From the NCBI GenBank assembly GCA_902586885.1, contig CACIJG010000005.1, positions 1 through 64,000 of the forward strand: a stretch of DNA of 64,000 nucleotides, given 5' to 3'. Of the stretch, positions 1 to 64,000 are shown in pieces. The stretch's first letter is position 1; the number at the start of each line of letters is the position of its first letter. The notes under the pieces were generated by a model. It worked only from the letters and a program-made list of their open reading frames with translations, was not told the origin of the DNA and made no database searches. The position numbers and the translations under genes were made by a program. Source of the stretch: an uncultured Alphaproteobacteria bacterium. Its GTDB lineage: Bacteria > Pseudomonadota > Alphaproteobacteria > Rhodobacterales > Rhodobacteraceae.

Positions 1-1549
1 AGACATTGAATCTTCATCGATGATCATAGAACCATTAGCTAGATATAATGAAACAGGGGCGCTTGTTCCCTTCTTGGCAGAAGAAGTGCCAACAGTGGGT
101 AATGGTGGCGTAAGCGCTGACCTTAAGTCCATAACTTGGAAACTAAAAAAAGGACTTAAATGGTCAGATGGATCACCAGTTACTTCAGCTGATGTTAAAT
201 TCACCGGTGAATATTGCATGGACCCTGATGGCGGTTGTGCTCAATTGGAGAAGTTTGATGGTGTAACAGGTATTGCTACTCCTGATGACCGAACAGTAGT
301 AGTAAGCTTTTCAGCTCCTAAGCCAAACCCTTACGGCCCTTTTGTAGGAGGTCAAACACCAATCCTACAGAAGAAGCAATTTGCAAATTGTATGGGTGCT
401 AAGGCTCCAAACTGTACTGCAGAAAACTTTGGGCCTATCGGTACAGGGCCGTTTGTTGTAACAGAGTTCAAACCCAATGATGTTATTCAGATGAAAGCTA
501 ATGATAACTACAGAGATCCAAACAAGCCAGCATTCGCTACCGTAACATTTAAAGGTGGTGGAGACGCTACTGCTGCTGGTAGATCAGTATTGGAAACAGG
601 TGAGTTTGATTATGCTTGGAACTTACAACTTGCTCCTGAAGTGATTGCTAACATGGAAAAAGCTGGTAAAGGAATTGCAATCGCGGGTTTTGGTCCTTTG
701 GTTGAAAGATTGGAAATGAACATGACCAATCCCGATCCCTCTTTGGATGCAGATACACGTTCTACCAGAAAAGCTCCTCACCCATTCCTTTCTGATATAA
801 ATGTGAGAAAGGCGCTATCTATGGCTATTGATAGACCATTGCTTGTAGAAATCGGTTATGGGAAAGCTGGCGATGTAACATGTGACTTGGTTCCAGCACC
901 GGATCTTTACGCTGCAAAAAACACTCATTGCTTAAAGCAAGATATTGCTGGCGCAAATGCTTTGCTTGAAAAAGCAGGTTGGAAAAAAGGTTCAGATGGC
1001 ATTAGAGCTAAAGATGGAGTAAGAATATCAATACTTTATCAAACATCTACAAATGCTGTTAGACAGGATTTCCAAGCCCTAATTAAAGAGTGGTGGCAGC
1101 AAATTGGTGTTGAGACTGAACTGAGAAACCTCAACGCTTCCGTGTTCTTTGGAGGTGATCCTGGTTCACCAGATACTTACCAGAAGTTTTACGCAGACGT
1201 AGAGATGTATGCTAATACTTTTGACGGTACTGATCCACAGGCCTACTTATCTGCGTACAGATGTGGAAATGAACCTAAGCCAGAAAGTCAATGGCAGGGA
1301 GCCAATATAAACAGATATTGTGACCCAAAGTATGACGCTCTATTAGATAAACTGTCTGCTACAGGTGATCTCAAAAAACGTGGAGAGATCGGCATTCAGT
1401 TAAATAACATGCTTACTAAAGACAGCTATACTATTGTTCCTTTAGTCCACAGAGGAAGAGTTTCGGCTCATGCAAAATCTCTTGGTGGTGTTATTCTTAA
1501 TACTTGGGACTCAGAGCTTTGGAATGTTGCCGATTGGCATCGTAAGTAA
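1..1549 (+). CDS. Peptide-type ABC transporter solute-binding protein (family 5), 5' truncated
   Basis: The frame is open from base 2, so the gene begins upstream; the methionine at 20 is internal. The protein matches the family-5 extracytoplasmic binding proteins (DppA/OppA type) that capture peptides, opines or related compounds for ABC importers. Visible family features include the early 'WKLKKGLKWSDGSPVTSADV' segment and a mid-protein 'NVRKALSMAIDRPLL' stretch. About 515 residues remain, so only the signal peptide and a short N-terminal part are missing. Two permease genes follow after a 71-bp gap containing a strong hairpin, as expected for a binding protein made in excess. The ligand cannot be told from the sequence. 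Confidence 0.92.
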   Translation, partial: DIESSSMIIEPLARYNETGALVPFLAEEVPTVGNGGVSADLKSITWKLKKGLKWSDGSPVTSADVKFTGEYCMDPDGGCAQLEKFDGVTGIATPDDRTVVVSFSAPKPNPYGPFVGGQTPILQKKQFANCMGAKAPNCTAENFGPIGTGPFVVTEFKPNDVIQMKANDNYRDPNKPAFATVTFKGGGDATAAGRSVLETGEFDYAWNLQLAPEVIANMEKAGKGIAIAGFGPLVERLEMNMTNPDPSLDADTRSTRKAPHPFLSDINVRKALSMAIDRPLLVEIGYGKAGDVTCDLVPAPDLYAAKNTHCLKQDIAGANALLEKAGWKKGSDGIRAKDGVRISILYQTSTNAVRQDFQALIKEWWQQIGVETELRNLNASVFFGGDPGSPDTYQKFYADVEMYANTFDGTDPQAYLSAYRCGNEPKPESQWQGANINRYCDPKYDALLDKLSATGDLKKRGEIGIQLNNMLTKDSYTIVPLVHRGRVSAHAKSLGGVILNTWDSELWNVADWHRK

Positions 1550-1563
1550 TAAAATATAATTGT

Positions 1564-1590
1564 TAGAGGCATAGTATGACTATGCCTCTA
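1564..1590 (+). terminator. Intercistronic hairpin after the solute-binding protein gene
   Basis: Perfect inverted repeat: arm TAGAGGCATAG (1564-1574), loop TATGA, arm CTATGCCTCTA (1580-1590). The 11-bp stem starts 14 bp after the stop codon and 57 bp before the permease start. No run of T follows, so it looks more like an mRNA-stabilising or partial-attenuation hairpin than a full terminator. Confidence 0.7.
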
Positions 1591-1620
1591 GCTTTATCAA
1601 ACTTCAAATAGCATAAAATA

Positions 1621-2628
1621 ATGCTGACATATATTGCCAGAAGACTTTTAATATCTATACCAACTTTGATTGTTATAAGTCTGGTAATCTTTCTACTTTT
1701 AAACCTAGCGCCAAACGATCCTATGGCTCAGGTACCTTTGACTGTTCCTCCTGAAGTAAAAGAGAAAATGAGGGAGGCTCTTGGGTTAGGTCAGCCTTTA
1801 TATATTCAATTCATCAAATGGGTAGTTCAACTTTTTTGGGTAGAACCCCAAGTGTTCATTGACTACATGTTTGAAACAAACTTTTCTGAAGGAAAGCAAA
1901 GAGTGATTAGCTGGCAAACACGTAGCCCAGTCATGGATATTGTGGTACAACGGATGCCTCAAACTCTTTGGGTAGTTGGAATGTCATATATTGTGGGTAT
2001 TCTTATTGCTATTCCAATAGGGATTTATTCGGCATACAAACAGTATTCCGTTTTTGATCAGGTAGGAACATTTGTAACTATGATTGGCTATTCTGTTCCG
2101 CCATTTTTTACTGGTGTCTTTGTTATTGTAATATTTTCGGTCCAGCTAGGCTGGTTACCCTCAATATATGATACGACTCATGTTGTAGTAGATTGGGATA
2201 CTTTCAAAACCCAACTAAAACAGATGGTAATGCCCGTTATGGTTTTGGCTCTACAGACTACTGCGATGATTAATCGTTTTATGCGAGCTACTATGCTTGA
2301 TAATCTAAATCAAGACTATGTACGTACTGCCAGAGCAAAAGGATTAAGTGAATGGACAATAGTAATGATTCATGTGCTTAGAAACTCCATGATACCTGTA
2401 ATAACCGTTATTGCTCTTAATGTTCCTGCTATATTTGGCGGAGCTATCATCACGGAACAAGTATTCAAAGTAAATGGTATCGGACATCAATTAATAGGTG
2501 CGATTTACGCTAATGATTTACCGACTGTGCAAACTATAACATTTATGTTTGCTTTTCTTATAGTTGCATTCAACTTAATTGCAGACATCATTTACGGAAT
2601 ATTGGACCCTAGGATTAGATATGACTGA
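1621..2628 (+). CDS. ABC transporter permease, DppB/OppB type
   Basis: Integral membrane permease of a peptide-type importer, 335 residues. It opens with the family-typical 'YIARRLLISIPTLIVISLVI' first helix. It carries the cytoplasmic EAA-type coupling loop around residues 233-245 (YVRTARAKGLS) and ends in the usual 'DPRIR' motif. An insert of roughly 50 residues after the first helix (about 60-110) makes the periplasmic loop longer than in simple DppB proteins. It overlaps the next permease by 8 bp. Substrate is unknown; pairing with the binding protein upstream is inferred from order. Confidence 0.92.
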   Translation: MLTYIARRLLISIPTLIVISLVIFLLLNLAPNDPMAQVPLTVPPEVKEKMREALGLGQPLYIQFIKWVVQLFWVEPQVFIDYMFETNFSEGKQRVISWQTRSPVMDIVVQRMPQTLWVVGMSYIVGILIAIPIGIYSAYKQYSVFDQVGTFVTMIGYSVPPFFTGVFVIVIFSVQLGWLPSIYDTTHVVVDWDTFKTQLKQMVMPVMVLALQTTAMINRFMRATMLDNLNQDYVRTARAKGLSEWTIVMIHVLRNSMIPVITVIALNVPAIFGGAIITEQVFKVNGIGHQLIGAIYANDLPTVQTITFMFAFLIVAFNLIADIIYGILDPRIRYD

Positions 2629-3526
2629 AGTCGTTGAAAATAAGACTTCTAATAGGAGCAAACTGAAAGATGTGTGGGATCAGTTCAAAAGCCACAAAGG
2701 TGCGCTTCTGGGAGGCTTCATATTCTTCTCTATCGTAATAATAGTGATGATAGGCCCTTTTTTTTGGCCCTTCGAAGCTAATGGGATAGATATTCGTTCT
2801 AGGAACCAGGGGCCGAGCCTTCTTCACCCTTTTGGTACAGATCAGTTAGGAAGAGATACTCTTGCGAGAATGATGGCTGGCGGAAGAACTTCTATAGCTG
2901 TGGGTTTGGCCGCAATGGCTTTGTCTCTTTTCTTCGGTAGTTTTATCGGAGTGACAGCTGGATTTTATAAACGCCTTGACGGCATATTGATGAGGTTTAC
3001 AGACCTTTTTCTTTCTTTGCCTTTGCTTCCTCTTCTTTTGGTCATGATGCTACTTTTTAGGGAACCGTTAAGTCAGGCTTATGGACCTGAGAAGGGAATG
3101 TTCGTTTTGATTGTTGTGTCTATTGGAATTACAAGCTGGATGCCAACAGCTAGAATAGTTAGAGCAGATGTTTTGGCTTTAAAGGAAAGAGAGTTTGTTT
3201 TAGCTGCAAGATCAAGTGGAACATCTGACACTATGATTATCTTAAGACACATTATGCCGAATGTTCTATCGCCTATAATGGTTTCAGCAACTCTCGGCAT
3301 AGCTAATGGAATAATTACCGAAAGTGCTTTATCGTTTCTGGGATTGGGCTTTCCTCCAGATTTTCCTACTTGGGGTAGGTTGCTTAATGATGCGGTGGAT
3401 TATTTGCAACAATATCCTGAGAGAGTTTTCTGGCCCGGTCTTGCTATATCTTTAACTGTATTAAGTATTAATTATTTGGGAGATGGACTTCGGGATGCTC
3501 TTGACCCCCGTATGCGCAAACGATAA
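2621..3526 (+). CDS. ABC transporter permease, DppC/OppC type
   Basis: Second membrane permease, 301 residues. The ATG at 2621 lies inside the end of the previous gene (8-bp overlap ATGACTGA), which argues for translational coupling; a longer frame opening at 2579 would overlap more and begins with non-family sequence. The DppC hallmarks are an N-terminal cytoplasmic tail, 'HPFGTDQLGRDTLARM' near residue 75, an EAA loop (REFVLAARSSG) and a C-terminal 'LRDALDPRMRKR'. No ATPase gene follows, so the ATPases lie upstream of the window or are shared. Confidence 0.92.
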   Translation: MTEVVENKTSNRSKLKDVWDQFKSHKGALLGGFIFFSIVIIVMIGPFFWPFEANGIDIRSRNQGPSLLHPFGTDQLGRDTLARMMAGGRTSIAVGLAAMALSLFFGSFIGVTAGFYKRLDGILMRFTDLFLSLPLLPLLLVMMLLFREPLSQAYGPEKGMFVLIVVSIGITSWMPTARIVRADVLALKEREFVLAARSSGTSDTMIILRHIMPNVLSPIMVSATLGIANGIITESALSFLGLGFPPDFPTWGRLLNDAVDYLQQYPERVFWPGLAISLTVLSINYLGDGLRDALDPRMRKR

Positions 3527-3577
3527 CTGTTTATATTTTGTTAGTTTATATCTATGATATTTTATAACTGAAATCTA

Positions 3578-4402
3578 TTGAGAAAAAATTTGCCCATTTT
3601 AAAAGACAAAAACTTTCCTGAATTTCGTGGTTTGCACCTCTGGCATGCACCAATGTCATCATGTTCACAAAGAGTTAGAATCGCTTTGTGCTTAAAGGAA
3701 CTTTCTTGGGTAAGCCATCCCTTAAAACTTGATAAAGGCGAACACGCAAAATCAGAGTATTTAGCAATAAATCCCAAAGGTTTAGTACCCTCACTAATAA
3801 ATGATGGAGAAGTGATTACTGAGTCAATTGATATACTAAGTTATATAGAAGGAAAATTTGGACAACTTGGCAATCAATCGTTGAGTGAAAACGTCATTAC
3901 TGAAGGACAGCATTTATTACAAAAAATAGATGAAGCTCAAAAAGACGTTAAGACTTGTAGTTTCTTTTTTCTTTTTAGAGTGAGATCAATGATGAATGAT
4001 AATGAGTTTGGTTTTTTTCAAAAAAACCACTCAAATATAGAACTTGTTAAATTTCATGAAAGGTTTCGAACAGGGCTGTCTAGAAAAGAAGTCCAAGAGT
4101 CGGTAGACAGATCGCTTTTATTTTTTAAATTAATAGAGGCTCAAATTGAAAAAAATAATGGCTATCTTTTAAACGGATCATTTTCAATCTATGACCTTGC
4201 ACTAGTCCCAAATGTTCACAGATTCACTCTGATGAGATGGCCCTTTAAAGAATATCCTAATATTTCATCATGGTTTAAAAGAATAAAGTCAAAAGACTGG
4301 TTTAAATTAGCCATTCTAGACTGGGAACCTCCAGAACTGATCGATACATTTTCTGATTTTGTAGGTAAAAGTAAAAACGATAACATATCTGCCTTTCTCT
4401 GA
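3578..4402 (+). CDS. Glutathione S-transferase family protein
   Basis: 274 residues. The N-terminal part is a thioredoxin-like GST domain: 'LWHAPMSSCSQRVRIAL' aligns with the active-site helix, the 'GLVPSLINDGEVITES' segment has the cis-proline and the E-S pair that binds glutathione, and a helical C-terminal domain follows. The most upstream start is TTG at 3578, with no convincing ribosome site, so the true start is uncertain. It sits 51 bp after the permease gene and just before a hydroxyacid dehydrogenase on the same strand. The natural substrate cannot be inferred. Confidence 0.8.
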   Translation: MRKNLPILKDKNFPEFRGLHLWHAPMSSCSQRVRIALCLKELSWVSHPLKLDKGEHAKSEYLAINPKGLVPSLINDGEVITESIDILSYIEGKFGQLGNQSLSENVITEGQHLLQKIDEAQKDVKTCSFFFLFRVRSMMNDNEFGFFQKNHSNIELVKFHERFRTGLSRKEVQESVDRSLLFFKLIEAQIEKNNGYLLNGSFSIYDLALVPNVHRFTLMRWPFKEYPNISSWFKRIKSKDWFKLAILDWEPPELIDTFSDFVGKSKNDNISAFL

Positions 4403-4425
4403 GAAAATCAAGGAACGCCACTTAA

Positions 4426-5349
4426 ATGACAAGTCTTCTTTTAATGTCCGATAATATCAACTGGTTATCTGAACTAAAAACCCATCTACCTAATATATTC
4501 ATTCAACATTATCCAGAGATAACTAAAGCCAATGAAATAGAATTTGCTTTAGTTTGGAATCCAAAGGAAGGAGTTCTTGCCAAGCTTCCAAACCTTAAAG
4601 TGATTTTTTCAATCGGCGCAGGTGTAGACCATATTTTAAGAGATAAAAGCATACCCAAAGAAATACCCATTATTAGAATGTCCGACCCTTTTCAATACAA
4701 AATGGTGGCTGAGTATGCCCTGTTGACTGTTTTGTATGTTCATAGAAATATCGAAACCATTTCTAAAAATAACAATAAAAAAGTTTGGACTGAACAAACA
4801 GCGGCGTACACACCGGAATATACGGTTGGCGTTTTGGGACTTGGAAATATCGGTTCAGTAATTGTGGACAGGATGCAATCAATTGGATTTTCCGTTTTAG
4901 GATGGAGTCGATCTAAAAAAATTTTAGATGGAGTAGAGACCTTCTCTGGATTTCAGGAGTTAGAGAGAATGTTACCCAGATGTGATTATTTAATCTGTGC
5001 ACTTCCTTTAACGCAAGAAACTAAGGGAATAATTAACAAGGCAAGTCTTAGTTTAATGAAAAAAGACTCGACGTTGATTAATATCGGGAGAGGTGAACAT
5101 ATAGAAGAGGAAGCGCTCTTAAGTTACATTGACAAGGTTCCCTTGAAGAAAGTATTTCTTGATGTTTTTCCTAAAGAGCCACTAGAGAAATCCCATTCCT
5201 TCTGGAGCCATCCGAAAATTTTTGTTACGCCACATATGGCTGGAGAAGTTCTTCCAAAAAGTGCAGTTTTTTCTGTTAAAAAGGGAATAGATAGATTCCA
5301 AAATGGCGAACCCCTCGAAAACATTTATGATAGGAAAAAAGGGTATTAA
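4426..5349 (+). CDS. D-2-hydroxyacid dehydrogenase (GhrA-like glyoxylate/hydroxypyruvate reductase)
   Basis: 307 residues. The NAD(P)-binding motif GLGNIG lies at about 138-143. The catalytic triad of the family is visible as Arg222 (NIGRG), Glu251 (FPKEPL) and His270 (TPHMAG). The short catalytic N-terminus and the 'FSIGAGVDHIL' segment resemble the GhrA subgroup, which reduces glyoxylate and hydroxypyruvate in the cytoplasm. It lies 23 bp after the GST gene and 24 bp before the FAD oxidoreductase, so the three are probably cotranscribed. Exact 2-oxoacid preference is an inference. Confidence 0.85.
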   Translation: MTSLLLMSDNINWLSELKTHLPNIFIQHYPEITKANEIEFALVWNPKEGVLAKLPNLKVIFSIGAGVDHILRDKSIPKEIPIIRMSDPFQYKMVAEYALLTVLYVHRNIETISKNNNKKVWTEQTAAYTPEYTVGVLGLGNIGSVIVDRMQSIGFSVLGWSRSKKILDGVETFSGFQELERMLPRCDYLICALPLTQETKGIINKASLSLMKKDSTLINIGRGEHIEEEALLSYIDKVPLKKVFLDVFPKEPLEKSHSFWSHPKIFVTPHMAGEVLPKSAVFSVKKGIDRFQNGEPLENIYDRKKGY

Positions 5350-5373
5350 GTAGTGCCTTCTAACATCAGATAA

Positions 5374-6663
5374 ATGACTTATAAAACCTCTCCTTTCTGT
5401 TCTGTTTGGCATAGTAATGAGCCTTATTTTTTTATAGACCAAGAACCTTTACCTACTAAGATGGAAGCGGAGTTCGTAATAGTTGGAGGTGGTTTTACAG
5501 GTCTGTCTACTGCCTTAGATCTTGCCCTTAAAGGAAAGGAAGTGATTGTTTTGGAGGGAGGGAAGATTGGTTTAGCTGCATCGGGCCTAAATGGAGGTCA
5601 ATTGAACCCCGGTTTTAAACATAACCCAACCGAAATTATCAATAGTTTTGGTAGCAGCATTGGCAAAAAAATAATTGAGTTTGGTGCCAATGCTCCCAAA
5701 AAAACAATGGCCATCATTAAGCAACATAAAATCGAGTGTCAGTTGGAAAAGGGAGGCTTTGTCCAACCGGCGCATAATAAAGCCTCACTCAGGATAGTGG
5801 ATAACCGGATTAAGGACTGGAAAAAATACACCGACAAAGTGGATTTTCTTGACAAAAATGAGGTAGGTGACCTTTTGGGAAGCGACTGTTACATTGGAGG
5901 TTTCTTGGATAGGAGAGGCGCCACGTTAAATCCTCTGAGATTAGTTAATGGCCTAGCAAGAGCAGCAATAAAAGCAGGTGTAAAAATTTATCAAGAATCA
6001 CTTGTCACAAGGGTGTCTTTTTCCAATGGGAAATGGCATTTTATGCTTAAAAATTCGAGCGTTCAGGGCATGGCAGCTGGAATATTTACCAACGCCTATA
6101 CGAATAATCTTATAAAACCTCTAAAGCAAACATTTATTCCTGTTCAAAGCTTTCAAATTGCAACTGAAAAGCTTTCTAAAGAAATAACAAGAGATTTGAT
6201 CCCTAATGGGTTTGGGGTTTCAGATTTAAATAGACTACTAGTTTATTATAGGAGAGGTCCCCATAATAGAATACTAATGGGGGGTAGAGGAACTTTCAGA
6301 AAACCTAAGTCGAAAGGTGATTTTGTTCTATTGGAGAGAAAGTTAACTAATATTTTTCCAATTCTTAAAGATGCTAAATTTCAATATTATTGGTTTGGAA
6401 ACGTTTCCATCACTCCTGACTTTATGCCAAGACTAAATATTCTTGGTCCTAGAGCCATCTCTTTTTTGGGGTGCAATGGAAGAGGAGTCGCACTTTCTCC
6501 TGCCTTGGGGCCTTATCTCTCCGACTGGTTAATAAACGGTAATGACCACCATCTTCCATTACCGGTGTCAAAAAAAATAAAAACTATTCCTTTTCATTTT
6601 TTGCATAGATTATATGTAGCAAGTGTATCTTCATATTTTAAAGCTCGAGACTGGTTAGATTGA
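5374..6663 (+). CDS. FAD-dependent oxidoreductase, DAO family (PuuB-like)
   Basis: 429 residues. A classical dinucleotide motif is at about 36-41 (VIVGGGFTGLSTALDLA), followed by the acidic ribose-binding residue near 61 and a 'GLNGGQLNPG' segment typical of gamma-glutamylputrescine oxidase and related amine or amino-acid oxidases. A second FAD-binding region near the C-terminus reads 'FLGCNGRGVALSPALG'. Such enzymes oxidise secondary or primary amines to aldehydes, making peroxide and ammonia. With the transporter, GST and hydroxyacid dehydrogenase upstream, a small amine or amino-acid catabolic operon is plausible. Confidence 0.85.
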   Translation: MTYKTSPFCSVWHSNEPYFFIDQEPLPTKMEAEFVIVGGGFTGLSTALDLALKGKEVIVLEGGKIGLAASGLNGGQLNPGFKHNPTEIINSFGSSIGKKIIEFGANAPKKTMAIIKQHKIECQLEKGGFVQPAHNKASLRIVDNRIKDWKKYTDKVDFLDKNEVGDLLGSDCYIGGFLDRRGATLNPLRLVNGLARAAIKAGVKIYQESLVTRVSFSNGKWHFMLKNSSVQGMAAGIFTNAYTNNLIKPLKQTFIPVQSFQIATEKLSKEITRDLIPNGFGVSDLNRLLVYYRRGPHNRILMGGRGTFRKPKSKGDFVLLERKLTNIFPILKDAKFQYYWFGNVSITPDFMPRLNILGPRAISFLGCNGRGVALSPALGPYLSDWLINGNDHHLPLPVSKKIKTIPFHFLHRLYVASVSSYFKARDWLD

Positions 6664-6666
6664 TTT

Positions 6667-6690
6667 ATGAATCTATATATTCATTTTTTT
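6667..6690 (+). terminator. Possible weak terminator after the FAD oxidoreductase
   Basis: Short AT-only stem ATGAAT (6667-6672) / ATTCAT (6679-6684) followed by a run of T. It overlaps the last codons of the convergent methyltransferase gene. Weak because the stem has a single G-C pair per arm. Confidence 0.3.
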
Positions 6691-7475
6691 ATGCATTTAG
6701 TCATTAAAAAGTCCTGCCTTAAATAATTATCGAGAAAGAATTTTGAAATTAAATCCAAAGTTCTTGTTCTTAAATCTTGCAACTTACTGGTGTTATCAGC
6801 CAACGCCTCAACTAACTTTGCCAATGGTCCCGCATTTTTTTCAAACAAATTCAACATGTGACCAGGGCTCAATGTTGGTGCCATCATAGCATCTCTAGCA
6901 AACTCTATATTTTTAAACTTTTTCTCTAATCTTTCAGAAATTATCTTTGTGTCCCCCCACAATACTGGGGAAGATGCACCGTTTGGCAAAGGTGGAGAAA
7001 ATTCTCCGACAAGTTTAAAAAATTGACCCATAAACATCTCTGATGGCCAAGTTGAAAATGCTAAAACCCCACCAGTTTTCAAGACTCTTCCCATTTCATC
7101 GATTACCACATCCGGTTGAGGTGCAAACATGTGTCCATATTGGCTCACTACTATATCAAATTCCTCATCAAGAAAGGGCATGTTTTCAGCATCACCTTCG
7201 ACAAACTCTACATCTAATGACATGATTTTAGAATTCTCTCTAGCCCTGCCAATTAAGGCAGGAGTAAGGTCTAACCCTTTAACTAATGCTCCTATTCTAG
7301 CAGCTGTAAGACCTACAACACCTGTTCCGCATGCAACATCTAAAACCTTGGAGTTTTTATCAACGTTAGCAAACCGAATTAATTTAGGTGCCGCTGTGCT
7401 TGTCAAGGCTTCGAAAGGTATAAACGAAGACCATCCTTCCTTGGCTTTTTCCTTCAACTTAGAAATTTCATCCAT
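6681..7475 (-). CDS. Class I SAM-dependent methyltransferase
   Basis: 264 residues. The SAM-binding motif I is at about 45-54 (VLDVACGTGVVG), the acidic motif II is in 'VKGLDLTPALIGRARENS', and 'GDAENMPFLDEEFDIVVS' covers motifs III-IV. This layout is that of the UbiE/Coq5-like methyltransferase_11 group, but no quinone-specific or other substrate signature is apparent. It is a lone minus-strand gene convergent with the oxidoreductase gene. A weak AAGGAAA ribosome site precedes the ATG. Substrate unknown. Confidence 0.85.
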   Translation of the reverse strand: MDEISKLKEKAKEGWSSFIPFEALTSTAAPKLIRFANVDKNSKVLDVACGTGVVGLTAARIGALVKGLDLTPALIGRARENSKIMSLDVEFVEGDAENMPFLDEEFDIVVSQYGHMFAPQPDVVIDEMGRVLKTGGVLAFSTWPSEMFMGQFFKLVGEFSPPLPNGASSPVLWGDTKIISERLEKKFKNIEFARDAMMAPTLSPGHMLNLFEKNAGPLAKLVEALADNTSKLQDLRTRTLDLISKFFLDNYLRQDFLMTKCIKK

Positions 7476-7628
7476 GGGTTATTTTCCTTATTTTCCTCAA
7501 AGATAATATTAATTTTATCTTAAACATAGATGGTCAATAAAGACTATTTTTTTATGGCGTAAGCAGCATTCAAAAATTTAATATTTCGTTATGCAGAAAT
7601 TAGCTGTCTATTTTGCGATTTAAACACT

Positions 7629-7650
7629 ATTAGTTTAATGTTAAACTAAT
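7629..7650. promoter_or_regulatory. Perfect palindrome upstream of the DUF1127 gene (operator candidate)
   Basis: Arms ATTAGTTTAA (7629-7638) and TTAAACTAAT (7641-7650) separated by TG, a perfect 10-2-10 dyad. It lies about 60 bp before the DUF1127 start in the only sizeable noncoding stretch between 6681 and 15184. Size and symmetry resemble a site for a dimeric regulator (MarR- or TetR-like); which one is unknown. Confidence 0.5.
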
Positions 7651-7710
7651 ATATGAGTTGTAGGTGAAATCTTTATTTAATAAAAAACCTTATTTATTAG
7701 GAGTATCAAT

Positions 7711-7941
7711 ATGGCAGTTATAAGACAAGAACCCACAAGTAATAGAATATTTGATAAAATAGTTCAATATTCAACTATATTTTATTTTTCTTTGAAAGAT
7801 AGAGTGCAAAAAAGACGAGCTTACAACAAAACTGTGAGAGAATTGAGCAAGATGACAGATAGAGATCTGGCAGACATCGGTTTCAGCAGAAGTGAAATAA
7901 AGGCAAGAGCTCTTAAAAGCATTTACAAGATAAATCTTTAA
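7711..7941 (+). CDS. DUF1127 family small protein
   Basis: 76 residues. The C-terminal half carries the DUF1127 signature (ELSKMTDRDLADIGFSRSEIKA), a short arginine-rich helix-turn-helix-like module common in Alphaproteobacteria. In some species DUF1127 proteins bind RNA or affect RNA turnover and phosphate or carbon physiology. The N-terminal 45 residues are not conserved in an obvious way. A good AGGAG ribosome site lies 8 bp before the ATG. The gene stands alone, with a 235-bp upstream gap containing a perfect palindrome, so it is likely separately regulated. Confidence 0.88.
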   Translation: MAVIRQEPTSNRIFDKIVQYSTIFYFSLKDRVQKRRAYNKTVRELSKMTDRDLADIGFSRSEIKARALKSIYKINL

Positions 7942-7950
7942 AAATACGCT

Positions 7951-7985
7951 AAAGGGAAGGGACTATTTTTTATCCCCTTCCCTTT
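7951..7985. terminator. Shared hairpin between DUF1127 gene and convergent ABM gene
   Basis: Inverted repeat AAAGGGAAGGG (7951-7961) / CCCTTCCCTTT (7975-7985) with a 13-base T-rich loop. It starts 9 bp after the DUF1127 stop and covers the last codons and stop of the minus-strand gene ending at 7970. On the minus strand it is followed by a short T-rich stretch, so it may terminate both transcripts. Confidence 0.6.
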
Positions 7986-8341
7986 GAAACGCCAGACGAT
8001 AGCGGGCTGACTAGCGGATCCCACATCTCAAACGCTTTCTTTACTTTTTCATCAGCATTCCCAAAGATTTCCATATTTGTGACTTTAATTAACCCACCTA
8101 AAGGTGCGAGTAGGTCTTTTACAACCCTCATGTGATTCATAACTGCATCATTATCGGGATACCTTTCATAAACTCTCACCGTACCCTCATCGTCGTTTAC
8201 GAAAAATTCATAATCCATCACAAGTTCGTCATCAGCGGTGGTCTTTTCAACCATTTTTTGAAAATGCTCTTTTGCCTCCCCTAGCTTACCCTCTCTAATT
8301 TTTGCACTTATTAACCAACTTATATTATCCTTATTTGACAC
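7970..8341 (-). CDS. Putative antibiotic-biosynthesis-monooxygenase (ABM) fold protein
   Basis: 123 residues. The pattern of an alternating strand (ISWLISAKIREGK), a helix with 'EHFQKMVEKT', then 'YEFFVNDDEGTVRVYERYPDNDAVMNHM' resembles dimeric alpha+beta barrel ABM/YgiN-like proteins. Members include quinol monooxygenases and many of unknown role. The start is GTG at 8341, with AAGGAGG 8 bp upstream. It lies only 17 bp after the receiver-cyclase gene, so it is probably the last gene of the signalling operon. Whether it is an enzyme or a small-molecule-binding partner cannot be said. Confidence 0.65.
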   Translation of the reverse strand: MSNKDNISWLISAKIREGKLGEAKEHFQKMVEKTTADDELVMDYEFFVNDDEGTVRVYERYPDNDAVMNHMRVVKDLLAPLGGLIKVTNMEIFGNADEKVKKAFEMWDPLVSPLSSGVSKGRG

Positions 8342-8358
8342 CTGAAATTCCTCCTTTT

Positions 8359-9405
8359 TTAATAACAGTTTAACAATTCTAATACCTCAATTTCGCTATC
8401 GCTCTTTAGCTTCATCAATCCTTTGGACTTTACCTCCAAATCACTCCTAGCTGACATCCACGCCTCATTAGATAGAATTATTTCATTCGGCTCTGTAGAA
8501 TCACACAAATTAAAAGCTGTATTTACGTTACCTCCAAGGATATCAAACTGAAAACTTTTCTTTCCTATAAGCCCTGCCACGAGGGGTCCAAAATGAATAC
8601 CTACATGGATCGACCAATTATGGCCTGAGTCAAGGGCTATCTTTTTAAGATTAAGCGCACATTTGGCAGCAGATTGAACTGGGTTCTCTAAACTTCTAGT
8701 AAGGCCCCCAGTAGCCAATATAGCGTCGCCAACTGTTTTTATTTTTTCTAATCCAGAATTTTCAATTTCATTCTCAAACTTTTCGAATATTTCTTGTAGG
8801 TTATCAACAACTTTTTCTGGCGGGTTCGACTCACAAAAGGCTGTAAAACCTACTAGATCACAAACCAAAATAGCAATATCGTCATATTTACGAGGTCTTA
8901 CTAAACCAGAAGAGTTTAATTCTTCTGCTACTTTCTCTGGAAGCACCTGCTTAAGCAAAGTTTGAGTTCTTTTTTTGTCAGCCTCAACTTTACTTAAATA
9001 GCTCTCTTCGCTGTCACGAAACCGCTTTTTCTCTAGGCAAGCTGTCACTCTAGCCTTTAGAAGGGTAGCATTTATTGGTTTAGTTATGTAGTCATCTGCA
9101 CCATTACTAATACATTCAGCGGTGGTTTCTATTTCATCCGCTGCTGTGACCATAACCACAGGTATGCTTCTATTCTTTGGATCTGCCTTCAATATTTTCA
9201 ATACTTCTAAACCACTAATGTCCGGCATCATTAGGTCTAATAGGATGAGATCAAAACTTTCTTCTTTGACAAGTTCTAGCGCCTTTTTTCCACAGTCAGC
9301 TTGGCTAATAGCGGTATACCCACTTCTTGACAACCTTCTTTCAAGCGTGAATCTATTATCTTCTATATCATCTACTATCAATATTTTTTGATTAGAAACA
9401 TTCAT
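8359..9405 (-). CDS. Receiver-adenylate/guanylate cyclase fusion protein
   Basis: 348 residues, no membrane segment. Residues 1-125 form a CheY-like receiver (Asp pair 12-13, phospho-acceptor Asp57, Lys109). A coiled-coil-like linker (about 130-165) leads to a class III nucleotidyl cyclase domain (about 172-320). Metal-binding Asp183 (LVCDLVGFT) and Asp227 (TVGDAIL) are present, as are Lys223 and Asp288, the pair that selects ATP. At the position of the transition-state arginine (N-x-x-x-R motif) there is Asn299 instead (NTAFNL). It may make cAMP poorly or act otherwise. It is two bases downstream of the single-receiver gene. Confidence 0.88.
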   Translation of the reverse strand: MNVSNQKILIVDDIEDNRFTLERRLSRSGYTAISQADCGKKALELVKEESFDLILLDLMMPDISGLEVLKILKADPKNRSIPVVMVTAADEIETTAECISNGADDYITKPINATLLKARVTACLEKKRFRDSEESYLSKVEADKKRTQTLLKQVLPEKVAEELNSSGLVRPRKYDDIAILVCDLVGFTAFCESNPPEKVVDNLQEIFEKFENEIENSGLEKIKTVGDAILATGGLTRSLENPVQSAAKCALNLKKIALDSGHNWSIHVGIHFGPLVAGLIGKKSFQFDILGGNVNTAFNLCDSTEPNEIILSNEAWMSARSDLEVKSKGLMKLKSDSEIEVLELLNCY

Positions 9406-9407
9406 AA

Positions 9408-9776
9408 TTAATTAGGAACTTCAATATATTGGCCTATCTTACCCAACAGCCTTTTAATGTCGACCGGTTTAGTGTCATAATCGCTGCAACCCGCTTTTAA
9501 TGCCCTGTCTCTGTGTTCCGGCATAGCGTGGGCAGAAAGAGCAATGATTGGAATTTCTTTTATTTCATTCATTCCTTTTATTTTTTCAGTGGCTGTCCAT
9601 CCGTCCATTGTTGGAAGGCTCAAGTCCATTAATATCAAATCAGGCTTTTCTTCTTTTGCCATATCAATTCCTTCTTGACCATCACCGGCAATAATTATAT
9701 CAAACCCTTTTTTCTTAAGCCTCCGGCTTAGCATATAAATATTGTCTGGATTATCTTCAACATATAAAATTTTCAT
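9408..9776 (-). CDS. Single-domain response regulator (DivK/CheY-like)
   Basis: 122 residues consisting only of a receiver domain: acidic pair in 'YVEDNPDN', phospho-acceptor Asp in 'LILMDLSLP', the switch Ser in 'IIALSAHAM' and Lys in 'YDTKPVD'. The 'SAHAM' and 'CSDYDTKP' segments are typical of DivK-like proteins and of receivers that accept phosphate from hybrid kinases. The start codon overlaps the stop of the kinase gene (TAATG). It has no output domain, so it probably relays or buffers phosphate between the kinase and the cyclase. Confidence 0.92.
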   Translation of the reverse strand: MKILYVEDNPDNIYMLSRRLKKKGFDIIIAGDGQEGIDMAKEEKPDLILMDLSLPTMDGWTATEKIKGMNEIKEIPIIALSAHAMPEHRDRALKAGCSDYDTKPVDIKRLLGKIGQYIEVPN

Positions 9777-12700
9777 TATTTTACCTTACCTGAAATGGTC
9801 TCAATTGTTTTAACAAGTTCATCGGCAATTCCAGTGTCTGACATAGTCGATTTCTCTAAAACCCTAGTTGTTTCCGATGACAAAAATGCTCTGTCTTTTT
9901 CATCTAAATCTGCCCCTGTAATTACAACTACTGGTACAAGATCCTTAAACTCATCTCTATATTTTTCTATAAACTCAAAACCATTCATTACAGGCATCAT
10001 CAAATCCAGTAAAATTAGATCTGGACGCGGATTAGAAGAATTTCTTAATAATTCCAATGCTTCCCTTCCGTTTGCTGCCTCCAACACCTGATAATCAGAG
10101 CTAATCAAAGACTCTTTTATAGTAAAACGCAGATCTTCATTATCTTCAACTACCATAATAACTTTATCACTCTTTTCCCCAATTAATTTTTCAATCGAAG
10201 CAATAAGCCTTGTTCTCTCTACAGGTTTTGATAAATAATCAGCTGCCCCCAATGAGAATCCCTTCTTCTTTTCATCTATTATTGAAGCCATAATGACCGG
10301 AATGTGAGAAACTTCATTATCAGCTTTTAATGTTCTCAACACAGACCATCCGTCTAAATCCGGCATCAAAATGTCAAGAGTAATAGCATCAGGTTTATAT
10401 TCTCTTGCCATTTTAATCCCTTGAGCACCATCTAAAGCCTGTAAAACAACAAAATTATTTTTTTCCAAATGCCTAGTCATTAAATCTCTTATTGTCGGAT
10501 CATCGTCTATTACCAATATGGTCTGCATACCATCAGTATTCGAAGATTCTACTGCCTTCTTATTTAAACTCTCTAAATCCTCAGCAATACTTTCGTTTTT
10601 ATCTTCAGTTAAATTATTTTTAAAAGACACGGAGAATGTTGTACCTTTTCCTAACTCACTGCTAACAGAAACATCTCCACCCATCAATCTAGCTAAATTC
10701 TGAACAATTGTTAAACCTAGACCCGTACCACCATATTTACGAGTAGTTGACGCATCCGCCTGGGTGAATGCATGAAATAATTTATCGATTTGTTCCTTAG
10801 TCATTCCAATACCGGAGTCCTTAACATCAATCTCTATGAATTCATTAATATTCACTTTTCTAGATTTTACGGTTATTGATATTTTCCCGTCTTTACAAAA
10901 CTTTGCTGCATTAGAAATTAGGTTTAAAATTATTTGCTTCGTTCTAGTAACGTCAGCGTTTACAAAACTTATTCCATCTTGGACATCCAAAAGCAACTCG
11001 TTGTTATTTTGCTCAACTAGAGTTCGGGATGTTTCGGTTACCTCCTCTAATAATGCAGGAAAACTAAAATTCTCATTATAGAGCTCAACTTTACCAGCCT
11101 CAATTTTTGAAAGATCTAAAACATCGTTTATCAAATTTAACAGATGCTTACTGGCACTATGGATTCTCTCCAAAGGCTCATGATAATCATCAAGCTCATC
11201 ATCCTCAGCGTCCTCTCGAAGCATTTCTGTTAAACCTATAACAGCATTTAAAGGTGTTCTGAGCTCATGGCTCATGTTTGCAAGGAATTGGCTTTTTGCT
11301 TTGTTTGCGCCGTCTGCCTGTTCTTTTGCAACATTTAATTCATTAACCGTAGTCTCTAAATCGTGCTCTCTCTGCTTTAGATCGGTAATGTCATAGAATA
11401 TTTGAATTAGACCCTTATCAGGCAGTCTCCTGCTTGAGATCTGAAGTATTCGCCCATCGCTAGTCGGAGGTAGATAGCTAATCTCTGTGCCTGTAATTTT
11501 ATTTCTTTCCTGAATGCGATTTTCAACCCAAGCCTCAAAATCTTTCTCCTCAAGATTTAATATTCCACTACTTATAAAAATTCTTGAACCTTCTTTAAAA
11601 GTACTCCCTATCTCAAGAGTTTCTCCAAATATTTTCTCCATATAATTATTCACTAAAGCTAGACGATCATCTTGATCCCAAAACAATATTCCAGCTTCGA
11701 TATTGTTTATTGCATTATTGACCAATTGTTGAGCTTCTTCAACCTTACCCTCAAGTCTCTTTCTCTTATCAATATTTTCAACAATTCCAATTAACTTGAT
11801 GGCTCTTCCATTTCTAAATGTTGCTTTTGCTCTAGTTTGATACCAAATTTCCTTTCCCTCATGAACATTGATATGTTCCACGCTAACTTCCTGAGTTTTA
11901 CCAGTTACATGGTCTCTAAAAGCATCCTTGTAGGGCTTTAAAAAATCTGCACGCAGGTTTTTATAGCCTTCCTCCTGAGTGCCTGAAGTAGAGCTTTCCC
12001 CCCAAAATTCTTTCAACGCACTGGGAATTTCATAGGTAACTTTATCATGTTCAAGATCAGACTCAAACACGATTGCTTCTAGATCGCCTAATACACGATC
12101 AAATCGTTCTCTCTGTCTTTCTATAAGTTCCTCATGCTTTTTTATCTCTGAAATATCTGTATAATTCTGGATAAAGCCCCCATCATCTAGCAATCGTGAA
12201 GTAGCCAAATATATGATATCTCCAGCTCTTGACTCGACGGTTATCCCTTCCTTGCTTTCTACCATACGACCTTTTTGAAAACCTATAAACTCTTTCAAAG
12301 TCATTCCGGGTGGAAGATCAAGGATACCTTTTTTTAATATATTTTGGAGCATAGCCTCTCTCTCGACACCCGGCTTAAGTTCAAAATCCCAATGCCTTTG
12401 AACATCAACAGCTGCTTGATTACAAAAGAATACTTTATTGTCTGAATCCCAAATAATTATTGGATTGACTAATTTTTGGATTCCATCAGACAATCTTTCC
12501 AATTCTTTCTGCTGGGACTTAACAAGAGTAATATCTGTTATAATTTGAATCCAGTCCCCGCTTTCCACTCTGACAGCCGATTGAAGCGCATCTCTTTGGC
12601 CTTCATCACTATTAAATACAAATTCAAATCGTGCACCATCTGGATTATTATCCATATCGTGCTTTAATCTTTCGGCATAAGCCTCTGCCGATTTCTCTTC

Positions 12701-15184
12701 TGTAGTTATTACTCCTGTCGAAAATTGTTTTCTAACAAAATCCAGCCTATCTACTCCCGGTACCATATCAAAATTGATTTTTCCTGCAAAATCCCTAAAA
12801 AACTTGTTCGCAAAAACTAATTTATCGTCATTGCTCCATATTGCTACTGCAGTAGATTTGAATTCATCAATACCTCTTTTAATCCTATCCAGCTCATTCT
12901 GCTGTTTTTTTATGTCAGATATATCAGTATAACTTTGTATGAAAGATCCATCTTCCAGGCCAACGTTCGTTGAAAGCCAATCTCGATCATCAATCAACAT
13001 TTCTCTAGAATAGCCTTCTTTTCTTTCCCTCAACATATCAACTGTTTTGTTTAGATAATCTTTTATAGAAATACCTTCAGGTAAATCAAAAGCGCCTTTA
13101 TCTACTGTATTCTTAAACATATCATACCTGGAGCAGCCTTTGACCAAATCGTAACCTAGATTTCGCTGAACTTTTTTAGCTGCTTCATTAGCAAAAAACA
13201 ATTTCTGGTCTTGGTCCCAGACTATAACGCCAGAGGACATTGCATCAATAGCATCAGACAACCTTTCGAGATCTTTTTGCTGATTCTTTAATTCAGTTAT
13301 GTATGTATAAGACTGTATGTAGGACTCATCTTCTAAAATAATCTGGCTATTCAACATATATTCGTCTTTCACCTTAATCTCAGTGGTAACACCTTCCTTT
13401 TTTTCTTTTATCTTATCGTAAGACTCTTTTACCCAATCCTTTATCGATTTACCTTTTGGTATTGGTGAGTATCCTTCTTTCTGCTGATGTTCTAGCATAT
13501 CATATCTTGAAACACCTTGTTTAAACTCAAATCCAAAGGGATTATCTCTCATTTCCTTATTAGCAAAAATCAATTTATGGTTTTTATCCCAAACAATAAT
13601 TCCACCCGACATCTTATCTATTGCTTCATATAACCTGTTCAAATCAGATTCTCTCTTTTTCTGATAGGAAATATCAGTGATGATCTGCATCCAATCACCA
13701 CTCTGAAGCCTAAATGCCGTATTCAGCCAGAATTCTTTTTTCCCTTTTGACTCTGTTGTGAATTCTAAATTCGCACCCTTTTCAGACTGATCAATTAGAT
13801 CCATTAGAGCTGAATGAACCTCTCTAGCAGTCCTGTCACCATATGAAATAAACCCTTTCGAAACAGAATGCTCGAGATACTCAATTCTATCCGTACCAGG
13901 TATCAGATCATATCCTGTACTTTGCTTAGTGAAATCCCTCAAAAATTTATTTGCATAAATAAGCTTATTATCATGGCTCCAAAAAGACACACCACTGTTA
14001 ACCTGTTCAATACCTTGCTGTAGTCTTTTTAGCTCTTTTTCTTGTTTTTTAAGGAATGTGACATCAGACATTATCTGTAAAATATTTCCATTATCTAGCC
14101 TCTTCTCACTAACCATAGTGAAAGAACCGTCTGAGAGACCATAGGTTGTAGTATTTTCACCCTTAAATTCTTTAAAATATTTTACTGCTTTCTTTGCCCA
14201 GCTTTCCTTAGTTTCATCATCTGGAATATTATAAAAATTGTTTTCAATTTGACTTTCAACGCTCTCCTCCCAAGTCATTCCAACTTCAGTTTTGATACCA
14301 AAAGAGTTATTAACTTCTTTAATATATTTATTGTATTTTAAAAGTTTAAGATCTTTATCCCAAAGCTGAACACCATGAGACATGTTGTCAATTGCCTCTG
14401 TTAGAATGCGTTCCTGAGATTCCTTTTCTTCTAAATCCGTCACGTCGTTTAAGATCGTTAATATTCCTCCATCATCCAGCTTATTTTCTGTTCTAATGAC
14501 GGTTTTACCATTCTTGTATCTCACCTTTGTTGATTTGGATGTAAGCTCTTCTCGTTCCTTTAATCTTTTTTCAACGAATTTTTCTACAGAAAAGTCCTTA
14601 GGCACCGAATATAACTTTTGTTTAAATTGACTAGACAAAAAATCAGAATAAGACATGCCTTCTTTCAAAGTTATTCCATCGTTAAGATTCTCTTTTATTG
14701 CTAATTCATTTGCTTTTATTAAGTTTTCATCTTTATCCCAAAACATCACGTGCGAAGGTATAGAGTCTATTGCGCTTGAAAGTCTGTTTTGCATTTCAGT
14801 CCTATTTTTACTTTCTGTAATATCTGAAATAAAAGTGACTATGTGTCCATCATTTGAAGGGGTTTCTTTTATGTGAAACCAAATATCATCCAATAGGAAT
14901 TCTCTAACTATAGGCTTCCTGTCTTTTCTTGCTCTCTCTCTTAAGGCAAATCGATCCTCCACATCTTTTTTATTTAAAATAGATTTCGGGTTTTTTAGCG
15001 CTTCTTGATAAGATTGTTTAAAGTTCAAGCCAATTCTCGCATCAAGCAACATGTTTCTCGAAAATATGTTGCTATATTTTTTGTTGAAACCAATAAGAGT
15101 ATCGTCTTGATCCCATATTGCTAAGCCTTGATCAGAATTATCAAAGGCATCTAAAAGGGCTTGCATTGTTTCAGAAACACTCAT
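9776..15184 (-). CDS. Giant multi-PAS hybrid histidine kinase with two receivers
   Basis: 1802 residues counted from ATG 15184, which has GGAGG at a 6-base spacing; an ATG two codons upstream abuts the ribosome site. No signal or membrane segment is seen, so it is cytoplasmic. Nine PAS_7-like units (each near 120 residues, signature W[DS]xD..L...N) start near 8, 135, 260, 387, 518, 642, 769, 898 and 1152; a divergent PAS unit sits at about 1026-1143. A coiled coil leads to HisKA (His1306 in SHELRTP), HATPase (N box near 1425, G boxes 1457-1490) and two receivers (Asp1604, Asp1727). It lacks an Hpt domain. It is first in an operon with two further receiver proteins. The stimulus is unknown. 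Confidence 0.93.
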
Positions 15185-15271
15185 CTTCATCCTCCCAGGA
15201 AATGACGCGAACAGACTTTTTTATCTCCAATCTATTAAATAGTGATTCGTCCTTAATTTGAATTTATTTTA

Positions 15272-15805
15272 TCAGAATTCTAGTAAAAATTTTGATTTAA
15301 CACCTAGATTTTCGAGTTTATTTATTCCACCTAAGTCAGGTAGATTTACAACAAATCCAGCACCAACAATCTCTTTTTTATCAAATTTTTTAATTAATTC
15401 GAGTGCAGCGATAACTGTTCCCCCAGTAGCTAGGAGATCATCTATTATTAATAGATTCTTGTGCCCATCTAAAGCGTCCTGGTGAATCTGCATATCCGTA
15501 GCTCCATACTCTAACTCATAAGATACTGAAAAAGTTTGCCAAGGTAATTTCGCAGGCTTTCGAAGAGGAATAAAAGCAGTGTTCAAATTATACGCAAGAG
15601 CTCCTGCCATAATAAAACCACGAGACTCAATACTTAAAATCGCATCAATGTTTTCCCCAGCCCACTGTACTGTCATACCATCTATCATTTTTTTAAAATG
15701 TTTAGGGTTTTGTAGAAGTGTAGTAATGTCTCTAAATTGAACACCTTCAACTGGATAATCTGGAACGGTTCTAATACTCCCTTTTAAATCATCAAAATCA
15801 TTCAT
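15272..15805 (-). CDS. apt: Adenine phosphoribosyltransferase
   Basis: 177 residues, close to the usual length. It salvages adenine by condensing it with PRPP to AMP in the cytoplasm. The PRPP-binding loop reads 'LLIIDDLLATGGTV', and the N-terminal 'IRTVPDYPVEGVQFRDITTLL' is the conserved Apt opening with the flexible hood region 'RKPAKLPWQT'. The start overlaps the end of the preceding transporter gene by 8 bp. No terminator is visible before the kinase gene promoter region. Confidence 0.96.
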   Translation of the reverse strand: MNDFDDLKGSIRTVPDYPVEGVQFRDITTLLQNPKHFKKMIDGMTVQWAGENIDAILSIESRGFIMAGALAYNLNTAFIPLRKPAKLPWQTFSVSYELEYGATDMQIHQDALDGHKNLLIIDDLLATGGTVIAALELIKKFDKKEIVGAGFVVNLPDLGGINKLENLGVKSKFLLEF

Positions 15806-16676
15806 TTTTTTCTAACTTCTCCTCACTCTTTATGTTGATATAGTTTCCTAAAAATACAAATAGGGATCCTATTATTATATACCAGGTCAACCGTTCATCA
15901 TAAAATAAATATCCAATAACAGATATTAAAGGCAGTCTTGCAAAGTCAAGTGGCATTACCACAGTAACTGGAGCTAGCCTAAATGCTTGCGCCATACATA
16001 AATGAGCGGTTAATCCTGTTATGGAGACGACAATTAAAAAAGGTATATCCTCCTCTGATGGGATCTTTATTTGGAAATCCCAAAAAGCACAGACAAAACT
16101 GAAAACAGTTTGCATAGCTACTAACCAAAACAAAATTGAGGTAATTGAGTGCCTCCTAGTCAATAATTTTGTTGAGATTGCTGTAGCGGCAAAAAAAATG
16201 GGGCATAGAAAAGCTGCTATTAGTGCCCAATTAACAACTTCAAAATCAGGCCTAGCTACAAGTACAATACCCAAAAAACCAATGGACGCGGCCAGAACTC
16301 TTTCCTTTGTAAGAAGTTCCCCCAGAAAAATAGGAGCTAAAACTATAACAAATAAAGGAGTAGAAAACTCAAAAGCAAATAACTGTGAAAATGGTATTAA
16401 CGCAACTGCGTAGAACCAGCAATTCTGCCCACCAAAGTGGCTTATATTTCTAATGAAGTGAAGCTTCATATCAAGAATATTGATTTCTCTTATTGTTCCA
16501 AAATATTTTGCGAAACTTAATACAATAATGACCCCCACCATTGACCGAAAGAGCATGATTTCAAAGGTATCCAAAGCTGAATAAAGTTCTCTACCAGAAA
16601 TTGCCATTAGTGTGAATGACACCATTGCGCCAAACATCCAAAGTATTGATTGCAATAAATTAGTGGTAATATTCAA
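15798..16676 (-). CDS. DMT/EamA-family membrane transporter
   Basis: 292 residues with about ten hydrophobic segments in two EamA-type repeats; the first contains 'FGAMVSFTLMAISGRELYSAL' and 'LFRSMVGVIIVLSFA', the second 'LIAAFLCPIFFAATAISTKLL'. Proteins of this type export or exchange small metabolites such as amino acids or nucleobase derivatives. The C-terminal tail is Lys/Glu-rich. It overlaps apt and lies 12 bp after the SDR gene, so the three are probably one transcript. Substrate cannot be assigned. Confidence 0.85.
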   Translation of the reverse strand: MNITTNLLQSILWMFGAMVSFTLMAISGRELYSALDTFEIMLFRSMVGVIIVLSFAKYFGTIREINILDMKLHFIRNISHFGGQNCWFYAVALIPFSQLFAFEFSTPLFVIVLAPIFLGELLTKERVLAASIGFLGIVLVARPDFEVVNWALIAAFLCPIFFAATAISTKLLTRRHSITSILFWLVAMQTVFSFVCAFWDFQIKIPSEEDIPFLIVVSITGLTAHLCMAQAFRLAPVTVVMPLDFARLPLISVIGYLFYDERLTWYIIIGSLFVFLGNYINIKSEEKLEKNE

Positions 16677-16688
16677 TTCTCTGCAGGC

Positions 16689-17438
16689 TTATGAAGGGAT
16701 CTGATCTGTAAGCCTAGCTACATAATCACGATTCCAGGTAGGACTGATGGTGATCTCATTAATACAAACTCTTGTAGGAAGTTGGGTCAGAAATATGATT
16801 GTTTTAGCACAATCTTCGGGTTGAACCATTTTTTTCTTATCCTCATCCGAAACGGGGATGGGTCTTTTATCTAATATCGGTGTAGCAACCTCTCCCGGGC
16901 AAATTGCACAAGCTCTGATACCAAAATGACCTGCTTCCATATTTATACTTTCAGTTAATGCATTTACGGCATGCTTTGCTGACGTATAGGCTGGTCCAGT
17001 TAACGTAGAAACATATTTACCTGCCCATGATGAAATATTTACAATTAACCCTGACTTTTGCTCTTTCATTTTCTCCAAAACTAGTTGATTTGTATAAAAA
17101 ATTCCGTTTAAATCGATTTTTATTACTTTATCGAAATCCTGATGTGAAATATTGTGCCAATTTCTTTTGGGGGTATTTATGCCTGCACTAGCTACCAGAA
17201 CGTCTATTTTATTATATTCTTTTATAATTTCTGAGAAAACTCGTTTTACTTCCTCTGGATTAGAAACATCAAGAATTTTGACTGACGGATCACCCTTACA
17301 CTTTGTAGATACTTTTTCAAGACTTTCTTTGGTTCTTCCTGAAAGGATCACTGTATAACCCTCTTCTGATAGTTGAATAGCAGTATGTTCTCCTATTCCA
17401 GAACCAGCACCTGTGATCCATGCTATTTTATCATTCAT
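16689..17438 (-). CDS. Short-chain dehydrogenase/reductase
   Basis: 249 residues from ATG 17438, chosen because GAGGG lies 8 bases before it; an in-frame TTG five codons earlier has no such site. The classical SDR layout is clear: cofactor loop GAGSGIG near residues 9-15, 'ASAGIN' (NAG-type motif), catalytic Ser in 'VNISSWAGKY' and the Tyr-x-x-x-Lys in 'YTSAKHA'. An Arg in 'LSGRTKES' suggests NADPH use. It is first gene of a likely SDR-transporter-apt transcript. Substrate unknown. Confidence 0.9.
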   Translation of the reverse strand: MNDKIAWITGAGSGIGEHTAIQLSEEGYTVILSGRTKESLEKVSTKCKGDPSVKILDVSNPEEVKRVFSEIIKEYNKIDVLVASAGINTPKRNWHNISHQDFDKVIKIDLNGIFYTNQLVLEKMKEQKSGLIVNISSWAGKYVSTLTGPAYTSAKHAVNALTESINMEAGHFGIRACAICPGEVATPILDKRPIPVSDEDKKKMVQPEDCAKTIIFLTQLPTRVCINEITISPTWNRDYVARLTDQIPS

Positions 17439-17600
17439 TTTATTATCCCTCAAAAAAATAAAAGTATAGCCGAATGCTGTAAATAAAAATGCTTATTAAT
17501 AAAAAAAGTAACAAATAATAATTATTTAATTGAAATAAATGTCCAATTAGTCTATCGCTAGCACATAAATTTTTTGTAGAGCGTTTTAATGAAAATGATC

Positions 17601-17630
17601 TTGTTTATGAGTAAAATGTTTTAATATATT
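17601..17630 (+). promoter_or_regulatory. Candidate sigma-70-type promoter of the cold-shock gene
   Basis: TTGTTT (17601-17606) and TATATT (17625-17630) with an 18-bp spacer lie about 50 bp before the cold-shock ATG, giving a leader near 40 bases. The region is very AT-rich, so chance matches are likely. Confidence 0.3.
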
Positions 17631-17678
17631 CTGCACTCTATAAAAATTTATAAAATATACGATCAAAGGAGATTGATT

Positions 17679-17885
17679 ATGACTAAAGGTATTGTAAAAT
17701 GGTTTAACCAAAAGAAGGGGTACGGTTTTATTGCTCCTGAAGGTGAAGACAAGGACGTGTTTGTTCATATCACCGCTGTCCAGGAGGCTGGGTTAAGACG
17801 TCTTGATGAAGATCAAGAGGTTTCTTTTGATATTGAGACCTCAGAAGATGGACGAAAATCAGCAATTAATATCAAAGTAGATTAA
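17679..17885 (+). CDS. CspA-family cold-shock protein
   Basis: 68 residues forming one cold-shock domain. The nucleic-acid-binding motifs RNP1 (KGYGFIAP) and RNP2 (VFVHI) are intact, with the conserved 'GIVKWFNQKKG' start. These proteins bind single-stranded RNA or DNA and melt RNA structure. ATG 17679 is preceded by an AAAGGAGA ribosome site; an in-frame TTG two codons earlier is disfavoured. The 240-bp gap before it is noncoding and separates it from the divergent SDR gene. The MttB-family gene begins 34 bp downstream. Confidence 0.95.
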   Translation: MTKGIVKWFNQKKGYGFIAPEGEDKDVFVHITAVQEAGLRRLDEDQEVSFDIETSEDGRKSAINIKVD

Positions 17886-17919
17886 GTTTTTTCAATCTCT
17901 ATAATACAGAGAAAAGAAA

Positions 17920-19431
17920 ATGGGTCGCAGAGGTCGTTCTAGATCAAAGCCCGAGAATTTAATTAAAAGAGAATCACCAGAATTTCCCAAAGAGTATTAC
18001 GGTGGGAATCTTGTGTCTCTTTCTGAATCTCAAAAAGAAAATATCCATTTGGGCGCAATAAGGATTCTAACAGAGATCGGGGTGTCAGGCGCTTCTGATT
18101 TTTTAGTAACATTAATGATGAAGAATGGAGCTAAAATTTCTGATGATAGAATATTATTAAGCGAAGGCTTAATTGAAAAGTGTTTGAATAATTGCAAAAA
18201 AAACATAATACTTCATGGTCAAAAACAAGCGGCTACTCTGACTTTACAAAAAGATAGAGTTTACATGGGTAGTGGAGGTGCCGCTCCTCTGATCTTCGAT
18301 ATAAAAGAAAACAATTATAGGCCTGCAAGTTTAAAAGATCTACAGAAAGCCGCTCGCCTTGTTGAAAAGTTAGATAATTATAGTTTCTTTTCACGCTCTT
18401 TGGTACCTACTGAGATCTTGAACCCTAGAATTCTAGATTTATATACAGCCCTAGTTTCCTTGTCGGCTACCGAAAAACATATCATGACCAGTGTTTCAAA
18501 TCACAGAACTGTAAAAGAAATAGCAGAAATCTGCTATTTAATAGCAGGTGGAGAAACTAATTTTAAAAATAAGCCGTTTCTTTCCCTAAACATCAATTAT
18601 GTAATTCCACCACTAAGGTTGGATCCAGAGGCCTGTAAAATAATGGCTGAATCTATTAAATACGGAATACCTGTAATGGCAAACGTCTTTGGGCAGAGAG
18701 GAGCATCCAGTCCGGTGAATATTATCGGTTCTGTCTGTCAAACGCTTGCTGAGACTCTTCTAGGAGTAATAATTTGTACACTTTTAGATCAAGATTCCTT
18801 ATTCGTATGTGGCCCAAGAGCGATGATAACAGATTTAAGAACTGGGGGAATGGCAGGGGGAAGTGGTGAACAGGCACAAACCACTTCTTTATTAAGTCAA
18901 ATGATGCGATATTACAATTTGCCTAACTCTTCAATTGCAGGTGCTACAGATAGTAATATTCCAGATTTTCAGGCAGGTTACGAAAAAGCTTTATCAATAT
19001 CAGTTTCTGCTCAATCCGGTGCAAATATAATTACTCAGGCAGGTGGAATGCTTAGTGGTTTGATGGGAGTTTCTCTTGAGTCTTACGTACTTGATAACGA
19101 TATGTGTGGCTCAGTGCTCCGATCCATGTCTAAGATAAATTTTTCTGAAGAACTAGATGATTTCTTATCGATACAAAAGGTTGTCAAAGAAGATATGCAC
19201 TTTCTTGGTGAGCCTGAAACACTTGCCCGCATGAGTACCGACTTCCAATACCCGCTTGCAGCAAAGAGATTGTCTCCTGAAAACTGGATGCAAAACAAGG
19301 AAGTAAATATCCTAAATGAAGCAAAACAAAAGATGGATGATTTAGTAAGTGAGGATTTTTCTAGTCATCTTGATACATCCTTGCTAAGTCATTTTACAAA
19401 AAAATATGGCCTTGAGCTTACAAATATTTAG
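17920..19431 (+). CDS. Trimethylamine methyltransferase (MttB) family protein, non-pyrrolysine
   Basis: 503 residues read without any in-frame TAG, so it belongs to the non-pyrrolysine branch of the MttB superfamily. The basic 'MGRRGRSRS' start, the 'GAIRILTEIGV' segment and glycine-rich loops (GSGGAAP, GGMAGGSGEQAQTTS) are family traits. Characterised non-pyrrolysine relatives, such as the glycine-betaine enzyme MtgB, demethylate quaternary amines with a corrinoid protein. No corrinoid protein or reactivase gene is adjacent, so the methyl acceptor is unclear. A tRNA gene follows on the opposite strand. Confidence 0.85.
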   Translation: MGRRGRSRSKPENLIKRESPEFPKEYYGGNLVSLSESQKENIHLGAIRILTEIGVSGASDFLVTLMMKNGAKISDDRILLSEGLIEKCLNNCKKNIILHGQKQAATLTLQKDRVYMGSGGAAPLIFDIKENNYRPASLKDLQKAARLVEKLDNYSFFSRSLVPTEILNPRILDLYTALVSLSATEKHIMTSVSNHRTVKEIAEICYLIAGGETNFKNKPFLSLNINYVIPPLRLDPEACKIMAESIKYGIPVMANVFGQRGASSPVNIIGSVCQTLAETLLGVIICTLLDQDSLFVCGPRAMITDLRTGGMAGGSGEQAQTTSLLSQMMRYYNLPNSSIAGATDSNIPDFQAGYEKALSISVSAQSGANIITQAGGMLSGLMGVSLESYVLDNDMCGSVLRSMSKINFSEELDDFLSIQKVVKEDMHFLGEPETLARMSTDFQYPLAAKRLSPENWMQNKEVNILNEAKQKMDDLVSEDFSSHLDTSLLSHFTKKYGLELTNI

Positions 19432-19455
19432 TTAATTTGATTGCCAAATTTAATA

Positions 19456-19532
19456 TGGCGATGACGGAAGGATTCGAACCCTCGACCCCCAGAGCCGAAA
19501 TCTGGTGCTCTATCCAGCTGAGCTACGTCACC
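19456..19532 (-). tRNA. tRNA-Arg, anticodon TCG
   Basis: A 77-base cloverleaf on the minus strand. Acceptor GGTGACG pairs with CGTCATC (one G-T), followed by discriminator G and an encoded CCA. The D arm contains AGCTCAGCTGGATAGAGC; the anticodon stem is CCAGA/TCTGG around loop TTTCGGC, giving anticodon TCG (Arg, CGA/CGG codons); the T loop is GTTCGAATC. It lies alone between the MttB and formate dehydrogenase genes. Confidence 0.97.
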
Positions 19533-19660
19533 ACCTTGTCCAAAGATATCACATTCTTTTTTATTGGCCAGTTTGATTTTATTAATGCATTAAATTCTGA
19601 AGGAGTATTTTGCAATAATCTACAGGATACCTTTGAAAATCGATAACTATTAAAAATTTT

Positions 19661-22471
19661 TTAATTATTTACTCGGGATATATTTGCTGCTGAAAATTTA
19701 AACTCAGGAATTTTACCGTAAGGATCTAATTGAGGATTGGTTAGAAAATTTGCTGGTGCTTCACTATAACAAAATGGCATGAATAACATGCCTGGGGTAA
19801 CATCTCTGTCTACCCTCAACCTTAAAACAATGTTTCCTCTTCTAGTTGCAACACGAACCTGGTCTCCTTTATTGAACCCATATTTTCCTACATCCTTTGG
19901 ATGCATGCTAACTACCGGTTCAGGTTCTTGTGCTTCCAACATAGAGGCTCTTCTAGTCATTGCGCCAGTATGCCAATGTTCTAAAACACGACCTGTCGTC
20001 AATATCATAGGAAACTCTTTGTCGGGCAACTCATCAGGAGGAAGTAAATCAGCAGGAACAATTTTTGCCTTGCCTGATTTTGTTGGAAATCCAGAGTAAA
20101 AAATTATCTCTTCTCCAGGTGTATTAGGACTATTGCTTGGATAGCAAACGGAGCCTTCATTTTCTAATCTTTTCCAATCTATATTGTCTAAGCTCCGCAT
20201 ATGACTAGCCATCTCGGTATAGACTTCAGATACATCGTTATAACTCCAGTTTAGACCACAACGATTAGCTAGCTCTACAATTAGTTCCCAATCTTGCCGT
20301 GCTTCTCCTGGCATATCTACCACAGGCCTTCCTAGTTGAATTTGCCTGTTCGAATTAGTATATGTCCCTGTCTTCTCAGCCTGAGCAGACGCTGGTAATA
20401 TCACATCTGCAAACCATGCCGTTTCGGTAAAAAAAATATCTTGAACAACTAAATGATCAAGCGAAGACAGAGCTTTTCTTGCATGGTGTTGATCGGGATC
20501 GCTCATAGCTGGATTTTCTCCCATAATATACATGCCGTTTATAGAGCCGTCATTAATGGCGTGCATAATTTCTACGACAGTCAAACCTTTTGACGGGTCT
20601 AGAGATCGTCCCCAAGCATCTTCAAAATGTCTTCTTGTATCTGCATCCTCCACAGACTTGTAATTTGGGTACGTTATGGGAATTAGTCCTGCATCTGAAG
20701 CACCTTGTACGTTATTTTGTCCTCTTAGTGGGTGCAGCCCTGTTCCTCTTCTTCCGACCTGACCAGTTATTAAAGATAGAGCAATAAGACATCTAGAATT
20801 ATCTGTCCCATGAACATGCTGACTAATACCCATCCCCCAGAAAATTATACTGTTGTTTGAGGTTGCATATACTCTGGCGAGTTCTCTCAAGTATGAAGCT
20901 TCAACGCCACATATTGGTTCCATTGACTCGGGTGTAAAGTCTTTAACTTTTTCTTTAAGCGCTTGGAAACCATCTACATTTCCTTGAATATACTGAGTAT
21001 CGTAAAGCTCTTCCTCAATGATAACATTAATCATAGCATTTAGCATTGCTACATCACTACCCGCTTTAAAAACAACCGGATGACTTGCAAGCCTCATTAA
21101 ACCCTGCTTTCTAGGGTCCATAACTATTAACTTTGTTCCTCTTTTTGCAGCCTGCTTAAAATATGTCGCTGCAACAGGATGATTTTGTTCTGGTCTAGCC
21201 CCAATTATAATTATGCAATCGCTGTCGTCTGCTGCAGTAAATGGCGCTGAAACTGCACCTGAGCCAATTCCTTCCATTAAGGCAGCAACACTTGAAGCAT
21301 GACACAGCCGGGTACAATGATCTACGTTATTAGTACCAAAAGCTTGCCTAATAAGCTTTTGAAAAAGGTAGGCCTCCTCATTTGTACCTTTAGCTGAACC
21401 AAAACCACTCAAAGCCTGCCCACCCTTGGCATTTAAGATTTTAAGGAATTTTGATGCCGCCACATCCATAGCCTCTTCCCAGGATGCCTCCCTAAACAAC
21501 TTGCTAATATCCGAAAACTTATAAGCTCCATTAGGATCTTTTTTTACGCCTGACCTTCTAATCAAAGGCTTTGTTAAGCGCTCAGGGTTCATAACGTAAT
21601 CCATACCAAACCTGCCTTTAACGCACAGTTTACCCCGATTAGCTGGGCCTTGAAGTCCGTCTACAGATATTATCTTATTATCTTTAACGCTTACTTCAGT
21701 GCGACACCCCACACCACAGAATGGACACACACTTTCTACTTTTTTGTCTGGATAAACTGCCCTGATTTTTGAGCTTTCGTCTAACAAAGTTTTTTCCATC
21801 AATGCACCTGTTGGACAGGCCTGCACGCATTCTCCGCATGCAACGCAAGAAGAAGTTCCCATTGGATCAAAAACGTCAAAAACAGGCATAGCATCCATTC
21901 CTCTTTTACCCATACCTATAACATCGTTAACTTGAACCTCTCTACAAGCTCTTTCACAGAGGCCACATGATATGCATGCGTCAAGGTTGACAGCTATTGA
22001 TGGATGAGAAGCATCATGAAAGATACTATCCACTGGTATTTGCTTATTTGCACCCGGTCTTCCACTAGGGAAGCTCGCGGTACTGAAATTGGCATTTCTT
22101 GCCTGTATCCAAAAATGCGCTTCCGGGTCAGGGCTTGAATCTTTTGAAGGCATGTCAGAGGCCAAAAGATCAAAAACAATTTTCCTATTACTTTCAACGC
22201 GCTCTCCATCTGCACTTACCGACATACCCTCTGTAGGTTTCCTGACACACGATGCTGCTAATACTCTCTCTCCTTCTATCTCTACCATGCATGCCCGACA
22301 ATTACCGTCTGCTCTATAACCTGGGCTATCCTTCCAACATAGGTGGGGAATTTCTATCCCGTTCCTTTTAGCAACTTGCCAAATAGTCTCATTTTTCTTG
22401 GCGTTTACTGATTTCCCATTTAATGAAAAGGATATTTTTTCCTGATGTTCACTAGGATTGTCAAGACTCAT
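19661..22471 (-). CDS. NAD-dependent formate dehydrogenase, catalytic alpha subunit (Cys type)
   Basis: 936 residues; oxidises formate to CO2 at a molybdenum or tungsten bis-pterin centre. It has an N-terminal 2Fe-2S domain (Cys45, 58, 61, 75), two 4Fe-4S ferredoxin clusters (about 166-180 and 209-223) and the molybdopterin oxidoreductase start 'CPFCGVGC' with a fourth Cys at 283. The metal ligand position is Cys390 followed by His391, so it is not a selenoprotein. A C-terminal molydopterin-binding domain includes 'TTGRVLEHWHTGAMTRR'. An AAGGAG ribosome site lies inside the preceding gene, which it overlaps by 11 bp. No fdhD or small delta subunit is nearby. Confidence 0.95.
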   Translation of the reverse strand: MSLDNPSEHQEKISFSLNGKSVNAKKNETIWQVAKRNGIEIPHLCWKDSPGYRADGNCRACMVEIEGERVLAASCVRKPTEGMSVSADGERVESNRKIVFDLLASDMPSKDSSPDPEAHFWIQARNANFSTASFPSGRPGANKQIPVDSIFHDASHPSIAVNLDACISCGLCERACREVQVNDVIGMGKRGMDAMPVFDVFDPMGTSSCVACGECVQACPTGALMEKTLLDESSKIRAVYPDKKVESVCPFCGVGCRTEVSVKDNKIISVDGLQGPANRGKLCVKGRFGMDYVMNPERLTKPLIRRSGVKKDPNGAYKFSDISKLFREASWEEAMDVAASKFLKILNAKGGQALSGFGSAKGTNEEAYLFQKLIRQAFGTNNVDHCTRLCHASSVAALMEGIGSGAVSAPFTAADDSDCIIIIGARPEQNHPVAATYFKQAAKRGTKLIVMDPRKQGLMRLASHPVVFKAGSDVAMLNAMINVIIEEELYDTQYIQGNVDGFQALKEKVKDFTPESMEPICGVEASYLRELARVYATSNNSIIFWGMGISQHVHGTDNSRCLIALSLITGQVGRRGTGLHPLRGQNNVQGASDAGLIPITYPNYKSVEDADTRRHFEDAWGRSLDPSKGLTVVEIMHAINDGSINGMYIMGENPAMSDPDQHHARKALSSLDHLVVQDIFFTETAWFADVILPASAQAEKTGTYTNSNRQIQLGRPVVDMPGEARQDWELIVELANRCGLNWSYNDVSEVYTEMASHMRSLDNIDWKRLENEGSVCYPSNSPNTPGEEIIFYSGFPTKSGKAKIVPADLLPPDELPDKEFPMILTTGRVLEHWHTGAMTRRASMLEAQEPEPVVSMHPKDVGKYGFNKGDQVRVATRRGNIVLRLRVDRDVTPGMLFMPFCYSEAPANFLTNPQLDPYGKIPEFKFSAANISRVNN

Positions 22472-24155
22472 TATGGAACTCCTTAGGAAAATATTTAATT
22501 AAATGAGAAACACAATTACCCGCAGCTTGCCCTAAACCACAAATTGAACTATCCCCCATTACTTTAATGAGATCATTATATAGTTTAATTTCAGAAATGT
22601 CATTTTCTAAAAGCCTTATCATCTTATCAGTCCCAGACCGACAGGGGGTACACTGACCACAACTTTCGTGCTTAAAGAATCTCATAGTGTTTAACGCAGC
22701 TTCTTTTATACTATCCTTTTCCGATAAGATCACTATTGCATGAGACCCTATAAATCCACCGTACTGCTCAAATACTCCAAAATCTAAAGGTAAATGAGCT
22801 AAAGATGCAGGCAAAATTCCCCCTGACGCTCCCCCAGGAAAAAACGCTTTTAACTTATGTCCCTGGAGCATACCTCCGCAGTAATCGTCTATTAACTTTA
22901 TCAGTGGTATGCCTGCTGGAGCCAGTTTCATTCCTGGATCTTTTACTCTTCCTGAAACAGAAAATGACCTAAGTCCACTATATTTTCTATTCCACCCCTT
23001 ACTCTTGAACCACTCAACACCTTTATCAATAATTTCTGGTAGCCAATTCAAAGTCTCAACGTTATGATTAAGCGTAGGCTTTTGAAACAACCCTACTTCT
23101 GCAATATAGGGCGGCCTGTGTCTGGGAAGACCTCTTTTCCCTTCAATACTTTCAATCATTGCACTCTCTTCACCACATATATAAGCTCCTGCTCCCCGTC
23201 TTATTTCTATTGGTATATTTGCAATATTTTCTTCTTCTAGTTTCTCTATCTCTTTTTTCAAAATTTCAATCACTTCTGGATATTCATCCCTCATATAAAT
23301 ATATATTTTTTCACACCCAACTACGTTTGCAGCTATCAATGCTCCTTCTAACATCTGGTGAGGTTTTGTTTCTAACCAATACCTATCCTTGAATGTACCG
23401 GGTTCGCCTTCATCTCCATTTACTGTCATCAGTCTAGGACCTTCATAAGAACTTACGAAACTCCATTTTTTTCCTGCCGGAAATCCAGCTCCCCCCAAAC
23501 CACGAAGTCCAGAGTCAGAAACTAACTCAATTAATTTTTCTTTTTTTAATTCATTTTTTACTACCCTATTTAAGACAGAGTACCCCCCTCTCATTGAATA
23601 TTTAACTAAAGTTTCGTAAGGGGGTAAATTAAGCTCAAAGGATTTTTCATCATTTTTAATTTTTAGTACCTTTGCCAAATTTAACTTGTCAATGGGAACC
23701 AAATCAAATCTTGCTGCCGGTGCATCACCACAGCGGCCTATACAAGGGACTTTTTGAATTGTAACCTCGGCTCCATTTAACTTATTGGATATCTCTTCAA
23801 TTATTTGTTTGGCTCCTGCCATTTCACAAGAAAGACCCTCACAAATTCTTAGTTTCGATTTAAAAGGAGGCGTTTCTTCTTCTTTGACTATATCAAAATG
23901 GTGATAAAAGCTGGCGACCTCATATACCTCCACTTGAGAAAGTTTAAAAATTTCTGCCAAAGCGGCAAGTTCTGGAGACCCAATAAAACCAAATTTATCC
24001 TGTATTTTATGCAGAGCCTCTATTAGAAGGTCTCTATTTAGTGGCATTCCTCCCAAAATATCAGTAACTGCATCTAGAACGTTATCGTCAACTTGTCTTC
24101 CTTTAGGTTGAAAGAAATCGCGCTTTTTAAATTTTGTTTTTTGAATGTTATTCAT
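22461..24155 (-). CDS. Formate dehydrogenase diaphorase subunit, fused NuoE-like and NuoF-like
   Basis: 564 residues. The first 165 or so match the NuoE/FdsG thioredoxin-like 2Fe-2S domain (Cys in RICEGLSCEMAG and VPCIGRCGDA). The rest matches NuoF/FdsB: glycine-rich NADH site 'GLRGLGGAGFPAGKKW', FMN segment 'NGDEGEPGTFKDR' and a C-terminal 4Fe-4S motif 'ESCGQCTPCRSG'. It passes electrons from the alpha subunit to NAD+. In many organisms these are two genes; here they are one continuous frame. It is the first gene of a two-gene operon with the catalytic subunit. Confidence 0.94.
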   Translation of the reverse strand: MNNIQKTKFKKRDFFQPKGRQVDDNVLDAVTDILGGMPLNRDLLIEALHKIQDKFGFIGSPELAALAEIFKLSQVEVYEVASFYHHFDIVKEEETPPFKSKLRICEGLSCEMAGAKQIIEEISNKLNGAEVTIQKVPCIGRCGDAPAARFDLVPIDKLNLAKVLKIKNDEKSFELNLPPYETLVKYSMRGGYSVLNRVVKNELKKEKLIELVSDSGLRGLGGAGFPAGKKWSFVSSYEGPRLMTVNGDEGEPGTFKDRYWLETKPHQMLEGALIAANVVGCEKIYIYMRDEYPEVIEILKKEIEKLEEENIANIPIEIRRGAGAYICGEESAMIESIEGKRGLPRHRPPYIAEVGLFQKPTLNHNVETLNWLPEIIDKGVEWFKSKGWNRKYSGLRSFSVSGRVKDPGMKLAPAGIPLIKLIDDYCGGMLQGHKLKAFFPGGASGGILPASLAHLPLDFGVFEQYGGFIGSHAIVILSEKDSIKEAALNTMRFFKHESCGQCTPCRSGTDKMIRLLENDISEIKLYNDLIKVMGDSSICGLGQAAGNCVSHLIKYFPKEFHNES

Positions 24156-24325
24156 GGTGTCCCTAGCCAGAATGTTCTACATCATTAACGGTTTTTTATA
24201 GACTGTTAACTAATAAATACAAATAAAAACTTTCCACTCATGCTTTTTTTAAATAATCTTAAATTTCTTCAAAATTATGAACTTTTAAAATAGAAAATTT
24301 GGTCGAAAATTAGAGGATATTTTTA
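24156..24325. other. Divergent intergenic region, formate dehydrogenase / acyl-CoA ligase
   Basis: 170 bp of very AT-rich noncoding DNA between divergent starts. It must hold promoters for both the formate dehydrogenase operon and the ligase gene. I see no convincing operator or RNA structure. Confidence 0.5.
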
Positions 24326-25930
24326 TTGATTGATAATAAGACAATTTTTCATGTTTTTAAAGAAGTAGCTTTAAGGAATCCTGATGGCCCTTTCCTCATA
24401 GCCCCAGCAAAAAAAGATAAAGAACTAGAGATTTTCTCTTTCAATTCAGTACTTGAAAAAGTTGTGAGCATATCCAGTATTTTCTTTGATAAAGGATATA
24501 GAGCCGGCTTGCGCGTCGCTGTATTATTGGGATCAACGCCAGATCATTATATCCTAAAATTAGCTCTTAATAAAATAGGTGTTTCTGTTGTTCCCATTAA
24601 TCCTGATTATACGGCAGATGAAACTTCATATTTACTTGAAGATAGTAGTGCCATATCTGTAATATGCGGAGACATTTACATTGATCAGATGACTGAGGCA
24701 ATTGCGCATAAAAAGCTAGATTTGCCATTAGTAGTTTTTGACGATCTTTCTTCTTTACCAGTGTTTAATTCAACTGCGGCCACAGAAAACCACGTGTACC
24801 CTGAAACTGAGGCAAGTTTATTATACACTTCTGGAACCACGGGTCGACCAAAGGGATGCATCCTTTCACAAAACTATGAGTTGATGTGTGGTGAAGTCTA
24901 CACACAGATTGGTAACCCCGTAGGATTATCCTTTGGAAAAGATAGAATTTTAAACCCTCTTCCCAGTTATCATATCAACGCGGGTATTGTCACTTTTTTT
25001 GGAGCCATGTTAACGGGGAATTGCTTAATTCAGCCTGAAAGATTTAGTATTTCTAGTTGGTGGAAAGATATAAGAGAATCTAGGGCAACAGTATTCCATT
25101 ACCTAGGTGTTATAATCGCTGTTTTATTGGCCGATAAATCAACAGATAAAAATGTCTTGTGTGACTTGAGAGTTGGGTTTGGTGCGGGAGTAGAGCCTGC
25201 GCTTCATGTAGAGTTTGAAGATCGGTTTGGTATTCCCTTGATAGAATGTTGGGGGATGACGGAAATGTGCCGAGTTTTGTATGTTAATGAAGAACCAAGA
25301 CAAATTAATACTAGAGCTATGGGCAAACCAAGGAAAGGGTTGGAGGTCAAAGTAGTTGATGAAGACGATATTGAAGTAAAAAGAGGTATGGCTGGAGAAA
25401 TGGTTGTTAGGCATTCGGAAGAAACTCCTCGAAAAGGTGCATTTAGCGGGTATCTAAACAAAGAACAGGAGACCGAATATGCTTGGAGGACAGGTTGGTT
25501 CCATACTGGGGATACTGTAAAAATGGATAATGATGGAATGCTTTATTTTGTTGACAGAGCAAAAAATATTATTCGTCGTGCTGGCGAAAACATTGCTGCT
25601 GCTGAGGTTGAAAACTGTTTGTTTGAAAATCTCTTTGTTTCAAAGGTTGCTTGTATTGCAGTAAAAGATAATGTTAGAGAAGAAGAAGTAATGGCGTGCA
25701 TAGTTTTACAACCAGATATTCCAAAAGATTTAAATATAGCTCAAAAGCTTTTTAATCACGCTTCGGATAGTTTAGCTTACTTTAAAACACCAGGTTACAT
25801 CTTATTTATGGATGATCTTCCTGTTACTGGGACTCAAAAGGTTGTAAAGCATAAGATTTTTGCACCAGAAATTGACCCCAGATTACTAAAAGGCGTATTT
25901 GATTTCAGGAAACAAAAAAAGAGACAGTAA
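24326..25930 (+). CDS. AMP-forming acyl-CoA synthetase/ligase
   Basis: 534 residues of the ANL superfamily, activating a carboxylic acid with ATP and CoA. The adenylation loop 'YTSGTTGRPKGC' is near residue 168. Other core motifs are 'ECWGMTEM', 'WFHTGDTVKMDNDGMLYFVDRAKN' and a C-terminal hinge with the catalytic Lys in 'TGTQKVVKHKI'. Overall it is closest to the CaiC-like crotonobetaine/carnitine-CoA ligase group. The start is TTG at 24326 with GAGGA about 9 bases upstream. A small membrane protein gene follows after one base. Acid substrate unknown. Confidence 0.87.
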   Translation: MIDNKTIFHVFKEVALRNPDGPFLIAPAKKDKELEIFSFNSVLEKVVSISSIFFDKGYRAGLRVAVLLGSTPDHYILKLALNKIGVSVVPINPDYTADETSYLLEDSSAISVICGDIYIDQMTEAIAHKKLDLPLVVFDDLSSLPVFNSTAATENHVYPETEASLLYTSGTTGRPKGCILSQNYELMCGEVYTQIGNPVGLSFGKDRILNPLPSYHINAGIVTFFGAMLTGNCLIQPERFSISSWWKDIRESRATVFHYLGVIIAVLLADKSTDKNVLCDLRVGFGAGVEPALHVEFEDRFGIPLIECWGMTEMCRVLYVNEEPRQINTRAMGKPRKGLEVKVVDEDDIEVKRGMAGEMVVRHSEETPRKGAFSGYLNKEQETEYAWRTGWFHTGDTVKMDNDGMLYFVDRAKNIIRRAGENIAAAEVENCLFENLFVSKVACIAVKDNVREEEVMACIVLQPDIPKDLNIAQKLFNHASDSLAYFKTPGYILFMDDLPVTGTQKVVKHKIFAPEIDPRLLKGVFDFRKQKKRQ

Positions 25931-25931
25931 A

Positions 25932-26174
25932 ATGGAAGAAAAAAAATATAACAATTATAAACTATTTGAATGGTTTGGGGTTATAACTGCAATAATATAT
26001 TCGTTATTTGTTGCCTTAAATATAGGCTTGGAGTTCTTTGGGTTTTTGTTGCTACTTATTTCAGCTTTATCGATAGGAATATGGGCTTTTCTAAACCAGC
26101 ATAGGGGAATATTACTTTTGCAATTTTTTTATACTGCTTCAGCATTAATAGGAATAGTCCGTTGGTGGAATTGA
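25932..26174 (+). CDS. Small three-helix membrane protein, unknown function
   Basis: 80 residues from ATG 25932, one base after the ligase stop. After a short charged N-terminus, three hydrophobic stretches are visible: about 14-32, 37-55 and 59-77, ending in 'RWWN'. I recognise no family motif. It is probably cotranslated with the ligase, and convergent with the dehydratase gene 4 bp away. Strand continuity and good start spacing suggest a real gene. Confidence 0.6.
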   Translation: MEEKKYNNYKLFEWFGVITAIIYSLFVALNIGLEFFGFLLLLISALSIGIWAFLNQHRGILLLQFFYTASALIGIVRWWN

Positions 26175-26178
26175 GAAC

Positions 26179-27141
26179 CTAAAATTTTGATAAAATATCA
26201 TTATACCTTTCAAAGGAAATGTTAGATCCACAAGCAATTATACCAACTTTTTTGCCTTGACAATGTTTTCTAAAAGGCCCTAAAAGCCCTGCCAGAGATG
26301 TAGCACATGCGGGCTCTACTATTAGCCCAAGGTAGTCCCTCATTATAAGCATTGCTTTCCTAATTTCGTCATCTGTAACTTTTTCCACTCTCTTTACTCG
26401 TTTTCTGGCAATGTCAAAAGAGAAATCCATAGCCATAGGAGAGCCCAAACTGTCTGCTATTGTTTCTACTTTCTCAATTTTTACCGCCGTATCTTCTTTA
26501 AGGCTTTTATAAAAACTATCTGCTCCAGATGGTTCAACTCCTAGTAACTCTATATTAGAATTTACTTGATCAAGATTGTGAGCCATACCAGCTATAAGGC
26601 CCCCACCTCCAATTGGAATTATTAAAACATCAATGTCAGGCATTTGTTCAACAATTTCTGCACAACAAGTCGCCGACCCAAGAATCATATTTTCGGAGTT
26701 AAATGGGTGTAAAACATAACGACCCTCCTCGTTCTCCACTTGCCCTAACTTTTTAAAGGCTTCATCGACATTTTCGGTTAATATTACTTCTGCTCCTAAA
26801 GAACGACACTTGTTAATTCTGTATGGATCTGCTGTCTTAGGCATTATAATCTTTGCTGATACTCCGTACTCCTTAGCTCCCCATGCTGTTGCTATGCCAT
26901 GGTTTCCTCCGGTAACGGTAACTAACCCAGCTTTCTTCTCTGTGTCTCCCAATGACTTTATTCCAATTGCTACACCCCTAGCCTTAAAGGACCCTGTCTG
27001 TTGAAATAATTCCAGTTTAATGGAAACGCTTACGTGCTCAGGTAGTTTAGCTATTATTTCATCTTCATTAAGATGCAATACTGGGGTATGAACAATTTTC
27101 CCCTTCAGTATATCTCTAGCAGCATTTATATTATTTAACAT
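26179..27141 (-). CDS. PLP-dependent serine/threonine dehydratase-like protein
   Basis: 320 residues of fold-type II PLP enzymes. The Schiff-base Lys53 lies in 'FQQTGSFKARGVA'. The substrate loop 'TGGNHGIATAWGAK', the phosphate-binding 'PIGGGGLIAGM' and the late 'ACGSN' segment are all present. Such enzymes deaminate threonine or serine, or act as serine or hydroxyaspartate racemase/dehydratase; a C-terminal ACT domain is absent, which fits the catabolic or racemase type. It begins 42 bp after the ABC ATPase gene on the same strand, so it may be the last gene of that transport operon. Confidence 0.87.
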   Translation of the reverse strand: MLNNINAARDILKGKIVHTPVLHLNEDEIIAKLPEHVSVSIKLELFQQTGSFKARGVAIGIKSLGDTEKKAGLVTVTGGNHGIATAWGAKEYGVSAKIIMPKTADPYRINKCRSLGAEVILTENVDEAFKKLGQVENEEGRYVLHPFNSENMILGSATCCAEIVEQMPDIDVLIIPIGGGGLIAGMAHNLDQVNSNIELLGVEPSGADSFYKSLKEDTAVKIEKVETIADSLGSPMAMDFSFDIARKRVKRVEKVTDDEIRKAMLIMRDYLGLIVEPACATSLAGLLGPFRKHCQGKKVGIIACGSNISFERYNDILSKF

Positions 27142-27183
27142 TTTCCAAATAAAAGATTATTATTACGAAGCTTTACCAATAAT

Positions 27184-28986
27184 TTAATACCCGCAATCTG
27201 TAGTAAGTACAAAGTGATTTTTTTCTACCTCTTTATACTCAGAAGGTCCAGGATCATGACTTAGATCATGAATAGGTGATGGTAAAGGCTTGAAGTTTAA
27301 ATCTCTTTCAGATTTTCTCTGGTTAGGATCAGCAATAGGTACAGCCTTTAATAAGTCTTGTGTGTATGGATGCTGAGGATTGCGGAAGATAGAAGGTCTA
27401 GGCCCTATCTCAACAAGTCTACCTAAATACATAACACCTACATCATGGCTTACGCGTTCAACAACAGCCATATCATGGCTTATAAACAAAAAGGATAATC
27501 CCAGATCTACCTGCAATTCCATCATTAGATTTAATACCTGTGCCTGAACAGATACATCCAGAGCACTCACAGCTTCATCTGCGATGATGAGCTTAGGGTT
27601 TAAGGCTAATGCACGTGCTATAGCTATTCTTTGACGTTGACCTCCTGAGAGCTGATGAGGATAACGGCGCATAAAACTACGTGGTAACTTCACCCGGTCA
27701 AACAATACCTCTATCCTTTCTTCTAAATCCTTACCCCTTAATGTCCCATAATTACGCAAAGGTTCCGCTACTTGATCAAAAAGTGGTCGTTGTGGATTTA
27801 ATGATGAGAACGGATCCTGGAACACCATTTGAATATTACTTCTGGCTTCACGCATGTCTTTGGGAGCCAAAGACAAAATATCTTGTCCGTCTAAATCAAC
27901 TTTACCTGAGGTGGGTTCCACCAAACGAATTAAGGATCGACCAACTGTTGATTTTCCACACCCTGATTCTCCAACAAGGGATAAGGTTTTACCCTTCATG
28001 ATGGTAAAAGATACATCTTCTACAGCATGAACACGGGCAACAGTTCTTCTAAATACCCCTCCTTTTACAGGGTAGTGTGTTACTAGATTATTAACTTTTA
28101 ATAGGGGTTTTTCAGTTCCAACAATGGGCTGTGGTTTTTTAGAGCTTCCTTCTCCTACAAGCTTCATGGGTTCCGGATATTTCTTACTTGCCATTTCCCC
28201 AAGCTTCGGAACAGCGGCTAACAAGGCCTTTGTATAATCATGCTGGGGATTACTGAAGATCTCATGCACAGTACCCTCTTCAACTTTCTTACCTGGATAC
28301 ATCACTACCACTCTATCTGCCATCTGCGCTACAACTGCCATATCATGGGTGATAAACATCACAGCGGTACCTGTTTCCTCTTTCAACATATTGATCAATG
28401 CTAATATCTCCGCCTGAATGGTTACATCCAAGGCAGTAGTAGGTTCATCGGCTATTAAAATTTTTGGCTGACAGGCCAACGCTACCGCTATCATTACCCT
28501 CTGCCTTTGTCCTCCAGACAATTGGAATGGATAATCAAAAGCCCTTTTTTCTGGATTAGCTATTTTTACGGCATCTAACAATTCTACTGCTTTGACCCAT
28601 GATTTATCTTTGTTCAAACCCTTATGTCTTTTGATGACTTCTGACACTTGATCTCCAACTGTAAATAGCGGATTTAATGATGTCATAGGTTCCTGAAAAA
28701 TCATTGAAATCTCATTGCCTCTAATATTCTCAAGTTTATTCTCAGGTAACTGTGTAATCGTAACATCATCAAAAATAATGTCCCCCGACGAGACACTCAA
28801 AACACCCTCGGGTAAGAGATTCATCACGGACAAGGCAGTAACTGATTTTCCACAACCAGACTCTCCAACAACTCCCAGAGTCTCTCCTTTTTTTATCGAA
28901 AAAGATAAGTCATTTACTACGTTTAGAACACCCGCTCTTGTCCTAGCCTGAATATTAAGATTTTTGATTTCAAGCAAATCTTCCAT
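27184..28986 (-). CDS. Fused double ATPase of a peptide-type ABC importer (OppD-OppF/GsiA-like)
   Basis: 600 residues with two complete ABC domains: Walker A at about 40-48 and 339-347 (GESGCGKS), LSGGQ at 156-160 and 446-450, Walker B Asp180/Glu181 and Asp470/Glu471, switch His214 and His504. This fuses the OppD- and OppF-type subunits that energise the importer, as in GsiA. The C-terminal region of each half has the oligopeptide-transporter style, but the usual Cys-rich 'CPFHPRCP' motif is not seen. The start overlaps the preceding permease stop (TAATG). Confidence 0.95.
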
Positions 28987-29858
28987 TATCTTGATCTCAA
29001 CTTTGGATTTAGCGCATCGTTTAAACCGTCTCCTACAAGAGATATAGCCAGAACGGTTATAAAAATCGCTATTCCGGGAAAGGTAACAGTATAGGTTGCA
29101 TCTAAAATATACATTCTATTTGATCCAATTACCTGTCCCCAACTCACAACGTTTGGATCAGACAAACCTAAGAATGCTAGGCCAGCCTCAAAAGTAATAG
29201 CTGCTCCGACGAGTAATGCAGACTGAACAATAATTGGAGCCGCAGCATTAGGTAAAATTACCAGAAAAATTAAAGTTAAATTACTACTTCCAGATGCTCT
29301 AGATGCCAAAACAAAATCTAATTCTTTTATTCTTAAGAATTCTGAGCGAGTTATTCTAGCAACACTTGCCCAACTAACTGCTCCAATGGCTAAAGTAATT
29401 GATAAAACAGATGATCCGAATAATGCTACTATTACCATTGCAAAAAGTAACGTAGGCAATACCTGAAAAAATTCTGTTATTCTCATTAATATCTCCTCTA
29501 CCCAGCCACCATAAAATCCAGCAAAAGATCCTATACCAACACCAATAATTGCAGAAACTAGAGCTGCAGAGAATCCTATGGCTATAGAAACCCTTGCTCC
29601 ATTAATAATTTGAGATAGGATATCTCTCCCCAAATAATCTGTTCCCAATAGATATCCGTCATTTCCAGGTGGTGAAAAAGGCATCCAAACCATCTCGAAT
29701 GGATCAGTAGGGTAAAATAGTGGCCCTACAAAACCCATAATGGAAATCAAAATGAGAATTATCAACCCAGTGACCGCTGAATAACTCTTAAAGAAAGTCG
29801 ATAGCATTTCTCTAACAGGACCATAGGTTTTTTCCTCTACTTCTTCAAAATTAGACAT
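28986..29858 (-). CDS. ABC transporter permease, DppC type
   Basis: 290 residues. DppC hallmarks are an N-terminal cytoplasmic tail, 'LLGTDYLGRDILSQIINGAR', the EAA coupling loop (LDFVLASRASGSSNLTLIF) and the C-terminal 'LVGDGLNDALNPKLRSR'. It forms the membrane channel with the DppB-type partner. It begins two bases after the stop of that gene and overlaps the ATPase start. Confidence 0.93.
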   Translation of the reverse strand: MSNFEEVEEKTYGPVREMLSTFFKSYSAVTGLIILILISIMGFVGPLFYPTDPFEMVWMPFSPPGNDGYLLGTDYLGRDILSQIINGARVSIAIGFSAALVSAIIGVGIGSFAGFYGGWVEEILMRITEFFQVLPTLLFAMVIVALFGSSVLSITLAIGAVSWASVARITRSEFLRIKELDFVLASRASGSSNLTLIFLVILPNAAAPIIVQSALLVGAAITFEAGLAFLGLSDPNVVSWGQVIGSNRMYILDATYTVTFPGIAIFITVLAISLVGDGLNDALNPKLRSR

Positions 29859-29860
29859 TT

Positions 29861-30841
29861 CTACTCTGCATTTTTTATTCTTGGATCTAAGGTTCGAAGT
29901 GTTAGGTCTGTAAGGAGATTTCCAACTGTAACCATTAAGGTAGAAAAAATAAGAATTCCAAGTAAAACTGGGGTGTCTCTAGAAATAATAGAATTGAAGG
30001 CTAAAGTGCCTAAACCTGGCCAACTGTAAACCGTTTCAACTAAAATAGCTCCAGAAACCACTGCAGAAAAACTTAACCCTGCAAAAGTTATTACAGGGGA
30101 AAGTGAATTCTTCAAGGCGTGTTTAAGCAAGACTTCTTTTTTTGATAGTCCTTTAGCTCTTGCTGTACGAACATAATCAGCACCTAGTACCTCTAACATA
30201 CTTGCCCTGCAAAGCCTTGAATAATAAGCAAAGAAAATAGATGCAAGGGTAATCATGGGTAAAAACAGATGTCTCATCACATCAAAGAAATGAACAAAAA
30301 AGCTTCCGTTTTCAATTGTAATATCTCTCATTCCTGCACTTGGAAAAATTTGGATGTGAAGCGAGAATGCTATTAGTAGAAGTATGCCTGTCCAAAAAAC
30401 AGGAGCTGCATATCCAAATAATGAAAACATATTAACAAATAGACTTGAAAGTCCATTTGGATTTTGAGCTGCATAGACACCTAACAATATGCCGACAAAA
30501 AGTGAAACTATCTGTGCAGAAAAAACCAGCAAAAGTGTTGCTGGGAATCTTTCCATTATCAGGTCAAATACTGGTACATTGTAAAAATGTGAGTGTCCAA
30601 AATCTAGAGTGGCTACTCTAAGTACATATTGAAATAACTGAATGAAAAACGGTTGATCAAGACCATATTCTTTTCTGAGTTGAGCCATATCCTGTTCATC
30701 AGCGCCTCCCATTGTTTGAGCAATAGTGTCTGCTATGTCTCCGGGAGCCAGATGCAACATCAAGAAATTTAAAATAACTACAACTAAAAGAACTAGGAGC
30801 ATCGACAAAAGCCGTTTAATAAAAGAGAAAAGCAACGTCAT
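29861..30841 (-). CDS. ABC transporter permease, DppB type
   Basis: 326 residues. The first helix region 'FIKRLLSMLLVLLVVVILNF', 'HLAPGDIADTIAQ', the EAA loop (YVRTARAKGLSKKEVLLKHAL) and the terminal 'LRTLDPRIKNAE' are diagnostic for DppB/OppB permeases. It is separated from the upstream binding-protein gene by 74 bp containing a hairpin, and it is 2 bp from the DppC-type gene. Confidence 0.93.
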   Translation of the reverse strand: MTLLFSFIKRLLSMLLVLLVVVILNFLMLHLAPGDIADTIAQTMGGADEQDMAQLRKEYGLDQPFFIQLFQYVLRVATLDFGHSHFYNVPVFDLIMERFPATLLLVFSAQIVSLFVGILLGVYAAQNPNGLSSLFVNMFSLFGYAAPVFWTGILLLIAFSLHIQIFPSAGMRDITIENGSFFVHFFDVMRHLFLPMITLASIFFAYYSRLCRASMLEVLGADYVRTARAKGLSKKEVLLKHALKNSLSPVITFAGLSFSAVVSGAILVETVYSWPGLGTLAFNSIISRDTPVLLGILIFSTLMVTVGNLLTDLTLRTLDPRIKNAE

Positions 30842-30873
30842 AAAATAACCTGGAAAATAGAATTTTATTAGTG

Positions 30874-30897
30874 AAGGGGCCTCTACAGAGACCCCTT
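30874..30897 (-). terminator. Intercistronic hairpin after the solute-binding protein gene
   Basis: Stem of ten pairs (one G-U on the minus-strand RNA): AAGGGGCCTC (30874-30883) and GAGACCCCTT (30888-30897) around a four-base loop, 18 bp beyond the stop of the binding-protein gene. No U tract follows in the minus-strand direction, suggesting mRNA protection or partial attenuation. Confidence 0.65.
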
Positions 30898-30915
30898 CTT
30901 CTTTTTTATCACCAG

Positions 30916-32493
30916 TTAATCTTTAATGTAGGTCATATCCATGGGAGAACTGGTTGCCCAAATCCCCATTGGAGGGTTGCCCACTTTTTTATTATAAATG
31001 GTGTGATAAGGCAGTGTATTGGTCCAATAAACAGGTAAATCAGCTACTATCATTTTCTGGAACTCAGAATAAAGTGCTTTTCGTTTCGCCATATCATTCT
31101 CAACACCAGCTTTTTCCAAAATAGCATCCACTTTTGGATTGCTGTACTGCTGAGTATTTGACCAAATAACACCTTTTTTAATATTAGAACTCTGATAAGT
31201 TCTATGAACACCGATAACTGGATCGCCCCAATTAAACACTGTATCCCAGGTTAAATCAAAGTTGTGATTACTCACTGTTTTAGCCCAAGTTGGGAAGTCC
31301 GCAGAAGGTCTAACTGTCACGTCTATACCAATTTTCTTTAGAGCTGCCTTAGTATATTCCGCATTAGGCTTTAATCCTGGCCAGCCAAAATCTACTGTTA
31401 AACCGAAACGCATTCCATCGCTACCCTTTGCGTATCCAGCATCATCTAATATCTTATTGGCTTTATCGATATCTAAATCGTAAGGCTCAACGTTTGCTTC
31501 ATAGTAAGGACTACCAGGATGTATACCTGTTCTTGCTTCATCAGCAACACCTAACATTATGGCTTTCAATATAAAGTTTCTGTCTATTGCATGCGCAATA
31601 GCTCTTCTTACATTTACGTCTGCTGTCTTTCCATCTTTAGTATTAAACGCCAACCAATCTATAGGACCAATAGCAGCATAACCTTTGGATGTAACGGTGA
31701 GATTATCATTCTTCTTTAATCTTACTATGTTCCTTGCGATATTTTCAAAAGCATGAAAATCAAGCTCTCCATTTTCCAAAGCAATAGTTCTCGCAGCAGG
31801 GTCTTTAATAATTTTTATGACCATTTTATCCAGATAAGGTCTTCCCTTGATGAAGAAATCATCAAATCTCTCAAGAATTACATGCTCACCCGATTTGAAC
31901 TCGACTAATTTGAAAGGTCCTGAACCAACAACATTATTGGAATTTTGAGGGTGTTTTTTCGGATCTTGCCCATCTCCATAAACATGCTCAGGAATTATTG
32001 ACATTAACTGAGAAGACATCGCTAGCATTAAAGCAGGGTGAGGCGAAGATAACTTCAAGATTGCCGTATGCTCATCTGGCGTTTCTACAGATTCCACAGG
32101 AGCAAACATAGTTTTAAACGGGTGATTTTTCTGTATTGTCTCCAACGAAAATTTTACGTCACTCGACTTAATAGGTACCCCATCATGAAAAACAGCATCC
32201 TTTACGAGATTGAGTTTTACAGTTTTTCCTCCATCTGAAATCTCCCAAGATTCTGCAAGATATGGTTGTGGATCCCAATTATTGTCATAACGTATTGGGG
32301 TCGCGAATAATTGTGACCCAGGAAATCCCGTGACTATACCAGACTGAACCGCTGGATTTAAGTGTCTAGGGTTGCTACCCATAGACGCTACTAGTGTACC
32401 ACCCCTCTTTGGTTCCTCAGCAAAACTGGTGCTAATAGACGTTAGTAGTAAAGAGACGGAAACTAAAAGAGTTTTAAAGATATGCTTTATCAT
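30916..32493 (-). CDS. Peptide-type ABC transporter solute-binding protein (family 5)
   Basis: 525 residues. A signal peptide (residues 1-25, ending STSFA before EEPKRGG) exports it to the periplasm. Family-5 traits are 'GGTLVASMGSNPRHLNPAV', 'LAESWEISDGGKTVKLNLV', 'VKFSLETI' and 'NVRRAIAHAIDRNFIL'. It delivers the ligand to the two permeases and fused ATPase encoded downstream in the same operon. An AAAGG ribosome site precedes the ATG. The ligand class (peptide, opine, glutathione-like) cannot be decided. Confidence 0.94.
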   Translation of the reverse strand: MIKHIFKTLLVSVSLLLTSISTSFAEEPKRGGTLVASMGSNPRHLNPAVQSGIVTGFPGSQLFATPIRYDNNWDPQPYLAESWEISDGGKTVKLNLVKDAVFHDGVPIKSSDVKFSLETIQKNHPFKTMFAPVESVETPDEHTAILKLSSPHPALMLAMSSQLMSIIPEHVYGDGQDPKKHPQNSNNVVGSGPFKLVEFKSGEHVILERFDDFFIKGRPYLDKMVIKIIKDPAARTIALENGELDFHAFENIARNIVRLKKNDNLTVTSKGYAAIGPIDWLAFNTKDGKTADVNVRRAIAHAIDRNFILKAIMLGVADEARTGIHPGSPYYEANVEPYDLDIDKANKILDDAGYAKGSDGMRFGLTVDFGWPGLKPNAEYTKAALKKIGIDVTVRPSADFPTWAKTVSNHNFDLTWDTVFNWGDPVIGVHRTYQSSNIKKGVIWSNTQQYSNPKVDAILEKAGVENDMAKRKALYSEFQKMIVADLPVYWTNTLPYHTIYNKKVGNPPMGIWATSSPMDMTYIKD

Positions 32494-32554
32494 TTTCTAA
32501 CCTTTCCGATAATTAAATTTGAGCTCGACGGTTAATTCCTTATTGACCTTTAAT

Positions 32555-32570
32555 CTTAGGCTGACCTAAG
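32555..32570. promoter_or_regulatory. Dyad in the divergent transporter/amidohydrolase intergenic region
   Basis: CTTAGG (32555-32560) and CCTAAG (32565-32570) around CTGA form a 6-4-6 inverted repeat. It lies 61 bp upstream of the minus-strand binding-protein start and 110 bp from the plus-strand amidohydrolase start, so one regulator could control both operons. Confidence 0.35.
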
Positions 32571-32680
32571 GTAAACTAAATTGCAACTAAAACCTTTTTA
32601 TTGAATAAAGTTACTTCAGACATATTCTAAGATGATAACGATGTTTATTCAAAAGCGAAGTATTTTTTGAAAGGCTTAAT

Positions 32681-34324
32681 ATGATTAAAGTAATTCAAGC
32701 AAAAAAAATCCTAACGATGAATCCACGAAATCCTGTTGTCACTCATATGAGCATGTTAAATGGAAAGATCTTACAAGTTGGCTCTCTCGAAAAAATAGCC
32801 CCCTCTGAAAAGTATGAATTAGACGACAGTTTTAAGGATCTGATTATAATGCCTGGGCTTGTTGAAGGTCATAGTCATCTCTTTGAAGGCGCACTGTGGA
32901 GTAAATTATACTGCGGATATTTCGACCGCCAAAAACCAGACGGTTCAATAAATCAAGGAATCAAAAATATAGATCAATTGGTAAAGAATTTAAAAAATGA
33001 AGAAGAAAAAATCAAAGACCCAGCATCTGCTTTGTCAGGTTGGGGATTAGATCCCATTTATTTTGAGGACAAGAATCTAGACAGAGGGATTCTTGATAAG
33101 GTATCCGAAAAGCGCCCTGTAGGTATTTTACACGCATCAGGTCATAAACTGAATATGAATAGTCTTGGTCTTAAGTTAGCTGGCTTTTTAAGAACTGGGA
33201 TTAATCATGAGGGTCTTCCATTAGGAAAAGACGGTATCCCCACTGGCGAAATTAGAGGTGCCGAAACCATAGCCATGGTAACCCGCCATGTTGGCCTTGG
33301 AAAAGATTGGCTGGCCGGTGATGCGGAAGGATTAAGAAATTTCGGAAAAATTTGTTTGAGAGCAGGTGTAACAACAGCTGCTGATTTGGCTAATCTTCAG
33401 GAGGATGAGTCAGTTAAGATGATGTCTAGAGTTACATCGGAGCCTGATTTTCCTGCCAGAATTGTGTCTTTAAGGTATATGCAAGGAATAAGTCCAAAAG
33501 AAGTGATTAAAAGAGTCTTAGCTCTTCGAGAAAAATCAACAGAAAACCTACGCTTAGGAGCCATTAAGGTTGTTGCAGATGGTTCCATACAAGGATTTAC
33601 CGCAAGACTAAATTGGCCAGGTTATTACAATGGAGCTCCAAATGGTCTTTGGTATACAGCTCCTGAACATATTCAAGAAGTATATGAACTGGCATTAGAG
33701 AATAATATTTTAGTTCATACGCACACAAATGGTGATGAAGCGACAGAGTTAGCGCTTGATTGCTTAGAGAAAGCTTTAACGAAGCACCCAAGAAATGACC
33801 ATCGATTTACATTACAGCATTGCCAACTTGCTTCATCCTCTCAATTTAGAAGAATGAACAAATTAGGAATGTGTGCAAACTTATTTGCGAACCATCACTA
33901 TTTTTGGGGGGATGAGCATTATAGTCTAACCGTTGGACCAGAAAGAGCTGAACGAATGAATGCCTGTAGAACTGCTCTCGATAATAATGTCCCTCTTGCC
34001 ATTCATTCAGATGCACCAGTTACCCCACTTGGACCTATGTTTACTGCTTGGTGCGCTATGAATAGATTAACTTTTTCTGGTAGAACCTTAGGAGATTATG
34101 AAAAAATAAATAAATTGGAAGCCCTTTACGCAATCACCCTTGGAGCAGCATTTACTCTGAAGCTTGATGGAGAAATTGGGTCATTAGAAACGGGAAAGAA
34201 AGCTGATTGCTGTATTCTTGAAGACGACCCCCTCGATATAGATACAGAAACGTTCAAGGATCAAAAAATTAAAGGTGTGATAAAAGGAGGATCAACATTC
34301 TTAGTGAAAGATGAAAAAAATTGA
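32681..34324 (+). CDS. Metal-dependent amidohydrolase, YtcJ-like (Amidohydrolase_3)
   Basis: 547 residues. The metal-binding HxH is in 'MPGLVEGHSHLFEG'. Further ligands are likely in 'HTHTNGDEA' and 'HCQLASS', and the catalytic Asp is in 'IHSDAPVTPLGPM'. Members hydrolyse amide or formamide-type bonds in the cytoplasm using zinc or iron. It is the first gene of a five-gene plus-strand operon and overlaps the CobW-type GTPase gene by 4 bp. That partner could deliver metal to it. Substrate unknown. Confidence 0.87.
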   Translation: MIKVIQAKKILTMNPRNPVVTHMSMLNGKILQVGSLEKIAPSEKYELDDSFKDLIIMPGLVEGHSHLFEGALWSKLYCGYFDRQKPDGSINQGIKNIDQLVKNLKNEEEKIKDPASALSGWGLDPIYFEDKNLDRGILDKVSEKRPVGILHASGHKLNMNSLGLKLAGFLRTGINHEGLPLGKDGIPTGEIRGAETIAMVTRHVGLGKDWLAGDAEGLRNFGKICLRAGVTTAADLANLQEDESVKMMSRVTSEPDFPARIVSLRYMQGISPKEVIKRVLALREKSTENLRLGAIKVVADGSIQGFTARLNWPGYYNGAPNGLWYTAPEHIQEVYELALENNILVHTHTNGDEATELALDCLEKALTKHPRNDHRFTLQHCQLASSSQFRRMNKLGMCANLFANHHYFWGDEHYSLTVGPERAERMNACRTALDNNVPLAIHSDAPVTPLGPMFTAWCAMNRLTFSGRTLGDYEKINKLEALYAITLGAAFTLKLDGEIGSLETGKKADCCILEDDPLDIDTETFKDQKIKGVIKGGSTFLVKDEKN

Positions 34325-35232
34325 AGCAAATACCTTTGACAATTTTGGGCGGCTATTTGGGTACCGGTAAAACTACTCTTTTAAATAATATTCTAAAAAA
34401 CTCGGAAAAAAAAATAGCAGTTTTAGTAAATGATTTCGGAGAAATTAATATTGACGAAAGCCTTATTGATTGGCAAGAAGAGAATATTCTTAGCATAGCA
34501 GGAGGGTGCGTATGCTGTAGCTACGGTAACGAGCTAGTAGAGACATTAGAGAAAATGAAAGCTCTGGACCCTCTTCCTAACCATATACTGCTAGAATCTA
34601 GTGGGGTTGCGATACCTTATAAGATTGCTCAAACTGTTTCTTTGATGGAGTTTTTATCATTACACGGCAATATAATTTTGACTGATGCCTCAAGACTTTT
34701 AAATCAGTTAAAGGACAAATATATTTCAGATACTATACAAAATCAGTTTGAAGGAAATGATCTATTAGTTTTAAATAAAATTGATTTAGTTGATAATGAA
34801 GAAATAGATAATTGTATTAAAGAATTAACAACCATAAATCTCAAAGCAAATATCTTGCAAACAAGCAATGCTGAAGTTTCAGGTCAAACCATATTTAAAA
34901 ATTATAAGAATAGAACTAGCATTAAAGAGGCTATCAATTCAGATGAGTTTCATAAAGTTGATAAATTTATTACAACTACCATCAAATGTACTTTTAGTAT
35001 TGATATTAAAAAAATTACCGAATTATTGGCTAACCCAGCAAACGGTATAGAAAGAGCGAAAGGTTTCTTAAGAGATAAAAATGGTACCGATTTTCTTATT
35101 CAATTTGATGGAAAAAATTTTGATATAGATAAATTTGACGAAAAAAGGGAGTCAGCTATTGTAGTAATAGGTAGAGACGGTTTTTTTCACGAAAAAGAAT
35201 TTATTAAAAAATTTAATAATATTTCAGCATAG
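34321..35232 (+). CDS. CobW/COG0523-family GTPase, putative metallochaperone
   Basis: 303 residues. The P-loop is at about 10-18 (GGYLGTGKTT), the metal-binding CxCC motif at Cys63, 65 and 66 (GGCVCC), and the guanine-specificity motif is 'NKIDLVD'. A CobW C-terminal domain follows. COG0523 proteins insert zinc, cobalt or iron into client enzymes. The start is TTG, overlapping the amidohydrolase stop by 4 bp, so translational coupling is likely. Physical linkage suggests the amidohydrolase as client; the cobalt-type nitrile hydratase 20 kb away is another candidate. Confidence 0.88.
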   Translation: MKQIPLTILGGYLGTGKTTLLNNILKNSEKKIAVLVNDFGEINIDESLIDWQEENILSIAGGCVCCSYGNELVETLEKMKALDPLPNHILLESSGVAIPYKIAQTVSLMEFLSLHGNIILTDASRLLNQLKDKYISDTIQNQFEGNDLLVLNKIDLVDNEEIDNCIKELTTINLKANILQTSNAEVSGQTIFKNYKNRTSIKEAINSDEFHKVDKFITTTIKCTFSIDIKKITELLANPANGIERAKGFLRDKNGTDFLIQFDGKNFDIDKFDEKRESAIVVIGRDGFFHEKEFIKKFNNISA

Positions 35233-35251
35233 TTTTATACAGGGCATCAAC

Positions 35252-36823
35252 GTGACTTGGGAAAAAGAAGTAAAAGAAATTAACCATAAAAGACATCTAG
35301 CAGAAGAAATGGGTGGTAAAGACCCTGTTGCCCTCCAACATAGTAAGGGAAGGCTTACTATTAGGGAAAGAATTCACGGTATTTTAGATGAAAATAGTTT
35401 CGACGAAGTAGGTAAAGTAGCAGGCCATTCAGATTATGACGAAAACGGAAAACTTCAGGGTTTTACACCAGCAAATTTTGTTCTTGGATTTGGAAAGATA
35501 AATGGCCGATCTGTTGTAATCGGGGGCGAAGATTTTTCTCTGAAGGGCGGTTCCCCGAATGCAGCTGGCCTAAGAAAAAGTATCTACACAGAAGAACTAG
35601 CGCTAAAATATAAGGTCCCTTTAATTCGATTACATGAAGGGGCTGGCGGATCAGTTGGTGGTGCCAATCAAGAAAAAACAAATCGACCTACTAGCGATGC
35701 CGTCTATACTCCATCGAGATTTATTTCGCTCGCCAATACTTTGGGGGAGGTACCTGTGGCAACAGCTGCGTTGGGGCCAGTAGCTGGATTACCTGCATCT
35801 CGTCTCGTAGCTTCACACTTTTCAGTAATGACAGAGTCCTCGTTAGTACTTATAGCAGGACCGAAAGTCGTAAAAAGAGCATTAAATATAGACGTCACGA
35901 AAGAGGCTCTTGGTGGACCCGAAGTACACTTAAAAAGCGGAGTAATAAATAACTTTGTAAAAACAGAGGATGAGGCTTTTGAGCAAATCAAAACATTTCT
36001 TTCCTTTTTGCCAGATAACGCTTGGACGTTTCCAGACTCGATTCCTACCAACGACAAGGAGGATCGTTGCGATGATTTATTAATAGATATAATACCAAAA
36101 GATAGACGTAGACCATATAGCGTCAGAAAAATCATCACATCCTTACTTGATATAAATGATGATCAAAGCAGCTTTTTTGAGATCGGTAAAAAATATGGCC
36201 CAAGCCTCATAACAGGCTTAGGTAGACTTAACGGACAATCAGTTGGAGTTATCGCTAATGACTGCATGTTCTATGCAGGGGCAATGACAGCCAGTGCTTC
36301 AAAGAAATTAGAAAGATTTTCTGATTTTTGCAACAGTTTCCATATTCCCATTATCAGTTTGGTAGATGAGCCAGGCTTCATGATTGGGCCCGAATCAGAA
36401 AAAAGTGGTACAATTAGATTTGGTACAGCTGCAATATCCGCGATAATGCAGTCAAGAGTACCTTGGGCGTCCGTACATATGCATAAATCTTTTGGAGTAG
36501 CCGCTACTGCTCACTATGGGCCTGATAGTTTCACTTTACTTTGGCCCAGTGCTTTAAGTGGTGCTTTACCTGTAGAAGGTGGTGTTGCCGTTGCATTTTC
36601 AAAGGAAATTGCAATGGCTAAAGATCCTGAAAAAAGACAGAAACAACTTGAAGATCAATTAGCTCAAAGACAATCACCAATTCCTAGAGCAGAAGGTTTT
36701 TCCACACATGATTTGATAGATCCTAGGGAAACGCGTCCACGCCTAATATCTTGGTTGGAACTTGCACAAAAAGCATACCGATTGCATGATCCGAAACCTT
36801 ATCTAGTTACCATGAGGCCATAA
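35252..36823 (+). CDS. Acyl-CoA carboxylase carboxyltransferase (beta) subunit
   Basis: 523 residues from a GTG start with AGGG seven bases upstream. It has the two crotonase-fold halves of biotin-dependent carboxyltransferases (propionyl-, methylcrotonyl- or geranyl-CoA type). The N-terminal half includes 'KGRLTIRERI' and 'IRLHEGAGGSVGGA'; the C-terminal half has 'SLVDEPGFMIGPESE' and an acyl-CoA-binding oxyanion region. The biotin carboxylase/carrier alpha subunit is absent from the window, so it must be encoded elsewhere. It lies in the amidohydrolase-CobW-MOSC-AidB operon. CoA substrate unresolved. Confidence 0.88.
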   Translation: MTWEKEVKEINHKRHLAEEMGGKDPVALQHSKGRLTIRERIHGILDENSFDEVGKVAGHSDYDENGKLQGFTPANFVLGFGKINGRSVVIGGEDFSLKGGSPNAAGLRKSIYTEELALKYKVPLIRLHEGAGGSVGGANQEKTNRPTSDAVYTPSRFISLANTLGEVPVATAALGPVAGLPASRLVASHFSVMTESSLVLIAGPKVVKRALNIDVTKEALGGPEVHLKSGVINNFVKTEDEAFEQIKTFLSFLPDNAWTFPDSIPTNDKEDRCDDLLIDIIPKDRRRPYSVRKIITSLLDINDDQSSFFEIGKKYGPSLITGLGRLNGQSVGVIANDCMFYAGAMTASASKKLERFSDFCNSFHIPIISLVDEPGFMIGPESEKSGTIRFGTAAISAIMQSRVPWASVHMHKSFGVAATAHYGPDSFTLLWPSALSGALPVEGGVAVAFSKEIAMAKDPEKRQKQLEDQLAQRQSPIPRAEGFSTHDLIDPRETRPRLISWLELAQKAYRLHDPKPYLVTMRP

Positions 36824-37605
36824 TGAATTTGAATAACCATCAGTCAATTAGAATAGAAAAAATCTTTCGACATCCAATAAAATCGATAAGTCGTGAAGAA
36901 ATTACACAGATTAAGTTAGAAAGAAGAAAAGCTCTTCCGTTCGACAGAATGTGGGCATTAGTGCATGAAAAAAGTTCTTTCAACGAGTTATCAAATGAGT
37001 GGCAACCGTGTACTAAGTTTCTTAGAGGCTCAATTATGCCAACGTTATCGGCCGTAGAGTCAGAAAAGCTTGATGATCAAAAATATACTTTCAAACATCC
37101 AGATTTAAAGCCCATATCATTAGACCTGAGCGATCAGGCTGACCGAGCGTCTTTTGTTAAGTGGATTCTCCCTATTTGCTCAGATAAACTTCCGAGACCC
37201 ACAAAATTAGTTTGTGTAGCCAATACAGCTCTCACAGACACTCCTTTTCAGTCAATTTCTATCAACTCTTTAGACTCTTTAAAAGATCTCTCCAAGAAGG
37301 CTGGGATTAACTTGGAACCTGAGAGGTTTAGAGGAAATATATGGGTACGTACAGGAAAACCATGGATTGAATTTGATTGGGTTGGTAAATTAATTAAAAT
37401 TGATGACGTAGAGTTAAAGATCGTCGATAGAATTGAACGATGTAACGCTACAAAAACTAATACTAAGACAGGCGAACCTAATTGTGATACCATAGGTATA
37501 CTTAATGAACACTATGGTCACCAGGATTTTGGAGTTTACTGCAGTGTTAGGACGACTGGGACTATAGGAATAAATAGTGTGCTTTCACTTAATTATATGG
37601 AATAA
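36823..37605 (+). CDS. MOSC domain protein (YcbX/mARC-like)
   Basis: 260 residues. The N-terminal MOSC_N beta-barrel begins with 'IFRHPIKSISREE'. The MOSC domain follows, with the molybdenum-ligand Cys in 'DRIERCNATKTNTKTGEPNC'. Characterised relatives (mARC, YcbX, YiiM) reduce N-hydroxylated compounds with a sulfurated molybdenum cofactor. Here no C-terminal ferredoxin domain is present, so an external electron donor is needed. The start overlaps the carboxyltransferase stop (TAATG) and the AidB-like gene follows 5 bp later. Confidence 0.82.
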   Translation: MNLNNHQSIRIEKIFRHPIKSISREEITQIKLERRKALPFDRMWALVHEKSSFNELSNEWQPCTKFLRGSIMPTLSAVESEKLDDQKYTFKHPDLKPISLDLSDQADRASFVKWILPICSDKLPRPTKLVCVANTALTDTPFQSISINSLDSLKDLSKKAGINLEPERFRGNIWVRTGKPWIEFDWVGKLIKIDDVELKIVDRIERCNATKTNTKTGEPNCDTIGILNEHYGHQDFGVYCSVRTTGTIGINSVLSLNYME

Positions 37606-37610
37606 ATAAT

Positions 37611-39278
37611 ATGAACCATCTCAGACCTATTAAGCAATTGCCTACTCATGAAGTTGAAAATATGCCACCATATATGGGTAATCAAGATTTATGGAAAAAT
37701 GATAAAAATCTCAGAGATGCTGTAATTAGAGAAGGCGCAGGGTGGGCAGAAAAAAAATTAAGCGCGTTTGGACAGTTGATGGGCAGTACCGAAATGTTTG
37801 ATCATGCCGAGAAGGCAAATAAAAATCCACCGGAATTAAAGGCATTCGATCAATATGGAAATAGAATTAACTACGTTGAGTACCATCCTTCATATCATCA
37901 CCTTTTGGGAGTAGCTATAAGAAATGAGATTCCAAGTTTTGCTTGGAACAATAAAAGAGAAGGGTCCCAGGTTGCACATATGGCACTCACTTATATGTTT
38001 AATCAGGTTGAGGGAGGTGTTATGTGTCCAATGGCAATGACGTATTCCGTTATACCCGCACTTCAGCATAATCAAGGCTTAGAAGATCAATGGTTGCCAA
38101 AGGTACTATCAAATCAGTATGACGATAAAGACATTCCCATCGATCAGAAGGTGGGCGCAACAATAGGTATGTTTATGACTGAGAAACAAGGAGGATCGGA
38201 TGTAAGAGCCAACTCTACGCGAGCAAAACCTGCTTCCTCGAGTGTCGGCAATGGGTCAGAATATCTTCTTACCGGTCATAAGTATTTTTGCTCCGCCCCT
38301 ATGTGCGATGCCTTTCTTGTGCTAGCTAATACTGATTTAGGTTTGTCTTGCTTTCTTGTTCCGAGATGGAAACCAGATGGGGAACGAAATAGTTTTTTCA
38401 TCCAGAGACTAAAAGACAAGCTTGGAAATAGGTCGAATGCATCCTCTGAGATTGAGCTTGATGATACGTTTGGCACAATGATTGGAGAAGAAGGTAAGGG
38501 AATTAAGACTATACTCGATATGGTTATAGGAAACAGAATTTACTGTGCTGTCAGCTCAGCATCTTTAATGCGTCAAGCGGTTGTTCAGGTACTACACCAC
38601 ACCACCCATAGATCCGCTTTCCAGAAGAAATTGATTGATCAACCTCTTATGAAGAATGTCATAGCAGATATGATTTTAGAAAGCGACGCGGCAGCTAATC
38701 TTGCTATGAGGGTAGCTAGGTCAGTTGATTGTCAGGAAGAGGATGAAAACGAAAAATCAATATCTCGAATATTCACGACTGTAAGTAAGTATTGGATAAC
38801 TAAAAGGGCACCGTATCTGATTTTTGAGGCCTTGGAATGTCATGGTGGGCCAGGATACATAGAAGAGTCAATTATGCCTAGATTATATCGGGAAGCTCCT
38901 CTAAATAGTATTTGGGAAGGAAGTGGTAACGTTATGTGTGTCGATGTTTTGAGGGCCATGCGAAAGGATAAAAACGCTATTTCTTCAGTTTTCAACGAGT
39001 TAGAGAAAGCGAGAGGGTTAAATTCTTACTATGATTTGAATGTTGATAATTTATTTCTTGAGTTAAAGAAACCGGAGGATTTAGAAATAAAATCAAGATC
39101 TATAACAGAACGATTAGCAACACTGATGCAGGCTTCTATTTTCTTGAATAAGTGTGATGAAGAGATATCTTCTGCTTTTTGCAATAGTAGACTAGGAGGT
39201 AACTGGACTGGCGCCTTTGGAACTCTAAATGCAAATACAAATTTTGAAAAAATTATAAACAGAGCTTTACCAAGCTAA
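37611..39278 (+). CDS. aidB: AidB-like acyl-CoA dehydrogenase family flavoprotein
   Basis: 555 residues, the AidB length. The match to E. coli AidB runs along the whole protein: 'REGAGW', 'NPPEL', 'GMFMTEKQGGSDVRANSTRA', 'RLKDKLGNRSNAS', 'YREAPLNSIWEGSGNVMCVD'. AidB binds FAD and DNA and is tied to the alkylation (Ada) response, with weak isovaleryl-CoA dehydrogenase activity. Here it is the last gene of an apparently catabolic operon next to a carboxyltransferase, so a metabolic dehydrogenase role is equally possible. No ada gene is in the window. Confidence 0.87.
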   Translation: MNHLRPIKQLPTHEVENMPPYMGNQDLWKNDKNLRDAVIREGAGWAEKKLSAFGQLMGSTEMFDHAEKANKNPPELKAFDQYGNRINYVEYHPSYHHLLGVAIRNEIPSFAWNNKREGSQVAHMALTYMFNQVEGGVMCPMAMTYSVIPALQHNQGLEDQWLPKVLSNQYDDKDIPIDQKVGATIGMFMTEKQGGSDVRANSTRAKPASSSVGNGSEYLLTGHKYFCSAPMCDAFLVLANTDLGLSCFLVPRWKPDGERNSFFIQRLKDKLGNRSNASSEIELDDTFGTMIGEEGKGIKTILDMVIGNRIYCAVSSASLMRQAVVQVLHHTTHRSAFQKKLIDQPLMKNVIADMILESDAAANLAMRVARSVDCQEEDENEKSISRIFTTVSKYWITKRAPYLIFEALECHGGPGYIEESIMPRLYREAPLNSIWEGSGNVMCVDVLRAMRKDKNAISSVFNELEKARGLNSYYDLNVDNLFLELKKPEDLEIKSRSITERLATLMQASIFLNKCDEEISSAFCNSRLGGNWTGAFGTLNANTNFEKIINRALPS

Positions 39279-39285
39279 TTCAACT

Positions 39286-39792
39286 TTATACATCAACCCA
39301 CTTGTCACCATCCCTTAACTTATGGTTAATAATATTTTTTTGACCTAAAGTTTGCTCAATAAAGCATCCCTTTTTAGCTGCAGCGATTAAATTTTTCACT
39401 CTTTCTAAAGGTTCAGCGCTTTCTATGAATACATCCAATTCGAAACTCTCAGGAGCCGTTTCATAAATATTATCGAGTTTTTTCCATTTCCATACAATTC
39501 GGCTATCAACCTTTAAATCGTTTATTTCAATTTTCATTCTTTTAGAAAACGCCCTAATTTGTGTCATTATGCAACCAGTAAGACTTGCTATAAATAAAGC
39601 GAGTGGCGGTGGGGCGGTAGCATCACCTCCATGAAAAGAACCTTCGTCAGTAGCCAATTGGAATGTCTCCTTAATTGGAGACACCATATCTACTTTAAGC
39701 TCATTTCTCATTTTTCCAACAGCTTGGCCATTGCAAGTAAACTTTACTTTTGCCTCTTCCGGTAAATTTTCCAAATCTAATTTATTATTCAT
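39286..39792 (-). CDS. OsmC-family protein
   Basis: 168 residues. The OsmC/Ohr fold is indicated by 'GGDATAPPPLALFIASLTGCIM' with the peroxidatic Cys, and the resolving-type Cys in 'AAKKGCFIEQTLG'. OsmC and Ohr proteins reduce organic hydroperoxides using thiols; many OsmC paralogues have unproven roles. It lies 18 bp downstream of the cyclase gene on the same strand and is probably the last gene of the TRAP-cyclase operon. Confidence 0.87.
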   Translation of the reverse strand: MNNKLDLENLPEEAKVKFTCNGQAVGKMRNELKVDMVSPIKETFQLATDEGSFHGGDATAPPPLALFIASLTGCIMTQIRAFSKRMKIEINDLKVDSRIVWKWKKLDNIYETAPESFELDVFIESAEPLERVKNLIAAAKKGCFIEQTLGQKNIINHKLRDGDKWVDV

Positions 39793-39810
39793 ATTTCTTC
39801 TTTCTCATTA

Positions 39811-40584
39811 TTATTCCAGGATTGCTACTGCTCTAATAAATCCAGCTGATGCTCTCTTTATTTTAAAAGGAAAGCAAGAAACCAAGAAACCAAAGTCAGG
39901 AAGTTTTTCTAATGAGCCTAGTTTTTCAATGTGGCAATAGGCTCTCTCCATACCTGCCCTATGTCCCTCCCAAATAATGGACGGATCCCTGCTTTCTGCA
40001 AATTTCTTAGCTGTATGAGCAAATGGAGCATCCCAACTCCATGCATCTGTTCCGGTAACTCTAACTCCCTTACTAGTTAAATGAAGGGTTGCTTCTCGAC
40101 CCATACCACAGCCTTTTAATAAATAATCATCGTAACCGTATCTATCTCCAGCAGAGGTATTAACCAAAACTATATCAAAGGGTTTGATTTGATAACCTAT
40201 TCTATCTAATTCATTATCTATGTCGTTTGGGGTAACCACATAGCCATCCTCAAAATGCCTGAAGTCTAATTTTACTCCATCACTAAAGCACCAATCCAAG
40301 GGAACTTCGTCAATTGTAATGGCTTTTTTCCCACCATCCATTGTAGAATGGTAATGATAAGGGGCATCTAAATGTGTACCGTTATGGGTGCTTATTTTCA
40401 GATTTTCCACGGCCCAACCTTCTTCACCAGGTAAATCTTTTTTATCGAGTCCTGGGAAAAAGGAACAAATTTGATCTGCCGACTTCGCATGATTTATATA
40501 TTCAATTTCAGGAAGAGCCATAGGCGGGTCTGAAACAATTCCCATTTCCAAAGCCACTGATAGATCAATAAATTTTCTTGCCAT
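39811..40584 (-). CDS. Metal-dependent cyclase/kynurenine-formamidase-like hydrolase
   Basis: 257 residues. The diagnostic metal site HxGTHxDxPxH is at residues 67-77 (HNGTHLDAPYH). Members include bacterial kynurenine formamidase (KynB), isatin hydrolase and polyketide-cyclase-like enzymes, which use zinc or manganese to open amide or lactam bonds. The longer insert (about 30-60) and the 'GHRAGMERAYCHIEKL' C-terminus differ from classical KynB, so tryptophan degradation should not be assumed. It begins 12 bp after the TRAP large subunit gene, suggesting it acts on the imported compound. Confidence 0.85.
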   Translation of the reverse strand: MARKFIDLSVALEMGIVSDPPMALPEIEYINHAKSADQICSFFPGLDKKDLPGEEGWAVENLKISTHNGTHLDAPYHYHSTMDGGKKAITIDEVPLDWCFSDGVKLDFRHFEDGYVVTPNDIDNELDRIGYQIKPFDIVLVNTSAGDRYGYDDYLLKGCGMGREATLHLTSKGVRVTGTDAWSWDAPFAHTAKKFAESRDPSIIWEGHRAGMERAYCHIEKLGSLEKLPDFGFLVSCFPFKIKRASAGFIRAVAILE

Positions 40585-40596
40585 ATGAACCTCCTT

Positions 40597-41910
40597 TTAT
40601 AATAAAGCTGTAGTAAGTATTGGGAATGCTATTACAAGAAATAGTACCACTACCATCATCACAGCAAATGGTGCGGCACCCAAAAATATATCACCTAATG
40701 AAATACTTTTGTCATCAAGTGATGATTTAATCACAAATACTGATATGCCGAGAGGAGGCGTGAGTAAACCTACCTCCACTGCAATAACAGTGACAATCCC
40801 AAACCATATTAAATCTATATTTAGAGAAACTAGTATAGGATACATTAAGGGAACTAAAATTAGCATTATTGATCCACTATCTAAAATAGTTCCCATTATT
40901 ATAACCAAAACAATATACAAAATTATCATAGTCATAATACTTAATTCAGACCCAACCACAAAAGATCCAAATTCTGCCGGCATTCCCGACAAAGCGAGCA
41001 TTCTTGCATACATTTGTGCAGCAATAATTAAAAATGATATTGCAGCCGTGATATAACCAGTTTCGACTAGGACTTCCCATAAAATCTTGAAAGTTAGCCT
41101 TCTTTTAAATAGTCCTACAAGAACAGCTCCAAGACTACCAATAGCACCGGCCTCTATAGGAGTAAAAAAACCACCATAAATTCCTCCCAATACCACTACT
41201 ATAAGAAAAACTAATGGAAATGACTTCCAAAAAAATTCAGAAAATTTCATAAGCTCTATGTGGCTTCCTTTTTTGTTTCTCTCATTGAAAACCAAAGAGG
41301 ACCAGAAAAAACTTAAGATGAATATACCTAATCCAAAAACAGTCGCTAGAAGAATGCCAGGAATAATTGCGGCTACAAATAAGTCTCCAATAGATTGTTC
41401 AGTTAAGATACCGTATAAAATCAATAGAAGGCTTGGTGGTATGAGCATCCCCAAGACAGAAGATCCAGCAACCACTCCTACTGAGAATCTTGGAGAGTAC
41501 CCAAACCTTATCATATGAGGAACCGCAATTTTAGTAAACACTGCGGCAGAGGCAATTGAAATACCGGTGATTGCCGCAAAAACTGCATTTGCTCCCACTG
41601 TACCAATTGCGAGGCCTCCCTTTATTTTCCTAAAAGCCTGATTAGCTACATCGTATGCATCCTCTCCCATACCCGTTGCCGACACAACGTTCCCCATGAA
41701 AACGAATAATGGAACTACTCCAAAAAAATAACTCGATATCGTTTCTGATGCGGCAAGCGCCAGTAATTTTCCTGCAAGAATAGAAGAGTCCTTTATCAAC
41801 CAAACACCTACATATGAGGAAAGCATCAATGCAAATGGAACCCAAAAACCTAAATAAACGAACACCACAATCGCTCCCAAAGAATACAAACCAATCTCGA
41901 AAGGGCTCAT
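40597..41910 (-). CDS. dctM: TRAP transporter large membrane subunit (DctM)
   Basis: 437 residues with about twelve hydrophobic segments. The DctM signatures include 'FVFMGNVVSATGMGEDAYDVANQ', 'GVVAGSSVLGMLIPPSLLLILYG' and 'VEVGLLTPPLGISVFVIKS'. It drives uptake of an organic acid or similar anion by a sodium gradient, with the periplasmic DctP subunit. It overlaps the dctQ stop by 4 bp (ATGA). Confidence 0.95.
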   Translation of the reverse strand: MSPFEIGLYSLGAIVVFVYLGFWVPFALMLSSYVGVWLIKDSSILAGKLLALAASETISSYFFGVVPLFVFMGNVVSATGMGEDAYDVANQAFRKIKGGLAIGTVGANAVFAAITGISIASAAVFTKIAVPHMIRFGYSPRFSVGVVAGSSVLGMLIPPSLLLILYGILTEQSIGDLFVAAIIPGILLATVFGLGIFILSFFWSSLVFNERNKKGSHIELMKFSEFFWKSFPLVFLIVVVLGGIYGGFFTPIEAGAIGSLGAVLVGLFKRRLTFKILWEVLVETGYITAAISFLIIAAQMYARMLALSGMPAEFGSFVVGSELSIMTMIILYIVLVIIMGTILDSGSIMLILVPLMYPILVSLNIDLIWFGIVTVIAVEVGLLTPPLGISVFVIKSSLDDKSISLGDIFLGAAPFAVMMVVVLFLVIAFPILTTALL

Positions 41911-42452
41911 TTTTTAATACCCCCTTTTATCTCTGAATAGTGAAGAATTTTTCTAAAACCGAATAATATAATCTGCACCATTAACAAGAAACATCCTAAG
42001 AGAATAATGAGCTTTATAGGCCAAATTGGAGCTGTGAAATCTCCAACCGTACCTTCATAAGTGTTACGAACCCACGACTTCAAAAACATAGGGTATGTTG
42101 CTTGAAAGATCTGTAGCACAAGGTAAAAGGCAGCTAATGCATAAGTAACTTCAATAGTTAATTTAATAAAACGATTACGATTCCCTATTGAATTAAGTAT
42201 GGCCTCGTTCTGAGTAAGTCTTCCTTTCCTAAATGTTTGGGGTGTTTGCAGAAACACAATCGCAACAATTGACATTGATACCATCATTGGAACCCCTGCA
42301 ATTGGGGATAAGAATAATTCTCTTCCTATAACATCAGCATTAACGACTACCATCACAAAAATAATTAATATGGTACCCATTACATTAGAAGCCTGAGTAA
42401 CAAAATTGGAAAACATATCGATTTTTCCAAATATAAGTCTAAAAATTTGCAT
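41907..42452 (-). CDS. dctQ: TRAP transporter small membrane subunit (DctQ)
   Basis: 181 residues with four hydrophobic segments and the DctQ traits 'VNADVIGRELFLSPIAGVP' and 'LQTPQTFRKGRLTQ'. It pairs with the large subunit in the inner membrane. It is separated from dctP by 76 bp that hold a terminator-like hairpin, and it overlaps dctM. Confidence 0.93.
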   Translation of the reverse strand: MQIFRLIFGKIDMFSNFVTQASNVMGTILIIFVMVVVNADVIGRELFLSPIAGVPMMVSMSIVAIVFLQTPQTFRKGRLTQNEAILNSIGNRNRFIKLTIEVTYALAAFYLVLQIFQATYPMFLKSWVRNTYEGTVGDFTAPIWPIKLIILLGCFLLMVQIILFGFRKILHYSEIKGGIKK

Positions 42453-42470
42453 CTATAACAAATATAATTG

Positions 42471-42511
42471 AAAAAAATTTGAGAGATGCCCTTTAAATCG
42501 ACATCTCTCAA
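42471..42511 (-). terminator. Terminator-like hairpin between dctP and dctQ
   Basis: Stem TTGAGAGATG (42479-42488) / CATCTCTCAA (42502-42511) with a 13-base loop. In the minus-strand RNA it is followed by A and a run of seven to nine U-rich bases. It lies 17 bp after the dctP stop, so it could attenuate transcription into dctQM while leaving dctP highly expressed. Confidence 0.7.
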
Positions 42512-42528
42512 TTATTACTAAGTTTAGA

Positions 42529-43590
42529 TTACTCTTTATCCCAGTTTCTTACTGGAGTTGCGCCCGCAGATCTCATAGTGTCCATGTAAGCCTTGAGCAC
42601 TGCAGTTCCATTCACTCCTGATGCATCAAGCTTCTTGGCCCACTCCATTGCAACATTGTCCATTCCAGCTGCCCACTTTTTCCTCATCTCCGGGCTGGCT
42701 TCTGAAACCTTTGCGCCCTGTGATTCCATGATAGAAAGAAACTTGTTTACAGATGCTCCCAAATCTTTCTGATAGGCAACTCTGTAAGCCTCTCCCGCAT
42801 CAAGAATTGCTTTCTGTACTACTTCAGGCTGGGATTCAAACCAATCTTTATTTGCGGCCATTGATCCAGCATATTGCGCACCGAAACCAATCTTAGTGAT
42901 ATAGGGTGCCACCTCATGTAATTTTCCTGGTAGTGCAGCAGATGCAAAAACTATTACTCCATCATATACCCCCGCCTTAATTTCATTATTATAAGTGGTA
43001 AGATTTCCTGAAACTCCAACAGCTCCTGTACCCTTTAACCAAGTTACAGCTGGGCCAGGGGCACCAATTTTTCTTCCTTTCAGGTCATCCAAAGAGTTTA
43101 CAGGAAAAGTTGTCATCAGAAGGTAATCATCAATCGCAATTGAGCCTCCTACTTGCACTAATCCATTCGACTCCCAAGCAGCAATCATATCTTTATTTTC
43201 GAATTGCATTTTTGTCATAAGTTCTGAAATTTTGTCAACATCACTTGAAACAAAAGGAGAGTAATAAGTGACATTCTGAACTGCTAACTTAGCTGGATCA
43301 AATAGACTTGAAATACCCCCCATTTCAGCTAGACCCTCTTCAACGGCTTCCAATTCATCCCCTACTTTAGCTAAAGACCCGCCATACTGCTCACTCCACT
43401 TTATTGAATGACCAGAACCTTCCAGTGCTTTGTTTACCGCAGGTATGAATGTCTTGTTTACATGCTTAACCCATCTAAAAACTGGTGGATGGCCAGCTAC
43501 GTAGGTTATGCTTATTTCTTTAGCAACTACTACTTGTCCGCCTAACACTATCCCTAAAGCAGACAGTAATGTTATAATGATTTTTTTCAT
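42529..43590 (-). CDS. dctP: TRAP transporter solute-binding protein (DctP)
   Basis: 353 residues. A signal peptide (about 1-23, cleavage after VVA) sends it to the periplasm. The DctP fold is shown by 'VNSLDDLKGRKIGAPGPAV', 'YNNEIKAGVYDGVIVFASA' and the late 'FESQPEVVQKAILDAGEAYR' region. It binds the substrate for the DctQM membrane pair. A GAGGGGAGAAGA ribosome site precedes the ATG. Substrate unknown, but the neighbouring cyclase hints at a cyclic amide or aromatic-derived acid. Confidence 0.94.
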   Translation of the reverse strand: MKKIIITLLSALGIVLGGQVVVAKEISITYVAGHPPVFRWVKHVNKTFIPAVNKALEGSGHSIKWSEQYGGSLAKVGDELEAVEEGLAEMGGISSLFDPAKLAVQNVTYYSPFVSSDVDKISELMTKMQFENKDMIAAWESNGLVQVGGSIAIDDYLLMTTFPVNSLDDLKGRKIGAPGPAVTWLKGTGAVGVSGNLTTYNNEIKAGVYDGVIVFASAALPGKLHEVAPYITKIGFGAQYAGSMAANKDWFESQPEVVQKAILDAGEAYRVAYQKDLGASVNKFLSIMESQGAKVSEASPEMRKKWAAGMDNVAMEWAKKLDASGVNGTAVLKAYMDTMRSAGATPVRNWDKE

Positions 43591-43666
43591 TCTTCTCCCC
43601 TCTTATTAATTGCGTATTAATTTTACAAATAATAGCTTAACAACTATTTGACGTAACGAAAAGTGC

Positions 43667-44200
43667 TTATTGAATATTCGCATCCATTAAAACAGCTATA
43701 AATAATGCCGGTTCATCGCTGGTACAAACCCAAGCGTGATTTGTTCCTCTTTGAACAACAACATCGAATGGCTTTAATTGTGTCTCCTCCTCATCCAATA
43801 TTAACTTAGCAGTACCTTTTAAGAGGATAATATAGTCAAGTGTTTTTGTTTTGTGCATTCCTGGATGTTTAGTGGTGTCCACCCTATCTTCTCCTGCCGA
43901 AATATCCTCGAATACTTTGGCAAACATTTCTTCAATCTCTTCATTAGAGACACCTTTAGGTGCTGGAGCAATGGCAAAATACCTAAATTTTGCTCCCCCA
44001 TTTTCAGGACCTAGAACTACTTTACCTTTTCCTCTATCAAATTTGTCTGATGAAATTACATTTTTTCCATCAGAGTCCCAAAGTTCGTACAGTCCACCTG
44101 CGCCCATAACATAAGATTCGGGCGGTGGGCCATCAAAGGTTATCATTGAATTCCCTTTTTCATTATGACCCGTCACAATTCTTCTTAAATTTGAAAACAT
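43667..44200 (-). CDS. Cupin-domain protein
   Basis: 177 residues from ATG 44200, chosen because AGGAGAG lies 7 bases upstream; an ATG six codons earlier precedes this site. The C-terminal half has a cupin barrel: 'TKTLDYIILLKGTAKLILDEEETQLKPFDVVVQRGTNHAW' carries the two cupin motifs (split here for length), with metal-binding His and Glu partly replaced. Similar proteins accompany TRAP and catabolic genes in marine Alphaproteobacteria. It is the first gene of the likely cupin-dctPQM-cyclase-osmC operon. Enzymatic or regulatory role unknown. Confidence 0.8.
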   Translation of the reverse strand: MFSNLRRIVTGHNEKGNSMITFDGPPPESYVMGAGGLYELWDSDGKNVISSDKFDRGKGKVVLGPENGGAKFRYFAIAPAPKGVSNEEIEEMFAKVFEDISAGEDRVDTTKHPGMHKTKTLDYIILLKGTAKLILDEEETQLKPFDVVVQRGTNHAWVCTSDEPALFIAVLMDANIQ

Positions 44201-44311
44201 TATATTCTCTCCTATCATTGATATAGAGTAATTATGATTATTTAATATACAGAATCCATTTTTTATTATCTGAGGAAAAACAATTGAACGTAAAGTTTTT
44301 ATTTTTTTGAT

Positions 44312-45364
44312 ATGAGCATCAATCGTATAAATATATGCCCTAAAACACTTAAGGATTTTGACGAAATAATTGATGTTAGATCACCCGCTGAATATCAAGA
44401 AGATCACGTTCCCTCATCAATCAATCTACCCGTTTTAAGTGATAAAGAGCGAGCCTTGATAGGTACTATTTACAAACAAAAAAATAAGTTTGAAGCAAAA
44501 AAATTAGGGGCGGCGCTAATATCCAAAAACATTTCAACTTCTATCAAGAAAACCCTGCTAACTAGAACTAGGGATTGGAAACCTCTTATCTATTGTTGGA
44601 GGGGAGGTCAAAGGTCATACGCCCTTGCCACAATACTAAGTCAAATTGGATGGGATGTAGGAATTATTGAAGGTGGATACAAATCTTTTCGTAAAATTGT
44701 AACAAAGTTTCTAGATGAAGAAATTAGTGCATTTAAAGTTATTTTAATTGCTGGTAATACAGGAACTGCAAAAACAGAAATGCTTAAAGTGTTAAGGCAA
44801 AAAGAAATTCAAACTGTTGATTTAGAACAACTGGCTAACCACAAAGGATCTGTTTTTGGATCGCAAGGACAAAAACAACCTAGTCAGAAACGCTTTGAGA
44901 CAAACCTATTTAGCGCATTTATGGATAACAAAAAAGATGAGTTTATAGTGATGGAAGCAGAATCAAATAAAATTGGAAACATCTCTATACCCAAAGGTTT
45001 GTGGAGTTTAATGAAAAAGGCACCTCAAATCGAATTAGTTGCTTCCCTTAAAAATAGGTCTCTATTTTTGACAAACCAATATTCAGAAATAACAAAAAAC
45101 CAAAAATTACTAAAAAAACAAATAATGAGCTTGGAAAGGATTTCTGGATCAAAAAAAATCACTGAATGGTTAGCCCTAGCAAATGATAAAAAATTTTCTC
45201 TATTGGGAATGAGCCTTATGGAAAATCATTATGATCCAAGGTACAAGAAAAGTCGCTTACGTAATAGCAGAAAAATAATTTCATCTATTGAACTTGGGGA
45301 CATTTCAAATGAGAAAATAGAAAAGAGTGCTGAAAAAATTAAGTACGTTATCTCCTGTTTATGA
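44312..45364 (+). CDS. mnmH: tRNA 2-selenouridine synthase
   Basis: 350 residues. The N-terminal rhodanese domain has catalytic Cys95 (YCWRGGQRS), and a P-loop domain follows at 148-155 (GNTGTAKT). The enzyme (SelU/YbbB) replaces sulfur by selenium at the wobble 2-thiouridine of Lys, Glu and Gln tRNAs, using selenophosphate. The P-loop has Ala where Gly is standard before the Lys. No clear ribosome site is seen. It is convergent with the SelD fusion gene 5 bp away, which supplies selenophosphate. Confidence 0.93.
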   Translation: MSINRINICPKTLKDFDEIIDVRSPAEYQEDHVPSSINLPVLSDKERALIGTIYKQKNKFEAKKLGAALISKNISTSIKKTLLTRTRDWKPLIYCWRGGQRSYALATILSQIGWDVGIIEGGYKSFRKIVTKFLDEEISAFKVILIAGNTGTAKTEMLKVLRQKEIQTVDLEQLANHKGSVFGSQGQKQPSQKRFETNLFSAFMDNKKDEFIVMEAESNKIGNISIPKGLWSLMKKAPQIELVASLKNRSLFLTNQYSEITKNQKLLKKQIMSLERISGSKKITEWLALANDKKFSLLGMSLMENHYDPRYKKSRLRNSRKIISSIELGDISNEKIEKSAEKIKYVISCL

Positions 45365-45369
45365 CTTTC

Positions 45370-47538
45370 TCATACTACTTCTATAGATGCCTTGCCTTTT
45401 TTAATTTCACCAATAACCTCGCACTTGGCATTTAAGTCCTGAGCTTTTTTCACAAGGCTATGAATTTTTCTTTCGGGAACCGTAGCAAGAAAGGGGCCTG
45501 CTGTTTGTGGGTCAAAGAGAATCTCTGATTTCTTATTATTTTCAAAAAACATATATTTTGCATATTTCATATTTTCATTGAAGATGGAAGACCTGACACC
45601 ACTACTTATGAGATCTCTAACACCATTATAAACGGGGATTTTATCAATCATAATTCTTGCGCTTAATTTTGACTGCCTACAAATATTATATAAATGTCCG
45701 GCAAGGCCAAAGCCAGTAATATCAGTCATGGCATTAGAATAAGAACGTAGAATTTTAGCAATCTCACCTTGAGGTCTAGACATCTCTATAAAAAGATGCT
45801 CAAGGTCTTTACCCTCAGACATAGATCTCATTTCCCCAGCAAGCATTACTCCCGACCCCAATGGTTTTGTCAATATCAACAGATCTCCATCTTTGGCTCC
45901 ATTAACCATTATAGGCTTTTTGTTAGATAATCCTCCAATTGAGAACCCAATAATCAGTTCACTTCCCAATGAAGTATGACCACCCACTATTGAAACTTTT
46001 TCTTTTTCGAACACACTTCTTGCTCCTTCAATAATTTCTTCCATAGTCCTAGACTGAACTGACTCTGAGGAGTCAGGCATGATAATTGTTGATAAGGCTA
46101 TTTTGGGTATTGACCCCATAGCCCAAATGTCCCCCAGTGAGTGAATCGCTGTAACTCTGCTCAAAAGCCATGGGTCAGTTGTAAAAGCTCTGAGATGATC
46201 AGTCGTAAGAGTTTGGTAAGTGGACCCAAACTTTAGAATAGCTGCATCATCGCCTATTTCACTGACAATATTTGTTGATCTCTTATTTTTTGAAATTTTC
46301 TTCAACGAAGTTTCCAAAATCGAATTGCCAACTTTTGAGCCACATCCACCACACAAAACTTCCCTATTATTTCTATGGTTATCCTTAGAGATTTCCATTT
46401 GAGTTTGGCCCAGTTTAGAAAAATCATTGATAAACTTTCTATCTATATAGTTTTTTAATTTCCAAAAAATCTTGCCAGAAAATGCTAGTCCATTACGCAA
46501 AAATATTGCTTCATTATTTTTGTAGACAAGAAGCTTTAAATGGTCTTTTTGTGGGGAAAACTCTTTTAGCTTTTGATTATTGAAAAAATGAAGAATGTTT
46601 TGATGCAAGGTTGGGGCCTGCCGGACTGCGTAAACGCCCGACTTTCTAATAAAACTTGATGGGAAATCTGAACAATCTCCAACAGCGAATCCATTAATAA
46701 AATTTTTGATCTTTAAAGTTTTATCTACTAAAAAAAAACCCTCATTATTTTCTAATCCTGAATTTATGGAAAGAGGGTTTGGCAAAGCTCCCACACATGA
46801 AACAGTAAAGTCACTTAATATTCTTACCCCATCTTCCAAAAGGACACTATTTGTTAAAACTTTTTTTACTGGCGAAAATTCTCTTATTTCTACATTTTCT
46901 GAGGCAAGTTTTTTCTTAAGAAAATTTCTTTGAAAGGCAGTCAAATCCTTTAAAACCTTATCCATCTCGATAATAATAATTTTCGAATTGTGACGGCCTG
47001 TTTTGTTTAGTGCTATTTTCATAGAAAAAGCTAATTCTGTTGAAGCAATTCCACCACCAATCAAAATAATTTTAGCTGTTTTTTCAGACCCAACTGATTT
47101 TTGTAGAAACTCTCTCCATTTTTCTTCAAATTTTACTAAAGGCCTCATAGATACCCCATATTTGTTTAGACCGTAAATAGGGGGAATAGAATTGGAGCCT
47201 ACATTTACTGAAATTGCATCAAAAAATAATTTTCTTCCTGAAGAACATTCGACAAAACTATTTTCCTTGTCAATTCTTTTTACATCATCTAATACCAAGC
47301 GAGCTTCAATTGATCTGCAAAGCTTAAACAAGTTGATTTGCGCCTCTAACTTAGAAATTCTGTCTGCTATTAGAGAGGGTAACATACCCGTATACGAAGC
47401 TACTGGGTCAGGATTAATCAAAGTCACTCTTACAGATGGATTTTTTTTCATTGCCCACATTTTTATAAAAATGCAATGCGTGTGACCCGCTCCAATCAAA
47501 AGTAGATCTTTTTCAAAAAATCTTTCTTCCTGGTTCAT
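45370..47538 (-). CDS. selD: Fused NDH-like oxidoreductase and selenophosphate synthase
   Basis: 722 residues. Residues 1 to about 385 are a pyridine-nucleotide-disulfide oxidoreductase-like domain (LLIGAGHTHCIF at 13-24, second nucleotide motif LIGGGIASTELA near 159). Residues 390-722 are SelD: catalytic Cys399 and Lys402 (CGGCGSK), ATP-binding 'IGDDAAILKFG' and 'TDITGFGLAGH'. SelD makes selenophosphate from selenide and ATP. The fused flavoprotein is thought to help supply reduced selenium. Such fusions are known from cyanobacteria and some proteobacteria. The gene is convergent with mnmH. Confidence 0.93.
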   Translation of the reverse strand: MNQEERFFEKDLLLIGAGHTHCIFIKMWAMKKNPSVRVTLINPDPVASYTGMLPSLIADRISKLEAQINLFKLCRSIEARLVLDDVKRIDKENSFVECSSGRKLFFDAISVNVGSNSIPPIYGLNKYGVSMRPLVKFEEKWREFLQKSVGSEKTAKIILIGGGIASTELAFSMKIALNKTGRHNSKIIIIEMDKVLKDLTAFQRNFLKKKLASENVEIREFSPVKKVLTNSVLLEDGVRILSDFTVSCVGALPNPLSINSGLENNEGFFLVDKTLKIKNFINGFAVGDCSDFPSSFIRKSGVYAVRQAPTLHQNILHFFNNQKLKEFSPQKDHLKLLVYKNNEAIFLRNGLAFSGKIFWKLKNYIDRKFINDFSKLGQTQMEISKDNHRNNREVLCGGCGSKVGNSILETSLKKISKNKRSTNIVSEIGDDAAILKFGSTYQTLTTDHLRAFTTDPWLLSRVTAIHSLGDIWAMGSIPKIALSTIIMPDSSESVQSRTMEEIIEGARSVFEKEKVSIVGGHTSLGSELIIGFSIGGLSNKKPIMVNGAKDGDLLILTKPLGSGVMLAGEMRSMSEGKDLEHLFIEMSRPQGEIAKILRSYSNAMTDITGFGLAGHLYNICRQSKLSARIMIDKIPVYNGVRDLISSGVRSSIFNENMKYAKYMFFENNKKSEILFDPQTAGPFLATVPERKIHSLVKKAQDLNAKCEVIGEIKKGKASIEVV

Positions 47539-47626
47539 TTAGGTTTATCCTTTGCGTTGAACGTTTTTTTTACTCTACCATAAAATTATATTAGTCGTGC
47601 CCCGACTTTTGGAAGTCAGCAAAATT

Positions 47627-48799
47627 ATGTCAACTGAAGAAATAAAAAAACAATTACAACTTGCAATAGTTGGGATTTGTATTGTTGCCATAACAGGGGG
47701 TTTGGGACGCTTTGCTTATACTCCCATTATACCTTACATGCAAAACTCTTTATTATTAACTTCTACTGATATCGGTTTGATAGCATCATCAAACTATCTT
47801 GGTTATCTTGTAGGTTCAATCATTCCATTATTTATTGCTTTCGAGGCTCGTCAGAAATTAACACTCTACTGGTCAGTAATTGTTTCAATTGTTTCACTTG
47901 GTCTCATGGGCTTCACTATTGAATTAAATCACTTTATTGTCTTACGCTTTTTTCAAGGTGTCTCAGGCGCTGTAGCTCTGGTGATAGCTACAAACCTAAT
48001 TTTCTCAGAAATAACTGAAGGACATAGATTTGATCTTAGGCTTGCACATATTTCGGGATTTGGTTTGGGGATGTTTTTGAGTGCAATATTGATTTGGATT
48101 TGTTCTTTATTCTCTTTGGATTGGTATCAACAATGGTTTGCAGTTTCTTTTACTTGCTTAGTACTAACAATTCCCATTTTCATTCTTGACCCCAAATCAA
48201 AAGTCTTGCCAAAAAATAGTACGAGTGAAAATAAAAATAGGATGTCACTTGGTTTTATTGGTATCTCAGTAGGGTATTTTTTCTTTGGCCTGGGTTATAT
48301 AATTTTTGGTACATTCATAGCTGCTATGGCTGTTAATACCCCGGCTCTTGCAAACGTTCAACATGCCACGTGGATTTTGGTTGGGTTGGCTGCAATGCCA
48401 GCTATCTTTTTTTGGCAAAAGGTAAGTAGATTTACTGGTAATCATATATCTCTAGCATTGTCATGTTTTACGACATCATTTGGAATATTTCTCTTGTATT
48501 TGTTTGACAGTCCCAAAATATCACTAGTAGCTTGCTTATCATATGGGTTAGGAGTTGTGGGAATAGTTGGACTAGTTTTGCTTGAAGGCAAGATAAGGCA
48601 CAAGGGGTCAGTAAAATTTGCAGTTGCCTTTCTAACTACAACCTTCAGCATAGGGCAGATATCAGGTCCTTATATATCTGGAATAATGATAGACTTTTTC
48701 GGAGATTACAAAAATGCTATGCTTCTTTCCGGTTCAGCTCTTGGCATAGCAGGATTTTGTATGGTCAACTACAAAGCACTATTATCTTCTCGCCTCTAG
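47627..48799 (+). CDS. MFS transporter, YbfB/YjiJ family
   Basis: 390 residues from ATG 47627; an in-frame GTG ten codons upstream (47597) is an alternative. About twelve membrane segments are visible, with 'GGLGRFAYTPIIPYMQ' in the first helix, a motif shared by YbfB/YjiJ-type major facilitators. Substrate is unknown for this group. The stop codon lies inside the 3' end of the convergent methyltransferase gene, overlapping by 18 bp. Confidence 0.85.
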   Translation: MSTEEIKKQLQLAIVGICIVAITGGLGRFAYTPIIPYMQNSLLLTSTDIGLIASSNYLGYLVGSIIPLFIAFEARQKLTLYWSVIVSIVSLGLMGFTIELNHFIVLRFFQGVSGAVALVIATNLIFSEITEGHRFDLRLAHISGFGLGMFLSAILIWICSLFSLDWYQQWFAVSFTCLVLTIPIFILDPKSKVLPKNSTSENKNRMSLGFIGISVGYFFFGLGYIIFGTFIAAMAVNTPALANVQHATWILVGLAAMPAIFFWQKVSRFTGNHISLALSCFTTSFGIFLLYLFDSPKISLVACLSYGLGVVGIVGLVLLEGKIRHKGSVKFAVAFLTTTFSIGQISGPYISGIMIDFFGDYKNAMLLSGSALGIAGFCMVNYKALLSSRL

Positions 48800-49846
48800 G
48801 ACCATATTGGAGGCGTTTTTCTTTACTACCTTACAATTTTTAAATCCAGCTTCATTCAAAACATTGATCAATCTCGAAGGTCCTGCCTGTGCCCCGAGAC
48901 TTAGACCCACTTCCTGAGATTTTGATGTCGGAATACACCCCATGGTTGAAAAAGAGTAATACATCTGACCAAATATATTGAAATTATCTTCAGGGATATC
49001 GCTGGCCGTTGGCTCTATCAGTATCACCGAGCCACCTTCATTTAAATGATCAAATGCGTACTTGGCTGCTCCTACAGGGTCTCCCATATCGTGTAAACAA
49101 TCGAAGAATGCAATATAATCATATGATCCTTCGTAACTTTTTGCATCGGCTACACCATATTCTATTTGGTCAAGCAAGTTAGCATCCTTAGCCAAGTTTT
49201 TTGCTTGATCTATCGAAGGTCCATGAATATCAAACCCTGCCACCTTTCCTGAAGGGAAAGCATCAGCTATCATCAAAGTAGAGAGCCCATGTCCGCACCC
49301 AATATCTGCAAAGCTCCCACCTGATTTCATCTTCTCTTCAAAACCCTCAATTAACGGCAGCCATTTTTTTATCAAATTAGCTTGATACGAGGGCTTAAAA
49401 AATCTCGCTGTCCCTTGAAAGCAAATAGGGCACGCATCCTCATAAGGAACCCCCTCACCTGTTTTAAAAGCCTTCAAAACATCTTTCTCATTGTGGACTG
49501 CTCCTGTAAGCACATCATAGGCTCCAATCATATTAGCAGGGCCTTCTTCCTGGGCAAAAACTGCTGCCTGCTCGGGTGAAAGAGAAAAGGTTTTATCTTC
49601 TTTGTTGTAAGACACAAAGCCTGCTGCCGAAATTGCATGTAGCCATTCTCTTAAATACCTTTCGTCTACTTCAGCTTCCTCCGAAAATTTCTGAGATGAA
49701 ACTTCTCCTAGTTCTGAAAGTTTCTTAAATAAACCCAGTTGATCACCTATCCTCATCAAAGGAACCACAGCGGCCGCTGCAACGTCTTGCATAACTTTAA
49801 ATTGTAACTTTTTTAATTTTTCAATATCTATTGGACTATCAAGCAT
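48782..49846 (-). CDS. SAM-dependent methyltransferase with winged-helix N-terminus
   Basis: 354 residues from ATG 49846, which has AAGGAGA five bases upstream. An N-terminal helix-turn-helix-like region (about 15-100: LMRIGDQLGLFKKL, EVDERYLREWLHAISAAGF) precedes a Rossmann methyltransferase domain with motif I 'FADIGCGHGLSTLMIADAF' and 'GFDIHGPSIDQA'. The architecture resembles O-methyltransferases and Rv2258c-like proteins. It is the last gene of a minus-strand trio after the hydrolase and CurA-like reductase. Substrate unknown. Confidence 0.83.
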   Translation of the reverse strand: MLDSPIDIEKLKKLQFKVMQDVAAAAVVPLMRIGDQLGLFKKLSELGEVSSQKFSEEAEVDERYLREWLHAISAAGFVSYNKEDKTFSLSPEQAAVFAQEEGPANMIGAYDVLTGAVHNEKDVLKAFKTGEGVPYEDACPICFQGTARFFKPSYQANLIKKWLPLIEGFEEKMKSGGSFADIGCGHGLSTLMIADAFPSGKVAGFDIHGPSIDQAKNLAKDANLLDQIEYGVADAKSYEGSYDYIAFFDCLHDMGDPVGAAKYAFDHLNEGGSVILIEPTASDIPEDNFNIFGQMYYSFSTMGCIPTSKSQEVGLSLGAQAGPSRLINVLNEAGFKNCKVVKKNASNMVLEARR

Positions 49847-49868
49847 TGAATTCTCCTTTTTATAAAAC

Positions 49869-50888
49869 TTAATTTGGTTCATCGGCAAGTTTAATTATTA
49901 GCTTGCCAAAGTTTTTTCCTTTTAAAAGTCCTCTGAATGCTTCCACAACATTTTCTAAACCTTCTACCACATCTTCTTTGTATTTTAGCTTTCCATTCTT
50001 AAACCAACTAGTAAGTTTATTCATAGCCTCTTGTTTTTGTTCAGGGAATTCACTTACTATAAACCCTTGAATCCTTAATCTCCATGTAAGTGTATTTCTG
50101 AAAAGCATGGGCAGTCGATCTTCAGCCTCTTTATCAAATTCGTTATTATACATTGAAATCATTCCACAAACAGGAATTCTGGCAAAATCATTAAAAAGAG
50201 GATATACTGCGTCGAAGGTCTTTCCTCCAACATTTTCCCAATAGATATCAACGCCATTTTTACAGGCTAATTTCAGGTCTTCAACAAAATTTGGGGTATT
50301 ATAATTCAAACATTCATCGAAACCGAGATAATCTTTTACGTATTGTTTTTTCTCTTCGTTTCCTGCTACACCAATAACTCTACACTTAAAAATCTTACCT
50401 ATTTGTCCGACCACTGACCCAACTGCTCCAGAGGCTGCAGAGACTACCAGCGTTTCTCCCTCCTTAGGAGCAGCTATATTTGTCATCCCAATATAAGCTG
50501 TTCGTCCGGGCATACCTAGCGTTCCTAAAGCAAGAGATAAAGGTATTCCTTTCAATTCTACTTTTTCAATTTTGTCCTGATAAACTACAGGCATAGTCTG
50601 CCATCCTGTTCTTCCAATTACAATATCGCCCTTTGAGAATTTTTCACTATCACTTTCAACAACTTGTGAGACAGCTTCACCTTCCATTACATCTCCTAAT
50701 TCCACAGGTTTAGAGTAACTGCGTCCTGCATTCATTCGTCCCCGCATATAAGGATCGAGAGAAAGATAAATGGTTTTGAGCATCACGAAACCAGGCTCTA
50801 TTTTTTCTACAACTTCTTCCCTTATTTCAAAATTTTCATCTAATGGCTCTCCCTGTGGTCTCGACTTTAATATTATTTTTCTATTCAA
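49869..50888 (-). CDS. NADP-dependent oxidoreductase, CurA/PTGR-like MDR family
   Basis: 339 residues of the zinc-free medium-chain reductase family that reduces alpha,beta-unsaturated ketones and aldehydes. Motifs: 'LSLDPYMRGRMN' near the N-terminus, the nucleotide loop 'VVSAASGAVGSVVGQIGK', the cofactor-phosphate region 'GVAGNEEKK' and 'DIYWENVGGKTFDAV'. This is the pattern of curcumin reductase CurA and prostaglandin reductase. It is cotranscribed with the methyltransferase (22-bp gap) and preceded by the hydrolase. Physiological substrate unknown. Confidence 0.88.
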   Translation of the reverse strand: MNRKIILKSRPQGEPLDENFEIREEVVEKIEPGFVMLKTIYLSLDPYMRGRMNAGRSYSKPVELGDVMEGEAVSQVVESDSEKFSKGDIVIGRTGWQTMPVVYQDKIEKVELKGIPLSLALGTLGMPGRTAYIGMTNIAAPKEGETLVVSAASGAVGSVVGQIGKIFKCRVIGVAGNEEKKQYVKDYLGFDECLNYNTPNFVEDLKLACKNGVDIYWENVGGKTFDAVYPLFNDFARIPVCGMISMYNNEFDKEAEDRLPMLFRNTLTWRLRIQGFIVSEFPEQKQEAMNKLTSWFKNGKLKYKEDVVEGLENVVEAFRGLLKGKNFGKLIIKLADEPN

Positions 50889-50906
50889 GTATCCTCTCCT
50901 AAAATT

Positions 50907-51914
50907 TTATTTTAAATGTTTTTCATAAAAATCAATCAAATTTTCCTGAATGATCTTTGGCTCAATTAACAGAGCTTCATTGTGATCAGAGCCAATATTT
51001 TTTACAAACTTTAAGTCTTGTTCAATAGATTTTGCGTGAGCGACTAGCCTTTCTGAGTGTAGAAAAGGAACTCTAGTATCTTCTGTTCCATGGAAAACTA
51101 ATAATGCTCTACCATCAAGGGCGGTAATACCGTCCTCCGGTTTTTTCGCATAGATATCTATTCCATGAAATTTGCCTATAAAAACCGCAAGTTTCCAAAT
51201 TATTGGAGGAATCCCATTCCAGGCCAGTTCACTTTTTACTATTTCCTCAAAATCAAATACTGGGCTATCAAGACTAAAAGCTTTTATATCATCTCTCTCA
51301 GCCATCAAAAACTGAGCTGCTAATGTTCCACCTGAGACAGCATGAACGCCAATCTTTTCAATTGGGATTTTTTTCACCTCATTCAACCACAATATCACAG
51401 TGTTTAAATCTTCCCACTCCTTTGTTCCAGCAAAATATCTGCCTGATGGACAAGAGCTTTCACCATGATTTCTCTGATCAAACATTAATATATTGAACCC
51501 CGCATTTGCAAGCATTGTAGCGGGCATTAATTGATTATAATGCCTTTTTGAGGAATTAATTCCATGAACAATTATAACGGTTCTTTTCTCAAGAGGATAG
51601 TTTTTGCCAAACCACCAAGAACTAAGCTGTAAATCCTCGGTTTCATTTTTAATATCAATTTTTTCAATCGTTTTATCTTTTAGAAACCACTCTGATAAAT
51701 CTTTATTAGCCCATTTATCCCATCGATCTCCTCTAAAAGGGCCTTGACCTTTTCCATCAGGAACAAAACTCGTTGGCAGATTTTTTTCTACTATCTTATC
51801 ATTTGAACAAGATACCTTAAGTACCCTCCAAAAAATAAATTCTCCTATGCCTATCAAGGCAACCAAACAAATCACCAGAAATATTGGGATTATCTTGTAA
51901 AACAAAATTCTCAT
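50907..51914 (-). CDS. Membrane-anchored alpha/beta hydrolase
   Basis: 335 residues. A single N-terminal hydrophobic helix (about 7-34) likely anchors it in the inner membrane. The alpha/beta hydrolase fold shows the oxyanion segment 'VHGINSSKRHYNQL', nucleophile Ser in 'HAVSGGTLAA' (the first Gly of the usual GxSxG is Ala), Asp in 'FHGTEDTRVP' and His in 'GSDHNEAL'. Substrate unknown. It heads the minus-strand hydrolase-reductase-methyltransferase trio; the acyl-CoA dehydrogenase gene is divergent across a 120-bp gap. Confidence 0.83.
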   Translation of the reverse strand: MRILFYKIIPIFLVICLVALIGIGEFIFWRVLKVSCSNDKIVEKNLPTSFVPDGKGQGPFRGDRWDKWANKDLSEWFLKDKTIEKIDIKNETEDLQLSSWWFGKNYPLEKRTVIIVHGINSSKRHYNQLMPATMLANAGFNILMFDQRNHGESSCPSGRYFAGTKEWEDLNTVILWLNEVKKIPIEKIGVHAVSGGTLAAQFLMAERDDIKAFSLDSPVFDFEEIVKSELAWNGIPPIIWKLAVFIGKFHGIDIYAKKPEDGITALDGRALLVFHGTEDTRVPFLHSERLVAHAKSIEQDLKFVKNIGSDHNEALLIEPKIIQENLIDFYEKHLK

Positions 51915-52034
51915 ATAAATAAGATTGGATTAATATCCGCAAAAGATCTATAAAAAAATGGAAATATTTATGTTCAGTAAAAAATTTTTGTTGTAGCATT
52001 TGTAATTAATAAGTTTAATTTAAGGATCTTTGAG

Positions 52035-53198
52035 ATGACATTATTTACTCCCACATCTAAATGGCAATTGGAAGAGCATCAACTATTCAGTGAAAGCGTG
52101 AAGAAGTTTTATTCGGATGAAGTAAAACCAAAGCTAGAGCAATGGGGAGAACAGCAAAGAGTTGATAGAAAATTGTGGAATAAAGCAGGAGATGCGGGGA
52201 TCTTAGGAGGCTCAGTTCCCGAAGAGTACGGAGGATCCGGTGGCGACTTGGGGTTTGATGCCATAGCGCTCTACGAACTCGGTAGGACCGCAGGTGATTC
52301 AGGAAGTTGGGGATATGCTATTCAGTCAATTGTAATCCACTACATTAACGCCTATGGAACCGATGAACAAAAGCAGAAATGGCTTCCTAAACTTTCTACA
52401 GGTGAATATGTTTCGGCTCTTGCCATGACTGAACCTAGCACCGGTTCAGATGTTCAATCTATTAAAACGGTAGCTGAAAGAGACGGAAACCAATACAAAA
52501 TCAATGGATCAAAGATTTTTATTACGAACGGTGGGTCAGCTGATTTAATAGTACTTGCAGCTAAAACGAATAAGCATGAGAAATCCAAAGGCGTTTCTCT
52601 GATTGTAGTCGAAACTAAAAATCTTGAAGGGTTCAAGAGAGGTAAACCATTAAAGAAACTAGGCCAGAAAGGAAACGATACCTGTGAGTTATTCTTTGAA
52701 GACTCCAAGGTTCCCCTCACTAATCTTCTAGGCCCTGAAGAAGGAAAAGGTTTTTATCAGTTGATGAAACAACTTCCCTGGGAAAGACTTGCTATCGGTA
52801 TCGGAGCCTTGGGCAATATTGATTTTGCTTTAGAGGAAACAATAAAATATGTGAAAGATAGAAAGGCTTTTAATCAAAGAATAATGGATTTTCAAAATAC
52901 TCGTTTCAAGTTAGCAGAAATGAAAACGAAAGCCGAAGTTTTAAGATCCTTTATAAACGATTGTGTAGATAGAGTAAAAATGGGAACACTGGATGCCTCT
53001 ACAGCATCAATGGCAAAGTATTGGGGAAGCCAGACTCAAAATGAAATCATGGATGGTTGTTTGCAGTTACATGGAGGGTATGGTTTCATAATGGAATATC
53101 CTATCGCAAGAATGTATGCGGATGCCAGAGTTCAGTCCATTTATGGAGGCACAAACGAAATTATGAAGGAGTTGATCGCCAGGTCACTGGACGACTAA
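52035..53198 (+). CDS. Acyl-CoA dehydrogenase
   Basis: 387 residues, the normal length. It catalyses FAD-dependent alpha,beta-dehydrogenation of an acyl-CoA. FAD-binding 'AMTEPSTGSDVQSIKT', 'KIFITNGGSADLIVL', and the C-terminal signature 'LHGGYGFIMEYPIARMYAD' are present; 'IYGGTNEIMKEL' holds the catalytic-base Glu. AAGGA lies eight bases before the ATG. It is followed by a CaiB-family gene one base after its stop, so the two probably act in one acyl-CoA pathway. Confidence 0.93.
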   Translation: MTLFTPTSKWQLEEHQLFSESVKKFYSDEVKPKLEQWGEQQRVDRKLWNKAGDAGILGGSVPEEYGGSGGDLGFDAIALYELGRTAGDSGSWGYAIQSIVIHYINAYGTDEQKQKWLPKLSTGEYVSALAMTEPSTGSDVQSIKTVAERDGNQYKINGSKIFITNGGSADLIVLAAKTNKHEKSKGVSLIVVETKNLEGFKRGKPLKKLGQKGNDTCELFFEDSKVPLTNLLGPEEGKGFYQLMKQLPWERLAIGIGALGNIDFALEETIKYVKDRKAFNQRIMDFQNTRFKLAEMKTKAEVLRSFINDCVDRVKMGTLDASTASMAKYWGSQTQNEIMDGCLQLHGGYGFIMEYPIARMYADARVQSIYGGTNEIMKELIARSLDD

Positions 53199-53199
53199 A

Positions 53200-54306
53200 A
53201 TGCCAGAAAATAATGTTAAAGGACCTCTAAGTGATTTAAGAGTGGTTGAGTTTGATGGGCTGGGACCAACTCCTTTCTCTGCTATGCAATTAGCCGATAT
53301 GGGAGCTAAAGTCGTTCGTATAGCAAGGAAAAGCGGTACTCAAACTGCAAATCAATACACCGACGTTGTTTTTAGAAATAGACCATATGTTGAATTAGAT
53401 TTAAAAGATCAAGAGGACCTTCAGAAAGCTAAAGATTTAATAAAAAAGGCTGATATATTGATTGAGGGGTTTAGACCAGGGGTGATGGAAAGACTTGGGT
53501 TAAGTCCAGAGGAACTGATCAATGAAAATCCCAAATTAGTTTTTGCCAGAATGACAGGATGGGGGCAAGAAGGACCTCTAAGTAATACCGCAGGCCATGA
53601 CATAAATTATATTTCCTTGTCTGGGGCCCTTCATGCTATTGGAACTAAAAATACTCCCATAGCACCCTTGAACCTTCTAGGTGATTTTGCTGCTGGCTCA
53701 ATGTATCTGGTTTTTGGTATCTTATGTGCTGTTTTACATGCAAAGAAAACGGGTCAAGGTCAGATAGTTGACGGCTCAATAGTTGACGGAACAGCAAACC
53801 TAATGGCAATGATGTACTCTATGTTTAGCTTTGATCAATGGGAGGATGAGAGAGAAATTAATATGTTAGATGGAGGAGCCCCTTACTATACAACCTACAA
53901 AACTTCCGATAACAGAGATATTGCTGTTGGGGCCATAGAGGAAAAATTCTATCTCGAATTCATTTCGAAGCTAGGCTTTGAGAAGGGGGAGTTACCTGAC
54001 CGACATGACAAGGCTAACTGGAAAAAGCTTAAAGCTATTTTTCAAGAAAAAATAGGTTTAAAAACTATGAGAGATTGGGAAAAAGAATACTATGGAAGTG
54101 ATGCCTGCGTTGCGCCAGTATTAAATTTTAAAGAAGCCTTTGAGGACCCTCACAATACACATCGTAAAATATTTCCAAAGGCTTTTGGCATAATCCAACC
54201 TAAACCCGCACCAGATCTTTCATTGACACCTGCGCCGCCAATTGGAAATAACCATAAAAATAAAATTACCATAAAAGAACTATCTAAAACTTGGGAGTTT
54301 GAATAA
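53200..54306 (+). CDS. CaiB/BaiF class III CoA-transferase family, alpha-methylacyl-CoA racemase-like
   Basis: 368 residues. The racemase-type residues are present: 'RPGVMERLGLSPEEL', His in 'AGHDINYISLSGALH' and Asp in 'LLGDFAAGSMYL'. This 'GHDINY' variant characterises alpha-methylacyl-CoA racemases rather than true CoA-transferases, which have an Asp nucleophile nearby. It would interconvert (R)- and (S)-2-methylacyl-CoA so the dehydrogenase encoded just upstream can act. The nitroreductase gene follows after 2 bp. Confidence 0.87.
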   Translation: MPENNVKGPLSDLRVVEFDGLGPTPFSAMQLADMGAKVVRIARKSGTQTANQYTDVVFRNRPYVELDLKDQEDLQKAKDLIKKADILIEGFRPGVMERLGLSPEELINENPKLVFARMTGWGQEGPLSNTAGHDINYISLSGALHAIGTKNTPIAPLNLLGDFAAGSMYLVFGILCAVLHAKKTGQGQIVDGSIVDGTANLMAMMYSMFSFDQWEDEREINMLDGGAPYYTTYKTSDNRDIAVGAIEEKFYLEFISKLGFEKGELPDRHDKANWKKLKAIFQEKIGLKTMRDWEKEYYGSDACVAPVLNFKEAFEDPHNTHRKIFPKAFGIIQPKPAPDLSLTPAPPIGNNHKNKITIKELSKTWEFE

Positions 54307-54308
54307 AA

Positions 54309-54989
54309 ATGAAAGTTTCAGATGCTGCTAATTCAAGAATATCATGCCGTGCCTTCAAAGACCAACCAGTTTCACTTAATCAAATAAAGCAACTGCTTAA
54401 CGTTGCTAAACAAGCTCCATCTGGTGGAAATCTTCAGCCTTGGGAAGTTTTTGCGTTTACTGGTAAAAAACTTGAGGCAATAATTCAAGATATAGAAAAT
54501 CAATTAAGTGAGAAGCCCATGGGGGAAAAAGCAGAATATGATGTTTATCCACCAAGTTTATGGGAGCCATATAGAAGCCGCAGATATAAGAATGGAGAAG
54601 ACCTTTATGCTTGTATAAATGTAAGTCGTGAGGATAAAGAAGGACGAAGAAAACAGTTTGTCAGAAATTTCAAATTTTTCGATGCCCCTGTTGGACTTTT
54701 TCTATATTTAGATAAAGGAATGGGACCTCCTCAATGGTCAGACGTAGGAATGTTCATACAAACCCTAATGCTGTATGCACGAGAAATGGGGCTTCACACA
54801 TGTGCTCAAGAAGCATGGGCAATGTGGCATTCTACTGTAGCTAAACATGTAAAGCCCTCTGAAAATCTTATGTTATTTTGTGGTGTTGGAGTTGGATATA
54901 TGGATGAAAGTTTCCCTATAAATTCATTGCAGACGGATAGAGTCGACGTAGAGGAGTTCACGAAATTTTATGGTTTTGAAAATAGTTAA
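54309..54989 (+). CDS. Nitroreductase family protein
   Basis: 226 residues. The FMN-binding features of the nitroreductase fold are present: 'SRISCRAFKDQPV' at the start, 'QAPSGGNLQPWEV' and a C-terminal 'CGVGVGYMDESFPIN'. Members use NAD(P)H to reduce nitro groups, quinones or enone-type compounds. It lies in the acyl-CoA dehydrogenase-racemase operon with very short spacing. Substrate unknown. Confidence 0.9.
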   Translation: MKVSDAANSRISCRAFKDQPVSLNQIKQLLNVAKQAPSGGNLQPWEVFAFTGKKLEAIIQDIENQLSEKPMGEKAEYDVYPPSLWEPYRSRRYKNGEDLYACINVSREDKEGRRKQFVRNFKFFDAPVGLFLYLDKGMGPPQWSDVGMFIQTLMLYAREMGLHTCAQEAWAMWHSTVAKHVKPSENLMLFCGVGVGYMDESFPINSLQTDRVDVEEFTKFYGFENS

Positions 54990-55013
54990 CTTCTCTGGCT
55001 CTTGATAAGAATT

Positions 55014-55943
55014 ATGAAAGAGGCCAACTGGAAAAGATGTTTAGATAGAGTTAAATTAGGAGACAGACTTGCCCTTTCTCAAATTTTAACTGAAATTGAG
55101 TCTGGTGGCGATCATACTGAAGTTCTACCATACATTTTTGATAACCTCAAAAATCCTACGCCAATTGTGGGTATTACCGGTTTCCCCGGTGCCGGCAAAT
55201 CTTCTTTGATTAATAATCTTATTAAAATCTGTAGAAAAAAAAGTAAAAAGGTAGGTGTTCTGGCAATTGACCCCAGCAGCTCTATTTCAGGAGGCTCACT
55301 GCTTGGAGATAGAGCTAGAATGGAAGAGCATTCCGTAGACGAGAATGTTTTTATTCGGTCACTAGCTTCACAGGGAAAACTAGGCGGCCTTTCTAAAAAA
55401 ACTTTTCTTCTCTCTATGATCATGTCTATTTTTAATTTCGATTTAATTTTCATTGAGACCGTAGGAATAGGTCAATCAGAAATTGATATAACCAAATTAG
55501 CTGATCTCACTATTCTAACTGTCGCCCCAGGATTAGGGGACTCTATTCAAGCTATGAAGGCAGGAGTAATGGAAGTAATAGACTTGATAATTGTAAATAA
55601 AGCTGACAAAGAAGATGCTATGCAAACGTATAATCAGCTAAACTCAATTTTGATGAACTCTATACACTCGAACGAAAATTCATTGTCAATAATCTTAACT
55701 CATCAGTTTGATTATGAAAAAAATAATGTTATCTATAATGAAATTGAGGCTAGGCTATCTAATTTAAAAAAAGACAGATCTTTTCCAAAAGAAAGTCATG
55801 ATTGGCTAATAAAAGAAATCTTATATGAAAAAATTGATGCAATAATCACAAGTAAAAAGTTTATGCTTGAAAAGGAGAACATGAAAAATAAAAAGATTGA
55901 TTTTGACACGCTGATTAACAGAGTGATCAGACTGATAAAATAG
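55014..55943 (+). CDS. MeaB/ArgK-type P-loop GTPase
   Basis: 309 residues from ATG 55014 (a TTG four codons earlier is possible). The P-loop 'GFPGAGKSSLINNL', 'LAIDPSSSISGGSLLGDRARM', 'FIETVGIGQSE' and 'NKADKED' are the conserved G-protein motifs. MeaB protects and reloads adenosylcobalamin-dependent methylmalonyl-CoA mutase or related acyl-CoA mutases. No mutase gene is in the window. It follows the nitroreductase gene by 24 bp, and its 3' end overlaps the convergent nitrile hydratase accessory gene by 17 bp. Confidence 0.92.
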   Translation: MKEANWKRCLDRVKLGDRLALSQILTEIESGGDHTEVLPYIFDNLKNPTPIVGITGFPGAGKSSLINNLIKICRKKSKKVGVLAIDPSSSISGGSLLGDRARMEEHSVDENVFIRSLASQGKLGGLSKKTFLLSMIMSIFNFDLIFIETVGIGQSEIDITKLADLTILTVAPGLGDSIQAMKAGVMEVIDLIIVNKADKEDAMQTYNQLNSILMNSIHSNENSLSIILTHQFDYEKNNVIYNEIEARLSNLKKDRSFPKESHDWLIKEILYEKIDAIITSKKFMLEKENMKNKKIDFDTLINRVIRLIK

Positions 55944-56277
55944 AGTCAATAATTCTAGGTGAAATCTCGACCTTTTTACCATGAGGTGTTTTTAAAAGCG
56001 CATCTCGCCAAGCATTTTCAATTTTCTTTATCTTATTTAGTTCAGTCACTTCTTTTTCCAAAAGTTTTTCTTCGAGAGCATATAGCCAATTGGTAAAATA
56101 ATTCGCTAAATCATCTTTACCCTTGCTCTTTCCCCACTTTAAATTTCTGCCCAAGCACTCTGCCCAATCATCCCATTCAAAAATACCTCTCTGATAGAGA
56201 TTTAACGTAATAGCAAATAACTCAGCCTGCCAGGGTTCAGAAAAAATTATATCTTTTGTGTTTTCAAATTTTTTCAC
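55927..56277 (-). CDS. Nitrile hydratase accessory (activator) protein
   Basis: 116 residues from GTG 56277, chosen because GGGAGA lies about nine bases upstream; a TTG at 56301 is an alternative. 'FSEPWQAELFAITLNLYQRGIFEWDDWAECLG' (quoted in part as EPWQAELFA and FEWDDWAECLG) is the signature of small nitrile hydratase accessory proteins such as P14K/NhlE, which resemble the beta-subunit N-terminus and deliver the cobalt-loaded alpha subunit by subunit swapping. It overlaps the beta-subunit gene end by 14 bp, and the convergent meaB gene by 17 bp. Confidence 0.83.
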   Translation of the reverse strand: MKKFENTKDIIFSEPWQAELFAITLNLYQRGIFEWDDWAECLGRNLKWGKSKGKDDLANYFTNWLYALEEKLLEKEVTELNKIKKIENAWRDALLKTPHGKKVEISPRIIDSILSV

Positions 56278-56932
56278 AAATGTAGTTCTCCCAAATATCA
56301 ACTATTACTGTGTCTTCTGAAAAGGGGTAATGCTTTCCCCATAATTCCTGATTTACAAACTCAATAGAATAGAGAGGTTCAGGGTTTTCACCAAGAAAAT
56401 GAGCATGAGAATCAGGAAAAACATGTGTCCCATGATAATAAATAATTCTCCCAGTTCTACCTTTTACATAATTAGGTAACCTGGTGTGGCCACCAGATAC
56501 TTTTTCATTGCCATGAAAATTCTTTATTTTTACCTTTTCTCCAATTTCAAATTTATTTTTCTTGATACCTTCTCGTAAAGTTGGAGACCCTCTCTCTAAT
56601 AGGCTGCTAACATTTTTAGCCTCAAGTTTTCTAAATTTTTTGAACCATGCACTATTTTTCTCTTTAGTAGCACTTATAACTTCATTTTCATTTAAAAGAT
56701 TAATTAATGCTGCAAGCCATTTTTCGAAATAACTAAATCTTAGGTAATCAACTGGCTCCAAAGCCTCTCTAGCAAACCGTGAGGCGTCCAAATTCCAGAG
56801 ACCTGAAAAGCCCATGGCAATAGTTAATGAAAATACTTCCTCCTCCCACTTAGATTTGAATTTTACGTTTTCATCTTCTTTTGAAATTTTTCCCTCTCCG
56901 AGTCGTCCTCCCATATCATGAATTCTAGTCAT
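56264..56932 (-). CDS. nthB: Nitrile hydratase beta subunit
   Basis: 222 residues. It starts with the typical 'MTRIHDMGGRLGEG'. The helical N-terminal half ('WEEEVFSLTIAMGFSGLWNL') and an SH3-like barrel in the C-terminal half ('IGEKVKIKN', 'HTRLPNYVKGRTGRI', 'LYSIEFVNQELWG') complete the subunit. Together with the alpha subunit it hydrates nitriles to amides. It overlaps the alpha gene by 8 bp and the accessory gene by 14 bp. Confidence 0.95.
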   Translation of the reverse strand: MTRIHDMGGRLGEGKISKEDENVKFKSKWEEEVFSLTIAMGFSGLWNLDASRFAREALEPVDYLRFSYFEKWLAALINLLNENEVISATKEKNSAWFKKFRKLEAKNVSSLLERGSPTLREGIKKNKFEIGEKVKIKNFHGNEKVSGGHTRLPNYVKGRTGRIIYYHGTHVFPDSHAHFLGENPEPLYSIEFVNQELWGKHYPFSEDTVIVDIWENYICEKI

Positions 56933-57548
56933 TAAATTTTCCAGGTCGTTTGGGTATCCCTGCTCCTATCATGCAATCTCTGGTAACCCAATTTACAAGC
57001 TCATCCTCTGATAAACCTATTGAGTCCTCTGGTTGTTGAGGTAAAACGAGGTACCTCATCTCAGAAGTTGAGTCCCAAACTCGAACTTTTTTTGAGTTAG
57101 GAATTAGTAAGTTAAACTCTTCTAAAACTTTCCTAGGTTCTCTTACTGCCCTACTCCTATATGCATCCGATTTATACCAAGATGGTGGCAAACCCAGTAG
57201 TGGCCAAGGATAACAACTGCAAAGTGTACAAACTACAAGATTATGGATTTCCGAAGTGTTTTCCACAACTGTTACATGCTCTCCCTGACGTCCACTTAAA
57301 TTTAATTCTGTCAGAACTTTTTCAGTTTGTTCCAAAAGGTCATTTTTAAAACTTGAATCTATCCATGCCTTTGCTATTAATTTTGCCCCATTAATGGGAC
57401 CCACTTTATTTTGATAGGTATCTAAAATTTCATCTAAAGCTTCCTGTTCAACTAACCCCTTAGTTTCTAGAATAGTCTTTAAAGCTTTGACACGAGCCTC
57501 AGGGTCTAAGGGAAAACTGTTGTGGTATTTATTATTCTTTTTTTCCAA
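56925..57548 (-). CDS. nthA: Nitrile hydratase alpha subunit, cobalt type
   Basis: 207 residues. The metal-binding claw is at Cys107-Thr-Leu-Cys110-Ser-Cys112 (VCTLCSC), followed by 'WPLLGLPPSWYKSDAYRSR'. Threonine at the second position marks the cobalt class; iron enzymes have serine. Two of the cysteines are normally oxidised to sulfinate and sulfenate. It hydrates nitriles to amides in the cytoplasm. It lies 15 bp after aroQ and overlaps the beta gene by 8 bp. No amidase gene is adjacent. Confidence 0.95.
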   Translation of the reverse strand: MEKKNNKYHNSFPLDPEARVKALKTILETKGLVEQEALDEILDTYQNKVGPINGAKLIAKAWIDSSFKNDLLEQTEKVLTELNLSGRQGEHVTVVENTSEIHNLVVCTLCSCYPWPLLGLPPSWYKSDAYRSRAVREPRKVLEEFNLLIPNSKKVRVWDSTSEMRYLVLPQQPEDSIGLSEDELVNWVTRDCMIGAGIPKRPGKFND

Positions 57549-57563
57549 AGTTAACCTTTATCT

Positions 57564-58004
57564 CTAATTTTCGGATGTCTCTTCCACGATTTTATCTATT
57601 GCCTGAATATATCCATCTAACCCTTGTCCCATAATCACTAAATCAGCTCTGATCGATACAAAAGAAAATTTACGAAAATCTTCTCTTTTAGATATATCAG
57701 AAATATGAACCTCCACTACATATCCCTGAAAACAATTAAGCGCATCCAATATAGCTATTGAGGTGTGTGTGAATGCGGCTGCGTTTATGATTATGGCATC
57801 AGCATATTCTATAGCATCATGAATAAATTCAATTAAATTAGATTCTGAATTAGTTTGCTTAAAAGTTATTTTTAGATCACTTTTTTTAGCATGATTATCG
57901 CATAAATCCTCTAAGTCTTTAATAGTATTTGAACCGTAGATTTCTGGCTCGCGCTTGCCTAGTAAGTTTAAATTAGGGCCATTAAGAATATAAACATTTA
58001 TCAT
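57564..58004 (-). CDS. aroQ: Type II 3-dehydroquinate dehydratase
   Basis: 146 residues, normal length. It dehydrates 3-dehydroquinate to 3-dehydroshikimate in the shikimate pathway. Conserved features: 'YILNGPNLNLLGKREPEIYG' with catalytic Tyr23, 'QTNSESNLIEFIHDA', the 'INAAAFTHTSIAI' loop and catalytic His in 'VEVHISDISKRE'. It is the first gene before the nitrile hydratase genes on the same strand, and divergent from dmdA. Confidence 0.95.
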   Translation of the reverse strand: MINVYILNGPNLNLLGKREPEIYGSNTIKDLEDLCDNHAKKSDLKITFKQTNSESNLIEFIHDAIEYADAIIINAAAFTHTSIAILDALNCFQGYVVEVHISDISKREDFRKFSFVSIRADLVIMGQGLDGYIQAIDKIVEETSEN

Positions 58005-58064
58005 CTGAAAATCTTCTAAATCTTTGAACTTTTATGGTATAAAAAAAATTAAAAATGATCTATG

Positions 58065-58083
58065 AATATTTGAAACAAATATT
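58065..58083. promoter_or_regulatory. Inverted repeat upstream of the dmdA-like gene
   Basis: AATATTTG (58065-58072) and CAAATATT (58076-58083) around AAA form an 8-3-8 dyad centred 38 bp before the dmdA-like start, in the 107-bp gap divergent to aroQ. It could be a regulator site. The sequence is very AT-rich, so chance is possible. Confidence 0.35.
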
Positions 58084-58111
58084 TAAACACAGAAATTCAT
58101 TGGAACAATAA

Positions 58112-59245
58112 ATGTCGGCCAAAATACTACAAAACTCAATTAGAATTCGTAGAACGCCCTTCTCAGATAGAGTTGAGAATTCAGGCCTAACCTCAGTAAC
58201 AGTTTATAATCGAATGCTTCTACCGACCGTTTTTAAGAGTTTAGAGGAAGATTATTATCATTTAAAAAATTCAGTTCAACTTTGGGATGTATCTGTACAA
58301 AGACAAGTAGAGATCTGCGGCAAAGACTCTTCAAAATTACTCAAAATGCTGACACCACGAAACTTGTCAGACATGAAGCCGAACCAGTGTTTCTATATCC
58401 CTATGGTAAATCGAAACGGAGGGATGGTTAACGACCCTGTTCTGGTAAAGCTTGAAGAAGATAGATATTGGATTTCTATTGCGGATAGTGACGTACTTTT
58501 ATGGGTATCCGGGATAGTTAGCGGATTAGATTTAGACGTCTCTGTTTTTGAGCCAGATGTTTTTCCACTTGCTATTCAAGGTCCTAAATCAAGAAAATTG
58601 ATGTCAATAATATTTGGTTCTAATATAGAAAAAATGAAGTACTTCGATTTGAAGGAATTTACTTTTAATAATCATACCTTAAAAATTGCCAGAAGTGGCT
58701 GGTCTAAACAAGGAGGATATGAAATATACGTTGAAGGTTATAAATATGCTCTAGACCTTTGGGATGAACTAATGAGCAATGGAAAAGATCTAGATGTTAG
58801 AGCAGGCTGCCCAAACCAGATAGAAAGAATTGAATCTGGATTTCTTTCTTACGGTTCTGACATGACTATTGAAAACTCTCCCTTTGAATGCGACCTGGGG
58901 CGCTTTTGTGGTCCAGAAATTGAACTTACTTGCATAGGTGCCAAGGCGTTAATAAAAGAGAAGTTAGAGGGCCCAAAGCAAATTATTCGATATCTGCAAA
59001 TAGACGGACCAAAGTTAGATCCTATAAATAAACCATTTATGTTGGTGGATAAGACCTCTAAAGTCGGATCTGTATCATCCTGTGCTTTCTCACCCGATTT
59101 CAACACAAACGTGGCAATAGGAATGGTTGACACTGACTATATAAAAAACAATGATCAAGTTGAAGCGTTGATTGGAGATCAGAAAAGACTGACAAAAATC
59201 ATGGATAAACCTCTCAACCGTAAATTAAGAGCTTTCTCGGAGTAA
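58112..59245 (+). CDS. dmdA: Dimethylsulfoniopropionate demethylase DmdA (GcvT-fold)
   Basis: 377 residues of the aminomethyltransferase (GcvT) fold. It carries features I associate with SAR11 and Roseobacter DmdA rather than glycine-cleavage T protein: 'RTPFSDRVENSGLTSVTVYN', 'LWDVSVQRQVEICGKDS' near 58-73, 'YWISIADSDVL' near 119-129, 'AIQGPKS' and 'ARSGWSKQGGYEIYVE' at 193-208. DmdA moves a methyl group from DMSP to tetrahydrofolate, giving methylmercaptopropionate. The later genes dmdB, dmdC and dmdD are not adjacent. rimO follows after 2 bp. A DmdA-like paralogue acting on another compound is the main alternative. Confidence 0.8.
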   Translation: MSAKILQNSIRIRRTPFSDRVENSGLTSVTVYNRMLLPTVFKSLEEDYYHLKNSVQLWDVSVQRQVEICGKDSSKLLKMLTPRNLSDMKPNQCFYIPMVNRNGGMVNDPVLVKLEEDRYWISIADSDVLLWVSGIVSGLDLDVSVFEPDVFPLAIQGPKSRKLMSIIFGSNIEKMKYFDLKEFTFNNHTLKIARSGWSKQGGYEIYVEGYKYALDLWDELMSNGKDLDVRAGCPNQIERIESGFLSYGSDMTIENSPFECDLGRFCGPEIELTCIGAKALIKEKLEGPKQIIRYLQIDGPKLDPINKPFMLVDKTSKVGSVSSCAFSPDFNTNVAIGMVDTDYIKNNDQVEALIGDQKRLTKIMDKPLNRKLRAFSE

Positions 59246-59247
59246 AA

Positions 59248-60600
59248 ATGATCAGCAACAATAAAACAGTCTCCTTCCAAAAAACAAGTGAAGCGAAATC
59301 TATCGGCTTAGTCAGTTTAGGTTGTCCAAAGGCTTTGGTTGATTCTGAGGTATTAATAACAAAATTAAAAAATCTAGGTTACGAAATTTCTCCAAGTTAT
59401 GAGACAGCAAATGCTGTGATCGTCAATACATGCGGTTTTCTTGACTCGGCTAAAATAGAGAGTTTGAATGCCATTGAAGAGGCTCTGACGGAAAATGGGA
59501 AAGTAATCGTTACCGGATGCCTTGGTGCAAAGCCAGAAATTATAAAAAAAGCCCACCCTAATGTTCTTGCAATTTCTGGCCCTCAAAAATTTGATATTGT
59601 TTTGGACGAAATTCAAAAAGTTGTACCTATAAAGAAGTTGCCTTTTGAAGCAAAGATTCCTGAAAGTTTTATCAAGCTCACACCCAAACATTATAGTTAT
59701 TTAAAAATATCGGAAGGCTGCAATCATAAGTGCTCGTTTTGTATTATTCCTTCAATGAGAGGAAAATTAAAATCAAGGCCCTTAAACTCTATAATCACTG
59801 AGGCAAAGAAATTGGTCGCTAAAGGGACCAAAGAACTAATAGTTATCTCTCAAGATACCTCTGCATATGGGTTAGATTTAGGATACGAAGAGACAAATGA
59901 AAACGGCAAAAATATAAAAACAGATATCTTCAATTTGGCAGATCATTTAGGCAATCTAGATATTTGGATTCGTCTGCATTATATTTACCCTTATCCCCAT
60001 GTAGAAAAGCTAATGCCGCTTATGGCTAATAAAAAGATTTTACCCTATCTAGATGTACCTTTTCAACATGCTCATCCAGATGTTTTAAAGAGAATGGCTA
60101 GGCCTTCATCAAAAGTGCACGACTTGGAGCAATTAAATAAATGGCGATCTGTTTGCCCAGACATTGCCATAAGATCAACATTTATTGTTGGGTTTCCTGG
60201 AGAAACAGAAGAGGAGTTTGAGTATCTTTTGGATTGGCTAGATATTGCAAAAATTGATAGAGTTGGCTGTTTTAAATATGAAAATGTTGAAGGGGCAAGA
60301 GCCCAATGCCTAAAAAATCAAATACCAGAAGATATAAAAAATGAAAGATTTCACCGATTTATGTCAAAAGCTACAGCGATATCTGAGCAAAAATTGAAAG
60401 AAAAAGTTCATAAAAATATACCTTGTATAATAGACAAAGTTGAGGAAAAATTTTTGTTTTGCCGAACACAATGGGACGCACCCGAGGTTGACGGAATTGT
60501 AAAGGTTCCCAATCCAGGCGGGACCTTTCAACCAGGAGACATACTTAATGTAAATATAACAAAATCTTTAGTATACGACCTAGAAGGTAAGGTATGTTAG
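59248..60600 (+). CDS. rimO: Ribosomal protein S12 methylthiotransferase
   Basis: 450 residues. The N-terminal UPF0004 domain has cluster ligands Cys26 ([12 protein letters not shown]), Cys62 and Cys91. The radical-SAM domain has the CxxxCxxC at 158-165 (GCNHKCSFC), and a C-terminal TRAM domain follows. The '[10 protein letters not shown]' and 'MRGKLKSRP' motifs separate RimO from MiaB. It methylthiolates Asp89 of ribosomal protein S12. It starts 2 bp after dmdA and its last 4 bp overlap the convergent ftsH gene. Confidence 0.95.
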
Positions 60601-62519
60601 CTTTGAGGTTGAGGCTTGTAGCCTCCACCCTTTTTTCCACTCCTATTCGTTCCTGACTTCGGTATGGCTGTCACGCTATCTTTTGACCTTGGATCTTCTG
60701 GTTCATCAAAATCGTCACTGTCTCTATTAAGAGGCTTACCTGCAAGAACTCTAGAGATTTCATTACCAGTGAGTGTTTCGTACTCGAGCAAACCATTCGC
60801 TAACAAATCAAGCTTCTTTTTCTCTCTCTTCAGTATTTTTTTTGCAGTCACATATCCTTCGTCCACGATCTTACGAACTTCAATATCAATTTTTTCTTGT
60901 GTGTCTGGGCCTAACTGGCTCCCCGGACCACTGGGACCTAAATAAGTCTGTTGTTCATTTGCATAGTCTATATTTCCAAGTTCATCTGACATACCAAACT
61001 GTGTAACCATGGCCCTTGCTATTTTTGTGATTTGCTGAATGTCGGAAGAAGCACCAGAAGTTACGTTCTCCGGCCCAAAAATCATCTCCTCTGCAACTTT
61101 GCCCCCCATCGCCATAGCTATTTTCGATTTGTATTTAGTTCTAGTAACAGACAATTGATCTCTTTCAGGCAAACTCAACACTAAGCCTAGTGCACGGCCT
61201 CGAGGAATAATTGTTGCTTTATGAATAGGGTCATGTTGGGGAACATTCAGACCCACTATTGCATGTCCAGCCTCATGATAAGCTGTAAGCTTTTTTTCGT
61301 CATCGGTCATCACCATTGAGCGTCGTTCAGCTCCCATCATCACTTTGTCTTTAGCATTCTCAAAATCAAGCATCGTGACAAATCTTTTACCTGCTCTGGC
61401 TGCCATAAGAGCCGCCTCATTTACGAGGTTAGCAAGATCTGCTCCTGAAAACCCTGGAGTACCTCTAGCTATAATTCTCAGATCTATGTCAGGGCCGAGA
61501 ACAGTTTTCTTGGCATGTACGTTGAGTATTTTTGTTCTTCCAGAAATGTCAGGATTAGGCACTTGAACCTGCCGATCAAATCGACCTGGCCTAAGCAATG
61601 CTGGGTCCAAAACGTCTGGTCTATTAGTAGCGGCAATTAATATTACTCCCTCATTCGATTCAAAGCCGTCCATCTCCACTAATAATTGATTTAGGGTTTG
61701 CTCTCTCTCATCATTACCTCCGCCATATCCTGCGCCTCTGTGACGACCAACAGCATCTATTTCGTCTATGAACACTATACACGGCGCGTTTTTTTTTGCC
61801 TGATCAAACATGTCCCTTACACGACTAGCTCCCACTCCAACAAACATCTCCACAAAATCAGAGCCAGAAATTGTAAAGAAAGGCACCCCTGCCTCTCCCG
61901 CTATTGCTCTTGCCAGCAATGTTTTCCCTGTGCCAGGAGGACCCACTAATAAAGCCCCCTTCGGAATTTTGCCACCGAGCCTACCAAATTTTTGAGGATC
62001 TTTAAGAAAATCAACTATCTCTTCCAGTTCATCCTTTGCTTCATCAATACCAGCGACGTCGTTGAAAGTAACCTTTCCGTGTTTCTCGGTAAGCAATTTA
62101 GCCTTCGACTTTCCAAAGCTCATAGCTCCGCCTCTACCCCCACCTTGCATTCTATTCATGAGGTAGAGCCAAACTCCTATAAGCAGTATGAAGGGGAGCC
62201 ATACGCTTATGGCTGACATTAATCCAGATTTTTCCTGTTTCAGAGCTCTTACTTCTACATTAGATCTGCTTAAAACTTCTATTAAGTTAGTACCCAATGG
62301 CTGCACAACTTGATACTTAGTTCCATCAACACCTCTTACGTGTATGATCTCTCCATCCAAAACAACTTCTGAAACTTTCCCAGAGCCAACCTGTTCAAGA
62401 AATTGAGAAAAAGGTATTTCCTTAGAAGCTCTGATTGTATTTCCGTTGAACACATTAAAGAGCGCTACTAACAGGAAGAATAAAACCACCCAAAATGCGA
62501 TGTTTCTGAAATTTTTCAT
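60597..62519 (-). CDS. ftsH: ATP-dependent zinc metalloprotease FtsH
   Basis: 640 residues. There are two membrane helices (about 6-25 and 104-122) around a periplasmic domain. The AAA+ module has Walker A at 193-201 (GPPGTGKTL), Walker B at about 248-253 (VFIDEID) and an arginine-finger region 'RPGRFDRQV'. The protease has zinc site HEAGH at 415-419. It degrades misfolded membrane proteins and regulators such as LpxC. The C-terminal tail (about 605-640) is Gly/Ser/Lys-rich. The cpoB-tilS-ftsH order is that of many Alphaproteobacteria. Confidence 0.97.
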
Positions 62520-62599
62520 ATTAGCTTCCGTTTTTTTCTTTTTTCAAACTATTAATCTGTCTCTTATAAATATGCGAAAAATAATTAATATCAACTTTT

Positions 62600-63877
62600 T
62601 TAAAAATTTTTGTAAAGATACTTATCACTTCTCAACAACTTAACCTCAATATCGTATTTCATTTTAGAAAATGGGGTGAATAATAGCTTGTTCTCGGTTA
62701 CAATTGCTGGAAGAGTATCCAAAGTATTCTTGCTTGAAGATTCAAGATCAAAAAGTTCCTTTTTCTTGTATTTTAAAGATCCTAGTGGAACAATTTTGAT
62801 ATTTTGGTTCAAGGTTTCTCCAAAATTTATGCTCCATCGATTATCCCATAATATGCTTTTACAATTTATATTTTCTTTACTTTTTATGAATGAGAGCTCT
62901 CTAGTTATACTTATAAAACCCCCTGCCTGCTTTATAATTATGCCTCCAAGAGAAACTCCTCTGATATTACTCTTTTCAGTTAATAATTTCTGTAGATTAT
63001 CCAACTGAACAAATCGGGGCTTATAAAAATTTCCTGAATACCATGAAATAAGACCGGATAAAATTCTAAGACGCGTGTCCTCAAGAGCTTTCATGTATTG
63101 AAAGGTTTGAATCTTAGTTTCACCAAGCTCCGTAATTTCAATCATACTCTTCGCTTCATTAATAGCAACCGCAGACAAAACCTCTGTGGCCCGTCTCATA
63201 TGATCAGCAGTTTGGACAAATCTTTTTTTAATCAACCCATCTTCTTTAAGATTGTGTAACAACTTCCTTATTTTAACTCTTTCATATTTATCATCGAGAT
63301 TTGAGGGATCTTCTACCCAATCCTTCCCAATTTTCTTTAAAAAAGTCTGTAGAACATCCTTTCTGTAATTAAGTAAAGGTCTGAACCATAAAATATTGTT
63401 ATGAAAAATTTTTTTCTCTATGCTTGCGAGTCCGTCTACGCCAGAGCCTCTAAAAAATCGTAAAATAAGGTTTTCTTCTTGATCATCTAAAGTGTGGCCT
63501 AACAGAACACAGTCGATCTCCTCTTTCTCCGCCCACTCAGTTAGCAATTTATATCTAACCCTTCTTGCATTATCCTGAGTATTTCCTTGAAGATTAATAA
63601 TATCAATTTTCGATTTTAAGGAAAAATGACTTACAAGATTTTTACTCACTCTATCTTTCACAAACTCTATTTCTGCCTCGCTACCTTCCCTTAGCCCATG
63701 ATCCACAGATGCAACTTTCATTTCATTACCAGTTTTTTGAGCCCAAAAAAGACTTAAATAAAAAAGTGCCATTGAGTCACTTCCACCGGATACCGCTAAA
63801 CCAATTGAACTTGATCCAATACTGTCTAATGAGTTATAGAATGGTTTAAGAAATAAAGATTTTTGAATTTTATCCAC
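62600..63877 (-). CDS. tilS: tRNA(Ile)-lysidine synthase
   Basis: 425 residues from a GTG start that overlaps the end of cpoB by 8 bp. The PP-loop motif SGGSDS is at 30-35, and 'LLGHTLDDQEENLILRFFRGSG' completes the catalytic domain. TilS converts C34 of tRNA-Ile(CAU) to lysidine with ATP, allowing AUA reading. The C-terminal half is divergent, as is usual. ftsH follows after an 80-bp gap with nothing recognisable. Confidence 0.94.
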   Translation of the reverse strand: MDKIQKSLFLKPFYNSLDSIGSSSIGLAVSGGSDSMALFYLSLFWAQKTGNEMKVASVDHGLREGSEAEIEFVKDRVSKNLVSHFSLKSKIDIINLQGNTQDNARRVRYKLLTEWAEKEEIDCVLLGHTLDDQEENLILRFFRGSGVDGLASIEKKIFHNNILWFRPLLNYRKDVLQTFLKKIGKDWVEDPSNLDDKYERVKIRKLLHNLKEDGLIKKRFVQTADHMRRATEVLSAVAINEAKSMIEITELGETKIQTFQYMKALEDTRLRILSGLISWYSGNFYKPRFVQLDNLQKLLTEKSNIRGVSLGGIIIKQAGGFISITRELSFIKSKENINCKSILWDNRWSINFGETLNQNIKIVPLGSLKYKKKELFDLESSSKNTLDTLPAIVTENKLLFTPFSKMKYDIEVKLLRSDKYLYKNF

Positions 63878-64000
63878 AGTTTAATATTTTTTTTGCCTTT
63901 TCAATATCCTGAGAAAGAACTGCCCCAATATCAGGAAATCTCATTCCAACTTCATCTAAGGTCAAGCAAGCTTGCTCCTTCTCTCCTATTGCTCCAAGAC
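63870..64000 (-). CDS. cpoB: Cell-division coordinator CpoB/YbgF, C-terminal end only
   Basis: The frame is open to the window edge and yields the last 43 residues (LGAIGEKEQACLTLDEVGMR... KKILNCG). This matches the terminal TPR repeat of YbgF/CpoB, whose proteins end 'AKxxLxC'. CpoB is a periplasmic partner of the Tol-Pal system. The position directly upstream of tilS and ftsH is standard in Alphaproteobacteria. The stop overlaps the tilS GTG start. Confidence 0.72.
   Translation of the reverse strand, partial: LGAIGEKEQACLTLDEVGMRFPDIGAVLSQDIEKAKKILNCG

Follow-up and report, generated by a model that had tools for sequence, protein, structure and literature searches.

What does a histidine kinase with some ten PAS-like units read, and to which output is it wired? 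We ask this of a signalling locus in an uncultured member of the Rhodobacteraceae (the window, as used here, is the whole stretch of 64,000 nucleotides that was analysed). An earlier note, written from the sequence alone, had described four genes: a cytoplasmic ten-PAS hybrid kinase, a lone receiver, a receiver-cyclase fusion and a small ABM-fold protein. Comparing the locus with its relatives, we consider it rather probable that three genes make up a phospho-signalling module here, with a combinatorial and exchangeable array of PAS sensors at its input end.

A conserved kinase, receiver and receiver-cyclase

The ORF list and Pfam confirm the positions and domains of four same-strand reading frames with spacings of -1, 2 and 17 bp (Table 1). 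The kinase also has an in-frame Met at 15184, an alternative start that agrees with the end of the operon in the earlier note. In this protein Pfam finds PAS_7 in seven stretches, HisKA, HATPase_c and two Response_reg domains; the HELRTP of its HisKA, the HATPase and a receiver with a phospho-acceptor Asp identify it as a hybrid histidine kinase. It has no membrane-spanning-like stretch (maximum 19-residue mean hydropathy 1.16), in agreement with its description as cytoplasmic, and the Asp is visible in all four of the receiver domains counted earlier (LDILMP, LDLMMP, MDLSLP and LDLMMP). The claim that there is no Hpt holds for the Pfam model PF01627, which has no match in the window's own genome (1.84 Mb, 68 contigs, 76% complete), although the model need not find every Hpt-like protein and other Hpt-like folds are possible. 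A four-step His-Asp-His-Asp phosphorelay thus has no Hpt partner by PF01627 in this 76% complete assembly. The same genome holds 12 class III cyclase family matches, 4 cNMP-binding matches and, at E 0.001, no PAS_7 outside this kinase. Elsewhere in it (C2:73260-74014) a class III cyclase has a cNMP-binding protein directly behind it, and the two may form a cyclic-nucleotide pair of their own.

Table 1. Features of the locus (window coordinates, or residues of the kinase).
Feature	Position	Strand	Remarks
ABM-family small protein, 123 aa	7970..8341	-	ABM PF03992 (Pfam)
Receiver and class III cyclase fusion, 348 aa	8359..9405	-	Response_reg and Guanylate_cyc (Pfam)
Asn299 codon of the cyclase	8509..8511	-	At the presumed transition-state Arg position
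Lone receiver, 122 aa	9408..9776	-	Response_reg (Pfam); 1 bp overlap with kinase end
Soluble hybrid histidine kinase, 1804 aa	9776..15190	-	ORF and Pfam
PAS array, units 1-10	11375..15181	-	Residues 4 to about 1272; number and types vary among relatives
Units 2-9, putative cassette	11747..14806	-	Residues 129-1148; resembles L035 (G019) more than other parts of the locus do
HisKA of kinase	residues 1298-1366		Carries HELRTP
HATPase of kinase	residues 1413-1524		
Kinase receiver 1	residues 1558-1666		
Kinase receiver 2	residues about 1683-1790		
Phosphoribosyltransferase, apt-like	15272..15805	-	Immediately upstream of kinase

Soluble hybrid kinase, lone receiver and receiver-cyclase form a real, conserved three-gene module. 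A scan of named genomes gave at least 440 relatives, and our analysis rests on the best 80 loci, which include SAR116, Sneathiella, Rhizobium, Microvirga and Ruegeria. Among these 80 of at least 440, the kinase lies upstream in 78, the lone receiver is present in 78, and both occur in order in 76; the two loci without a kinase start at a contig end, and the two without a lone receiver are L110 and L126. All four rhizobial plasmid loci examined have the identical gene order. Within the window's genus the order of kinase, receiver and receiver-cyclase is kept inside fixed flanks, and the lone receiver is 83-88% identical in these loci and 51-74% elsewhere. A cyclase match at E 1e-30 is found in 13 of 21 same-genus genomes (in G015 a fragment only). 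Seven of the eight genomes without it also lack the adjoining EamA gene, so the locus region is probably unassembled in these seven; in the eighth, G009, the flank is present together with a partial kinase that runs off the contig, and there is no cyclase match. One SAR116-set locus, L063, has a kinase that ends at 9211 and a receiver that starts at 9995, its frame stopping about 780 bp early through a probable frameshift or an assembly fault.

The cyclase domain and its output

How much of the earlier reading of the output survives depends on the cyclase. Its domain keeps the metal, adenine and ribose residues of class III, namely D183 and D227 (which we take to be the metal Asp residues), K223 and D288 (presumably the adenine contacts) and N295 (presumably the ribose Asn). 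At position 299, which we take to be that of the transition-state Arg, it carries Asn. The same Asn stands in all 49 rows of a clade made up of the window's genus, L062, the SAR116 set and L097/L098, and Arg stands in the other 35 rows; the clade forms one side of a branch with support 100/98. Our motif pattern missed five rows, four of which (L096, L120, L123 and L124) were read by eye and keep Arg; the fifth, L117, could not be read and does not enter the tree. Seven of the 11 other cyclases in the window's own genome were aligned, and all seven keep Arg. Multi-PAS arrays do not require the Asn, since L096, the nearest outgroup, combines several PAS units with an Arg cyclase, and so do L102, L121, L125 and L129, which have 3-5 PAS_7 units. 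L120, L123 and L124 belong to a branch that has degenerated in another way: Arg is kept there, but Ser replaces the second metal Asp and Glu the ribose Asn.

With Asn in place of the transition-state Arg, cAMP output by this clade's cyclase is uncertain. The statement that the cyclase is the only visible output still holds for this operon, with the proviso that this cyclase lacks the catalytic Arg. Likewise, the proposed flow of phosphate from one soluble sensor to a nucleotide second messenger stands as far as the kinase, receiver and receiver-cyclase are concerned, and its cAMP end is in doubt. One could go further and suppose that the cyclase is dead or very weak throughout the clade, the true output being the lone receiver or a protein contact made by the nucleotide-bound cyclase domain. 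The uniform replacement in 49 rows, set against Arg in the remaining rows and in the aligned cyclases of the same genome, speaks for this idea, but the residues for metal (both Asp), adenine (Lys and Asp) and ribose (Asn) are all retained, and an identity of 86-89% with the full-length copies in the genus shows that the protein is being maintained. We regard this alternative as unlikely, though it is the strongest of those considered here.

A mosaic of PAS units

Turning to the input end, a PAS unit profile built from the window kinase and 11 relatives matches nine PAS_7-like units in the window kinase, and the score of PAS_7 (PF12860) over the array is 238 bits for a cut-off of 27. Between the eighth and the last profile-matched units is a gap of 131 residues that this profile does not match on its own; only its length and position lead us to count it as a divergent tenth unit. 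Nine of the ten PAS-like units first described are therefore clear. Structure prediction, which the earlier note had proposed as a check, gives for the tandem of units 5-6 two PAS folds joined by a helix, with PAS strand and helix order (mean pLDDT 94.2); the nearest solved structures by fold (Foldseek) include DosP, NifL and FixL, and by sequence profile MmoS (3ewk, E 9e-6).

We then compare 45 arrays, sorting their units into types by single-linkage grouping at 70% amino-acid identity. The arrays comprise 12 from the genus (L030/L050 and G009 are partial and stand outside these 12), 25 from a SAR116 set (loci L063-L095 with a kinase uncut by a contig end, a few of whose titles lack the word SAR116; L064 has one 60-residue unit), three contig-cut ones (L078, L083 and L084) and five from other lineages (L062, L096, L097, L098 and L117). 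Together they hold 417 units of 126 types. The 12 complete genus arrays have 126 units of 42 types, with 10, 11 or 12 units each and nine distinct type strings; the 25 SAR116-set arrays have 238 units of 59 types, with 4 to 12 units each and 23 distinct type strings. The two groups have no type in common. Ten PAS units are thus one allele, not a fixed trait of the kinase.

Three features of these arrays tell how they change. No type is repeated within any of the 45 arrays; 391 type pairs co-occur in at least two arrays and only one of them has a conflicting order; and the best match of a unit sits in another array for 409 of the 417 units, the best match within the array having a median identity of 39%. 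These features point to in-register exchange of alleles together with gain and loss of units, not to repeat slippage. The arrays also vary far more than the output to which they are attached. Of 24 SAR116-set pairs whose cyclases are at least 95% identical in DNA, 17 share less than half of their combined unit types (the remaining seven share 0.57 to 1.0), loci with 98-99% identical cyclase genes can share less than a third, and L079 and L080 have identical cyclase rows and different arrays. Over the 300 SAR116-set pairs, the correlation of cyclase identity with type sharing is 0.62, which indicates that arrays descend vertically too. By sequence, the array in the window's genus and in SAR116 is a recombining mosaic of PAS unit types, in which units are exchanged, added or dropped in whole blocks while the kinase core, receivers and cyclase vary far less. 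Marine cells with near-identical outputs thus appear to be wired to different inputs.

Individual pairs of loci locate the exchanges. Between the window and L035, which belongs to another species, units 2-9 are 82-89% identical in DNA, unit 1 is 62%, unit 10 is 59% and the kinase core 71%, with 76% for the cyclase and 62-82% for the other shared genes of the region; we read units 2-9 of the window as a cassette that was exchanged horizontally. L031 and L033 have kinase cores that are 97% identical in nucleotides, with 97-99% for receiver, cyclase and downstream genes, and units 1-7 that are only 49-66% identical. L033 and L036 are 91-94% identical in units 1-3 and part company some 24 residues inside unit 4, and exactly one unit distinguishes L036 from L038. 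A viral scan gave no sign that arrays are carried by viruses: of its 18 loci, one has a long cyclase match (39% identity, L148) and the others have shorter matches, in the receiver part.

Is the array unusual for its surroundings? We compared 60-100 kb around the locus in four genomes (six pairs), and the kinase is the lowest-identity shared gene in five pairs. In the remaining pair it is second lowest of 21, below it being only a 25% match covering 59%. Four of the five pairs have 43, 58, 49 and 41 shared genes; in these four and in the pair with 21, the N-terminal arrays are 46-55% identical and the cores 91-94%. For G008-G014 its lowest rank is an alignment shift caused by a one-unit difference between arrays that are otherwise 99% identical, which leaves four of the six pairs in which the array really is the most divergent. 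The second least conserved shared gene in three of the six pairs is the apt-like phosphoribosyltransferase. Its allele classes, down to 68-71% identical in DNA, track the array's 5' end, although its neighbour on the far side is close to 90% identical in these genomes. This divergence fits linkage of the apt-like alleles to the adjacent array.

Sequence changes between arrays tend to concentrate near the inter-PAS linkers. Change-points lie within 12 aa of a unit boundary at 35 of 56 distinct junctions (expected fraction 0.20), a count that is partly circular because units are typed whole. In a type-free test, 73 of 86 DNA-match ends lie in a range that begins just before the boundary and covers 40% of the unit, and 70 of 88 match starts lie in the 50% around the boundary; both ranges were picked after the histogram was seen, and conserved linkers also lengthen matches. 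Over 104 type representatives the exit linker is the most conserved part (mean entropy 1.7 bits), followed by the linker helix and the A, B and I strands (2.2-2.4), and the F helix and the G and H strands are the most variable (3.0-3.2). Within unit types, the median dN/dS is 0.060 (353 same-length, same-type pairs with dS 0.05-1), next to 0.038 for HisKA-HATPase (134 pairs), and no pair with dS 0.05-1 exceeds 1. These low values indicate constrained modules that are being recombined, with no sign of fast single-residue change.

The same numbers bear on whether the array means anything for sensing. PAS units might be mere spacers or a dimer scaffold, shuffled without sensory meaning, as the range of 4 to 12 units would allow and as intragenic recombination alone could achieve. 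Against this stand the strong purifying selection within types, the dissimilarity of the units of one array, which is unlike that of slippage repeats, and a divergence that is the highest of the neighbourhood in four of six pairs. We find a purely neutral or structural array improbable, and more so than a dead cyclase; part of the PAS variation could nevertheless be neutral. Array alleles also seem to outlive species splits, units 1-9 being common to L040 and the L032 group and units 2-9 to the window and L035, a pattern that balancing or frequency-dependent selection would produce.

Returning to the three-gene module with an exchangeable sensor array, we can sketch how it might work. Homologous recombination through conserved linkers and flanks would exchange arrays between coexisting lineages, and each unit type may sense something different or tune the sensing of its neighbours. 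The array would integrate several intracellular cues through signalling helices onto one HisKA kinase dimer, and the kinase would phosphorylate its own receivers, the lone receiver and the receiver of the cyclase directly, without an Hpt; support for direct transfer to the latter two comes from receivers that are intact, a gene order that is fixed and the fact that no Hpt was detected. The receiver would then gate the cyclase domain, whose role may be cAMP synthesis, slow cAMP synthesis or that of a nucleotide-binding switch. On a still wider and more tentative view, which we put at slightly less than an even chance, coexisting marine bacteria keep a pool of PAS modules that recombination moves among them, ahead of a kinase core that hardly varies and a possibly repurposed cyclase: many inputs, one output.

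If so, sensing itself would be a polymorphic trait of marine populations. Orthologous sensor kinases are usually taken to have fixed inputs; in these close relatives they combine nearly identical outputs with different input modules. The arrays offer natural, evolution-tested recombination points for chimeric PAS sensors, and the 126 unit types a natural panel for finding PAS_7 ligands. The Arg-to-Asn clade raises a separate question, the role of a conserved and catalytically odd class III cyclase. Surface antigens and restriction specificity subunits are known cases of allelic modules exchanged by recombination around constant parts; those loci face phage, DNA or hosts, whereas the present one encodes an intracellular sensor kinase.

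Known systems, the fourth gene and the flanks

Control of a class III cyclase by kinase and receiver is already known from cyanobacterial CyaC, which has kinase, receiver and cyclase in one chain. The logic of histidine kinase and receiver gating a class III cyclase is the same here, but it is spread over separate genes, with a multi-PAS array as sensor and a cyclase without the transition-state Arg. According to a review (PMC4284465), AphC purportedly phosphorylates and activates CyaC. GcyB/GcyC of R. centenum were considered as a parallel and rejected: they are described as putative or non-catalytic guanylyl cyclase subunits linked to cgrA, not as a kinase-receiver system (PMC4681086). Hybrid kinases with PAS input such as BarA, LuxQ and NahK/ErcS share HisKA, HATPase and receiver with our kinase and give its best NCBIfam matches, far below the cut-offs (BarA 301 bits, cut-off 890); the present system differs in having no Hpt found in the genome, two C-terminal receivers and up to 12 PAS units in a mosaic array. 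Closest in gene order are the kinase, two-receiver and cyclase loci of Rhizobium, Sneathiella and other Alphaproteobacteria (L046-L049 and L099-L116), where the lone receiver is 56-68% (not called in L110) and the cyclase 37-47% identical to the window's. Their kinases are about 800-1080 aa long with one or two PAS_7 units in most (L102 has 1457 aa and four units; L109 has no kinase on its contig), and their cyclases have Arg. A mosaic PAS array in a sensor kinase is not described in the titles and abstract starts of the open-licence literature searched.

What, then, of the fourth gene? In the earlier note it completed an operon in which phosphate from one sensor leads to cAMP, with the ABM protein acting on the sensed compound by binding or modifying it. 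The protein belongs to the ABM family by profile (25.8 bits for a cut-off of 23.1, Pfam PF03992), and it is found in 3 of 101 genomes searched and in none of 21 same-genus relatives (at least seven of which lack the locus region in their assembly). In all 12 same-genus loci examined its slot is occupied instead by an EthD-like gene of 102-104 aa, which matches the EthD structure 3bf4 at E 5.8e-11 and lies below the Pfam EthD cut-off; its model has a beta-alpha-beta-beta-alpha-beta order at low confidence (pLDDT 62). EthD-like and ABM families share the dimeric alpha+beta barrel fold. The EthD-like gene was not found in the window's own genome (in a search run without a positive control), and neither gene lies within 180 bp downstream in SAR116 or other loci. 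We accordingly drop the ABM protein as a conserved member of the system, and as its dedicated partner, since it is private to the window genome; of the four-gene set held to be conserved together, the first three genes pass the gene-neighbourhood test and the fourth fails it. Tight spacing, the shared strand and the small EthD-like protein at the fourth position in same-genus relatives favour the operon as first read, but with the ABM protein missing from all 21 of them, neither gene directly downstream in the other lineages and a cyclase that lacks the Arg, we judge it quite improbable. Two further leads on the ABM protein gave little: no plasmid match was found at E 1e-5, and its phmmer matches to pentatricopeptide proteins, about 26-34 residues against repetitive chains, were discounted as repeat summation.

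The preferred module with its exchangeable array might itself be an artefact, if chimeric single-cell amplification or mis-assembled repeats had made the mosaics. Most genomes are indeed single-cell (judged by isolate names) or metagenome assemblies, and many loci carry single-cell isolate names (some titles begin with 'MAG'). However, the units within an array are too different to collapse, and type strings recur in independent assemblies: L032, L034 and L039 share one, L093 shares another with L095, from metagenome assembly MED585, and units 1-9 of the array of L032 also occur in MED-G56, likewise a metagenome assembly (L061, the same contig as L040). We think this explanation very improbable. 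Least probable of all is an anti-phage Pycsar-like cyclase system, for which the weak PycC profile matches (best E 1.1e-9) are those expected of any class III cyclase, and which is opposed by the receiver-gated cyclase with its kinase, the conserved synteny, the lack of an adjacent effector in the four genes or ten neighbours scanned and a PADLOC scan that gave domain-level matches only.

The surroundings of the fourth gene deserve brief mention. Genes for a GST, a D-2-hydroxyacid dehydrogenase and a DAO protein (window 3578-6663, plus strand) lie a few kb from the site where ABM and EthD-like genes replace each other, and are unmatched in the fetched regions of same-genus relatives (L030-L042). 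Beside the fourth gene is a small gene (7712-7942, plus strand), presumably DUF1127-like, that is present in all six relatives examined there.
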